NCBI RefSeq assembly: GCF_910592395.1
Contig: NC_088315.1
Location: 4,032,501-4,096,500 of the forward strand
Direction of reading: 5' to 3'
Length of the DNA stretch: 64,000 nucleotides
DNA from: Lineus longissimus
Lineage: Eukaryota; Nemertea; Pilidiophora; Heteronemertea; Lineidae
Shown: one piece after another, positions 1 to 64,000 of the stretch
Position numbering within the stretch: position 1 is the first letter of the stretch
Layout of the letters: each line of letters opens with the position of its first letter
Position numbers and translations under genes: made by a program
Notes under the pieces: generated by a model
Seen by the model: the letters and a program-made list of their open reading frames with translations, nothing else
Databases searched by the model: none
Told to the model about the DNA's origin: nothing

Positions 1-3000
1 CGAAGTATATATGACATCAAGTAATTGATGAATTCAAAGTATTTGGATGATGGCTAATCAATACCAACAGTCATTGGTTTATTTCATTAACAATTTCGAT
101 CACTTCGTGTACATACTTATCCAAAGTTCTCACAGAATCTAGTAGTAGGAAAATCAACTTTAACTAATAGTGTCAGTATTTAAGACGAGTTGGCAGAAAT
201 AGATATAAATGTGATAATGCCAAATTTGAAGAGACCCAGTTTCAATTTCTTGGGTGACAAGTTTAAACGTTTTGCTAACCCGGTCTATTACTGATGTTAT
301 TGGGATTAGATTAGATTTAACACAATTCTTTCAGCTATAAATTGAAACAATATTAAATGATCCGTCGAGTAATTGCAATTTTGTGAGGAATATCGAATTG
401 TTCTTGAAAATCGGGCACAATACAACCTTTGCATCATGATGAATTGGCTAAACTATTTGAAATTAATTGAAAATAAACGAGTGTTGGTTTATTTTTTGAC
501 TTTGTCCATGAAGAAATCGAATTCGATGTCTGGAATGTACTTTGAGGAATGGTTCTGAATTCGAATTACTTAAAATACTTGACCCAAGATAGGCAATCGC
601 TCGATCGGGGTAAGAGACTAATGCCAAGGTTAGTTCAACAAAGCGTTGTCTCATTCAGTAAAGCGTTACCTCTTTCAGCTTTTGTTCAACATCTTCTCAC
701 AAAATCGTTTCATACCTTTCAATGCTTAATCCTTTTTTACAGTAACACCGAAACAAGCAACGTATTACAGCTGGAGCAAGAAACTGTATTGTAAACCTTA
801 AGAGCAGTGTGCCTAACATCTAATCCTTCCCTTATCTTTGAAGAATATCTTTAGGGCTTATTGGAAGATCTTATTGAAGACACTTAAAGATACCACGACC
901 TTGAATTGAGATTTTTCACAACGACCATTTCACTAAATCCTGTGTATTAAAGCATTCCTCTTTATAATGAGCTTTTAAATGGTACAACCTTTGGAGCAGT
1001 TGTCCGATCTGGAGCCGATTCGGTCAATAGTGTGGTGTCAAGCATCTCACCATAGCGACAAAGCCAATATCTCCCTTTTGCACCTAAAGAGATTTTTTAT
1101 ATCTTATTAAAAAAAAACTGCTTCCTTTTTTGCCAGCTCTAAAACATTTCTTGTGTACAATGTGACCGAAACAAGCAAATAATTGCGAAAATGCAAGTGG
1201 CGGCGGTGTGAATCGCACGCAAAACGAGTATTACGCGTAATTGTGGCGTCTTTCCTTTGTACCGTTAAATGTGGCACCTGTGCTTCGCTACCAAAAAGGA
1301 AATTAACGCACGGTTCCCACTTTTTGTTCGATCGATGAATTGAAGCGATAGAATTAATTGTTTTACTATTCCTCTGACACTATCTGATTGGAATATTGAG
1401 TAGTTTTGAGCTTCAGGCGAGATTTGTTTCTTTCCTCACCGGGACGAGCCATTACGCATCCGCTGAGCGATTGGTGTTGTCGGGGTCGTGTTTGGTAGCG
1501 GAATTTCTCTGCGGGGTTGAATTTTGGTCCGATTCATTATTCTGTTGGTGATTTATTGTCAAAGTAATACATTTGCCTGCACTGTCGTGCAAACATTTGT
1601 TGAAAAAATTATCCTCTTAACAACACTACATGGCACCCTCACCACTTATCTCCAAATCGATAAAAGGCGAGCCTATTAGAAGGTTTGGGGTCCGGTAAGA
1701 TTCCGGTCAAATCCAGCATTTACACCGTTTGGAAATATTTAAAAACTCATTACTAAAGTTACATGCGTACCATCAAGGGCTTCCGAATGCAACTACAGCC
1801 TGATTTGTTTTTGTTCCCTACAATTGCCATTGCATGACCCAAATAGAAGGAGAGTTTGATTGACCTGGTGTGACTTCCCATTCTTCAATAGATATAGCCC
1901 TTGAACTTCAATTGAATAGCAGCCTGGTCCAGATGGTGGCCTATCATCCACTTTTAGATGCGGACCATACCATTAGTGTAATGCGGCGCAAATTTAAACA
2001 ATACTTACAATTAATTTACAACTATTAAACGTTACTCAATTACCTATTGACATTGTCTTGAAGGACCATTCAACCTGTCATTTCGTTTAATGAATACCGA
2101 TTGACTACCAGTTGAAGGAGAATTCCCCTGTGATTAAGCTATCTTGTAGTAGTCGTTATCAGGGTGATTACGTAGTGGTGTGCTTTAACCGGTAACATGG
2201 AACGCGTGTACCGACGTTGATTGAGAGATTCCATTTACTCTTGTTTCAATTGCATATGCTTCAAATATTATTTTTTAAACCTGCTGGCGACTTAAGATGA
2301 AAAAGTCGGTAGCGTGTCGGCAGCTAGACTCCTGGGGCAGTCAATTAGTGTCATCATAAACATAGTCTTCCTAGTCTTGGGTGAGGCGAGGTCTATTCAC
2401 TGTGTCCAAAGTGTATTTGGTAGCCTGTCGGTAGCGTGTCGCGGAGCTGGTTCATCACTGACCCGCAATAATCACAGCAATGCTCACTGTTCGTTGCATT
2501 ATAGATCTAATTGTGGACGTAGGAGGTGGAACGCCATGGTTTCAGCTAACGGGTCCAGAGGGTCATTACCAAAGCCATATTGAGTTACATTGGTGATTAT
2601 TGTTCTCATTAATTGTGATCAGGAAGGACATCGGTTAAAAGAGTGTCATCTCATAACATCTCTATCAGAAATAACTTCCGGTACCACTGCCATAACTGGT
2701 TTATCAATTAGCCATATGACGCTGTTAGTAAGAAAGGCTGCTCATCACATATTGTAAAATCAAAACCGTATAAATCATTATTTCAGTAAAAGGTCTTGAG
2801 TGAATGATTAGATTCAAAAGGCTTGCTCGCGAAGGTCTAGCCGTTGCTCCCTTTATAAAAAAATATCGTGATGTATTTTTGTTAACACACTATTTTACCT
2901 GTCTCCTGAGATTTTCGTTTGAACCAGAATTGTGTCGATCACCTTGATTACAAGACTTCCCCTCATAACATATATACGAATTTTGTCCGAATAGACACTG

Positions 3001-4264
3001 GCTTGCTTCCTAGCCATTCGATAACCACATTGACTCTATTCCAAAGAATGGATCCTTTGTCTGCAAAGAAGTCATAATAAAGCAGAATGATGATCACACG
3101 AACGTCTAGGGTATATCACAGATCTGTAACATATGCTACTACCACACTAATTCCTATCGATTGCTTTTAGGAGTCACTCACTGACCCTTCTGACGATGGT
3201 CTTTACATTCTCATCTCATTCAAACTGATAGAATCAATGATCTCTTGCCACAGCCCCCTTTCCCCATAATTCCCCTTTCCCTGAATTAGCCAAAACCATA
3301 CACGCAATGCACATTCTTTGCTTCATTGGGAAAGTTCACCCGGCAACCTTTATCCAATGCAACTTTACTGGATGTAGAAGTATAGTTTGTGCAGGATTGG
3401 CTTGAAAGACACTCTTTACCAACAAACTCCGATCTCTGATGCCTGTTTCTGGCGAAAAGACAGTAATCTGTTCATCTCCTTACGTGCAGGCCGACTGTGG
3501 TTTCAGTCCACTACAGGATATCGTAAAAGAAAGTTGTCATTTCGAACAACTCTAGCATGCACCAAGTATATCGGTTAACTGAAGAACCCATTAAGGCTGT
3601 TGTGATTTTGAAAAACCTTCAAATGTTTTTCATTTCACTGAATACCTCTCAGGGGTGCAAATCTGTGTTGGCCGAAAAACCCGTGAAGCTTTTTAAAAGC
3701 TCAGAAGCCTTAACTCTCTTGAGTAGTGTAATATAGACTACATGTTTAGTTCTCAAACTATCAATTTGCACTGATTTACTGAATAATAAATCTATCTTAA
3801 CTGCTGAACAGGGAATTTTCAATAGACTGGTGTTGATTTTATAAAGGTTGAGTCAACATCGAATGCCAGTAAAATCAATGTTGGGTGCACTTGCTTGAGT
3901 AAAACCATATGGTTGTAGAGTCCGATAGTTTGTACTGTAATACTTTATCAAATTGACTTTGCCCCTATGATGACAACTGCTACTTTTTTACAGTCATGTT
4001 CTTAGATGTATAATAAGAACCACAAGAGTGTGAGCTAAAGAATATTTTGTGCCGTTAGACACGTCTTACTTCCGTGATTCTTTTTTTCAGTTTTTGTGGA
4101 AATCCATGTTTTAATGACATTGTGCCAGCTAGGTGATGAATCTGTGAGCACGTTTGCCAAGAAATTTGAAGGGAAAGAATCTGCGAGCACTTTTGCCAAG
4201 ACATTTGAAGGGAAAACCATCAATAAACAGTATTCTAAATACTCCTCTCCATTTATCTTTTCAG
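1..4264. other. Non-coding stretch upstream of the FMRFamide-type gene
   Basis: No ORF here has a recognisable protein family, signal peptide or convincing splice context. A 15-base string GTCGGTAGCGTGTCG occurs twice, near 2306 and 2428. A 39-bp tandem pair lies at 4141-4218. The end of the stretch is probably the last 5' UTR intron of the neuropeptide gene, because a pyrimidine-rich acceptor (ttatcttttcag) ends at 4264, 35 bases before the start codon. The non-coding first exon or exons and the promoter could not be located. Confidence 0.5.
4141..4218 (+). repeat. 39-bp tandem duplication, 2 copies
   Basis: Copies at 4141-4179 and 4180-4218 differ at only a few positions (consensus core TTTGCCAAGAAATTTGAAGG). 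The 39-bp period is 13 codons and the frame is open, giving the repeated peptide STFAKKFEGK / STFAKTFEGK. The open frame ends at 4287, in frame with but upstream of the neuropeptide start codon. A good acceptor at 4264 suggests this is intron rather than coding sequence. Confidence 0.6.
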
Positions 4265-4299
4265 ATCCCATTAACAAGATACCTTGACAGAAACCCACC

Positions 4300-4450
4300 A
4301 TGTACATTCTTTACCTCGTAGCACTGCTCGCCGGCCAAGCAATTGCGACAGACTTCAACGCCCTGTGTTCTGACCCCAAGCTAAACTCACTCAAGAACTT
4401 CATGGTACTATGTGATGCCTTCCGTTCCTTTTCTGACAATTTAAATGATG
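4300..4450 (+). CDS. Exon 1 of the YMRFamide precursor: signal peptide and Cys-containing N-spacer
   Basis: The ATG at 4300 sits in the context acccaccATG and opens a hydrophobic leader with a plausible cleavage after AIA. The exon ends ...SFSDNLND with one extra base before the gtaagt donor at 4451. An in-frame stop at 4285-4287 excludes an upstream extension. This exon is easily missed because the long repeat ORF opens at an internal Met (4964) that lies inside the first YMRFG copy. Confidence 0.88.
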
Positions 4451-6253
4451 GTAAGTGTCTTATGTTCCTGTCTTAGTGGAAATTACATGAAAGGCACCCG
4501 ACTGCTCTGGGATGACTGCAGATAAGTCATGGTTGTCCGCTCGTTCACCAGTCGACGCATAAAACGTCAGCTTTGACCGGGGAGCTACCGGCGAGCGGGT
4601 CGCCTTAAATTATTAATCTTGCATTTTGCATTAGCTCTCCATAACTGTACCGGTACTTAGTAAATAGTGTGTACTTAAGGTCGACCAACTTGCAATTCAT
4701 TGCGCCACATGGATGCCGTGCTACCGAAATAATTCAAATTGGGCACCCAGTGCTGTGTAATCGATGCTTTATACAGTAGTTCATATTTTATCTAGTTTTA
4801 AAAATCTCAAAATTGTTATTCATCTCTCGTTCCAGTATCATTAGATTCCAAGCGGCATAGGGCAACATTTATAAGATACGGTCGCGATGCCAGCCACGTC
4901 AGTCAAGAAAATGCCTTAGAAACCCATTTAACAACGCCTAGTAAACGAAATACGGAGGGCTACATGAGGTTTGGTAGATCAGTAAAGGATCCACAGCCCG
5001 CACAAAATGTCGAAAATGTCGATGTCGAAAATACCAAAAAAGAAGAAGAGAAAAAAGCCATACCGTCAACAGCCGTTGATTCGGAGCAAAAACAAGAGAC
5101 GACTGCGGAGGATGACAAGGCGAAACGATACATGCGGTTCGGCCGGAATAATTATATCAGGTTTGGGAGGGAGAGCGAGGAAGCTGATGATGATGAGATA
5201 GATGATGCTAAGAGGTACATGCGCTTCGGGAAGAAGGATGATGCCAAGCGTTATATGAGATTTGGTAAAAAGAATCTTGGTCCAGTGGCGGAGGAAGAGG
5301 GTGAAGAACAGAAACGCTATATGAGATTCGGCAAGAAGGATGGGTCTGATGATGCTGAGAAAAGGTACATGCGGTTCGGTAAGCGGTACATGCGGTTCGG
5401 TAAACGCGAAGACGACTTGGAAGAGGATAAGCGCTATATGAGATTCGGAAAGAAATCGGATGATGAAAAACGGTACATGAGGTTCGGAAAGAAGGACGGC
5501 GAGGAACAGGATGAGAAGAGGTATATGAGATTTGGTAAGAAGAGTGATGAGGATGAGAAAAGGTACATGAGATTCGGTCGGGGTGATGAGGACATGGATG
5601 CTGATAAAAGGTACATGCGGTTCGGTAAACGCTACATGCGGTTCGGTAAGCGGTACATGCGGTTTGGTAAGCGCGACGAAGAAGACGCGAACGAGGGTGG
5701 TGATGATGAGAAGAGATACATGAGGTTCGGTAAGCGCTACATGAGGTTTGGTAAACGTGATACGCCCATTGACGAAGTGCGGAAACGAAACGTCCGGTCT
5801 GTTGATGAGAGTAAAGCCGAGAAGGCCGCACACATGCGTTACAGGAGGTCCGAGGGACCGGATGGGTTCGAAAGAGACGCCCGATACATGCGGTTCGGAC
5901 GGAACCCCAATGGTGCTACGGTCGACGGATATATTCGTTTCGGTCGACTGTTAGACGGCGAGGATAGCGACGAAACAGAGGAGACACCTGCAAAGCGTTA
6001 CATGCGTTTCGGTAGAGACTATCTTCGTTTTGGTCGCCTCCTTGACGGAGAGGAGGAGTCAAGCAATGACAATCAAAACTCTAGTCCTGTACAGAAAAGG
6101 TTCATTCGCCTTGGTAGACTATTTGGTGGCTTAGGCGTAAGCAAGGAGGAATTACAACGGCGATACCTCCGAAATAACCGCGATCGGGCCGGCGGGTACA
6201 TGCGGTTCGGCCGATCAGAGCCAGCTGGTGGTTACATGCGATTCGGAAAATAA
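4300..6253 (+). CDS. FMRFamide-type neuropeptide precursor (YMRFamide multi-copy prohormone)
   Basis: Two coding exons, 4300-4450 and 4836-6253, joined at a phase-1 GT..AG intron (gtaagt donor, tctcgttccag acceptor), give 522 residues. Exon 1 encodes a signal peptide MYILYLVALLAGQAIA followed by a short spacer with two cysteines (ALCSDPK, MVLCDAF). Exon 2 starts VSLDSKRHRATFIRYGR. It then carries 20 copies of YMRFG flanked by KR, K or R cleavage sites, two YIRFG (NNYIRFGR, DGYIRFGR), one YLRFG (DYLRFGR) and one FIRLG. Two remnants have lost the amidation glycine: HMRYRR and YLRNNR. The Gly before each basic site is the amidation donor, so mature products should be YMRFamide, some N-terminally extended (for example NTEGYMRFamide). 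Spacers are Asp/Glu-rich, usual for such prohormones. The protein should enter the secretory pathway of neurons and be cut by prohormone convertases. Some arrays lack spacers (KRYMRFGKRYMRFGK). The last copy ends in GK directly before the stop. A possible polyadenylation signal AATAAA lies at 6842. Family membership is certain; the species-specific gene name is not known to me. Confidence 0.95.
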
Positions 6254-9200
6254 GCATCTGCTTTGTTTTCCTATTGTGAACGGATTACATTTGACATTGC
6301 AACAAGACATTCCTCGAAGTTTCAGCTAAAATGATATACCCGTGGACTTCTAAGATAGTAGGTTCAAGTTATCAGAAAACAAGCCAAAAGGTCAGACGCT
6401 GTATTATAAAAAGGAACAGGATAAAGTATTAGCTATGTGTCATGCTTCTCTCATTAATGGATAATATCGTGATGGCGTGAAGAGTATTATAGTTCTTTTC
6501 TATTATGAACAAATCAACAAGTGAAAGGGTACGTGACTCTCAAACTACAGTCAGTGCTACAGGTAACATTCGGTATAGCCCAGCGAAAACATACAACGCA
6601 AAACATCAACAAATTAGTCAGCAGCACAAAGTTGATGCCATTATCAACTTATTATTCGTTTGAAAACTGCAAAAGGTTATTCTGTTTTTTAGATTGCAAA
6701 TGGTTGTATACAGACTTCCTTGTGAGCATTGTATCGTGACATCACTGACGTGCATTCGTATTCGAAGATGTTTATTGAGGCAGGGGATATCCACATTCTG
6801 TTTCGGTGACTGAAATCGACAACACAGACCAATATTTGCATAATAAACCTAATGTCCCTCTTTTCGCCTTTCCTGACTTTGACATTAAGGAGTACACAGA
6901 TCCGTGACGATACCTTCCTGTGTGGCCTTCTGCATGTCCTGGGGAAATATTTGACCTGGACATTTCGTGTCTTTGCACATCATTGGGTCATATTCAATTT
7001 ATCAAATGTTATGAACAGGTGTAAATAGTCCCAACACACACTTTCCTTCATTCATCACTAAGTTTAATTGCTACTCGGTACCTGTCGTCTCTTAAACACA
7101 GTAAATACGTTTGATTGCAAGTTCCTACTTGGAAAGGAAATTAAAAACAAAAATAATGGCCAAAGTCACGCCCGTATCAGTTAGGATGGTGACATTGGTA
7201 ATTTTGATGAAAGCGTATTTAGGAAGGTAATTAAGTCATGGTAATGTTACTGGTTAGAATCTTTGAAAGATATGCATAGAAAATAGATATACAACATTGA
7301 GAGAATAGTAACCATGGGCACGGAGGAAACCTTTGTTTCACCCAAATGAACTAACTGACTAGGACCAATAGATGACTCTACCTGTATGATCGCCGGCCAT
7401 TGGACTACGTTGAACCTATCGTCATGATCGTGTGGATTCTTGTGGCTGTGTCTTACTTCGTAAATACGTCCGTCGTTGTAGTAAAAACCGACATCTGTGC
7501 TAAACATCTACTGAAAGTTATATTCAACCAGGACTTTGTAACCTGCATGTAAGGGAAATCACTAATTCCAAATACTCTCTCCGCTGACTTAAAAGAGGTC
7601 ACTTTCGCATTCATGATGTGCGGCATTTATCTACTGTCTCATGACAAGCATGAGTTCATCGGTTACCGTCCATCTTTTAATATTTATGAGGGGAAAATTT
7701 CCTATATCTTTATTGGATTCAAGTTATGACGCCACAAAATGTATAGTAAAAGCCTGAATTGTGATGCGAAACTGACCTCGTGAGTCCGCGTATGATAGTG
7801 TCGTTATTTGGTAAAATCAAGACGATATAAGACAAGTCCTATTTTTCTTGGTAACATTTATCAATCCCCATAATATTGAGCAGTAAACAACTCATGTTCT
7901 GTTGATTTGAAATAGGTTTGTTGCTTTATTAAGTTATATTATTTATAAACTGCGAACCATAAGCATACAAGTCGCTGAAAAAGGCGCATTTTGAAACCAT
8001 TGAATTTATTGCAACATTCCATTCACACGTGCATCGGACACGAATCTTCTTTAAACTTTTTTTTAATTACGCACTATGCTCCCAAAAAATATTATATTGA
8101 CACGAGATTGGAGCACTGTTCAAACGAAATGCGTGTGTATACAGTATGCTATTGGTACGCGGGTTCTATTCCTCATATAGACTGTGTAAGTAATCACTCC
8201 CAATCCGTTAAAAGCGATGCGTGAACTCCAATAGACTTCGAGGAAACAAACGTGCATTCAAAGATGTTTATTTATTTTAATAAATTATTCTTGAATTACA
8301 CAAGCTCTTAGTTTGTTGTTCTTTGAGGAGTTTGGTTTTGCTGATATCTACTCCTTTTATCTCACTAATGGAAATAGGAGGTCCCGGCAAGATTCCAAGC
8401 ATTGGCCACACCATGACACTTTTAGAAATAAAGACTTTTGGAGGTTAAAAATCTGGCCTGTAGACAGAGTTATCACGCCAAAGAAGAAAGGAAAACACTT
8501 TATGAAACAGGAAGACGGCCAGCTTTGTCCTGCGACTTTTTTGTTTATAGTAATACTCCACGTAAACAACATTTTATATTGTGACAACATAAGAACAAAA
8601 GCAATTACCAAACTATCGAAGTAATTTTCTTCCCAAAGTATTTCACAAAAGCAATTATTGGATAACGTTTTCCTCCCAAAGTGTGGTGTTCAGTTGCAGC
8701 TGCTGGGCGTTGTGCTAAAAAGTGTATACGGACACGGAAGTATTGGTCACGTTATTGTTCTCAACCCAGCATCCGAGGTAGGACCTTGAAGTTGACCAAA
8801 TTTTCATATCTTGGAAGTGCTCTCTCACTTTGTTAATCGAATAGAAATTGTCACATTCACAAAATGCTAATCCAAAAGTTATCGGAAATCGGACAAGAAG
8901 AAGCATTTAATCACATACTGATCATCCTTATCTTGAGACATATTCCATGTGGGCGTTGCGGGTCAGAAAACAAGATCATACCGTTTTGATGGCCAAGATT
9001 TAAAGTAGAAGACAACCTAAACGAGTGCAAACGAAGCCAATAAAACGACACAGGTAAAAACAAGTCAAAAACATAACATACCGCGACTGAGGTGAACGAT
9101 TCATTACGTGCCAGTCCCTGTTCGTCAAACTGTCATCGTTGAAACAATTCCATGTAATGATAAAAAATTAAGCAATTCAGCTCTCTCAATTTTGGGACCA

Positions 9201-12200
9201 CTCTTTGTTGCCTGGTATACCCTAACGGTCAATGAGAATCAACTCATTCTTTTGATGAAATGACTGGTGCAACATCAATTGAATTGTTTTAATGTCGTTT
9301 CGTGAAAAGATGAACATATTTCTTCCGAACAAATATAATGAATCTCATAAAGGATTAAGCAGTTCGATTTAACTGAGAAACGTTAAAAAAGCGGAATCGC
9401 GACCGCGTTAAGCTTTGTAGACATTCGACTCCAGAACGAATCCAATTACAGAGGAATTTATTCAAATACTTTTAGAGAGGAAGAAACGTAAGAAACCTAT
9501 TTGAATCTGCTAAAGAAAACAATAATTTTTAAATATTTTAATGAAAGCAATCATTTTTAAAGATTTTCATGGCGTTTTTAGTGGATCTCTTCGCCGTCTG
9601 TTCTAAACAAGACCGTTGCTTTGTGATCAAAATAAGGCAGGTTTTGCAACCAGTGACAAACGATAAAAATTAGAAATTCTGTGGTGTCATCAAGTCATGT
9701 GAACTTATTATACGTAACACTCTTCAATCGACTTTTATACTGAGTAGCATGGGTTATCGATCAGGATCAGAACTCATGAAAAACCTTCGTCGATAACTTC
9801 GCACTTCATTGTTCGTAGCTCTTCGTAAATGTCACGAATGACAAGCGAAAAGTGAAACAGAGATAACAGAGATAACAGATCAATCCATCTTTCAGGGTTT
9901 CAAAGCAATGAAGGTAAACACTCAGCAAAGAAAACAATCAAAAATGCTGCACCAGTCAGTAAAGGTCTTGTAAATCTGGGTTCAAACCGAACGTCATGGT
10001 GAGGCGGCAAGAACTCTACAAGCATGCAGCGCTGTCAATGAAAAGTACTCTAACAGTGAAGAAGATTGCGGTATTGAAACAGCTACATTGTTTTTGGAAG
10101 ACGTAAATAACACTACTGACACTTAACTCGAGTAGAGGGCGATTGGACACCGATATAAACATGCACCCCGACAGTTTAATCGGTAATTTACTAACGGTTA
10201 TTTGCGAGCTTGTCGTTCCAATGCCAAGTTACCATGTAGTGAGCAGTAATTCCGATCTCAAGAACTGGATATTGGTATTGTGTAATTATATCTGTTGCTG
10301 ATACGCGAAACATTAAAAAAGGAGTTGCTTGAATAAATAATGAATAATGACTGTCCGTTAGACGTTCTTTCCAGAATGTCGGGGGTGCACACAGCCAGTT
10401 TCTTTTACATTGACCTGATAGTGCCATGCTTTACGGTGTGCAGATGTAGGATTTTTAAAACACATGGTGTAACTGTCCAAGACGTTGCATTTCTGTATAT
10501 CGGAATAGAAGAACATTACGTTTTTCCCCTTACATGACGCTACCACAACACAACGCCTAATCGGCCTTAAACCAAAAGGGATTATATAAACACATCCCGG
10601 TATCGCTAAACGAAACAGCTATCCCGGCTTAGCCTTGGATATAACGCCGGGACACTATACATGTACCATAGTCCAAGCTGAGATGCCACAGCCAAAATGC
10701 CCAGACATGCATCACTGTCATAAGAAACTAGATAAATCCTCTTGATATTCAGACAAGATACTTGCGGAATGGTAGTGACAGGGATAGGTTTTGTGCTCCA
10801 GTAAAAGAACAGTCAGCGCGATTATCATTTTGACCGTTGGCTGGAAAACCTGCCTGGAATCACCGCCCGAAGTGGTAATGGGTAGTCATTCGAGATAGGG
10901 CCTATGTACGTGGTGGGGTTGATAATTTTCCTATGGAAAAATACATATGCCGGAATATAGTTGTACCATCTTACAGTGTGTTTGTCTGTACCTTGCATGC
11001 TACTACCATTCTTTAAACCGACTTGTCCAGTTGAAAACAGTTCATCCAGAAACTCACTTGCATCCGCGATCGTCTGTGATCAATTTGTCTAGGACAACAC
11101 GTCAGAAAACTTATCTCTACGAGTTTATTCTTTGAATAAAATATATTTTCGAGAAATTGAAATGTCAATTAAGTTCATTTAGAACAGATGCTGATTGATC
11201 AACGAGCCCTTCGAGAATCATCGCAAAAATATTGAGTCGCAGCTTTGCCTCACCCTTTTTCAGCTACCAGAATTGACTTAATTAAAATATGTTTTCTTTA
11301 TTTTCATTTGATTTCGCGTGACCTGTCCCAATCAAGCGAACAAATAAAGGTAACATGCCCTTTTAGCCTACCACTTATCTGCGATCAATTCACACTCCAG
11401 TTATGACATGACACAATGCATGCATTCAATGTCAGTTCCTGGCTGGAAGGCAAGGTTAACACATGCATTATGTGGTCACTCCTTTGTATTCGTGTGGTGG
11501 GCCTGCAGTTTACACGTACGCATATACATGAACACGATTCGACCGAATTTTGCAATGGTGGATGTATTTTGTATGGTGTGTTGGATTTTTCTCGTGATTC
11601 TTAGTGATATATTGAACTTGATGAATCGTATGGTTATTTTATCATAGCTTTGAAGTGATAAAACTAGGTAATTACATGCATGTATTCTATGAGTGATTGA
11701 CAAGAGTGATTGGGTGCTCCGAATAAAGCATAGCTCGTATGCATTGCTAGTCTTTCCAACCCACCCTACCATTTGACGATGGCGGGATCTCCTGCTGCTT
11801 CTCAAAGACGCAGACCAACCAAAAAAATCGTCCATTCTCGATTAGGTAAACACGACGAAATTACTTAACATTTCTTTCAAAAGAATCATCGTCTTGATCT
11901 CTGATAGCTTATGTTAGCAGTCTAAAGGCATCCTAAGGTAACATAATAAGAAAAGACATCACCGATATATTCATTTACACATAAAGGCAATGACCAGTCT
12001 TTTTCGTTTATTAGCCATTGGGGCCTTATCCGCGGTCTCAGCAACTCTCATTGTCCGCTTTGAAAGGGAGACATTCTCTAATGATGATTAAGGTTTGCTC
12101 ACGTACTCTTGGGGCTCATTGCAATATATGAACATTATTAGAAACCTTGTTAATCGTTGGGGATCAAGATTGGCGATAAATGGCCTGTAGAGGAATGTTG

Positions 12201-15200
12201 GACATGTTCGGGGTGGTCAGAATGATTAGAAAAACCTTTTCTTCATAAGTACATTACACGGACAGAAAAGAGGCAGCGTAACTCCAAAATAGTACACTTT
12301 TTCGAATACATTTGGTGCTACGGCCGAAAACTGCATGAAAGATCCATATATTCTCTGTAGGAGAGGAGACAAACGCCCCTGCCTCAATTGATCCTGCCCT
12401 CCATGCATATAAAACATAACCCCGAAAATACACCCGATTCTCGAGTCTAAGACATAACCTAATCATGGACTTTTATTCACAGACTGACGGATATGCTGAA
12501 AAATTCGCAAGAGATCGAGATTTTTGCAAAACACACAGTGAAACTGTTAGTTTTTCTTCCTGTTACCAAAAAACTGTATTGTTGGAAGGCAATATCAGTA
12601 AGTACGCAGACTCCTTATGTGACTGTGATGACCAATACGCAAATGGGAAATGCTGAACTGAAAACCCACACATAAAGCAATCACGTATGTAGTATGGATG
12701 TGTGGATGCAAGATAGCACTTGAATAGAAATTTGGTGAGAGGCTAAAAAATTCAAACAAGGTTAATACGCATCTTCTATGAACTCTAAATATATACATCA
12801 ATACATTTATGTAAAATAGTGAATGCTAAGAAAGAAAAAAGCAAAAAGTATTTAAAATACATGTAAGTCGCCAAAACATACAACTGAAAAGCACTCTTTT
12901 TGTCAAAGTTTTGTTTATAAAACTGTAAGCTGCAAAATATTTGTGTCTCTTTATTTTTCTAATTCGCAAAAACTCCGAAAAAACAAAACTTACGATTTTT
13001 ATTTTGGCAGATTACGTAATTTCTTTCAGTTTTTCTAAAATAAAACGTCGGCGGTTCGCGTTTTCATGGTTAAGAAATGTTTACAACTACTGACAATGTA
13101 CTCCTGATGGACAATCTACATGTATAATGAAAAAAAGAGCTTTTCCATTTACGTAATGCGCCGCACTATTGGCACTGTTGTAATCGCCTCGACAGTATCC
13201 GGCATCGCCTGTTTCTGTAAAAGAACCAAATATCTAAGGCATTCGCGAGTTACCTTTTCGAAGAAACATACTAAGTAGAAAAGAATAGGCTGAAAAAAAT
13301 GGATTTGGGGGACATTTTTTAAGCAGTATATGTCTTCTGATCTATTTTTAATCGAAAAAACATGTGAGATACGCTTTTGTCAAAGGTGATACGCACGTAT
13401 GAGACTTAACCTTTACATATCTCGCCAGACGTAACAGAGAATAAGCATGACAGCAAGACTGTTACCATAAAATATCCTATAAATCTGGTCGATCGTTCCG
13501 AAGTAGTACTAAAGACAAAAAAAAAATTTCTACACTCATGTCTTCGCATCACACTTTCAAAAGTAACATTCCTATTTTTCTTATGAGGTAAAATTGACAC
13601 CACGCCACGTTACGTAGTATTGGAAAATATACTGACCAGTAGGTTCAGATATCCTCAGGCGGTTTCTTTTCTCTGTGACACTTACACTATCGCCGGCACC
13701 AAAATGAGGCTTTGTGAGATACGTATGGTGTAATGTAACAATGGTTGATGTAGGCGTATCTTGTTTTTCTGACTGGAAAATGTATCCGTCAAGCAATAGT
13801 TTCTTGGGGCAATATCCATTCTCGCCATAGCTCGATGTGATGTCAGACTGTCATGCCATTCGGTTAGAATTTTCCAATTTGCAGATCAGTCTAAATAAAT
13901 CATATACACCTGTAGAAGGTGTAAAGAAGACCAAATCATATGTGACGCTAAAAAACCTCCTCTTCCTCCTCCGCCTTCTCTTCCTCTGCGCTGTTAATCT
14001 AAAGCGAGTAAAATACGTCTTTCACAGGAATCAGCAAAAAGTAAAGGCCAGCATCGGGCTGGCCACCAACAGAGCATAACTTTAGGGATGTATGATAAAC
14101 GCGTATTCCAAACACGAGTTAGTGGTCACTTCCCCTGGGATTCTAATCTCGGACAGCTTTCCACGAGTAGAAACAAAATACGTTGGCACATCGTAACTAG
14201 ATTGGTCGAGCGAGCCCCGAGGGTGCGGAATTAATTGGTGGTCTTCCTAGGGTTGATCATTATTACCACTGAAACCCCAAATAAGCCCAAAGTTAGTCTG
14301 AAAGGATAACGATTCAATTTATCCGACAAACGAAACCACTAGCAGGCGCCATTATTTATCAATCACTGAAGATTACACTAACATCGTCAGACTCAAAATC
14401 GAGTGTTTGAAATTCTACTCTCGTTGCAATAATTGGCGTTCTAAATTTGACAACTTGACTTGATTGCGTGTTGCTCCTTGTAAAGAAATGGGTTCTCCGC
14501 ATTTCAAACACCACATGCATTACTGGCCTTGTAAATAATGCATATTTGGTGTTACAAAGAATGTGCACTATCGATTGATGCTTTGGATTGCTAATTGTAC
14601 AATGGCGGGAGACTGGTTTGGTGCGTGACTTGCACAAAGATAGCCCCACAGAAAGCAAAATAAAGACTTCTTTTCGCTTTATCCAGCTGGAGTTATGTTT
14701 GCTTCGTTAGATTATAGTTGTGCTTTATTGGTTGTAAGAACATGAAGTGTCTTGAAAGCAGTACTCTGACACTGCAATTAATTCGGCTACGTGCAGAATC
14801 GCTGTACCATTAGATAGAGTCAAAAAGATATCGATTTTTGTAATTTAATTCTTAAGTATTCGATTCTTGGTTCGTTCCACTTCGGGTAACCCACTGCCCT
14901 GAGGAATAGAAATGTCTGGTGATGAAACTACAAAAATAGAAGTACTTTTTTCAAAGTTAATATTTCTTTTGTTAAACTTAGTTGATAATCTTGACGCAAT
15001 CATTAACAAAGATTCCTCTGGCTTGGTGTGGCCTATTGCTCCGAGAGCAAAAATGCTTGATGATAAAGAAACAAACGAAACAAGCACCTAACAAGCACCT
15101 CATTTTCCCCCCCTCAGTAGATAAAGTTTTATCGATTTTGTAACCTAAACTTGAAGAAAAAAATTACCTTATGCTTTAAAAATGCAATTATCCGTAAAAT

Positions 15201-17427
15201 ATTTCAGATGTTACCTCGTAACGAAGGATATACCAAGCATATTTCGTGTAATGAGATAGAAAATTAGCACCATCAAGTTGAATCGTAATCATCGGACTTG
15301 ATATGGCTCTTCCATCTGAATCTAAAGAACCTATTCGTTATAGTCGCAATTATTGTATTGTAAATACAAAGCCAATATTTTTATCATTTTATGAGTTAAA
15401 GTCATGTCAAAGGAGGGATCACTTCTTCCCTTGTCTAAATGAAAGTATTATTTGGCCAATATCGTATTTCGATGAGTAGCTGATCTTCAAGGATCTGCTA
15501 ATGCCGTTCTTTAAAAGTTGCTGAAACTTCGGTGCCCAAGACTTTAAATTTCCTGTCTTGTCCTACTTTAACAGGATAATGAATACTGAATAATAGACTA
15601 TAGAGGAGGATGGATGTATTGAAACAAGAGATCCGAGAAAGTTTGCCATGATCTAAATCGATACAATGCGCAGTGTTATTGAGGTCGAAAAATCAAACAC
15701 TCAGCAACAAAAGGAGAATCCAGTTCCAACAGAATGCCAAAACCAGTCCTTGCCTTGATGAAATTGTAAGCCGCAAAACCATAACGTTGGTAACATTATC
15801 GATGTTTAAACACCTGTACCACTCAGGGTGACTATCAAACGCGCACGAATGGTGATGAACTGTTCTCACCGAAGCAGCAATTAACAGGCCCTCCGGTCAA
15901 AACATGGTTTTTGCATTAATTGTCTTAGATACTCGTTTTCAGCTGGTTGGGTTTTACTTTCAGCCTTTAAGACCTCGCAGGCTTTTGATATACATTATAT
16001 CTTGAAAAGTAATGTCTTGAAGTAAAATTGCACTCGTGCGGAAGTTGGCTGTTACAACATTGGCATTTCGATACATACTTTACTCTGTCGTATTTAAAAA
16101 ACTCGAGACGGCATTATTAGGTGAAACAAATTATCATTAGACCTTATGGCACCCGATATTTTTCCACTGTCAAATATTAGATAAGCCATCACGTATACGT
16201 TGGGTCCAAAGCTCTTTCGTGAGGAGTGAAGGATGTTACTGAAGTATATATGAACATGTACATTATACCATGGTTTGGGTCCTTCATCATCTATCTTCGT
16301 ATTCAGACGAGTTGGACTGTCCACTGTCGAATATCGGGTAAGTCATCATGTGTACGTTGGCCTAGTGTGAGGAAATAATGAGGTCTACGATTTTGGAGAA
16401 AGGTAACTATGTTATTCATGTTATTGGTAAATGTTATAAGGAAAAGGTCGACTAATCATTACACAATGACGCCGGAGAGAAACTTCTGCACCACGACGCC
16501 CCTTTCCTTGCTAGCTGTGCTTGGAGCCCGGATGAGTATGCTATTTCTGTTTCCAGTTACCACTTGTACTCTCACGCCCGGCTAGCCATTATCATTACAT
16601 TGAAGACAGTCCGCGGGGAAAGTGTCCTCAGTAACATGTGATACAGGTGTTCCTTTCTCAGGTAATCTAGCACTATTGAGTGTCCGCCGTGATCCTCAGC
16701 TACTTTAGGTCATGGTTCCATCGGTGGGAATCAACATTGTCGGTGGGCGATAAATTTCCAAATAAATATGTTTTAGGTTTATTAGTACAGCATCTGTTAT
16801 AACCAAATACAAATGATATTGACCCAAACTGCCGAAATTAATTAAATGACGAGCCAATACATATTAGTGGTGGATAGAATAAGTGCACTCATTGGTTTGA
16901 GGATCACCACTTTAACCCCTAATCTTAATTCATCTCATTAATTCATTTTGTCCGTGGGAAGCCTTCCATATTTTCAAGATTTAACTTTGATTACATCAAA
17001 CACCAATTAACAAAAGCTCTGAAGTTGGAATATGTCCACTTTTGGTGATCGAACTGCCAACTGCCGACAGGAATCATCATTTAACTCTTAAACAGTCAGT
17101 TCTGCCTTTCAGTCGCCCGTTCACGCCCTGGCTCTAACCCCGCCGCTGGAATGCTTAAGGTGTCTCCTAAGCAGTATACCCCACCAGGTGGATTGCCGTT
17201 CTTTATAGTTACAGCTTTTGATATATAGACGTCCAGAGTGGTCATCTCATTTCTCTAGCGGGTGACCTCGTTGATCTCGATACTCATGACACAGTCAATG
17301 AACCCCGAGCTCTTCTGTTTGATTATCTTTCCACACATTTGGTCCATTGATGACTAAGCCCTGTCAATAAGAAACAAGTGTCCGACTAATACACTTTATC
17401 TGGTGATTAACAGTGCCCAGGGGGCAT
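6254..17427. other. Long gene-free stretch (3' flank of the neuropeptide gene and intergenic DNA)
   Basis: AT-rich DNA of about 11 kb. The first few hundred bases are presumably neuropeptide 3' UTR. No ORF matches a family I recognise. Short ORFs are scattered on both strands and lack splice or codon support. The one stretch with exon-like borders is on the minus strand at 7382-7510 and is reported separately as a weak candidate. Confidence 0.5.
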
Positions 17428-17684
17428 TGATTGCTAGTGCCAGGGCTCCAAACCAAAGAAGTCGGAGAATGCACCGGACCGCCATCGTGCTGATCTGCCC
17501 AGCTCGCAATGCACTGCTGTCAGTGCAGTGGTGGAGTACAATGGGTCATAGCTCAACAGGAAAAAGCTACAACCTTTTTCAATCCATCACGGTACTGATG
17601 CATTTCGAACGAGGCGGATCAGCACTCTGTCGGCTTGGCGCTTTTTCGGACTTCTTTGGTTTGGAACCATGTCTCTAGCAATCA
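17428..17684. repeat. Long imperfect inverted repeat (foldback), 86-bp arms
   Basis: The left arm 17428-17513 and the right arm 17599-17684 are reverse complements over exactly 86 bases, with 19 mismatches by my hand alignment and no gaps. They are separated by an 85-base loop. The best blocks are TGATTGCTAG at the outer end, TCCAAACCAAAGAAGTC in the middle and AATGCA at the loop end. It could be a MITE-like foldback element, an inverted duplication, or a source of long hairpin RNA. No flanking target-site duplication is obvious. Confidence 0.75.
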
Positions 17685-18389
17685 CTGTCGATTCGAATGC
17701 GTTATGAGTACATTTGGAGGAGAATAAATTAAACCTAATTTCAATGACATCGGATCGCATCTGGCCGGTTTTTTTCCTGGAGCGACTAAATGTTTGAGTG
17801 GGCTATCTTTAAGACTTCTTCGTAAATCAAAACGAAATGGGTTGATTTGCCTAATTGTACATCCCAAGTAAATGATAGCATCAAACATCGGAACCGGCAG
17901 GTGGTCCTTAAAATTCCTATGGAAAACCATTAAAAAGTTTATCCATACACATAGCCAGCCATTCTACCATAGGCGAAGCATAGAAATACATGCTTTCTTT
18001 CATAGCATGAATTTAAGAGTCCATTATTTGGGGCTGAACTCCCCGTAACGAGCCCCCTTGGGTTTTGACAGTGGGCTCTGTTCAAGCCATTCGAGAAGGC
18101 TATAGGCCGCAAACGACACAACATCAGAGCGGACAACTCCAACTTCTATCATCGGTTAGTTATTACTCAACTATTCTGGATTTACTAGTATCATCTATAG
18201 ATTTAAAGTAAAATGGATTTACCTCGAGGATTCTTTTAACCCAGGTTTGTACATATTTTTTGGTATGTTTAATGAAATGTTGGGAATGACAGACACTGTT
18301 GGCCAACCGCTGTTTCCTATGTCGGTAAGACAAATTTCATACAAACAATATAGTAAAATAGAGTTTGCCTTCCCAACTGACTGCATGCA

Positions 18390-18760
18390 GGAAGGGAACA
18401 TGTATGGAGAAGCGGCATGTCATCTTGTACCAATAACGCAAAATATTGAGAGCAGATCGTTTACAACACAATTTATGAAGCACTGCGAGAGGAAACTGGA
18501 GACCGCAGAGGAAACCGACGCTGTCAAAGAGAGTCGCCCGCTCTATCACATAAAGAGGAGCCCCGATTAGGTGTCGAACCCACGACCTCATAGGAGACAA
18601 GTCTTGTGTTTATTTCAAACATCGGTATTGCACTACTCTTCTTAAATAGAAGCAGACTGTCCAATGGTAATTGGAAGGGAACGTGCATGGAGAAGGGAGA
18701 TGCCTATTTTACTAATAGCGTAACAAATCGAAAGCGGACATACATGTAACAACATGTTTA
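18390..18760. repeat. Imperfect direct repeat of about 90 bp interrupted by an insertion
   Basis: About 18390-18480 and 18676-18760 are diverged copies of the same sequence (shared GGAAGGGAAC, ATGGAGAAG, then an AATA.CG block). The 150-200 bp between them contains the tRNA-like promoter box described separately. This looks like a tandem duplication later opened by an insertion, or two copies of a longer repeat family. Confidence 0.4.
18481..18650 (-). mobile_element. Possible tRNA-derived SINE fragment
   Basis: On the minus strand the sequence GGTTCGACACC (complement of 18570-18580) matches the RNA polymerase III B box GGTTCGANNCC. It sits in the context GAGGTCGTGGGTTCGACACC, typical of tRNA-like SINE heads. 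An A-box-like TAGTGCAATA lies about 55 bases upstream, longer than the roughly 44-base tRNA spacing. No intact cloverleaf is apparent, so a functional tRNA gene is unlikely. The ends are approximate. Confidence 0.35.
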
Positions 18761-21700
18761 GTCAAATCATTGGTGTCTGCATGGTGACTGCTTCGATGTG
18801 GGCAATTTAATACACGTTTCATTTTGGATGAAATTTTATCAATACACGTTGGCCAACGCGATATATTCGAAGCATCGTACATGTATCATAGCGAGATGAA
18901 TATCATATGAGTGTAAAGTAGTACATGTATATGTGTACGTTATCACTACCCCTTTAGTCGCTGGATCACAGTGTTACAATGAAAATTTCGCTCTGCCTAA
19001 GGTTACGGTATGAATAATGCTAAAATTCTTATCCAAATATTTTCATAAAAAATGAATCAAGATCCACCTTACACAATTGTGCCTATAGATTTAGAAAATC
19101 GTCTTATGATAAATATTTGACATTTTTATATGGATAATCGCTTGGCAAATACTCGAAGATCTTCGTGTCCCAGGAAAATGGTCTAGTATTGGGAGGTAGT
19201 AAAATGCAAAAAAATATATATCCAACTCGTATTATACACGATTTACATAATGTCAAATAATATTTTGGATATCTGACAAAATATTAATCATATAAAATGC
19301 TCAGAATATAGCATATTTCATACTTCATATTTCAAGTTTCTTGAGTAAGGTGAACAGTAAATTTAGCAAGGCCTAGCATAAATCATAATGTACGCTTAAA
19401 ATTTCACGGAAAATCTTGGAATTGATCAATACAAAAACAGTTTATATTTGGCAATGAACATATCAAGATTGAAATTGTAATATTTTCATAATATTTCACT
19501 CGAAACAATCATTTCTGCATGTTATCTTTAAAACAACATACATGTACTTGGAACACATGCCATGTTATGAGCAAGAAATATCCAAAGAGTTGTTTATACA
19601 TTTACGTTATACGAAATTTACAATGGCCTTATACGAAATTTATCTCCTCTTACAAGTCTTAATGGAATGAATATCGTATTGAATTCATAATTTCATCTTA
19701 CAGTGAATCTGTTCAATGCGACTCTCACCAGTGCCGGAAGGTACGCATTAACCAGTAAGCAATTAATGTCAGCAAATTACACATTTCGTCCTTAACAAAT
19801 CAGAAAAAGGTCCAGGAGGTCAATCTGGTATCAATACAAAACAATGATTCACTATGACATTTAGAATCTTGATTTAACCAGGGAAATACCTAGTCCGTAA
19901 ATGATATGTAGAATATACATGAAGAATACATAATCTTAGCTTGCAACGACCCCAGGAAGAAATATTCGCCCATTTAAGGCTCTTAAAAGCGCAAATCCGA
20001 AATCGTTTCGGACCAACCACGTGGAATCCTGCAGCGCACATTCGTGTCCTGTCATCAGGCTAAGTATCCACAAAGGAATTCGATATCTCCTGCAGTGATT
20101 AGGAGAAATTGTACAAATCCATTCTTCAAATTCTTTATAAGAACTTTGTAAATGCTTTGGACATTAATATTTTCCGCCAGGCTTGGTAGATTTCGCTTCG
20201 TTGCATTTCAGAATACCAATACTGCATGGATTCTTCTTTGCAGAGAGAGCGGTATGAAATATGATAATTCACCCATGTAGCGCTGATTGCACCCTGGACG
20301 AAGGTCGAACTGAAACCCCATGTCGAGTATAATGGCGTCGTATTGGACATCACACTCAAATGACAAGGAGATAAGGTCTAGTAGGTCAGCATATCGTCTG
20401 AAGATTAAGTCCCATTGACAGACGAAAGATTGTCGCTGGCTGAACAAGGCGACAAGCTACGTCTTCCTCTTTTTTTTCTTCTCCTCCTTCTTCAGTGTCC
20501 TCAACAAACGAGTTTGTAAGAGCAACACCCCAGGTTTCCCCCAAATTAGTCAGATGCTTCCCTCTCCGGCGTTCTATTTTTCCTTCTAAAATGTACGCTC
20601 ATGTCATATCATTCCAGTTTACAGCTCTCACTCACCGTGGCAATTCCTTCAGCACCGGAAATTTAGAGGAAGAAAATTTCAACTTTTGTCGACATTCTGA
20701 TAAACCTAACGCAATAGCTTAAAATCAGATCACTCGACTTGCTATTCTTGGAGAGAGGCCCTGGCTTTTTCAATTTTCGTTACAGAAGTTGTGGTGAACC
20801 ATAAAATAAAATCAGGGGATAGGCCATTAAAAGCACAATCACAAATCCCTTAGCAAAATGTCAATAAGTACGTTGGCTCATATATTGATTTAGCGTAGGC
20901 CTTTTATGCACCTGTATGGCCGAAATGTATATTAAGGAAGCCATAACTTTCTTATTTGGCTTTGTGAAGAAATTTAATGACTGTGATGACTGTTCAGTCA
21001 ATGCATATCTAAGACGACTGGTGTGAGTGATTACTAATATCACTGGCATAATGTGGTTAATGTCATAGTCCAGCTAGAAAATCATTGATGACTGCGAAAT
21101 CTGTTCAGCTCTATTTTCTTATGAGAGTCTTTTCGGTCTAGTACTTTTATCCTGCTCAGATGGTCGACGATGTTGTTGATCCCATGATAGTCCCAGAAGG
21201 AAGTGATTTTCACTTCAAGTTGTCAATGTTTCCTGTTTCCTGCAAAATCTGTTCTCTACTTTATACTCGTACCTGAAAATGAAGATGGAACCACAGGGCT
21301 AATCTTTGTTCAAGAAATGAATTTGGTAGCATCGCGAGAGGAAAGCATGCCTATCGTTGGCGGAGAGGACAGAAAGTACTGACTTTCACATTATGCCCGT
21401 CACAAGCCCCGGCCCCCACCCTTCTGATATTGAATGCCAACGGGCATAATCACACGGGTATAGAACTACCTAAATGTATGTATTGCTATTTGCTCAATAT
21501 CATCATGTTATCTCGTCAATGAATCCCTTTCCGTGACATGGCCTACTTCCTTGGACAAATCCTCTTTGTCCGAATGCATTCAGAAAAGGCTGGCCCTTTT
21601 GAATGTTAAGTACAATGTACTAGGCTTATTGAATACGATATTTGATTAAGTATGCCAATGTAGATCTGCATATCATTCGTCAGGGCACCAAAGCTTTTGA

Positions 21701-24700
21701 TCTCATTCTTGTCAATTTTGTCCAATCGCATGGGGTAGAATGGTGCAAACAAACATGACGGTGATCAAAGCAAAAGATCCATTCAGCAGACTATTGTCAC
21801 GATACTCGATAAAAAATGGGACACGTTGGTCTTCCTCACATCAGAATTAATCGATTTGACCTTTTCGTGTGAGAATCGATATCATATGATAGGACGGATG
21901 AGAAGCTTACATAATGACGATGCGTGCAGCAGCATGACAACTTGAGGGAGGAGGGCCAGTGCCAGCACTGCCCTTATTCATTTACATCAACCAACCAACC
22001 AACGTACTTGCTGGTGCACCCGGACAGTCCATCAAGCTTAATATCCAAGCATCATCTTATGATGTTGAAATTGTTGGATTCCCTGTGGCCTTGACCACAC
22101 GAGTGCTTTGAGGTTGTTGGGAAAAGTCCTATTCGTTGATTAAGCGTGCGTCTCTCCTTAACAAGACCAGTTGGAGGGCCTCTTCGAGAAATAATACGTA
22201 ACGCTTTTAGGCCTAAAAGAAAATAAAACCTTAAGAAACTTAAGATCTCTGTGTCCGTTATTCAGGTCTGGGACTTATTTTTTTAAACAATGCAGATAAT
22301 GATATCTTCCACAAAAGTGGGAAAGCTACCTATCGACCAATGTGGATCCCGTTTTTACAGGGTTTTTGCTGGCACCTTTCCATTTCCTTTAGCTTTTTAT
22401 TGATTTCCAAACTTGATCTTGGCAAAAATAACCTAATATCACGGGTGAATAACAGTTACTTTTAAGTAGGTCACTTTTGGTTCTTTTGCCACAAGAGATT
22501 GATATAATACTAGTAACCAAGTGTGAAAGAAGCATTTTTCGTATTCATTGAGCAGGCATAACAATTTAATGGCGTATGACTTTTGATTCCTTTCATCAGA
22601 CATAGTAACCAAAATCCACCAATACAAGTGTTAGTAGAGCACAATGTTATCCATCCCTTGAAGCATTAGGTAAACGACTAAAACTTAACTTTCTCTAATA
22701 GATAACCTACTCAATATATAGACTTCGTGACATACGCGCATGCATTGGACACGTAAACGAAAAAAATAAATCATATGCAACCAAGGGTCCTTGATCGGCC
22801 TTGACAAATATGCCATCACCCTGGTTTAACTGTTGTTATACACTTACAGATAAACACGTTAGGAAGTTTCCAAACAAATAAAGCAGATTCAAATAGATTA
22901 ACTTGGAACCCGATTATTTCTAACCGTTTACTGTATGTTGTACTAAAACTTATATTATATATACAGTTTCTTGATCCTTTAAAATCTATTATTGCTTTTG
23001 TACAACGATACAATTAATTCTCCCATATCAAGTAGGCTCTCCATGCTCACTTGCAACTTCGTCCAATCTTGATATATATCTTCAATGGCTATTGCTGAGT
23101 TCCTAGCTGACACAGCTAATCTCTAAAAATGTTTTAAAAAGCCTTCGAATATGCAAATTATGAGCTGCAAATAGTTGAGTTCTGTTACGGAAGGCCATCC
23201 CCAATGCTTTGAAAACTAATCCTTGTTGCAATCATGTCCAAAGATATTGATATCTTGACACTGTGCATCGTCACCCTCCTACAGTAATTGCTAACTCAGT
23301 TGGTGGGGGAAATTCCTCTTTAGAGACTTGATCTCTTGAAGGTTCATTGGCAAGATTGCCCACAAGTCCGATAAGTAACCAAATCCGGACTATTCGTATT
23401 TTCAAATAACAACTCATTCGTGTCTAAAGATAGAAAAAGCACACTTAAATTTCCCACGACGTATATATGAAAACAGATTAGCTTTTGCATTCAGATGTTC
23501 GTAAGCAGACGGTATGTCTTAACGAAAACATCTTTGTTATTTGTGGTTGTTTGGGACATGTCCAGGCCAGGGGTCTGAACTTTCTGTAGATTCCTACAGG
23601 GTCCTTCACTGACGTTCAAAACGCAATACATATACAGACAGGGGCATAGACATGGCAATCGTTGCCTGCTTGGAAGGTTTGAATGTTTCCGCTCACAACC
23701 TAGATACTAGTATCTTGGCTTTCACGAAAAGAAATCCGTGGCAAAAATGTGACCAGACTAGTCGTACGCATTCCGCAACACTCGTGGAAACCAAATCTAT
23801 ATTCCTCCTTTTCCATACCGTCTTATCCAGCCAGGTACCACGCGCCTCCCTGTGAGATCTCGTGATATTTGGGTGTATTTTTTTCGGCCGAAACTGGTTC
23901 AACTTCATGGCGTTACGGCCAGGGCCCATTTCTTCCAACCAACCTAGATACTAGTATCTTCTTTCAACATCATGCCCTCAACAACTTGCCCGAATAGGAA
24001 AACGCAACTCGCGTTTCATTAACCAATTACGCTCTGTTGCTGTGTTCTTGCGAATGAAATGGTCTTAAAGAAAGCAGTCATGAAAACTACCCCTCTGGAG
24101 TTAACAAGGCATACAACTGATATAGGAAAAAAAACACTGTTTTACAGGAACTTTGCATAGTTTTTGCCTTATTCTCTACATACACAATTATTTACTTTTA
24201 TTGTACGATTACTACACACGATTACTACAAACAATTTGGTTGGCATAGCTTGCTTTGACCGGTTCAACAATAAGACCCATAGTGTAGGGCCTCTTACCTT
24301 AAAGTTTCGGTATTATGTGTTTTGCCAACTTAAAAATGGCCTTCGACGCATAACCAGATTGGATGGACATTCCGCAAAGCGTGTGAATAAGAAGCATATT
24401 GACGTTCTGATAATGGTTGCACGTCCGAAGGCATGAAAAGTACCTGTGATGACCCCCCTCCCCCCCCGTAAACAAGCGGTTTTTGTTACATGCGATCATC
24501 TTCGCAGGACGCAGTGATTAAAATCGCTACTTTGCTGGACGCGATGGGCAAATGATCGAGTTTTGTTGCTGCGACACGCAACGGAACTTCGGCAAAGTGA
24601 CAATTGTATCGTCACATGTAGTTGGAAGTGCCACATGTAGGTTAAATTGTAATCACTCGTCATGTTGTCATGACCTCGTCTTAGGCCGCTGCGACTAAAA

Positions 24701-25265
24701 TCGCTCATTTGCTTCGTTGGTTGACTGCAGGAGCAAGATGGGCAGTAGCTCGATCAATCCAGTTCGTCTGAGATGTTCCTCTTCTTTTTCATATGGGAAC
24801 CACTACAACTGCAGAACTATTTCTCTTCGGGGTCTGTCATAGGCCTTGGCCCCAAACCGTAGCTCCTTTGCAAGTAGCAGGGCACATATACCATTAATTT
24901 GTATTGACACAATGAATATAGGATTGAATTAGCCAAGGTAGCCTCTGCACATTGAAAGGTTGACCTTCTGAACTTCTTCAAACATAAATTTGTGCAGGCC
25001 AATATGAATGGAAAGTAGTATTGCTTTTGCTTTGAACATCGGTAGTTTGAGGTAAAAAAAAGTCCAATTTCTGGGTTTGTTTTTTGCAGTAATGAAAGAG
25101 CTGACTTTTAAAATCGCGCTTGGATGAACAGCGAGTACCTACATGGAAACAACATAAGGGTCACCACACCAGGTCCGGGTGCCGTACCAATGATTACTAT
25201 TTTTCGGTTAAGTATTTTCGATCAGTGCAATGTTTTAATACTTTCGATTGTTTTTTTCTTTACAG
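18761..25265. other. Gene-free stretch upstream of the myristoylated-protein gene
   Basis: No supported coding exon. It contains the duplicated palindromic 20-mer at 23697 and 23941, C-rich low complexity near 24450, and two loosely related segments near 24511 and 24682 (shared TAAAATCGCT and GATGGGCA strings). The end, just before 25266, is probably a 5' UTR intron: a long T-rich tract and ttacag precede the exon with the start codon. Confidence 0.45.
23697..23960. repeat. Duplicated 20-mer containing a 14-bp perfect palindrome, 244 bp apart
   Basis: The same 20 bases (AACC, then TAGATACTAGTATCTT) occur at 23697-23716 and 23941-23960 in the same orientation. Each contains the palindrome AGATACTAGTATCT. 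The enclosed 224 bp has no ORF of interest. Identical ends around a short segment could be the termini of a small non-autonomous element or a chance duplication. Confidence 0.5.
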
Positions 25266-25274
25266 ATCGAAAAA

Positions 25275-28221
25275 ATGGGGAATGAACAGTCAAAAAAAAC
25301 TGAACCGCTGCCTCACATCAGCCGACGGGACTACCACGCACCCTTCCCACCTAAACCAAAGATAGACTACAAGGACCCCAGGAACTTTGTTCTGCCGAAG
25401 GAACTGCCAACAAAGACATTGCGGCCAGTAAAGAAGAAGTTTGAACCGATTCCGGGCATACCGGAAGAGGAGGAAAATGAGGAATACACTGATACGGAGA
25501 TTGACCGGAACAGTAATCTTGGGAGTGTACAAAATCTGAACTTCATCGGGCTGAATGGATCAGTCGAGTCCATCGATAAACTGAACAGTGTCGCGAATGG
25601 TTTTACTCTTGGGAATGGGGTGGTGTTAAATGGACATGCTCCAGTGATTGGGAACGGGGATGTGGCGGGGAGGCAGAAGAAGAAGAATCCTGCGCCCCCG
25701 CCGCCACCGCCGCCGCCGCCGCCGCATGTTCCCGGCACAGATGTACACTATCCACATCCGTATCTTACCTCACAGAGTAACTCTACCTCAAGCCTGAACT
25801 CGGCACAATCTCAAGCACAATCACACACGTCTTCGAATCATAGCGCAGACGACAAAACAAAGACAATCAACGGGAATCAAAACATGAGGCGATTCAGTGA
25901 CGGCATGAAAAATGAACTCATTGAGCAAGTCCGTACAAGAATGAAGAGACCCCCAAAGAAACAGGAACCAATCGAAAAGCCGAAAACGCCGCTGGAAATA
26001 TTTCAAAGTGAACTTGCGTCTGTTTCTGCTCGAATGGAAGAGAAGCGAGCCAGTAGATCGGATTGGAATGCTTTTGAAAAGAAACCACCGCCTGTAATTG
26101 ACGTTGGACATAAGTTTGCTGATCAGAATAATGATGACGTCACACTTGGAGCTGCAATTCAAATTCTTCCGCTCAACAAGCAGCCGAATGGCCGAATCTT
26201 TCGCAAGAAAGACGAACCTGCTGTTGCCCACGCGCGGTCACATGATTGGGTCCCTGAACATGATCTTGGGTTCGAAGAAAACAAAGACGATGATCATCCT
26301 ATTGTTGTTACGAATCTGAGCACAGATGACGAGGTCATGTATCGTTCAGGTTTGCAATTCAAAGCTAATGAGCCCAGCTTAGGCAGCGCGAGGCATTATC
26401 GTAGCAGGTCAGCTGAAGGCGAGGAGAGGACACCACGGTCTGAGAAGAGAGAAGAACGGAAATCTTCCTACAGCAAATACTCCAACAGTTTACGGGCCTT
26501 TAAGAGAAACATGCAGCAGATGTTCAACAGTCTGGGCAAGAGTTCTATTGGCTCCAAAGAGCGCGGCTCCGTACTTGATCTGTTTGAGGACACGGCAAAG
26601 TTAGAGGACTTGGACGATGAGCTGGCGTCGCTGGATGAGATTGATGAGGAACCTTTAGATTTGCGGGGATCGAGACGGGTGACCTTCAGTCCGCAGCCAG
26701 CGCAGATGAGAGAGGTCGTGTATTATCCAGGAGAAAGGGACCATCGGCGCTTCTCCGAAGGGTATTATCCTCCGATGTACGCCCCAAGACGACCTCCTCC
26801 TTTTGACCCCTGGTACCATGAGGCGATGCATTATCCGCCGCCGCCGTACCGATATGTGGTGCCGGAGGGACCCGCAATGTACGGGCCTCCTCCAGATCGG
26901 AGACTCCTTGAAATGGATTACTATCACCAGATGGAGGACTTTCACTACTACGACCCTAACAGCCCAAGTGGGATGTTCTACGGGCGATATGGAGCATCAA
27001 CCACACCACCAACGGAAAAGAAGAAAACGAAAGGAAAGCTGTCCCTGCGATCACGCCGGCGGAAGTTATTAGAGGAAGCTAGACTAAAGCGCCAGCTAGC
27101 GGAGGAGATACTCAAGAGAGACATGCGAGAAAGACAACGAATGAAAAATGATAAAATACAGAAAAAGGAGTATAATGCAAATTGGGAAATGTTGAGGGAC
27201 GATATTCAGTATGATTCTGGATTAGTCAGCTCGCGGATACGGCCGAACAAAATGGCCAAGGAGCGCATTCATCATCAGCGTAGCCGGTCCGCACCGGCGG
27301 CCACCATGGCAAGGGAAAATTCGGTGGATTCTTATTGGGGAGTGCTTGAAGGGGATGAGGGTGTCATGCGGGAAGGACATGCGCGAAACGTAAACTTCCC
27401 TGGTCGGACTGGTTACAATGAATTTGAGGTCAGGGAATTTAAATATGGCGGGGCTGAAAGAGACCAGGTGGAGGAAAGATTAAGTGGGGATAGAGAAATC
27501 GAGGATGACATTACAGGTCTGAAAAACTCGCGCAGACGCAGTCATGCAAAGAAACAAAATGGTGACGTCATATCCAGTTCTTCAGACGAAAATAAACCTC
27601 CGGCAAAAGTTTTAAAATCTGTGCTAGACGAATTTGATGACATTATCAACAGCGTTCCAAGGGATTACTCTTCGTCGAGTGAGGACGAAGCTGGGGGAGA
27701 CGGTGGACTTGGTTCTGTTGTCAAAACTATAAACACTAAAACGGAAAAATACGGGAATCAACGAGAACCTGGCGGAAATGAGAAGTAAGTGCATGTATTT
27801 CTTATGGCTATCGGTGGGGTTTTTTGTGTCCCTAGGATGAAACGCGATCCTGAATTTTTATCAGACCCAACACTGGTCGTGAAGACAATGCACTGTGCAA
27901 TATCACCAATGAATGCTAAAAGTACGGACACGACAACGATCGTTGTGAGAGCGTTTTGTTGCGTCCCACGATTGTCAGGCGCCTGTTGTGATTCCTAGGC
28001 GAGTGACTACGCCTTTGACCAGAGGGAGGAATCCATCCACAAGCTGCCTGGTCAAGTCGGCTCTTTTGCTCCACCTTGCATAGGCATCGGGTACACCGAA
28101 TCACGTCTCTCTCTCTGTCTATGAAGATTGATAAACTTTTGAAGGTGACCCTGTGCTATATCTTCCTCGGATTCTGACCATTTGATACTTTTCTCTTTGC
28201 AGGGATGACGTTGCCCTTTGA
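25275..28221 (+). CDS. Unidentified N-myristoylated, proline-rich, low-complexity protein
   Basis: Exons 25275-27784 and 28203-28221 give 842 residues. The exon opens at 25266 after a ttttctttacag acceptor, so the upstream in-frame ATG at 25248 is intronic and the start is MGNEQSKK. That is a good N-myristoylation signal (Gly2, Ser6, basic residues following), implying membrane association. Visible segments: a Pro tract of about 10 near residue 142; four similar Arg/Ser kinase or 14-3-3-like sites (RRFSDG, RSRSAEG, RRFSEG, RSRSAPA); an acidic stretch near 434-462; RRVTFSP near 466, followed by a Tyr/Pro-rich region to about 580; a strongly basic, probably helical segment 582-632; and Ser/Asp/Glu-rich patches near the C terminus. 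Splicing at gtaagt (27785) to 28203 replaces the stop TAA with KDDVAL and a TGA at 28219-28221. Without splicing the protein is 837 residues ending GNEK. I do not recognise an enzyme domain. A cortical or cytoskeletal scaffold is a guess. Confidence 0.8.
27785..28202 (+). other. Last intron whose donor overlaps an in-frame stop codon
   Basis: The codons GAG AAG TAA contain the donor AA|GTAAGT. The acceptor is tttctctttgcag at 28202. Intron length is 418 bases. Retention gives the C terminus ...NEK; removal gives ...NEKDDVAL. The reading frame was checked by hand on both sides. Confidence 0.6.
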
Positions 28222-30150
28222 GGTGAACCACTCTCCTTTGATGTCTACACTTTCCGGCGGATGAGAGAGACTTTTGCTGAAAGCGATATTCATCGCCTAG
28301 AAACAGTCCTTTAAAGGTATTCTTGTGATTATTTGTGCAATATTGTAAAAGGAGTTATTAGTACTTATTCCAATATTTGTATGAATGTAGTGTATATATC
28401 GATATTTGTGATGTAAACTGCGATGTCTTTTGGACAACATTGGAGATACATACATATGATTGTGTATTTGTCATCAAAATGGCCTGTACTTCTTTTACCC
28501 GTGCTGACTTGTACCGACAGTGAGTCTCCTCCTTTCAAAGAAGGAAGGATATACGCACAACGACGGTAGATCGGCATTCTCTTACACTCTACCACTTGTT
28601 GGTTGTCAGTGTAGGGGCAACACCGACCTTTGCTAAAACCAGTTAAGGACGAACTTTACATCCTGCTGTATACGTTTTCAATATTTAGGAGAGGCAGGTT
28701 TCGCAACTCTTATGACAGGCATCATGGACTAAGCTTGGCCATTGAATTTATAGTCCATATATAATGCAAGGGGAAATGGGGAGAAATTCAATGACTTTAT
28801 ACCACATGCCAAGAACATCAAAACCAAATTAAACGTGCCAACAATGGGGTAAAATTTGATCCAATTATCATTCAATTTGATACCTTATATCTACCGATCA
28901 TCACAGGTTCATGTGCTTTAGTGATCTATCTGAGGAGTTCATAAGTTCGTCATGCTCTATATACTTTTTCTATCATGCATGGTTCAATCCAAAATGTGCT
29001 TGTTGTCCGTTAAATCGTCATAAGGTCAGGTCGATGTACACACATAATGTACATGTATTATTCAATGTATTACGTTTTAGGTCAGAGGTTGATAAGTTAT
29101 CCTCGTGTCAACTTTTAGCTATTGCGAGTGTCATACAACATGTAACGTTCTTAGTTGCTCACTTCGAGCAATATGTAAAGTTTTGAATTGTTTGTCTGCG
29201 GTCGACCAAACTGATTTCTTATGACTTTTACATTGAAAATAATGCAACACTGCAATCATGGTGTATCGGAGGAGATGAGAGTTACGAAGGAATATCCACT
29301 GTAAATGTTCGATGATATCAGGGGTTTTTTCTTATGTAAACTTTTATCTTGTATACCATATGTATTTCATGTATATATACATGCCTAATTCATACTGTAT
29401 TTATCATCAAATTATATGACATGATTATATAAAATGACTCTTGCGTTACTTTCTTACTATCTGACTAACTGGATGACAATAACGATATGGTGTTCTTCCA
29501 GATGGTGGCGTCGTTGAGGAGGTGGATGGCGCACTGTTTGAACAACTTGCTGCATGGGCAATGCTCTTGCACTTCTGTAAAATTGTAGTAAACTAGAGTA
29601 ACTAAAATTAAAGGGACCTCCAGCCTAAAGTCCCCCTTAGACTAAATTAAAACTGTATGAACACGGTGTGCTGTCGATTCTTTATTATTACATTGCTATT
29701 AAAATAGCAACGTAATAATAATCATATTCTCATAACAGGTTAAAAATACATTTTTTCCACTAATCCACCAAAGCAAAGTGGTATCGGATATAGAACTGAG
29801 AGAGTACAACAATAACTTTTCGCATTGAACTGACAATCATTTTCACAATAGTTGTGTTGTCTTCTGCCTTCGCCACAATGGTAATGCGTACTCGTTTTGA
29901 CTTAGTCCTGTCGGTCACCGCTCAAGTAGAATCCTTAAAAAAATTTTCTCGAGTGCCGTAGGAAAATCTTCTCCTGATACCAGTGTGGCTGTTTGAAGGG
30001 AGACTACAGGCCGGGGCCACGTGGGTCAGATTAAGTTTCACGAATTCGCCGAGAGGTATCTCTCTACTATTTCACAGTACATCGGTACAATTCACGGATG
30101 TACAAGGAATATTTTGCTCATTAATTCAACCTACACCGGTTCCATGTGAA
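28222..30150. other. 3' flank of the myristoylated-protein gene and intergenic DNA
   Basis: No supported coding sequence. It is AT-rich and probably includes a long 3' UTR. I saw no canonical AATAAA near the stop; an ATTAAA occurs near 28828. A strong short hairpin lies at 29682-29721. Confidence 0.4.
29682..29721. repeat. Near-perfect 19-bp hairpin with a 2-nt spacer
   Basis: The left arm 29682-29700 (TTATTATTACATTGCTATT) and the right arm 29703-29721 are complementary at 18 of 19 positions; the exception is a possible G-U pair. The loop is only AA. It is too short and AT-rich for a microRNA precursor and has no T-run terminator context. It may be two abutting terminal inverted repeats of a deleted element. 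Confidence 0.6.
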
Positions 30151-30158
30151 TATATAAG
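30151..30158 (+). promoter_or_regulatory. Candidate TATA box of the GPCR gene
   Basis: TATATAAG lies 82 bases upstream of the GPCR start codon at 30240. A GCAGTC initiator-like sequence occurs about 20 bases downstream, near 30172. This fits a short, unspliced 5' UTR for an intronless gene. Position and motif are the only support. Confidence 0.35.
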
Positions 30159-30239
30159 TCACACGGAGACCAGCAGTCGGACCCCTTATAGCGTCTAAAC
30201 TGCATTTCCAACTGACTTATAGGCCTACATGCAATATGC

Positions 30240-31325
30240 ATGGCAAATCATAACCGAACGAACCGTCCGCAGAATTTACGCATTCACGTCAGCATGATTG
30301 AGGTTCGGTTGGAATCGTCAGCGTCAACTCTGACGGACCAAGAAGGATTGGTCGTACCGCTCACCAAGGAAGTCCTCGGCTTCATCCAAGGCTACGTCAT
30401 GTCGGGAGTTCTCGCGATGGGCATCTGCGGCAACCTGCTCTCCTTCGTTGTGTTCCTGCGGACTAGGCAGCGTGCAGATGCCTGCGTCCAGTACCTCAGC
30501 TGCCTCGCTCTCTCCGACACCGGCGTGATCATAACCCGCGGTGTGACTGAATGGATCAACTCTGGGCTCGGCTACATCACGAATGGGAAAATATCATACC
30601 ACCTCATGTCCTACAACACTATATCTTGCAAACTGGTTTCTTATTCACAGCAAGTCACGATGTCAATCTCTGCATGGATGATTGTATCTTTTTCTGTGGA
30701 ACGCGCTTTTGTCGTCGTCTTTCCACTTAAAAGATCCATCATCACATCATATAAAAGAAAAGTCGTCATATTTTCGGTCTGTTTTGCTATGGTGACCATA
30801 CCCATTGATCGGTTGGTTTTAATGGACATCATCGATGCCAACCCAAGGTCTTGCTTCTATACAAGAGTAGAACCACTGGTGGGGGCTATTCTTTACCAAT
30901 TCGCAGTAGTTGTCTACAACTATGTGCCATGCATCGTCATATTTTGTTCAAATTCTTTGATAATTGCCGAGATTATAAAATCGTCAAGGAACAAGCAAGT
31001 ACGAAAAAATGCTGTAGGTTCAAAAAGCGAAGGTAAAGTGCTGTTTTCTTTAATGTTGGTATCAACTCTCTACGTCGTACTCGAAATGCCCTTTTCATCG
31101 ATTGCCTCCTATATTTTCATGAACCGACAGCATCTATCAAGCGAAGAGGCTGCGTTTGCCTATAACGTGGCCTTATTCCTAATGCAGATAGGTTCTTTGA
31201 ATTACTGCATTAACTTTATCGTCTACGGCTGCACCATGGAGTTTTACAGGGAGGAAATGGCCAAAATGTTTTGCTGGTTTTCGGGTACTTGCAGAAGAAG
31301 ATGTCGAAATAGAGACCTCGTCTAA
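30240..31325 (+). CDS. Rhodopsin-family (class A) peptide-type GPCR, orphan
   Basis: A single-exon, 361-residue seven-transmembrane receptor. TM1 contains GN at residues 64-65, TM2 LALSD with Asp93, TM3 begins after Cys130, TM6 has Pro284 and TM7 ends NFIVY (325-329). Cys130 and Cys205 (extracellular loop 2) can form the usual disulphide. The N terminus is about 48 residues with an NRT glycosylation sequon at residue 5 and no signal peptide. Helix 8 and a basic, Cys-rich tail (CWFSGTCRRRCRNRD) follow. Two hallmarks are altered: the DRY motif is ERA (154-156) and NPxxY has Phe in place of Pro. The overall look is of the large expanded sets of neuropeptide-type receptors in lophotrochozoans; the ligand is unknown. 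The start at 30240 is the first ATG in frame; Met19 is the alternative. A possible polyadenylation signal AATAAA lies at 31725. Confidence 0.88.
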   Translation: MANHNRTNRPQNLRIHVSMIEVRLESSASTLTDQEGLVVPLTKEVLGFIQGYVMSGVLAMGICGNLLSFVVFLRTRQRADACVQYLSCLALSDTGVIITRGVTEWINSGLGYITNGKISYHLMSYNTISCKLVSYSQQVTMSISAWMIVSFSVERAFVVVFPLKRSIITSYKRKVVIFSVCFAMVTIPIDRLVLMDIIDANPRSCFYTRVEPLVGAILYQFAVVVYNYVPCIVIFCSNSLIIAEIIKSSRNKQVRKNAVGSKSEGKVLFSLMLVSTLYVVLEMPFSSIASYIFMNRQHLSSEEAAFAYNVALFLMQIGSLNYCINFIVYGCTMEFYREEMAKMFCWFSGTCRRRCRNRDLV

Positions 31326-32151
31326 GAGGATCAGCAGCCTAAGTGTCTTTCAGCGTTCCCAAACACTGAAGGAAGACAGCGACGCTCAGCAGCTAAAACA
31401 CTCTAAAACGTTACACCGGTATCAGACGCGCGGACATTTTTGATAGTTGTAGTCAAACTCGATTTTTCATATTTTTTGAGGACAAAGTACGGGAAAGTTC
31501 CAAAACATTTATATAAGACATCAAATTATAAAAGAATATGTATGACCTTCTTACAGAAGTTATTGTCGCTGATTGAAGTGGTGATTAAGTAAACAATAAT
31601 ACGCTGCATGTCCTTATCTTCTGGTTGTGACAGGAATAGGTACGACCGTACACGGCCCAATGTTATCTCATGTGATTATCCAACAGAATAGCGCCAATCA
31701 TAATTTCAAATTCAGTACAATCTCAATAAAATGTAAATACTACAAAATATCGCGATATTGTCAAGTGATTCCAAGTGAACCTTATTCCCAGGGGCGCAGG
31801 TTTGTTCATGTTTACATTTGAGTGGTATGAAAATGGCCCCTCAGGAGACGTTGAAACGAGGCTGAGGGCGCATCATGAAGTGGCGTGAGATCGCGTCTGA
31901 GCGAGACTGCTATGGAAGGCGCGAAAACTCTCAATGAAAGCAAAGGGCGAATCTAGAGCCTTAATGTTCACGTGACTTTCAGTCGGAGCTATCTTGTACC
32001 ACCTTGTTCGGGACGGCTAGGCCTAGGTATGACATAAGACAAACGGAAAGTTTCTCACTTGGAGATTTGGCGAGGCGGACAAAACATCTCGCTACAAGCC
32101 AAGACAGAAAAGGGACGATTCCAGTTACCAAGTCCCTGGACTGCCCTCAAG
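31326..32151. other. Intergenic DNA between the GPCR and the MAM gene
   Basis: Contains the GPCR 3' flank with AATAAA at 31725-31730 and the presumed promoter and 5' UTR of the MAM gene just before 32152. No other coding signal and no clear TATA box next to the MAM start. Confidence 0.4.
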
Positions 32152-32200
32152 ATGAGGGATAAACTTTTGGGTCTGCTTCTTTTGGCCCTGACGTGGTCAG
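32152..32200 (+). CDS. Exon 1 of the tandem-MAM gene: signal peptide
   Basis: ATG at 32152 encodes [16 protein letters not shown], a short basic start and a Leu-rich core, ending one base into a Gly codon at a gtaggtg donor. The next exon (36878) enters in the same phase, giving ...[13 protein letters not shown], so cleavage probably falls near the Gly-Ala. The link across a 4.7-kb intron rests on phase and on the sense of a secreted product; a missed exon between the two is possible. Confidence 0.7.
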
Positions 32201-35200
32201 GTAGGTGTCTTTTTAGATAGTTAGAATTGAAATAAGGAACTTTGTTCGCGGACTTAATCCGTTCATTAATTTTAGATTGTGGGGGAACTTTGACATGACA
32301 GCTGCGGACTTTGAGGGTCCAGACAGGAATCATAGTTCAAGATCATGCTGATTTACCATTCATGGAAAGAGCATGATACCACTTAATAGACATGCCACCT
32401 CGAGTTTGCCATTATTCTTTTTCTCCATGTAAAAAAACGTGCGTTGCAAAGCTGGAAATCCACAATCGCCTTTAACGCTACTGAAATGATTGCGATACCT
32501 TCCAATATTCCTATTTCATATCTACGCCGGTGTTGCAGTTTTAAATGTCCGTGGATAAAGAGTCATGGAGGCAATGGATTTATTTTGTGTTTTCAATCTC
32601 TTAGGTAGACGGTCATGAGTTTTTATAGAATCATACCTTTAACTGGCACAATACAACATAGAAAGGCACTTTCAAGGGGGGGGGGGGGCAATTACGACAG
32701 CTACACCCGTAACTGGCGCACACTCAGCTGCATCGCCCAACTGGATATACGCTGCGGCAAAGCACGGATCTAAATCGTGTAATTAGGTCCATGGTAACCC
32801 GGCTCATTCTAGCTTTTGTTCCCGAGTCATTCTCGAGGAAAGCAAAGAACCATCTCTGGAAACTTACAAAAACGGTGATCTTCAACTATTTCATTGGTCT
32901 TTAACCAACCAGTGAGCTTAAATTAGTACATGTATATATATATAGTTAAAAAACAAGGAAAATTATTTCAAACACTCCTCTTACGAAGTGAAAATCAATT
33001 TGTTATAAAATCGAAAGTACACTTCTGACGATATAGAATTCCGGATGACTTGGATCCGTGCCTAATATGGAATTTTATGGATTTATGAATTGGATTTTTC
33101 TTTCATTGACCATACTGCAAATTCGATTTTATTTAAGTGTCAATGCCACTGTCATGATTCCCCAAAACGCCCCCTGAACATTAAGATTTATTATCTGGTT
33201 ACGTAATTCATAGAACACATAGTACTTTGATATATTTATATTGCGATAGTCGAAAGATAAATTATACAGCAACAGTGATAAAACGTATATGCCTGGGCAG
33301 ACTTTCCTATACAGGGGCTATATCAGACCTTAATTAAAGTTAGTCGCAGTCAGCAAAGGGACTGGACACAGGATTTGAGCGAGGGACTGTGACATCGTTT
33401 GGAAAGGTCAACATCTGTACCAATGGCTTGAAACACGTTACGGTAGACGCACAGTGTATGTAAGTAGACGATCTTTCCCTTATTGTCACGACCGCGAAAG
33501 AAGAACCTTCGATTGCACGGCACTAAACCCTTTCATGAGATTTTCATTACATTGGGCATGATGTGGTATACTGGGGAACCTTTGATCAACAAATCGACAC
33601 TAGAATGTACATGTATTCCAATGTCGTTGGTACAAAGAAGCACAGATAAAACGATGTATGACTAATTTGTAAATGCACACAATTTTGTGCATTTCTTTAG
33701 ACAATGATATAAATTCTCTATTTTTGCCAGTATTGATCATCAATCGCCAGATCATGACTTAAAAATTGCAAGATAATTCTCATTATCAGTTATTTTCCCG
33801 GTAACTTATCAATCCTTTGATTGTCAAAGAACAATGCTTTGTTTTACGTGCCTAGATAATGTGCATCAAATCATGCATTGAATCATGGTCTCCATAGAAT
33901 CATATACCATGATCCGACAGAATACAATTGGGCCGGACATTTTTCCAAGGGGACATTTTCAACTACTACACCGGAAGAACATGACAGCAGACAGACTTCT
34001 TTTCCGTATTTTGTACACGATCTTTGTGAATATTTCAACTGTTATTGCACTCATTCATTGTCGAATGTCAAGTACCAATGGACAATATTAAAACGAGACA
34101 TCCTTGACTCGGATGGGTTTTTTAGGTTTTTTGCTCGTCAGTGAACATGTTTAATAGCAATTATATACACATGTATATATTTGATAACGTAACATCACTT
34201 GAAGTAATATAAGTATCGCGGGACTTCTTGACATCACATCTTGTAGTGTATTTTGAACCGTCTTAAACGCAATTTAAATCAGCGGAACTGTACGTATACT
34301 AAATCTAAGGTGTTTTTTTGCAAAATACTTTGTTAGCCAACTCAGTCTTTCAGTGGTGGTTTAGGACTTTCTATTTCAATGAACTCCGATTGGTCGTTCT
34401 ACATGTATGAAGGGATGGCACACATGGCTTTTTACCATTTACTACCAATGCCTTCGACAATAGCTTTGTTTCCCTCTGTAACTGCAGAGCTTTCGGTGCA
34501 TGCGTCGAGAAAACGGGTCATAAAAGGGGCAAATACTATAGGTTAAAAAGTGCATCCTGCATAGAAAGTGCATCCTGCATAGAAAAAACACTAAATACAT
34601 ATACATGTACAAATGTAGTTATGAAAGTTCCTTAAATGGCGCAGCGGTCTACGCCCCTGTTTGGCATTCAACTTACGATCGATGTTCCTGATAACAGTCA
34701 TTGAATCTACAAATCGAGATCACAAAGGAGCCATTAACAGTATCTGTCTCGGGCAGTAAATAATCGAAATCAGTGATAATGCATAATTACAAACAAAAAT
34801 CCTGTTTTACGATGGCACTTGAAAAGTTATCAATCATGGAGTAGTCACGTGTGCAATATAAGTTACAACTCGCTTTTCTTTTAACATCTTGACCAATTTT
34901 CCGGCGGCGATTTCTGCTTGGTACGAAACTTTGCACTTGGGAATACCGGGAAGCACTCTGAAATATCTAATATAAGAGACAGATAAATTCCTGGAACAAA
35001 CTTCTTGACCATTGCATGTTCTGAAACACGCCTCTGAACCTCTCAGCAGATTCTGATGTCCTTCGGCTTTTACAAAAAAAGGAGAGTTATTGCAATTCGT
35101 ATCTTCAATAGCAGAAGCGAGTCTCCAATATTACATCTTTTAATGTATTGATATCTCTTCAATTAGTGATGAAAATCAGCTTGGTCAAAATGACCTTTTT

Positions 35201-38200
35201 TAGCAGCCTCTTGAAAAACCTGTTGAGAAAGCATCGATCAATGGCAAACAACAAAAATCCTATAGGCCGTAAACAGCTACATTTTCACTGGCTTTGTATA
35301 TCCCGCGAAATATTCAAACCAGACAGTGCTAAGATCTCAGGTACCCGTGCAACATATATGAGGCATTGACCTCAAGAGATTAGAAACAACGAAATTGTCT
35401 CTGTCGAAACTTGTCCAAGATTTGCTTGTTTTGTCATAAATTTGAGCATCTTGACCAATATTCTGGTGATAGTTCCGCCCGTGTACATACTCCGGACCCA
35501 CTCGGCGGAGAAAGTTGTGATTGGTACTGCAGAAAAAGTCTACTTGACCGACATTAAGTTCAACTGTTACCAGGGACTTCCAGTAATAACTTAAAACAAG
35601 TTGGCATGTTGACAACTGCCACTCAGGCGGCCTGACTTGACTGCCGATCTAAAAGGCGTCGATCGCAGAATATCAATGACTGGTGTTGCAGCTGAGGACC
35701 AACAGGTTTTAATGAGCTCGCAGATATTCACTTCAAGCCCTTTTGGAAGATAATTTTTGTTCTTTGTGGTTGGTCTTGGCTGTCTTATCAAGACTGCTCG
35801 AGACACCCACCGCACCAGTTTTGCCGCAGCGGGGAAAGCGAGAAGATGCTCTCAGTGGAGTAAGTCATTGCTTGGTAGCCTTATTGTCTCTCATAACACG
35901 AAGAGCATCATTTTCAATACAATGATAATAAAAAGAATAGCGTTGGTAGTAAATATTGTCATAATTTTTTACGGGGAAAAATATGGACGCAGACGGAAGA
36001 ACCACTTTCCAGACAAACACCGTAGAGGTGATGGTCGCCTATCTTATCAATGAATGATCAGTGAACAAGTAGTTTTTGATGGCTATTGCCGCAACCTCAA
36101 CTTGACCGTTATCGTACTCTTATTGCCTCTTCAGAGGTCATCCGATTGATTGTTGTGAATTTGGCATTTTGACAAGTCACGTCTCGCGCATTTCATTGGG
36201 AGCCGCTGTTGTTTATCTAAAACCGCACCTTCTTCATACACGCTCCCTTCTCATTACTCAATTAGCCTGTCGCTATAACCGCTGCTCTTATAAGACTCTA
36301 TACTCGAGACGAAGATATGTTGAATGATCTTTTCATATTTACATCTATGAGCCGACCCCCCCCCCCCAAATACCGCTTACGAAACCCACACTATCACTCG
36401 TCTAAATCCACATTCATATTATCTTTTAAATGAAAGTTATTCATTATCTATAGCCACCAATAACGTAATCGTCCAGATATTTGTCTGCGCGTGACAGTAT
36501 GGTGATAAAAAGTTTTTTTTCTGTAATCTGAGATTAACATGTACCGACAGGTTCCACTCACCATGGAACGGGCGTCCTCTTAAAGGAACAATTATATACC
36601 AGGCAATATCCTGGTATGAATTACGATAACGTCAAATGGAAGTACATGTGTTCGTCTTGTTTGAGGAAAATGTGTGGCTGTGAATTGGCTACGCAACGTT
36701 ATCAGAAGTTACATCCGAAGGGCGATAGCTCTTCTCACGATAGATGTTTGACCCGTGCTGCCCATGCATTCCACAGCGAATATTTGCAATTAGCATAATT
36801 TCCAATCCCAATATCATTTTACCTCAGGGTCGCGCGACACCTCAATTTATAGACATTTTGTTATCTTTCTTCTTCAGGAGCCCTCAGTCAACTTGACTGT
36901 AACTTCGACACAAACTTCTGCAGTTGGACACAGGAGCAATCTCAGGATGATTTGGATTGGACGAGACAAAGCGGCCAGACGCCATCTGGTGGCACCGGGC
37001 CGTCAGGCGATCACACGTCGGGATGTAAGATCAAACTCCTGTTTATTTGTTCTCTAGCACGTATACCCTACAAAACAATTAATCTTTCTGGGTTTCCGTT
37101 TTGTAAGGAAGCGGTTACCAAACGAAACTCCAGCCTTAGCTCTGACTAATTACATTTGCAATTAACCGATCAGGGCCAAGGTTTGCTAAATCGGTGTTAG
37201 AGACAAACTACAGCGGTAGCTCATCTAAGCGTTATCTCCTTCAGGAAATTTCATTAATGATAGTAGAGTTACGATTTACGCCAACGTACTGCTAATGTCG
37301 ATTGAACCACCAGTCCCAGAGCGTTCGATCAAATAAACTTTGTGAATTTTCAAAGCAAGCTTGGCTAAGAAAGATTATTGAGACATGATTGGCTGTCATT
37401 AATATGGGTGCGTTGGTTGTCCGTGCTTAGAGATAGGCGAAATAATACGTATTTCGTTCCCTTTTCAGCTGGTTCCTACATATTCGTGGAGACTTCCACG
37501 GGCGGCCGCGGCAGCACAGCCTGGTTGAACAGCCCCACATTCACAGTCTCCGGCGGACAAACGAAATGCTTTCGATTTTGGTACCACATGTATGGGCAGC
37601 ACATAGACGACCTCAACGTCTACTTAAAGACTGGTGCTGGGATGGGTACGCCTATCTGGACTCGGAGTGGTAACCAAGGTGACAAGTGGACGGATGCTGA
37701 GGTTAATGTGCCAGCTGGTAGTAACCTGCAGGTGAGTCAAAAAGAAAGATTTGCCGAGTCACAAATTAAAACAAGTGTGCCGCTGTTTAAGAAAGGGTGC
37801 ACCAGATGGTCGGTACTGCCTTCTGCAGAGGACAGATTTCAAGACATTGACTATACACATTTCCGATTCATGCTGATGTGATGCAACTTCTCCGCATAAT
37901 GTTTCACCATCTTCATTGCAGCTTATCATCGAGGCGGTGAAAGGCACGAGTTACCGAGGCGACATTGCCGTTGATGACATTCGGTTCCTTGACAGTGCCT
38001 GCACGTCCTCAGTCACCCTCTCACCAACAGCTGTGAGTCCCGGGGCCACGCCGACTTCTGTCGCCAGGTCTTGTGACTTTGAAAGTAAGACGATCTGTGG
38101 TTGGACGCAGGATACGAACGACAATTTTGATTGGTCGTGGGACGCTAATGGCACGCCCACCTCGGGAACCGGGCCGAGTACGGATCATACGTATGGAACG

Positions 38201-41200
38201 CTAGCTGGTAAGTATTGGTTCAACTCAACATTAAAACCACCTTCTCCATTCACGTGACCTTCTCCTTGCTCTACTGAATAGGCCCATGATCTATCTGAAT
38301 CGTCAAAAATTCCTCCCGCGTAACTGCCAATTTGTTCTGTCTAATTGGTATAGTTATTCCCTTTTTCACTCTTTCATTCCAGGCCACTACATCTATATCG
38401 AGACATCTTTTCCGCGGCAGCAGGGCCAAAAGGCTGTTGTGCTTTCACCAAGCTACCCAGGCGGGAAAGCATACTGCTTCAAGTTCTATTACCACATGTT
38501 CGGCGGTAACATAGAGACACTGAACATATACGCAAAGAAATCCGCTGGACTCGGTGCCCCAATCTGGAGCATGACAGGCGCCCAAGGGGACAAGTGGATC
38601 CTTGGTGAAGTTACCGTCCCGGGATCAAGTGGACAAGTCCAAGTGGCACTCGAAGCCATCGCAGGAGGTGGAATCCGCGGCGACATAGCAATTGATGATG
38701 TCAGTCTCTTGGACGGAGCTTGCGCAGCTCCTGGGTCATGTGATTTCGAAAAGGACTTGTGCACGTGGACGAACGACAACGCCGACGACTTTGATTGGTC
38801 GAGAAATAGCGGCACCACAGGTTCCCAAGGAACTGGACCAACTGGCGACCACACCCTTGGGACAGCGTCAGGACATTATGTATACATCGAAGCAAGCAAC
38901 CCACAGAGTAGTGGCGACAAAGCCCGTCTCCTTAGTGAGGTCTTCCGGCCGACGACGGACAAGCGATGTTTGCGGTTCTGGTTCAATATGTACGGGGCGA
39001 ACATTGGCCAACTCGGGGTTCTGCTTCAGGTTGGCGGAGCGGAGACTTTGCTCTGGACCTACGGGAAGCAAATGGGACAGCCATGGATTGCGGGCTCTGC
39101 TCCGATTGGCGCTATGACAACCAATCACAGGGTAGGTTATGGCTATTGCGACTACTTGGGTCAGTCGCCGATGTTTGATTAGTCAGAACGTAACAACCAA
39201 AGACCCTGTCATAAGGTTCTATATTTTCATAATTACCTACCAGTCATACGATCGCATTAAGATTCCCTATGAGACCCGCTTCTGGTGTTACAGAGTTGTC
39301 GGTCTTCTAATTGCGAAGAGGGGCTTCCTGTTTCCTCTTGCGCAACTTCTAAAATTTTTTTCTCTAGATCGTTTTTGAAGCCGTCCGAGGCAATGGTTTC
39401 CGAGGCGACATCGCCCTTGATGACATTGCGCTCACGGTTGGGACTTGCAGTACCACACCATCCGATGCCGGTGCCGCAACAACGCCTGGTCCTGCCATCA
39501 CAACTCCGCAGCCTGTCATCACAACACCATCAGGAACTACACAAGGTAAATAGACTACTAAGTGAAAAACAATGGATTTTTAACACGGTAAAATCGAAGC
39601 ATTCGTCGTGATTACTCACAACTTCGTTATTGACTAGGATGTACATGAAAGTACTGCTCAGACACATACGGAGGTCAAATAGCGAAGTTGTGAAATCGTC
39701 CGAGTTTTCATCGTGAAGTCTCACGCCCTTTCTCCTTCTCCATTGATGTTCCCTTCTTTATTCTCAGTTCACATGGAGTTCTGTCTACGGCTACGTTTCA
39801 TCCGTCCACTGCTAAGATATAGGAACTTTGGACATTGTATAAATGAGCACCTAATTAAAGGAACAGAGAGATAACAATGTTAATGTAATTTTTTTAAATA
39901 TTTTTAGCTGCGTCCTGCAACTTTGAAAATGGATTCTGCGGATACACTAACTTAAAAAAAGACAACTTTGATTGGACGCGAAAGCAAGGCTCAACAGGCA
40001 CAGCTGCAACCGGTCCCGGAAGTGATCACACAACTGGAAGTAAGTCTGTCGTCTGCTTTTGTATTTATGGATCTTTTGAGTGACACCTTGTGTCATGTCA
40101 AAAGTACCTGTATCATAAACCTGAAAAGAATATTGGTGCTGTAAAGAAGCCACTCGCCATAGCAAGAGGAGTGTCTATGATTAAGTGTCTATGATTGCCC
40201 TGCATTGCAAAATAAATGTTTTTTCTCGCTCCAGGTGGCTTCTACGTGTACATTGAAGCCAACAAGAAAAACAAAGGTTTCAAATCCTTGCTTTCGAGTC
40301 CGCTGATGACGCCGTCCACAGGGAGTGACTGTCTGTCGTTCTGGTTTCACATGTTTGGCTCGGACATCGGCAGTCTGCGGATTTTCCTCCAGAAGGGTGG
40401 CTCACTCGGTAATTATGTCTGGTCCAAGTCCGGCTCGCAGGGGGACAAGTGGACCCAGGGGCAACTCACGATACAGCAAGCACAACAGTACAACGTAAGT
40501 AGATAGGTTTTCCAATTCACAATTGTCGAAATTGACACGGTTTTGGCGTTTGTGGCGGGGCCGGTTTCCAAGTTACGGCACCCCATGACTGACCTCGAAT
40601 GCTTCGGCGTACTCTCCCACGAGCATATTCCTTAGCGAATGGGACACAAATTGTGCCCGGCCTCTCCATGCCAGTATCGTCCAACGGCTCTGGTTTTACA
40701 GTAGTCATCGTGCGGGCTCTCGCAACGCCATCACTCTAAAGCGCGTGGAACTGAAATATCGGAAACCCCAACTTGACTTCGACCCCAACGTAACTAGGCC
40801 ACGTGGCATTCCACTTGAAACCCGCGTTTTCGATCTCCCGGGTCTATCTTTGTAGGCCAGCTGATGTATTGCAGTCCACGTGGTCACCTTATCATGCTTA
40901 AATAACTTTGGCCTTTGGGGTTGTGGATATTTACAGAGAGATGGTACCACTAATTAGAGAAAGAAACCGACGATTGACAGTTTTGAAATATATACAGTCG
41001 GATAGGAGGAACCCATATGGGCGATTTTGTGTGACTTTAAAACCTCTACTGGTGGTGTGGATGATATTTATTATGTCTACCTGGGCACCAGTTGGAAGAA
41101 AAGCAAGCTTTGTGAAGCCCCCCCCCCCCCCTCCCCATCCCTCACCAATATGACAGTGCAAGTCATCCATCTTTTTAGATTGTGTTTGAGGGGAAGGTTG

Positions 41201-44200
41201 GTAATGGAAACAAGGGAGACATTGCATTGGATGATGTTGTATTCTCAACAGGACCATGTCAGAGTGCAGGTATGAGCTCAGGCTTTAGTTTTTTACCCAA
41301 AAAGGGTTTTGATAATCTACTCTTGCCTATTAGGCCTACACCAAGTGATGAAAAACCCTTGATTTTGGGAAAACATCATTTTCTGATTTTGCCTTAATTC
41401 GCAATTGGGTGCATTTTACCAATGATAGCCATTAAAGTAAACATTTTCACGCTACTTATCACTATCAGTTGAATGCCCCTCTTGCAAAAATCGTGTAAAT
41501 ACCAGGCTGGGTTTTCACGACTTCAAAACAAATAATGATATAGATGTATGCTCTGATAATTATGAATCATGACCATTGTTTAATTGATTGATTTCAGTAT
41601 CCTCTGACTGTGATTTTGAGGATGCCAGCCTCTGTGGTTACACCCAAAGTACCACTGATGACATGGACTGGACCTGGACCTCTGGAGCCACTGGGAGTGG
41701 AGGCACTGGACCTAGTACTGACCATACAACTGGCAGTACAGCAGGTATGGAAACTTCATTATTTGTCAAAAAACAAGAGGCCGGAATACCTTACCCTCAG
41801 CTGATAGATGATTTGAGGAAGATTTTGAAGTAGCTCGGGACATAGCACGGGGTGTGGACTAGGACTCTAGTAGTAGGCATTGGGCCTAAAGTGGTACCAT
41901 ATCACACTGATTATTCCTCTTTTCAGGTCACTATGTATACATCGAGGCGTCTGCCTCAGCTGCTGCTCCCATTGCTAATGGAGACAAAGCTCAGCTCATT
42001 TCTCCCTCAGCTACAACCTCTACTTCGATGTGTCTCCAGTTCTGGTATCACATGTATGGTAATGGAATTGGTAGTCTCAATGTCTATGCTAAGGTGGGTA
42101 TTATACCATCAGTCGAGATTACATAGGCATATCCACCAGGGGGATTGGGGTGCGACTGACTGCTGCATACATTGGGGTTATTGGGGGTTCAAATAACCAC
42201 TTTGCATAGGCATTGTCAAGGGATTGTGAGAGCGAATAACCTCCCTTGGAGAAAAGTTTTCAAATGAAACAACAAAAGCACTTAGTACCCGGTATTTGAA
42301 GACTACACTCTCTTCCGACATCCTTGCCAGCCAAAGATGTATAATTTGAGCTTGCCCCCTGCCAACTTTATGATAAACCATACTTGTGCTCAAATCTTTG
42401 GTATCTGTGAATGTTCTTATCTTCAGGTTGGCAACACTTTAGGCAGCCCAATCTTCACTATGGTGGGTGACCAGGGCAACACGTGGACATCAGGCGAAGC
42501 AACAATCCCATCGACAACAGCATCACGAGGATACCAGCTGGTCTTTGAGGCAATACGAGGAACGAACCATCGCGGAGATATCGCTATAGATGATGTCGCC
42601 ATCAATGCTGGGTCATGTCCTTCAAAAGGTTAGGATTTTAAATCGTTGATACTGTTGCTTTTTGAGAGTTCAATATTGTGCTATTGCAAAAATCACAAAA
42701 TAAAACAAATATTACGTGGTCATTAGTTTCTGAATCCTTTTTGCAGGAAACTGCGACTTCGAAAGCGGTCTCTGCTCATGGAACAACGTCCAAACTGGTG
42801 ATGACTTTGACTGGTTGGAAGTGAAGGGCTCAACTGGTAGCAGTGGCACTGGACCCTCCACAGATCATACCCTAGGCACTGCCCAGGGCACCTACATCTA
42901 CATCGAGGCATCCAGCCCACGGGTCGATGGAGACTTCGCTTGGTTCGAGAGTGAGAGTTTCCCTCCCAGCAGCGGCAGATGTGTGAAGTTCTGGTACCAC
43001 ATGAACGGCCAGCATATTGGACTGCTGAATGTTATGTTGAGAACTCCAGGTTAGTGGGGAATCATTTTGAAAAAAATTTACCCTTTCCTGACAAATGTTA
43101 CCCAGATAAACCTGGGAGGTAGCTGGTTCTAATCTCAGTCTGCCTCTCAATAGAGATAACCAAAAATGTGAAACTCTCAACATTTCTTAATAATGCATTC
43201 CCCGCCCTTTCATTTGAAGTTGAAATAGAACAGGGGCACTGTACTCAACCAAATTTTTATTCTTTTCTGCAGGTGGCGCTGACAGCAGCATCTGGCAACT
43301 AAGCGGTTCCCAAGGTAACCAGTGGCTGAGCGCCCAGGCACCCATCACCTCATCCGGCAACTACAAGATAGTATTTGAAGGTGTTGTTGCGTCTGGCTAC
43401 CAGGGCGACATATCAGTGGATGATATCTCTTTCACCGAATCATCTTGTGGAAGTAAGTCCATTTCCTCTTCTATTCAATGTTGCTTTTTTAATTCAGTCC
43501 AACTACAGATGTATGATGTCAAATCACATAGCATTACATGTGTCTAAAGAGATGGTGCCTTTCGACCAGAGCTGTATGAAAGGCAGCCAACCCTGTAGAC
43601 TAAGCTCTTACTCGAACTCGGCCTGATTCATTCAAATTAATTTGTTTTAATATCTCTTCCAGTCCAGCCTTCAGTAGCAACTCCACCGACTCCTACTGGA
43701 CCCTCTACCACCCCTGCAGTCACCGCACCCACCGGTGCCACGCTAGACTGCAACTTTGAATCTGGCCTCTGCAATTGGCGCCAGGACGCTAAGGACGAAT
43801 TCGACTGGACACGAAACAAGGGTCAGACAGCGTCAGGTGGAACTGGGCCTGGGTCAGATCACACTTCCGGCACTGCAGCCGGCTTTTACATCTATATCGA
43901 GACGTCAAGTCCAAGAGCAACCGGTGACCGTGCAGCCCTCATAAGTCCAACGGTCCAGCCTGGAACCAACCGTTACCGCTGCCTATCCTTCTGGTACCAC
44001 ATGAACGGTCAGCACGTTGACTCTTTGAAAGTCTACGTCCAGTTCGGTCTTGCTCTTCCCTCGCCAACATGGACCAAGTCAGGCACTCAGGGTAACCAGT
44101 GGCAACAAGCACAGATAGATATAGATGCTACTCGAGACTTCAATGTAAGTTGAATGGAATCAAAAACATATAAATGTTAATAAGGATGAACATTTCTCTA

Positions 44201-47200
44201 ATACAACATCTACACATGCCGAAAATGGTACCATAAGCTAAGGCTAATGGAGTTCTTTCAGATGGTCAGGTTTTTACAGTTATTAACCCATCAGAAGTTA
44301 ACTTCCCGTCCGTTCCATTTTCAGATCAGAATTGAAGGTACCCGAGGACAAAACTACCAGGGTGACATCGCCATTGACGACATCACCATGACAATCGGCC
44401 AGTGCAGCGGCAGCGCTACAGTCGGCCCATCACCGGGTCCGACTGTCAAGTGTGACTTCCAAACGCCAACGATCTGCGGCTTTACCAATGATCCTGGGGC
44501 GGACTTCTCATGGACCAGGTTGAGTGGGAGCACCGGCTCTCAAGGAACGGGCCCAACCAATGATCATACCTATGGAACAGCACAGGGTAGGTGTTGTCAC
44601 CACTCAACATGCTCAAACACTTTACTGTTCTGTCCAGGCTTCATTTCTTTCTACAGAGGAGGTTGAGAACGTAATGATTCAGTCCTTCATATAAGGTAAA
44701 CTACCTATCTTGCCCAATCCCAGTTGCCAATAACCCTTGCAAATGGGGCGGGGCCATTATGTTGACACCCTTTTCATCCGGTATCTGTAGCTTGTCCTTC
44801 GTAAGACCTCTCGATCGTCGTATTCTACTTCAGGTTTCTACATGTACATCGAGACATCCAGCCCAAGGTCCCAGGGAGAGAAGGCCAACCTCCTCTCCTC
44901 TACCTTCACTGCTTCCACCACGCAGAAGTGCCTGTCATTCTGGTACCACATGTATGGCACCAATACAGGCACCCTGAACGCCTATGTGGACCAGAACGGA
45001 GCACGGAACCAAGTGTGGTCAAAATCTGGTGAGGAAATTGAAATTGAAATTGAAAGTTCAGTTCTATGACAAGTGCTAAGAACTTGTATGTTTTTGTGTC
45101 TATTTACCACGTCAAAGATTAGGAAATCAGTGGATATTAAGAAATTATGAACATTCAGCTCAAATTACTTTTTTCACACCTAGGTAACCAAGGCAACCAG
45201 TGGACCGCTACCTCTGTTAACCTCGCTGCCTCGGCCCTTAGTGCGTCCTACCTGATTGTCTTTGAGGGCGTGGTCGGACAGGGGTTTCGTGGTGATATCT
45301 CCATTGATGACTTTGAGCTTAGTGATGGCCCATGTCAAAATAAAGGTACACATAGCCTAAGTATAAACTTTATCTCTCTACTCTGCAATATGTAACATAA
45401 TGCCTTTGACACCAATAAGGCACAATAAATCCCTTGCTTTGATCACCCCTGAGTTGGTTCCTCTCTGGGGATGATCTGATCTTGGAAGACTTTCCCATTC
45501 TGCACAGAGAACGGTTCCTAAATACACTGATGACAGATCTTCAAGAAAATCTGTTACCATAGCATTGAGTTCCAATGTACCTTTTTCAGATTTCTGCAAC
45601 TTCGAGTCTGGCTTTTGCAATTGGAACAATCTGCAGAGTGATGACTTCGACTGGGTGATCAGTAGTGGAACAGCTATGGGCTCATCGGGGCCATCTACGG
45701 ACCATACCAACAACAACCAAAATAGTACGTATACTGCCATTGTGCCATTGCTGTGGAGAGGGACGCTGTGGCCAAAAAGAAGGGCTCAATTCTTTCTCTC
45801 TCTAGCCAAGGAGCTCTGGCCATCACTATGACCTGCGAGTTGTCACTCACCCTAACATTAAAGGATTGTCTAATTGTGTCTTTTGCAGGCAAATACCTTA
45901 TCGCAGTCAACAGGCCAATGGGGGATCGAGCCCTCTTTGCATCAGGGAGCTTCAGCACCAAGAAGTGCGTACAATTCTGGTACCAGGTCTCTGGGAACAC
46001 AGGCGGCACCCTCCGCGTCTGGCGCCAAGACAACAGTGACAATAGCCTCACACCGCTCTGGGAGATGAAGACTCAAGCGAACCGGTGGTCACAGGGACTA
46101 ATTGAGGTATCGGGTTCGGGAAGTTTCAAGGTTGTTTTGGAGGCGACAATGGGAGCTAATGGTTACATTACAGTGGACGATGTTGGAGTTATTGATTCTG
46201 CTAACTGTGCCAGTAAGTTAAGACCCCTACTGAAAAGATTACTAAGGACTGGCCATGGGATGTCGTTATTTCCCAGAATGGCTGTTACTTCTTAGACTAA
46301 CATCATTGACCAGGAACACAGAAGCAGCTCACTGCATCTATGTGTATGTCATGTTACCATTCTGTATGTTATTGCTATTGGGTTCCCTTGACACAAGAAC
46401 TAGCACACCTAATGTGTTATAATTTTGACATGTCAGAAGCTAAAACTTGATCTTCTTGACAGGAACTCCGTCTAATTCTGTGCCGACTATCACCACCCCA
46501 GGACCGACCACAACGACATCAGCTACAACTCCTACTCGTCCAGCGACACCACAGCCAACGACAGCCCAACCCTGTAAGTATGATCCCTTTGACCAGACAC
46601 TAGACACAACTACTTTAGCGTATTGAAGACCATCATCAAAGAAATTGACTAAAGTTCTTGCCCCAGTAGTGTTAAATTGAAACAGTATCATATACATGAT
46701 TAAAGGAAGGAAACTTCCAAAGCGATAGCATCAGTCAATTCATGCCTACTTTCTTCTTCCAGCCAATGGTTTCGACTGTGACTTTGAACAGAATCTGTGT
46801 CAGTGGGCCCAGGACACCTCAGATGATTTCAACTGGAGCAGGAACCAGGGAGGCACTGGATCCAGTGGAACTGGACCAAATAGCGACCACACCACAGGAT
46901 GTAAGTTATAGTCTGTGAAATGAGATAGGTTTTGCAACAATGAATTTTCATGAATGCCCAGTTAGAAATAATTGGCGCATACCTGCTGGTTCTGGGAGCC
47001 GCTGTATTCTGGTAGCTCTACATCTTTATCTTCGAATATGACAATATCCAAATCTGTGCACAGCTTAATTGGTCAACAAATTGAAAACTTCATTCTAAAT
47101 TTTCAGTTGGTTGGTACGTGTACCTTGAGACCTCAAGCCCCATCACGACCGGTGAGAAGGCTCGACTCATCAGTCCATCAGTTAACATAGCAAACGGCCA

Positions 47201-50200
47201 GACAAAATGTCTTCGGTTTTGGTACCACATGTACGGCCAGCATGTCGATGAGCTAAATGTGTACTTCAAGCGGCAGGGCCAAACAGGCAATGGAGCAGTT
47301 CAGTGGAACATGGTTGGCACCCAGGGAGTCAACTGGCTACAGGGACAAGTCGATGTTAAGACAGCTGGAAACATAAAGGTGAGTAGACTCAGTCGAGTTA
47401 TCCACGTTTCCTTCAAAAATGCCGTTCAAGTTATCACCAGAAATCTTAACAAATATAGGTACATGTACATGGGGTCATCTCAAAAACCTGATTAATCACC
47501 TTTCCGTTACCAGGTTATCTTTGAGGGTATACGCGGCCCTGGTTACCAAGGTGACATAGGCCTTGATGACATCTCCATCTCTGACGGCTCCTGCTTTGCC
47601 GGTGCCACGCCCAGCAACTGTACCTTTGACCTTGACCTTTGTGGCTATACGCAAGATACCACAGACAACTTTGATTGGACGAGACAGAATGCTGGTACCT
47701 CTAGTGCGGGTACTGGGCCTACAAATGACCACACCCTTGGAACAGCTCAAGGTAGGCAATAACTCCAGCACCATACGTCTGTCGAACGAAAATGCAAACT
47801 CAAAGCACGCCATAGTTTAAGCAGTCGGAAGAATGAGTCAGAGGTCATGGAACAGTGATATCTGGAAGCTCTGGTGAAAATTGTTCAGTAGTGTAATATC
47901 CGACAGTAACAGTGTAAAACCGGAACCAAATGACCTCATTCTACTAAATTCTTATGAGGCATTCCTTAAGAAAAGATTTGCATTCACAAAGTCTGGAATG
48001 ATTTTGTCCTTCCTCCAGGTTATTACGTCTACATCGAGACCTCTCGTCCACGCCAGAAGGGAGACATAGCACGCCTGTTGTCGGCATCGATGACCCAAAC
48101 CGCTGACAGTTGTCTTCAGTTCTACTACCACATGTACGGAAACAATATCGGCACACTGTATGTCTACCAGCGACAAAACAATAACAACGGTCAGGCTATC
48201 TGGAGTTTGGCAACAAACCAAGGAAATAGCTGGAAGATCGCTCAAGCAACCTTGAACTCTAGGAGGCCATACCAGGTGGTTTTCGAGGGCGTCATAGGTG
48301 ATGTCATTACCGGCGATATTGCGTTAGATGATATCACAATCACACCCGGTGCTTGCCCACATCCTGGTGACTGCTCCTTTGAAAGTGGCCTCTGCACCTG
48401 GGCGAATGTACCAGCATCAGACAACAGTGATGACTTTGACTGGGTTCTCACAAATGGAGGCACTCCGTCAGGGGGCACGGGTCCTTCTACGGATCATACC
48501 TTGGGTACCCCTGCAGGTAAGACGAAGATAATTTTGCGGAGTTTGATATTGATTATATCCCTTAGGGCTGCATTAAGAGGCCCCTCCAAGTCCTACCTAC
48601 CCTAAAAAATGTCATGGTTTATGAATGGCGTTTATGAGATTCGTTGCTTGTTCCTCTGACAATGTCATTGCTTCTCCCAACAGAAAGATCAAATGATTAT
48701 GACAAAAACTGATCAATTCAAAGGGACCAGTTTTAAAAACTGATAAGCTCAGAAACTGTCTTTCACTACTTTAAATCCTCTTCCAGGTCAATATGTCTTC
48801 ATCGAGTCCAGCACCCCGAGAACTCAAGGAGAGAAGGCCCGCTTCATCAGTCAGTTCTTCAACAGTAACACTGGGGCCTCCTGTATGAAGTTCTGGTACC
48901 ACATGCTAGGAAATGGCATTGGTGCGGCAAGGATCATTAAGCAAGCCAACACGTCTGAAACCACGTTGTGGGAGCTGAGTGGGACTCAAGGTTCAAACTG
49001 GAACCAGGGACAGGTTGCAATTCCAGCAGGAGCTGCATACAATGTGAGTGATTGCATTGATAACAGTTCTTGAAATATCAGCCAATGATACAGTGCAAAT
49101 AAGAGACACTGGCTGATAGCTTTGGTCTGGGGTCTATGTAAACATTGCTACACCTTGCAACTAAAGGTATGATTTATCTTTTTTGGTTGACTCTGGATAT
49201 AAATTTGATGATATGATAGATGTTGGTATTTAATGTCATGTCAATATTTCAGGTACTTTTCGAAGGTGTTGTCGGAAATAATTACCAAGGAGACATCTCG
49301 GTTGATGACATTCAATTCACTACCGGGACATGCCCAACCAGACCAGCTAAAGCAGCGCCCCCAGGTGTTATCACAACAACTCAAGCAACCACACCCGCAG
49401 TATCAACTGTTCCTCCAACGTCTGTTGTCGGTGCCTTCGACTGCAACTTCGAGACAAATCTGTGTGGGTGGACGAACTCCGCTGGCGATGATTTTGATTG
49501 GACGAGACAGCAGGGTTCAACGGGAACGACGAATACTGGGCCTAGCAAGGATCATACCACAGGAAGTAAGCAAGACTTTCTGCTTGAAATGATCCGTTAA
49601 CTGTTTCTTGCAATTCTCATTTGAAACTGCAGGCAGTTGATGACATTGTGATCATTTTCAAAAACGTGTTTTTCAGGTGGTTTCTATGTTTTCATTGAAA
49701 CCTCTGCCCCCCGCTCTCCTGGTGAGAAAGCATGGTTGGAGAGCCCAGTGACAACTCCTACCTCAACGTCTTGTCTCCGATTCTGGTATCACATGCACGG
49801 AGACCATATTGATAGTTTGAACATCTACATGAAAACTACACCAAACCTGGGTACACCAACGTGGACTCGTAAGGGTACGCAAGGTAACCAATGGAACCAG
49901 GGTGAGATGGAGATAGCTACCACTGCTCAGTACTCAGTAAGTATGCATATTAACACGTTAACAGCAAGGTCCACGGAGACCAAAACTCCCTCATCCAACT
50001 GGTCATCCTTGCGGTAAAGTCTTCATAGTTAATACAGGACGAAAGCCACCTTCTTACAGCAAGATGATATCAAGTGTGTTTTTTAAAAATCCTGGTTAAA
50101 TCTTACAGATCTGTTGACTAGTGTTATTGTTTATCTTCCAGGTTGTATTCGAAGGTGTACGAGGGACCAGTTTCAGGGGTGACATTGCCATTGATGACAT

Positions 50201-53200
50201 CACGATGACAAGCGGACCATGTACAGCCACGCCAGTCTCTGGGACATGTACCTTTGAAGATGCGACACTATGCGGTTACACCCAGGACACGACTGATCAG
50301 TTTGACTGGACATACCAGAGTGGTAGTACAGCTTCTGCAAATACTGGACCAAGCAGCGACCATACTCTTGGAACAGCAGCTGGTGAGTTTGACGTGTGCA
50401 AGTCACTTAACCATTTGCTTTAGAGACTAGGCAGGCTTTTTTGTCTTACTCGCCATACTAGATCCATTCTAATGATGCATTTCTCCCATCATCCAGGTCA
50501 CTACCTCTTCACAGAGACCTCCAGCCCACGTGTCCAGGGTGACATGGCCAGGATTGTGTCCCCGGATTACACACCAGTCTCCGGGCAGACGTGCCTCTCG
50601 TTCTTCTACCACATGTACGGCCGGGATAGTGGAACTTTGAATGTCAAGGTGGGTTGAACTACAGAATTCCAAGCAATACAATCAAGTCTCATGTCGAAGT
50701 TGGGATATTGAACAGTATTGTCTGTTTTAACTTGCCAAATTGTTTTGGAACGAAATTGAAAAAAGCCTGTTCCGGTGGAATTGATTTGGTTATGAAGAAA
50801 ACCTGGGCTGCCAAATTTCGTTTGTTCGTGTTCTGTGGTTGAAAGAGAGCCTTTTTGTTTTGCAGTCTCAAAAGAATGGGCAACTGAGTGTTGCATTGTG
50901 GAGTAAAAGTGGTAACCAAGGCAACACATGGGTACGGGGTCAGGTATCTCTTTCCGCTACTGTTTCGTTCAGAGTCGTCTTTGAGGGAATCCGAGGCCCA
51001 AGCTACTTAGGCGATATCGCAATTGATGATGTCACGTTTACCGACGGCGCCTGCCCCCTCCCTGGAAACTGCGACTTTGAGAAGGATCTGTGTACTTGGT
51101 CGAATGTCCTGACGGGCGATGACTTTGACTGGATTGAGGGTCAGGGTAGCACCCAAAGCGGTGGCACTGGACCGACTGTCGATCACACACTAGGAAACAC
51201 GCAAGGTTGGTCATTGTTTTCTTTTAAAGATCTACCCTTTCAGGTTAAGAGAGGAAATCAGAAATTGAACCTTCGGCAAGAATCATAAAACATCAAACCT
51301 TGAAATGTTTCCATCCCTTCAATGTTTACACCATGTTTTACAGATAACTGCAGAAATGTATGAATGCAAAACGAAAATTAATCTTTGTTGCCTTTGCATT
51401 TCAGGGAAATACCAATACATCGAGGCCTCTGGTCAAAGACAACCTGGCGACAAGGCTTGGTTGAAAAGTGAAACTTTCGGCCCAACATCATCTGGTGGAC
51501 GTTGTTTTAACTTCTGGTACCATATGAACGGCCGAGACGTAGCCAACATGACTGTATATATCATGGATGCTGCAGGTGCGCTGACGCCATACTGGACGAT
51601 GAGTGGCGATAAAGGCAACCAATGGTTGAGTGGGAAATTAGGAATTAGAATGACAACGCAATACACAGTAAGTTTTATGAGATCTTTCTTTTCATTGGCA
51701 TATCATGGCTGAAGAGTACGATACCGTACAAGCTAGTCACAACTGAATTTGAGCAACAAGGTGTATGTTTAACGACTCTTCCAGTACTGGAGAGATAATC
51801 TGCTCGAGTTTCATTCTGTAACAAATTCCCTTAATAATGACTTTTTCAACAACTAAACCTTTCACGTGGCTTTTTCTCTGTTCCCTTTAAGGTTTACATT
51901 GAAGCAGTTCGTGGAACCTCGTATCAAGGAGACATAGCCATTGATGACTTGTCCTTCACAGATTCTTTTTGCAACGGTAAGTAAGGTTTAAAGTTATGTT
52001 TAGAAAACGAATTCCTCCAAGAATCAAGAAACCCAAATCATAAAACCTTTTGAACTTGATGAGTCTAAAGATCGGTTCAACATCTTAAGAACCATCATCC
52101 TGCCATAGATGGCCTTTGGTTTGTTTCTTAAAAGTACTCGCGCAAATATTGAGTTTATCGTCGGAGCAACGCCTGTGAGCGATTATCATTGTTATTAGTC
52201 ATTTTTATCCTCTTCTCTAGTATTCCCAAGCAATGCCAGCCCCGGGTCCGCTGGAACCACCTCACAACCAGTCGCCACGACAACTGCTGGACCAACTCGA
52301 GGTGAGGATATTCATTCAGATTTAAATAATTGGCTCATCATTTTGTGAAAGTGCCAATTGAAATATTGAGTTAGTTGAAAATGATTTCACTGAAGAAACT
52401 TGTTACTTTGAGATGTGACGAGCAGATCTACAAAAGTTGAAAAATTGGGTAATTTTAACGCTTCTTTCTCTTTTCCAGCACCAGGTTCATTTAGTTGTAA
52501 CTTCGAAGTCGACAATTGTGGCTGGACCCAGGATCGGACAGATGACTTTGATTGGTCAAGAGTATCTGGGCAGACGTCATCTTTTGGCACCGGTCCAAGT
52601 TTTGATCACACAACTGGATGTGAGTAGATTTTAGCTCCGATTCGTTGTTTCTTTTCATCACAAGATATAACATTAACCAGCTGGGGGTCAAATTTGTCAT
52701 CTTCAGATGACTTGTATGAATAATTAGGAGACTGGGACGTGTTTTCATCGTACTTGTCTGATGTTTCATATATTCACCTCTTCAGCGGGATGGTACATGT
52801 TTATCGAGACCTCCAGTCCTCGTGTCCAAGGCGAGAAGGCCCGCTACATCAGTCCTGCCGTTAGTCCAAACGGACCGAAGTGTCTTGAGTTCTACTACCA
52901 CATGTATGGCCCTCACGTCGATACTCTGAACGTTTATGTCAAGACGTCACAGGCTCTTAACACTCCAGTTTGGACCAAGACAGGAACGCAGGGAGACATG
53001 TGGAATCTTGCTACAGTCCAGATTACTGCTACAAATAACTATAATGTAAGTAGTTTAGAGTGTGTCACATTCCGTGGAGAAGCCTGATATACCGTGTCAC
53101 CGTGAACGAGCCGGTTGAGTTGTATCAGTTACACATAGGACATGATGATCCTATTGACAATTTCATTGCAGGTCGTGTTTGAAGGTGTACGAGGCATGAA

Positions 53201-56200
53201 CTATCAAGGTGACATTGCCATTGATGACGTCACAATCGTTGATGGACTCTGCTCCTCCGTGGGCCCCACACCATCGGGAGAACTAGACCGTTGTTCTTTT
53301 GAAGATGTAGCTATCTGTGGGTTCAACCAATATACAGGTGACGTGTTCGACTGGACCAGAGGAAGCGGATCTACCACCTCGGCTAACACGGGACCAGCAT
53401 CGGACCACACTTATGGCACTGACAAGGGTAAGGCTATGGATTGCATCAACAGGGTATCTCAGGCCATGTTGTAGTTACCTGGAGTTCTTACTGGTTCCAT
53501 GATCTGACAAAAGCTTTTTCCTAACCTCATGATCAAGCTCTTATCAATTGTAGAAATTCTGCAGCAAGGAAATGTTAGCTTCATCAGACTAATTCATTGC
53601 GCTTGTACAACAATTTTTTCAATTCAATGTTACCATCTAAATTTCAGGGTTCTACCTGTTCATCGAGACGTCATCGCCCAGAACTCAAGGTGACAGCGCC
53701 ATCATCAACACCAAATCCTACACCCCGACAGCCGCTGGTGACCATTGCTTAGAGTTCTGGTACCACATGTACGGCCGCGACACGGGGACATTGATAGTGG
53801 TTCAGGCATTATCTGGCAGTCAGGTTACATTGGTTACACTGACAGGTAAACTTTTATTTTTTGACATGACAATGAACGTGTTTTTGTGCATCCCTGGCCC
53901 AAGGGCCAAATCTGCCCCAACATGGACAGCCTGATCCAATATTGCATATTGATCACAGCAATATTACTATCTTGATTTCTTGAGATGCATTATATAAAAT
54001 AACCGTTCAGCGGGCAAAGATTGTAATATATCAGAGCATTAGTTGTCTTTTAAAGTCATCCTATTGTAGCAAAATCACATAAGATATGCAAACGTCATAT
54101 TTCTGTATCAATTTCAGGAAACAAGGGCAACAGTTGGAAGAGAGCTCAGGTGACCTTCAAGGCCTCTCAGGGTCAGTCATTCAACATCCAGTTCCAGGCG
54201 TCGGTGGGACCAAGTTACCTTGGAGACATTGCTATTGATGATTACAGGTTGACTGTCGGAGCTTGTGGTTCATCAGGTTAGTAAAGAAACCCAAAAATCC
54301 TCTTGCTAAATCCATCAACAGAAAGGCACCATGGTCTTGTGGATAAGTGCCCGGCAAACAACATGTCAGTAATAATTGTGCCAGACTGCAGCAACACATC
54401 TTTTAAGTGACATGTAAAACAAAGATTCCTTGTACCTGGCGCCTATGCCAGGCAAGCAAAAGTCCCAACCACGGCCAAACACTGAGTAACTCCAATAGCT
54501 CACAGTATAAGTGCGGCAGCAGCTCCAAGTTAAAACTGAGTAGACCTTACATAAAGCACCTTTTCCAATCTCTCTAGCTGTTCCTGGTAACTGCGACTTT
54601 GAAAAGGACCTGTGCACCTGGACCAACAGCCTAACTGGTGATGACTTCGACTGGACCTTGGGAAGTGGGAAAACTGGCAGCACTGGTACTGGACCAACAG
54701 TGGACCATACTCTAGGAAACAGCAATGGTAGGTCCGATTTCTTATCGTTTCTTGTGGCTGAGATTGTGTTGCCATTGTCGAATTAGTCCGTTGTCGACAA
54801 GAATGATCGATCACAGGATAACAAAAAAACGTTTGTCACGTCCCAGGTTCAACTTCTGTTCAGAGAGATTACTGATGTGATTGGGTACATCTGACAGAAT
54901 GACACATTTCCTACTGACTACTGCTCCTTAAATGCCTGAGGATCCGGCGGACCTAAGGTGTTCGGGAACCACTGTAGCTCTCGGCAGTATTGCATGCCCA
55001 AGAAGATCCAGCTTCAGCCGTCCAGATAAGATGAGGTGTTCTGAGGTTGCTCCAGTCCTTGATTTACCTGAATCTATTTCTTTTAGGTTCCTATGTCTTC
55101 ATCGAGGCCTCCAATCCTCGCTCTCCTGGCGACCGCGCCCTTCTAACCAGTGACATCTTCCCAGCCGCTACACCGCGCTGCATGGAATTCTGGTACCACA
55201 TGTACGGACAGGAGATCGGGACATTGAGAGTGCATGTCAAGTCACAGAATGGTTCTCCAAGCCCTGTGTGGGAGGTGGTCGGGAACAAGGGAGATGCGTG
55301 GAGGCAGGGTAGGGTCCCTGTCTCAAGCCCTGACAGTAACCCCTTCCAGGTGAGTACTGTTAATCAGGAAGTCAATCCCTTGAAAAAAAATACGACTCAT
55401 CATTATGTGCAGTTACGAGGCACTGGGCATCAAGCTGTTACCAGTTAAATTGTTTTGTGTTAGTGTTATCAGGGGATCAAAAGAATGAAGAGGACTCCGT
55501 TAAACCCATTTCTCATCTGCAGATGGGCATATGAGGTGGTCCTTTGTTGAAAAGGGAGGGTAGAAAATGTAAAATTGATGTTTGAAATTGACTGGTTAGC
55601 ACCCGTATCTCAAATCTTAATCCTGCTATAGGTGTTGCTCGAGGCTGTGCGTGGAAATGGTTACCGCGGAGACATCGCTGTTGATGACATCACATACACC
55701 GATGGTTCAGGAGCGTGCCAACTGATGCCGGCCTATGCCACACCGACTACAACATCTGCGCCAGGTAGTACAGCCGTACCTACTGGTGCGCCTGTCCGTA
55801 AGTACTTTTATCGAAAGTCGAAAAACATATATCAAGCCTATATGGTAGTGTTGGCCTAATCTTTAAGTTTCCTTGAATATTTAAGTGTGCTGGAATCCTA
55901 CGATACAGATAAGGTTGAATTTACAATACTGCGTTGTATAAACACTCATAGATGATTATGAACAGATCATCTAGAAACTTTTAAAAATCTAAAAATTCAC
56001 TTGGTCGAACCAACATCTTTTGATCTGTTCTTCAGCTGCTAATTTCAACTGCGACTTTGAAACTGATGTTTGCGGCTGGACACAGGATCCTACGGATGAC
56101 TTTGATTGGACGAGACTGCAGGGTTCCACTGGCTCTGCCACGACGGGTCCCTCTTTTGATCACACGACTGGAAGTAAGTTGGCCTGCTCAAATAGCACTC

Positions 56201-59200
56201 CACCCTCATGACGTAACAATCACGGGCTACCCACGGATCTCGACAAAGTTTTGCATTGTGCGATAGAGATGCGACATCAAATTTTTCTTGACATCATTTT
56301 GACATACTCTCTGAGCATATTCTAGCCTGAATGCGGAGTTCTATCAAGGCAATATCAGATATGCAACTCTGCAAATCTACTTGATCCACAAAATGTCCTG
56401 TGTGTTTCTCAAACCTGTCACCCTGTCATCATACTTCTCAATTATTTTCTTTTCAGGTGGCTTCTACATGTACATTGAAGTCTCCTCTGTGCCGATCGGA
56501 GACAAGGCCAGGCTCCTCAGCCCCCAGATCGACGGCAGTGGACCCTACTGCCTGACCCTCTGGTACCACATGTACGGCTCTACCGTCGACACCTTGAGCA
56601 TATACTTTGCCAGCGGGCCTAATGTCGGTCAGGCGCTGTGGACCAAGACCGGGACCCAGGGGAATAAGTGGATGCAGGCATCGATTCAGTATACACCCAT
56701 CATTGGGCAAGCTGTAGATAAGGTTGTGATTGAAGCCATCTCAGGTCGAACCTTCGAAGGTGACATTGCTGTTGATGACATCAGCATGGTGCCCGGATCC
56801 TGTGCCGGCCCAAGCGTCCCCACCCCGACTGTTGACTGCGACTTTGAACAAGGCCTCTGTGGCTATATCCAGGATACAGCTGATGTCTTTGATTGGACAA
56901 GACAGGCTTCGGCTACTGGATCATCAGGAACGGGACCGACAGCTGATCATACGTATGGTACCGCTCTTGGTATGTTGAATATTCTTTTCATGTCTTCTAC
57001 TATTCCTGTCAGATTCAGCACGATGAGTCCTCGGATTGCCTACTCAGAGAAACTGATTCCCGTAAGTCTGAGAGATGAATCTGGAAATCGAGATATAAGC
57101 TTAATGGGTCCTTAGTCAGTTAGGCAATGCGCTGAACGATCCTAACTATGCCGCTCTGCATTTCTGGAGGCAAACAAAGATTACAAAACTTCACTAAACA
57201 TAGTTGTTGTATATTATTTTTCAGGTAACTACATCTATATTGAGGCATCCTCCCCAAGAACCACCGGCGACAATGCAAAGATCTTCACCCCGCTCATCGC
57301 CACATCAGCAGCTGGCAACTGCCTCCAGTTTTACTACCACATGCTCGGGGTGCAAATCGGGACCCTTAACATCTACACAATGGGCGGCCTCGCGGCACCA
57401 ACACAACCAATCTGGTCCAAATCAGGTGACCAAGGCAACCAGTGGATTCTGGCTTCCGTCGATCTCCCGCTGAATACTCAGTTCGAGGCTGTGTTTGAGG
57501 GAATTGTTGGGACGGGCTACCAGGGAGACATATCTATTGACGACGTCAAGCTCCTTAACAGACCATGTGCAGTACCAGGTAGGGACCTTTCCTAACTCTT
57601 CTCATTCTCAATAGGCCTAGCTGATGTTGTCGAAGGAGACCATTAGTCCAAGGCCAATGCATGTGTTCCGAGATTTTTATCTGGTAGTGAGAGGTTACTC
57701 GCTATGAAAGCTGGTAGTGTTTTTATTATGTTTCGAGTTAGATATTGTTCTGTGTATGAACACATCCGTACGTTTTATCGCATGCACTAACCTGCACTTT
57801 GCTTCATTGGCTTCAGCTGTACTGATGCCTTCTTTTGCGTGAAGAAATAAAGGGGTGTTGATACAACTGGTGTTTCATGAAGGCTTCTCACCGGTAGTGT
57901 TGGATTGTGTTGGCCCGCGTTAATTCATCTATACCTCTGCATTGATCAGCTGTACCGATGCCTTCTTTTGAATATGAAGCAAGAAGTCATTTGAATAGCT
58001 GGCCAATTCTGAGGAAAGACTGCTTTGACTTAAGATTATATGCAATTCCTTTTTAAGATTTGAATAATATCAGATGGCTTCTTCGTTTATCCGCGATCTC
58101 TACTACCATCAGTCCCCTGCATCAATCAGCTGTGCTGATGCCTTCTTTGAAAATAGATATCAAGAAGTCATTTGAAGAGCTGGTTGATTTAGGGGCAAAG
58201 CGGTATGCTTTTATACTTTCTGAGCAATCTGTGGAGCAACTGCTATACCTTCTGAATTCGTCAGCTGTGCTTGATGCCTTCTTTACTATATTGTATAAGA
58301 AGTCATTGAAAGAGCTGACCAGCTCTGAGGTAATTACATGTTTCCGCTTGCTTTTTAAGCCAGCCATTCTCACCAGCTTCCGCTTGCTTATTCAGCTAAC
58401 CATTCTCATGAGCTTCTGCTTGCTTCTTCAGCAAGCCATTGTCACCAGCTTCCACTTGCTTCTTCAGCCAACCAACCTCACTTTGCCACACTGCATTTGG
58501 CAACCTCTGCATTGGTCAGCTGTCCCGATGCCTTCTTCTCGAGTAAAAAAGAAGTCACTTGAAGAGCTGACCAATTCGGGGACAATTTCAGTGCTTGAGT
58601 TTGCTTTTTTGGCTCACACATTGGCAACAAACTTATGATGTGTAGCTTTCTTTGCCAGTTCGGCCTACATACCCTATTGATCCACCAGCTAGCCCTTGCG
58701 TTGGTCAGCTGTACTGATGCCTTCTTGTTAAGATGTATTAAGGAGTCATTTGAATAGCTGAGCAGTTCTTGGGAGAATCCGAGCTTCAGCTTGCAGTATT
58801 TTCCTTCTGCTTATTTGACTGCCTCTTTTGCTTCAATACAGTACAGGAATGTAACTTTGCAAGATTTTGTCTCAAAGCTTATGCTCATTTGTTCTTAACC
58901 CTCGCATTGGTCAGCTGTACCAATGCCTTCTTTTGTTATTCAACAAGAAGTCATTTGAAGTGCTGGCTAGTGCTTGGGAGAATCGATTGCTTCTGCTCTC
59001 AGATCTTGTGATGTTGTATTTTCGGCCTCCTTAGCTTGCACTCTCTTTGCTCTTAATCATGTATCACTTGCCCTTGTGTTGGTCAGCTGTACTGATGCCT
59101 TCTTCTGATGATGTTACAAGAAATCGTTTGAAAAGCTGGCCAATTCTTGGGAAAATGCAACACCTCTGCTTGCTTATTGACTAAGAAAGTAGCTTAACCA

Positions 59201-62200
59201 ATATTTTGCATTCATGTTCTATAACTTACACCTTTTACCCCTTGCATTGGTCAGCTGTACTGATGCCTTCTTCTTCTAATGTAACAAGAAGTTATTAGAG
59301 AAGCTGGCCGATTCTAGGGAAAGACACTGCTTCAGCCAAAATTTCTGTTGTGCTGCCTCTCTCTGGTCCATTCATTTTGCTTATGCCTGATTGTATTGTT
59401 GTGTCGAGTAAGTTAGCCTTTGTATTATTTTAATCACTGCCAAGCTGTATCTCTTGAATTGGTCAGCTGTGCTGATGCCTTCTTTTTATGATTAAATGAG
59501 GAGTCATTCGAAGAGCTGGTCAATTTGGGGGGAAACTCTTTACTCAGCAACTTTCAATGTGCTTTCTTGGATCCTCATTCCTTCTCTGTTACAGCTGAAG
59601 TGTCCCCTGCGCACCAAATACTTATCAAATGTATCCCATGCAGTGGTCAGCTGTACTGATGCCTTCTTTTCTCAATGTATTAAGAAGTCATTTGAATAGT
59701 TGATCACTTCTTGGGAAAGTTCCATGCTTTGACTTGCGGTGCTTTTTCATGTTGTGAAATGCTCTTCCTGTGCTATTATGCCTCAAGTCATGTTACCATT
59801 GGCCTCTGCATTTGTCAGCTGTACCGATGCCTTCTTCTCATAGATGACAAAGAAGTCATTCGAAGGGCTGACCAATTCAGGGGCAGTCACATCCTAGGCT
59901 GCGTGTCCGTAGACGTTTCCCTCGTCGGCTTGTGTCAATTCTGTCAATTCTGGAGAGAGGGAAATGTGTTTTGTGGCAGAATGCTTAGGAACACGTTTAA
60001 CTCTTATTGTAACTGTTGCACCTCTGCTTTGGTCAGCTGTGCTGATGCCTTCCTGCTCATCTCACAGGAAGGCTGTTGGAACAGGCTGGCCATTTCTGGG
60101 GAAATGTCAAGGAAAAACAAATCAAGCAGTACATATTGATATCCCCGAGAAACTTTCACTCCTCAGCAGTTCAGCTGTGACGATGCCTTCTTAGGTCATA
60201 AGCAGCCATTGTTGTAGTTGGTCTTCAGAGGGGTAGTTGAAGGATTTGAACAGAGCCAGTAAATAAGAAACGGAGCAGGTCATGCCTGAGCATGCTGAAA
60301 AGAAGATGAGTGCCAACCTTGGAAAGACTGCTGATGTTGCCTGAATTGGAGTCCCGATTCAGCAATGCCTCCTAATAGTTCAGCTGTACCAAGCCTTCTT
60401 TTAGAAGACGAAGAGAGAGGTCATGGTTCACACCTGAACTATTGAGATGCCAATACACCACATCCTACTTGCCGGATTGACAGACCTCGGCCTCTGAACA
60501 TGTCAGCTGTACCGATGCCTTCTTTACAAATGAAATAAGAAGTCCTTTGAACAGTTGACTTGTCTGGGTCGCATTTGCACCGCTTTTTCATCATATGCTT
60601 TATCTCTGCTTCCACTGTCCCCTACTGTGAACTACTAGCGGATTTAGGGTGTGTTATGAGCATTTCGTGACCCCTCCTCTTCTCATTCCTTGATTTGCCA
60701 CTGAACTAGTCAGCTGTACCGATGCCTTCTTTGCAAGTATTGATATAGGAAGTCTTTTGAACAGTTGGCTGGTTTGGAGGCAGTTTTCACCTAATCTGTT
60801 TTTTTGTGGCGTGACTCAGTTATAAGCACGTCAAATGACATGACATGCTATGAATTAATGGTACCTTAATATGTCATCAGCCTTGTTTTCTGTATTTCCA
60901 AACTGGTCAGCTGTGCTGATGCCTTCCTTTGCATGTGATAAGGAAGTCAGTTGAACAGCAAACTTGTTTGGAGAGAATAATCAACTTTCAGGATGGATGG
61001 ATTCTGATGCCTACATGTATTTGCCAAAGTAGTGGTCAGCTGTCCCGATGCCTTCTTTTGAAACTAACCAAAGAGGTCACTTGACTGCTGGCCAGTGCTT
61101 TGGCTGAAACGACTTGGCTAAGTGGCAGTATTCTTTATTGCTATAATATCATCTTAGAAGAAATCTCGAGGAGACTATTGTTTCTCGCTTCACAGTAGCA
61201 TATCACGGATTTCAAAGGTGTTCAAGTTGAGGTTTGTTGGGGATGTAGAATACTTAGTAAGAACTTACCCCTTTAGAAATATCTTGATTAGCTAGTATCA
61301 GTTTCATGTGTCTGTCTTTCAATGGTGAACCTAACCAGAAGCCGCTTTTGCAACATCAAGCAATCATAATAGTCACTGTACCACTTCACATTTTCTAGGT
61401 GACTGTGACTTTGAAAATGGCCTCTGTGGCTGGAGCAACATCGCCGGCGATGACTTTGACTGGCAACAAGGCAAGGGACTCACAGCGAGCCAGTTCACTG
61501 GCCCGACAATCGACCATACCTTAGGCACGGCCAATGGCACTTACATGTTCATTGAGACGTCCGCACCAAGAGTACAGGGTGACAAGGCATGGCTGCAATC
61601 GCAGCTGATGTCGGCCACGCCCAGCAATGGCCGCTGCTTGCACTTCTGGTACCACATGTATGGCTCTGCAATCGGGAGACTACAAGTCATTTTGAAACAG
61701 GTAACTTAACTTTAATAAAGTTCTCTCATCACAAGCTGCTGGAAGAGTTCTGTAGGCATTTTTGTCCTTTCCATTTGGCCTGTTGCCATACTTGAATAAG
61801 ACAGTCCAACAATTTCATGTCTCTTGCATCTCTCGAATGTCCTGAGATGACGTATTTTGTTGCAACTCAATCTCAAGATCCACCCAAAAGTTTTAGAACT
61901 TGAAAACCTATTGACGTGACCATTCATTAGAAAGCTCTGGATGAGCACTTCCTGCCGGTGCATTGATTTTATTGGGGATAATCTACATATTTTCCCTTGA
62001 TAATTCCAGGGTTCTTCCAACACCACCATCTGGATCCTTGGAACTGAGAAGGGAAACCAATGGAACTCAGCCCAAGTGACTGTCACCAGTACCACTGACT
62101 TCAGACTCCTCATTGAGGGGATGCGTGGAGCTGGATTCCAAGGCGACATTGCGATCGATGATGTTTATTTTACCAGTGGGTCTTGCACGCGTAAGTGATA

Positions 62201-63988
62201 TGATAATTTCCATGAGAGTTGACTGTAACTGTAACTAGAATGGCGTCAATGATCACCCTAAAATCAAGTGTGTATTTTCTGAAGATATTGTTTTGTTTGC
62301 AGTCCAACCAAGCGATGCCAGTCCACAGACAACTGCAACCACCCCAGGGGCCGTCACTACGACAGTCGGGCCTACCCAACCCGCCTCACCCTATGACTGC
62401 AACTTTGAACAAGGCCTATGCACCTGGAACAATGCACAGGATGATGAGTTTGACTGGACAAGGAACCAGGGTGTGACAGGTTCTCAGAGCACTGGGCCAT
62501 CAGTTGATCACACCACTGGCACAGGTAGGCCTAATTCAGAAATCAGAAATCGTTGTTGCATCTGATACTGCAATTCTGTCATCTACGTAGGCACTTTGAG
62601 ACAAAACTGAAGAGATAATCAGTTACCAATAATTGGTTCACAAAGTTCGCTCCTGGTAACTTGAAAGTAGAAGGCACAGAGAAGAAAATCTGGCTGGGAT
62701 ATAGCCCCAAGAACCTAGAAATCTTACAGGCTGTGAAGGTTTCCTTTAGCACCGCATCGGTGGTGCGATAGATACAATACACTGGACCATGATCTCTCAT
62801 TTACCGATGAGCTTGCCCTCTAAAGATTGGTATTTGTGAAGAAGGAAACTAGCCCCCGGACACTTCAGTCACATCTTTGCTAGTCGTTCTAAAGTTAGTC
62901 ATATTTTTGTGGTTTCAGCCCAGGGTTATTACCTGTTTATCGAGACCTCCCTCCCACGGGTAGCAGACGATAAGGCCAGATTAGAGAGCGCTCAGATCAC
63001 GGCCAAGCAGCTACGATGCCTGTCCTTCTGGTACCACATGTATGGTCCTCATGTCAACACTCTAAACGTCCGCCTCAGGTTAGTCAGATATTTGAAGATT
63101 CTTATCAAGTGTTTCTGGGGTAAATTTGTGCATCCTGACAAATGCTAACCTTGTGCGGCTGCCGACTCATTCTAGCTACATGTACATTCCTGACAAAAGT
63201 TTTGAAATAAAACGCCTTGTTCATTTTTTGTCTCATAGGTCAAATGGACGGTTAAGCAATGCAATCTGGACCAAGATTGGGACTCTGGATGATGTATGGT
63301 ACAAGGGAACGGTTGACTTAGACCAGGACCCACCATACCAGATCATCTTTGAGGGTGTCCGTGGCACAAGCTGGCAAGGAGATATCGCCATTGACGACAT
63401 TAAGGTCGCAGTCGGACCCTGTCAGAGTACATCGGTTTGCACCTTCGAAGATGACAGCTTGTGTGGCTACACCCAAGACCCGAGTGATGACTTTGACTGG
63501 AGTCGTGACCGCGGCAATACTGGATCCAGTGGTACTGGACCAACCACTGATCACACCACGGGGGCAGCCCAAGGTAAGGATCTTACTTTTTACGGGCCAC
63601 TCATGATATTAGAAGATTATGAGAACGTTCCTTCTTGTACGCAATTTCGCATTTGGTATCTATGCTGGACATCCATAAGCATTTAAAATCCAGTTTACAG
63701 AAATCTTCAACATCTTCTTTGACTCTTCTAGGTTATTACATGTACATTGAAGCCTCAGCACCACGTAACCAAGGTGATCTTGCACGCCTAGTCAGCCCAG
63801 TCCAGCAATCCACCCGAGGCTCCTGCCTGAAGTTCTGGTACCACATGTATGGCCTCCACATCGGAACTCTCTCCGTGTACTCGAAGAGCGGCAATGTGTT
63901 GGGCAATACTCTGTGGACCAAGTCAGCAGACCAGGGCGACCAATGGAATCAAGCTTTTGTGGACGTTACTGCTTCTGCTACTTGGCAG
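32152..63988 (+). CDS. Giant tandem-MAM-domain secreted or cell-surface protein (5' part, continues past the window)
   Basis: Fifty-one exons, all with GT donors and AG acceptors and matching phases, encode 4,006 residues: a signal peptide and 23 MAM domains separated by short or Thr/Pro-rich linkers. Exons: 32152-32200, 36878-37024, 37469-37731, 37922-38207, 38383-39131, 39368-39545, 39908-40039, 40235-40494, 41179-41269, 41598-41744, 41927-42093, 42427-42628, 42747-43049, 43273-43452, 43663-44144, 44325-44586, 44834-45028, 45184-45345, 45590-45724, 45889-46212, 46463-46573, 46763-46900, 47107-47378, 47514-47751, 48019-48516, 48787-49043, 49253-49565, 49677-49936, 50142-50382, 50497-50648, 50866-51205, 51405-51667, 51892-51976, 52221-52301, 52479-52619, 52786-53045, 53172-53427, 53648-53845, 54118-54276, 54578-54727, 55087-55349, 55632-55797, 56036-56173, 56457-56969, 57225-57578, 61399-61700, 62010-62190, 62303-62524, 62919-63078, 63239-63573, 63732-63988. 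MAM domains are extracellular adhesion modules with four conserved Cys (CDFE, LCxW, CLxFWYHM, GxC) and a GDIAIDD strand, all visible here. No LDLa, EGF, transmembrane or GPI segment lies in the window. The product resembles multi-MAM proteins often annotated MALRD1-like or zonadhesin-like. The end of the gene is outside the window. Confidence 0.88.
32201..36877 (+). other. Intron 1 of the tandem-MAM gene (4.7 kb)
   Basis: I found no MAM-like or other coding exon in it. It holds a run of 13 G at 32676-32688, 12 C at 36356-36367, and an 18-bp tandem duplication (AGTGCATCCTGCATAGAA) at 34549-34584. Enhancers or non-coding transcripts cannot be judged by eye. Confidence 0.5.
36878..38002 (+). CDS. 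MAM domain 1 (exons 2-4)
   Basis: Begins [16 protein letters not shown] and includes [38 protein letters not shown] and [16 protein letters not shown]. It has the three-exon layout: the first break (37024/37469) is phase 1 after DHTSGS, the second (37731/37922) phase 0 before LIIEAVKG. A short Ser/Thr/Pro linker follows in exon 4. Confidence 0.88.
38072..38723 (+). CDS. MAM domain 2 (exons 4-5)
   Basis: Starts [14 protein letters not shown]. The N-terminal third shares exon 4 with the end of MAM1. The rest ([52 protein letters not shown]) is in exon 5 with no intron before the last third, unlike MAM1. FYYHMF replaces the usual FWYHMY. Confidence 0.88.
38739..39448 (+). CDS. MAM domain 3 (exons 5-6)
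   Basis: Follows MAM2 after only a five-residue AAPGS linker inside the same 749-base exon, the largest in the gene. [14 protein letters not shown] ... [24 protein letters not shown] replaces YHMY. The final third ([19 protein letters not shown]...GTC) is in exon 6, followed by a Thr/Pro-rich linker to 39545. Confidence 0.88.
39916..41259 (+). CDS. MAM domain 4 (exons 7-9)
   Basis: [25 protein letters not shown] in exon 7; [20 protein letters not shown] and [23 protein letters not shown] in exon 8; [27 protein letters not shown] in exon 9. The usual SxPR motif before the Gly is replaced by a Lys/Asn-rich stretch. Intron 40495-41178 is noticeably GC-richer than its neighbours. Confidence 0.87.
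41609..42618 (+). CDS. MAM domain 5 (exons 10-12)
   Basis: [63 protein letters not shown] phase-0 intron (42094-42426) splits the domain just after LNVYAK, a position shared with MAM14 and MAM21. There is no intron before the last third. Confidence 0.87.
42752..43448 (+). CDS. MAM domain 6 (exons 13-14)
   Basis: [21 protein letters not shown] through [24 protein letters not shown] is continuous in exon 13, with no break after DHT. A phase-1 intron (43050-43272) lies just after LRTPG. Exon 14 ends [15 protein letters not shown]. Confidence 0.87.
43749..44405 (+). CDS. MAM domain 7 (exons 15-16) with preceding Thr/Pro linker
   Basis: Exon 15 begins with a linker (43663-43748: [19 protein letters not shown]), then [20 protein letters not shown] through [21 protein letters not shown] without an intron. 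The last third, [27 protein letters not shown], opens exon 16 at a phase-0 junction. Confidence 0.88.
44451..45335 (+). CDS. MAM domain 8 (exons 16-18)
   Basis: [26 protein letters not shown] (FSW instead of FDW); [38 protein letters not shown] phase-1 intron (45029-45183) falls inside [10 protein letters not shown], a position seen again only in MAM17. Confidence 0.87.
45595..46208 (+). CDS. MAM domain 9, divergent (exons 19-20)
   Basis: [20 protein letters not shown] is normal, but the segment after DHT is NNNQNS, YIET is replaced by [14 protein letters not shown] by WYQVSG, and GDIAIDD by NGYITVDD. The four Cys are kept. It probably folds but may have lost a conserved surface. Confidence 0.82.
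46463..46573 (+). CDS. Exon 21: mucin-like Thr/Pro linker between MAM9 and MAM10
   Basis: A 111-base exon, phase 1 on both sides, encoding [17 protein letters not shown] and further Thr/Pro/Ser-rich residues up to TTAQP. It is probably O-glycosylated and extended. A symmetric-phase linker exon can be skipped without a frameshift, so alternative splicing is possible. Confidence 0.8.
46777..47594 (+). CDS. MAM domain 10 (exons 22-24)
   Basis: [98 protein letters not shown]. Three-exon layout with phase 1 then phase 0 breaks. GDIGLDD is a minor variant of the signature. Confidence 0.88.
47619..48356 (+). CDS. MAM domain 11 (exons 24-25)
   Basis: [26 protein letters not shown] shares exon 24 with the end of MAM10. 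Exon 25 carries [48 protein letters not shown] and [27 protein letters not shown] without a break. Confidence 0.88.
48372..49333 (+). CDS. MAM domain 12 (exons 25-27)
   Basis: [24 protein letters not shown] ends exon 25. Exon 26: [21 protein letters not shown] and [23 protein letters not shown]. Exon 27: [27 protein letters not shown], then a Thr/Pro-rich linker (49334-49441). Confidence 0.88.
49442..50222 (+). CDS. MAM domain 13 (exons 27-29)
   Basis: [95 protein letters not shown]. Standard three-part exon layout. Confidence 0.88.
50247..51054 (+). CDS. MAM domain 14 (exons 29-31)
   Basis: [94 protein letters not shown] phase-0 intron (50649-50865) follows LNVK, the same position as in MAM5 and MAM21. 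The Ile of YIET is Thr here. Confidence 0.87.
51070..51972 (+). CDS. MAM domain 15 (exons 31-33)
   Basis: [21 protein letters not shown] follows MAM14 after a PLPGN linker in the same exon. Exon 32: [20 protein letters not shown] and [22 protein letters not shown]. Exon 33: [27 protein letters not shown]. The donor after exon 31 is a non-ideal GTTGGT. Confidence 0.86.
52221..52301 (+). CDS. Exon 34: small Ser/Thr/Pro linker exon between MAM15 and MAM16
   Basis: An 81-base, phase 1-1 exon encoding [16 protein letters not shown] then [11 protein letters not shown]. It has an NAS glycosylation sequon. Acceptor tcttctctag and donor ggtgagg both fit, and the frame is preserved on each side. Confidence 0.78.
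52496..53252 (+). CDS. MAM domain 16 (exons 35-37)
   Basis: [96 protein letters not shown]. The second Cys motif is VDNCGW rather than xxLCGW. Confidence 0.88.
53292..54266 (+). CDS. MAM domain 17 (exons 37-39)
   Basis: [82 protein letters not shown] phase-1 intron (53846-54117) sits inside LTG|NKGNSW, as in MAM8. The usual VVFEGVRG is IQFQASVG. Confidence 0.86.
54592..55718 (+). CDS. MAM domain 18 (exons 40-42)
   Basis: [26 protein letters not shown], very close to MAM15; [72 protein letters not shown] Thr/Pro-rich linker to 55797 follows. Confidence 0.87.
56050..56803 (+). CDS. MAM domain 19 (exons 43-44)
   Basis: [101 protein letters not shown] replaces TSSPR. Exon 44 carries the whole rest of the domain plus the start of MAM20. 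Confidence 0.88.
56837..57568 (+). CDS. MAM domain 20 (exons 44-45)
   Basis: [96 protein letters not shown]. The last two thirds share exon 45, which ends at the donor of the microRNA-bearing intron. Confidence 0.88.
57801..57880 (+). ncRNA. miR-1989-like hairpin 1
   Basis: The 5' arm 57813-57834 is intact (variable triplet ACU). The 3' arm is poor: UUCUU pairs with AAGAA at 57842, and UACAACUGG further on pairs with UCAGCUGUA, leaving a bulged middle. Probably a decayed or edge copy. Confidence 0.5.
57934..58014 (+). ncRNA. miR-1989-like hairpin 2
   Basis: 5' arm 57946-57967 (triplet ACC), 13-nt loop, 3' arm 57981-58002. The lower stem CCUCUGCAUUG pairs with CCAAUUCUGAGG with few mismatches. 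Confidence 0.8.
58114..58195 (+). ncRNA. miR-1989-like hairpin 3
   Basis: 5' arm 58126-58147 (triplet GCU), 14-nt loop, 3' arm 58162-58183 (AAGAAGUCAUUUGAAGAGCUGG). The upper stem is good; the lower stem is weaker than in copies 2 and 12. Confidence 0.78.
58249..58330 (+). ncRNA. miR-1989-like hairpin 4
   Basis: 5' arm 58261-58283 carries a one-base insertion (GCUU before GAUGCC), giving 23 nt. 13-nt loop; the 3' arm from 58297 (AAGAAGUCAUUGAAAGAGCUGAC) still pairs. Confidence 0.7.
58338..58481 (+). repeat. 36-bp tandem repeat, about 4 copies, between hairpins 4 and 5
   Basis: Units resemble CAGCTTCCGCTTGCTT followed by .TTCAGC.AACCATTCTCA and run from about 58338 to 58481. The repeat accounts for the largest gap in the cluster (255 bp). 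Its core resembles the GCTTCAGCTTGC found in other spacers, so it probably arose by local slippage of spacer sequence. Confidence 0.7.
58504..58582 (+). ncRNA. miR-1989-like hairpin 5
   Basis: 5' arm 58516-58537 (triplet CCC), 11-nt loop, 3' arm 58549-58570. The lower stem CCUCUGCAUUGG pairs with the CCAAUUCGGGG that follows the 3' arm. Confidence 0.8.
58693..58773 (+). ncRNA. miR-1989-like hairpin 6
   Basis: 5' arm 58705-58726 (triplet ACU), 13-nt loop, 3' arm 58740-58761, where AAGGAG replaces AAGAAG and keeps pairing through a U-G wobble. Confidence 0.8.
58898..58978 (+). ncRNA. miR-1989-like hairpin 7
   Basis: 5' arm 58910-58931 (triplet ACC, then AAUGCC instead of GAUGCC), 13-nt loop, 3' arm 58945-58966 (AAGAAGUCAUUUGAAGUGCUGG). 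Confidence 0.78.
59071..59151 (+). ncRNA. miR-1989-like hairpin 8
   Basis: 5' arm 59083-59104 (triplet ACU), 13-nt loop, 3' arm 59118-59139 (AAGAAAUCG variant). The lower stem UUGG pairs with CCAA. Confidence 0.78.
59239..59319 (+). ncRNA. miR-1989-like hairpin 9
   Basis: 5' arm 59251-59272 (triplet ACU), 13-nt loop, 3' arm 59286-59307 (AAGAAGUUAUUAGAGAAGCUGG). Basal CUUGCAUUGG faces CCGAUUCUAGGG. Confidence 0.78.
59451..59531 (+). ncRNA. miR-1989-like hairpin 10
   Basis: 5' arm 59463-59484 (triplet GCU), 13-nt loop, 3' arm 59498-59519 (GAGGAGUCAUUCGAAGAGCUGG). The lower stem CUUGAAUUGG pairs along its whole length with UCAAUUUGGG, allowing G-U. Confidence 0.82.
59635..59715 (+). ncRNA. miR-1989-like hairpin 11
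   Basis: 5' arm 59647-59668 (triplet ACU), 13-nt loop, 3' arm 59682-59703. By hand, 19 of 22 duplex positions pair, counting G-U. GUGG/UCAC and UCCCA/UGGGA extend the base. Confidence 0.85.
59803..59883 (+). ncRNA. miR-1989-like hairpin 12
   Basis: 5' arm 59815-59836 (triplet ACC), 13-nt loop, 3' arm 59850-59871. The lower stem CCUCUGCAUUUG against CCAAUUCAGGGG pairs at about 10 of 12 positions, the best base in the cluster. Confidence 0.85.
60021..60101 (+). ncRNA. miR-1989-like hairpin 13
   Basis: 5' arm 60033-60054 ends UUCCU rather than UUCUU, and the 3' arm (from 60066) starts AGGAAG rather than AAGAAG, a compensatory pair of changes. The 3' arm has an extra G (CAGGCUGG). Confidence 0.75.
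60159..60233 (+). ncRNA. miR-1989-like hairpin 14
   Basis: 5' arm 60171-60192 (triplet GAC), short 7-nt loop, 3' arm about 60200-60221, diverged and partly wobble-paired. The mature region is intact but the precursor is less regular. Confidence 0.6.
60368..60449 (+). ncRNA. miR-1989-like hairpin 15
   Basis: The 5' arm 60380-60400 is one base shorter (ACC then AAGCCUUCUU). The 3' arm about 60416-60437 (AGAGGUCAUGGUUCACACCUGA) pairs moderately well. Possibly degenerating. Confidence 0.55.
60491..60570 (+). ncRNA. miR-1989-like hairpin 16
   Basis: 5' arm 60503-60524 (triplet ACC), 12-nt loop, 3' arm 60537-60558 (AAGAAGUCCUUUGAACAGUUGA). The upper stem is regular. Confidence 0.78.
60698..60780 (+). 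ncRNA. miR-1989-like hairpin 17
   Basis: 5' arm 60710-60731 (triplet ACC), 15-nt loop, 3' arm 60747-60768 (AGGAAGUCUUUUGAACAGUUGG). Confidence 0.77.
60895..60973 (+). ncRNA. miR-1989-like hairpin 18
   Basis: 5' arm 60907-60928 (triplet GCU, ending UUCCU), 11-nt loop, 3' arm 60940-60961 beginning AAGGAAG: the same compensatory change as in hairpin 13. The base of the 3' arm (ACAGCAA) pairs poorly. Confidence 0.72.
61024..61104 (+). ncRNA. miR-1989-like hairpin 19
   Basis: 5' arm 61036-61057 (triplet CCC), 13-nt loop, 3' arm 61071-61092 (AAGAGGUCACUUGACUGCUGGC). Last copy, about 300 bases before the next MAM exon. Confidence 0.77.
61404..62186 (+). CDS. MAM domain 21 (exons 46-47)
   Basis: [25 protein letters not shown] through [22 protein letters not shown] is unbroken in exon 46; the TGP motif is present as [10 protein letters not shown] phase-0 intron (61701-62009) follows VILKQ, as in MAM5 and MAM14. 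Exon 47 ends [15 protein letters not shown]. Confidence 0.88.
62398..63422 (+). CDS. MAM domain 22 (exons 48-50) with preceding Thr/Pro linker
   Basis: Exon 48 opens with a linker rich in Thr/Pro (62303-62397), then [20 protein letters not shown]. Exon 49: [20 protein letters not shown] and [20 protein letters not shown]. Exons 49 and 50 join in phase 2 (CTC AG|G TCA), the only phase-2 junction in the gene. Exon 50 continues [14 protein letters not shown] and [15 protein letters not shown]. Confidence 0.85.
63438..63988 (+). CDS. MAM domain 23, cut by the window edge (exons 50-51)
   Basis: [88 protein letters not shown], then a gtaggt donor at 63989. The last third with GDIAIDD must lie beyond position 64000, so the gene continues. 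Confidence 0.87.
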
Positions 63989-64000
63989 GTAGGTTGTGTT

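Follow-up and report, generated by a model that had tools for sequence, protein, structure and literature searches.

What are the 19 hairpins that follow one another on the same strand of a single intron in the nemertean Lineus longissimus, and why were they multiplied? We analyzed the locus within a window of 64 kb, the whole stretch of DNA under study. The intron is very probably a cluster of 19 genes for microRNA precursors of the MIR-1989 family, resulting from an old local tandem expansion.

The array and its host intron

The 19 hairpins are all carried by the plus strand of one phase 1 intron in a MAM-repeat gene. The coordinates originally proposed for the array, 57579..61398, coincide with this intron, including its donor (CAG/GTAGGG at 57579), its acceptor (TTTCTAG/GTGAC, end at 61398) and its phase. 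The reading frame runs across the junction as P-G/D-C-D-F. Around 230 nt of intron precede the first 5′ arm and around 300 nt follow the last hairpin. The host features are the following:

57146..57578, plus strand: upstream host exon within an open frame, with the last part of a MAM domain (Pfam MAM match over 57146-57595, E 8.6e-27)
57579..61398, plus strand: intron bearing the array, phase 1, 3820 nt (3.8 kb), GT..AG borders
61399..61700 (3′ end approximate), plus strand: downstream host exon with the predicted start of the next MAM repeat, placed by in-frame translation

The sequence TCAGCTGT occurs 19 times on the plus strand, always inside the intron between positions 57813 and 61043, and is invariant in the 19 copies, in agreement with the number of same-strand hairpins and the constant 5′ end announced by the original prediction. 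Both strands of the window together contain 22 occurrences against 2.1 expected, a count reached in 0 of 100 shuffles. A covariance model was trained on the same 19 units, whose recovery is thus by construction, and its search of the 64 kb gave no twentieth unit. The remaining 19 matches of the model corresponded to the minus-strand reading of array hairpins (18) and to one chance match (E 2.7).

Folding and precursor architecture

Folding was evaluated on 90-nt units, each compared with 200 shuffles. The resulting z values are given with the bit scores of the covariance model (CM) for each hairpin:

57798..57881, plus strand: U01, 5′ arm from 57813; CM 47.7 bits, z −1.5; weakest fold
57930..58013, plus strand: U02, 5′ arm from 57946; CM 96.9 bits, z −4.2
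58110..58194, plus strand: U03, 5′ arm from 58126; CM 85.5 bits, z −5.8
58245..58329, plus strand: U04, 5′ arm from 58261; CM 76.4 bits, z −4.9; 1-nt insertion in the arm
58500..58581, plus strand: U05, 5′ arm from 58516; CM 83.5 bits, z −3.7
58689..58772, plus strand: U06, 5′ arm from 58705; CM 86.3 bits, z −3.7
58895..58977, plus strand: U07, 5′ arm from 58911; CM 82.3 bits, z −4.7
59067..59150, plus strand: U08, 5′ arm from 59083; CM 86.8 bits, z −5.1
59235..59318, plus strand: U09, 5′ arm from 59251; CM 89.3 bits, z −4.7
59447..59530, plus strand: U10, 5′ arm from 59463; CM 85.5 bits, z −4.1
59631..59714, plus strand: U11, 5′ arm from 59647; CM 90.6 bits, z −6.0
59799..59882, plus strand: U12, 5′ arm from 59815; CM 83.4 bits, z −4.2
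60017..60100, plus strand: U13, 5′ arm from 60033; CM 64.2 bits, z −4.4; 20/22 to the mollusc sequence
60155..60232, plus strand: U14, 5′ arm from 60171; CM 60.0 bits, z −2.1; weak fold, short loop
60364..60448, plus strand: U15, 5′ arm from 60380; CM 50.9 bits, z −5.4; deletion in the arm
60487..60568, plus strand: U16, 5′ arm from 60503; CM 77.1 bits, z −3.7
60694..60779, plus strand: U17, 5′ arm from 60710; CM 72.9 bits, z −4.5
60891..60973, plus strand: U18, 5′ arm from 60907; CM 66.2 bits, z −5.3; 20/22 to the mollusc sequence
61020..61102, plus strand: U19, 5′ arm from 61036; CM 72.8 bits, z −5.9

Comparison with shuffled sequence, the check set by the original prediction, was passed by 17 of the 19 units (z −3.67 to −5.97, 0/200 shuffles equally low), while U01 and U14 were weak, with 15/200 and 7/200 shuffles as low, respectively. 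In the minimum-energy folds, the 22-nt 5′ arm has 14 to 21 paired nucleotides, and the basal stem comprises 9 to 13 paired nucleotides out of the 14 located upstream of this arm in 18/19 units (3 in U06), in line with the stem of about 22 bp with basal pairs that had been described. The loop is also present but slightly longer than the usual 13 nt claimed for it: with a 22-nt 5′ arm, the gap between the arms is 9 to 17 nt in 19/19 units, with a median of 15. In animal microRNA hairpins, at least 16 nucleotides pair between the arms, and the loop is 8 nt or longer. Here, at least 16 of the 22 arm nucleotides are paired in 16/19 minimum-energy folds (15 in U07 and U08, 14 in U19), and the array shows the arm pairing and loop size of such hairpins. 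In animal microRNAs, arms of 20 to 26 nt form a duplex with 2-nt 3′ overhangs. In the array, the predicted star is 22 nt long in 15/19 units according to the single folds and in 16/19 according to the alignment. Its size ranges from 21 to 26 nt in 18/19 single folds, the oversized ones being U01 (29 nt) and U15 (26 nt), and from 21 to 23 nt in 19/19 units in the alignment, partly by construction.

The sense strand folds better than the antisense strand by a mean of −9.2 kcal/mol, as compared with −3.6 in single-base shuffles of the units and −4.6 for the top 60 plus-strand hairpins found elsewhere in the window. Hence, sense folding exceeds antisense folding beyond the effect of composition. 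Two motifs, CNNC at 16 to 18 nt after the Drosha cut and a basal UG at −14, are supportive of a microRNA gene without being required. CNNC was found 16 to 18 nt beyond the predicted cut in 10/19 units against 3.0 expected (P 1.5e-4, in a test that, like the strand and shuffle tests, counts related copies as independent). Its position is suggestive but not sharp because CNNC is also raised farther out, up to 8/19 at 24 to 26 nt. The basal UG is present in only 4/19 units, with 1.8 expected from the TG rate of the intron (0.096).

Conservation and match to miR-1989

Pairwise identity is 1.00 for nucleotides 1 to 8, 0.92 for the second block, 0.66-0.67 for the 3′ arm, 0.52-0.53 for the basal stem and 0.39 for the loop, which is the order expected for a 5p microRNA. 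The second block had been predicted to be strongly conserved, and an exact GATGCCTTCTT indeed lies downstream of TCAGCTGT in 15/19 units (U07, U13, U15 and U18 deviate). In U04, the inserted nucleotide precedes GATGCCTTCTT, and in U15 the 5′ arm is shifted. Two-sided compensatory cells numbered 32 as compared with 9.6 ± 3.0 in shuffles (0/500), and 29 of them are located in the basal stem. For the pairs involving the 5′ arm, the change is mostly on the 3′ side and G-U is tolerated. The 22-nt arms are of nine distinct kinds among the 19 copies; since nine guide arms can be told apart, reads would be assignable to groups of copies.

The 5′ end UCAGCUGU of the 19 copies is shared by miR-1989 of Schistosoma japonicum (UCAGCUGUGUUCAUGUCUUCGA; PMC4752461) and by a candidate from the mollusc Tegillarca granosa, Tgr-nmiR-35 (ucagcugucaugaugccuuccu; listed as novel, score 0.8, in PMC3972184). 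The first 8 nt are identical in all cases. Over the 22 nt, the 17 indel-free copies match S. japonicum miR-1989 at 15 to 17 positions and the mollusc candidate at 17 to 20, as expected from the miR-1989-like 5′ arm of the original prediction. For nucleotides 9 to 22, the same copies agree with the mollusc candidate at 9-12/14 and with S. japonicum miR-1989 at 7-9/14; ungapped, the two copies with indels match at 5 and 4 (U04) and at 4 and 2 (U15) of 14 positions, respectively. The name miR-1989 for Tgr-nmiR-35, which we take from its sequence, is our own because PMC3972184, in the portions of its text available, gives only a novel candidate and not this name. MIR-1989 is common to flatworms and spiralian taxa (PMC6468455), and L. 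longissimus, as a nemertean, is a spiralian within this range. The seed, the similarity of the mature sequence beyond the seed and the spiralian host point to membership of MIR-1989. Rfam gave no match at the gathering score; the matches to mir-605, mir-9571, mir-944 and MIR6445 (E 0.07-0.9; 22-26 bits, where the gathering scores are 98-100) were rejected as generic stems.

Origin, dosage and known systems

Head-to-tail repeats in a single orientation would also be produced by a satellite or mobile-element array, the unit folding by chance. However, the recurrence is limited to the hairpin: BLAST among the 18 internal spacers revealed no spacer-spacer similarity, and z exceeded 3 for 6/153 spacer pairs versus 171/171 hairpin pairs. 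The spacing from hairpin to hairpin is irregular (123-255 nt), and the compensatory changes and the match to a known microRNA also argue against this very improbable origin, which we rejected on the basis of the unrelated spacers and the lack of further copies within 64 kb. Together with the folds and the covariation, these data sustain the earlier claim of pri-microRNAs rather than a transposon or satellite. Slighter still is the chance that the array is a cluster of DNA-binding sites, forming an intronic enhancer with incidental hairpins. The core is invariant and palindromic (CAGCTG, an E-box core), but conservation spans about 22 nt, the 3′ arm tracks the 5′ arm, the basal stem covaries and the strand asymmetry goes beyond composition. 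An E-box array was rejected on the basis of the structure and the covariation.

The remaining alternatives concern how the microRNA array works. It is somewhat unlikely that only a few hairpins, for instance the central U02-U12, are working and that the others are decaying duplicates or poor substrates. Outside the 5′ arm, U01 and U13-U19 diverge more than U02-U12 (Mann-Whitney P 4e-4, on rounded means and with a post hoc grouping), and the folds of U01, U14 and U15 are weaker or altered. Nevertheless, nucleotides 1 to 8 are intact in 19/19 copies despite a mean identity to the other copies of only 0.36-0.63 in the non-guide parts, and the folds of U13 and U15-U19 were unmatched in 200 shuffles (0/200). 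The units were gathered by their seed, yet the model search of the window gave no seedless copy. Certain copies may be decaying, and the pattern suggests selection on the array. Quite unlikely is that the same array is kept for a burst instead of a steady dose, acting as a switch similar to maternal clearance by miR-430 in fish. The miR-430 tandem arrays clear maternal mRNAs in early development (PMC10417697), and miR-1989 of S. japonicum is expressed chiefly in the female ovary region (PMC4752461). In contrast, concerted evolution keeps the miR-430 arrays homogeneous (PMC10417697), unlike the L. longissimus array, and miR-1989 has been reported in other settings (oyster haemocyte, fluke, snail).

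The cluster of MIR-1989 precursors would have been formed by repeated local duplication, long enough ago for spacers and loops to diverge. Transcription would take place together with the same-strand MAM-repeat host gene or from an own promoter. Drosha would cleave each hairpin at the U of UCAGCUGU, and Dicer would then release a 22-nt duplex with the 5′ arm as the putative guide and a predicted star sequence near GAAGUCAUUUGAAnAGCUGGCC. Because all guides share nucleotides 1 to 8, they would, under standard seed rules, recognize one target set through ACAGCUG sites, the best being ACAGCUGA. Copy number may raise the dose of this single seed, and the expansion probably preserves one seed for dosage. 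More tentatively, the nemertean array could be ancient, with all 19 copies individually selected without homogenisation, the gene number setting an exceptionally high single-seed dose and possibly serving one developmental switch.

Conserved invertebrate microRNA families are typically of low copy number. A 19-fold expansion of a single seed, in which the hairpins alone were kept, would offer a natural test of why microRNA genes multiply, be it for dose, speed or robustness. In passages from part of the literature on miR-1989, no multicopy MIR-1989 array was noticed; the expansion may already be tabulated in the supplementary family table of PMC11114477. That work describes 63 microRNA genes in 29 known families for the related nemertean Notospermus geniculatus, at least 28 novel microRNA genes shared with L. 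longissimus, and small-RNA data for N. geniculatus.

The array resembles the MIR-1989 family by the first 8 nt in 19/19 copies, the 22-nt 5′ arm and the GAUGCCUUC core of the mollusc candidate, but its 19 copies in one intron contrast with the one locus listed for S. japonicum in PMC4752461. Large tandem microRNA arrays are already known, and the L. longissimus array is a further one, unusually diverged. Like miR-430/miR-427 of fish and frogs, it is a tandem multicopy array, theirs being mostly at a single locus (PMC10417697). Those arrays belong to a different family and evolve in concert, including spacers and promoters (PMC10417697), whereas here the hairpins alone persist, and BLAST of the 18 spacers found no homogeneous repeat unit of the miR-430 type. 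The cluster in intron 10 of mouse Sfmbt2 is likewise a large lineage-specific microRNA cluster in a single intron (PMC3212979). It is built of repeat units that contain B1 and CA/TG repeats and is restricted to mouse and rat, while the L. longissimus hairpins, among which no common spacer unit was found, represent an older family.

The host gene and the intronic array

In Pfam, a MAM domain was found in 12 of 12 plus-strand ORFs (37369-63686) that had been picked beforehand as MAM candidates, which indicates that a plus-strand MAM-repeat gene makes up the right half of the window. The features of interest are:

4802-6253, plus strand: FMRFamide-like neuropeptide precursor ORF, with 99% identity across 99% to the annotated L. 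longissimus FMRF-amide precursor
25239-27788: ORF matching an uncharacterised L. longissimus protein with 100% identity across 99% of the ORF length
30216-31325, plus strand: rhodopsin-type GPCR, uninterrupted ORF (Pfam 7tm_1)
56876-56883 and 56939-56946, plus strand: 8-mer sites ACAGCTGA that match the seed perfectly, upstream of the array and within the host's MAM reading frame
57579-61398, plus strand: phase-1 GT..AG intron between two repeats of the MAM-repeat gene

The FMRFamide-like precursor carries 23 Y[M/I/L]RFG motifs, mostly RYMRFGK. Named L. longissimus matches to the GPCR are 41-47% identical (TRH-receptor-like, FMRFamide-receptor-like, opsin-like); no near-identical entry from this species was found in the searched set (best named match 47%), from which its own entry may be missing.

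As the original prediction held, the intron contains 19 same-strand hairpins (U01 to U19 in array order): TCAGCTGT occurs there 19 times on the plus strand, in copies 123-255 nt apart. A covariance model built from these units necessarily recovered every one of them on the plus strand, and it detected no further copy in the window; BLAST found no match to the intron elsewhere in the window. Stability beyond that of shuffled sequence was observed for 17 of the 19 units of 90 nt, which outdid all 200 dinucleotide shuffles, but not for U01 (15/200 shuffles) and U14 (7/200). The median unit (-31.3 kcal/mol) was reached by 0.5% of 6000 other, mutually overlapping 90-nt stretches of the window. On average, the sense strand folded 9.2 kcal/mol more stably than its complement (18/19 units), and the corresponding gain for single-base shuffles was 3.6 kcal/mol.

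Conservation, pairing and predicted processing

Pairwise identity among the units was 1.00 at nt 1-8 of the 5′ arm (the predicted guide), the invariant end claimed originally, although this value results partly from the choice of rows, the units having been gathered by their 8-nt seed. The absence of a seedless copy from the window, as judged by the covariance model, answers this concern in part. The GATGCCTTCTT block, rightly described as strongly conserved, reached 0.92, the short centre 0.59, the 3′ arm 0.66-0.67, each side of the basal stem 0.52-0.53 and the loop 0.39.

The named 29-pair helix was kept in 89.8% of cells, and a shift of the partner by 1-3 columns lowered paired cells to 33.5-50.4%. 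Two-sided changes occupied 32 cells, 29 of them in the basal stem, versus 9.6 ± 3.0 in shuffles (0/500); the alignment was built from sequence alone, and shared ancestry stays in these controls. In pairs with the 5′ arm, changes fell mainly on the 3′ side and often produced G-U. Such a pattern is expected where a single strand is the product and the remainder need only fold.

With 2-nt overhangs assumed and the Drosha cut placed at the U of UCAGCUGU, the predicted star (the 3′-arm partner) measured 22 nt in 15/19 single folds (the others being U01, 29; U04, 21; U13, 24; U15, 26 nt). Predicted from the alignment, it was 22 nt in 16/19 units and 21-23 nt in all 19. The inter-arm gap had a median of 15 nt, a little more than the loop of 13 nt claimed as usual. 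CNNC is a mark found 16-18 nt past the Drosha cut, a distance fixed before counting. It started there, relative to the predicted 3′ cut, in 10/19 units, with 3.0 expected at random intron positions and 10 reached in 0.015% of 20,000 draws; it was also raised further out (up to 8/19 at 24-26 nt). Basal UG, another microRNA precursor motif, was present in only 4/19 units (1.8 expected).

Probable duplication and possible function

BLAST detected no similarity among the 18 internal spacers, and global alignment gave z > 3 for 6/153 spacer pairs versus 171/171 hairpin pairs. Outside the 5′ arm, each unit shared on average 0.36-0.63 identity with the others. Identity was slightly higher between neighbours (0.59 at lag 1 against 0.54 at lag 6), and U02-U12, a grouping made afterwards, were closer to the remaining units than the flanking units are. 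We infer that the copies are old and arose by local duplication, nt 1-8 having been retained under selection. Separately, the U04-U05 spacer holds a 36-bp unit repeated 3.9 times (58342-58481), with no BLAST match in the other 17 internal spacers.

The array has nine distinct 22-nt arms and one common seed; its simplest function would be to supply more of one guide. The two ACAGCTGA sites of the host frame lie 63 nt apart and encode DTAD and PTAD; the window has a single further plus-strand copy, at 59591 within the array. The pair could reflect self-targeting of the host transcript or be a by-product of a MAM coding motif.

Relation to MIR-1989 and to known arrays

The proposed miR-1989 match was borne out: the Schistosoma japonicum miR-1989 (sequence as excerpted from PMC4752461) has the same first 8 nt as the arms and agrees at 15-17/22 positions in the 17 units without an arm indel. 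Tgr-nmiR-35, a mollusc candidate given as novel with a score of 0.8 in PMC3972184, matches at 20/22 positions in two units (U13 and U18), at 19/22 in ten, at 18/22 in four and at 17/22 in one; the two with an arm indel, U04 and U15, reach 13 and 12 ungapped. Past the 8 shared nucleotides, the mollusc sequence agrees at 9-12/14 and the fluke sequence at 7-9/14 (17 indel-free units). We take Tgr-nmiR-35 to be miR-1989, an identification that is ours. The array hairpins had no match in Rfam at its gathering scores. Passages of PMC6468455 describe MIR-1989 as common to flatworms and spiralian taxa, and of PMC9699675 as lost in coleoid cephalopods; L. longissimus is a nemertean, within Spiralia. 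At the sequence level, the assignment of the array as a putative 19-copy intronic MIR-1989 cluster is well supported.

In the nemertean Notospermus geniculatus, small RNAs gave 63 genes in 29 known families, according to PMC11114477. Its supplement may already tabulate a MIR-1989 expansion, and we therefore claim no priority for the array. Expanded single-seed microRNA arrays are a known kind, and the putative L. longissimus cluster belongs among them; it is striking for its copy number in the MIR-1989 family and also for its want of homogenisation.
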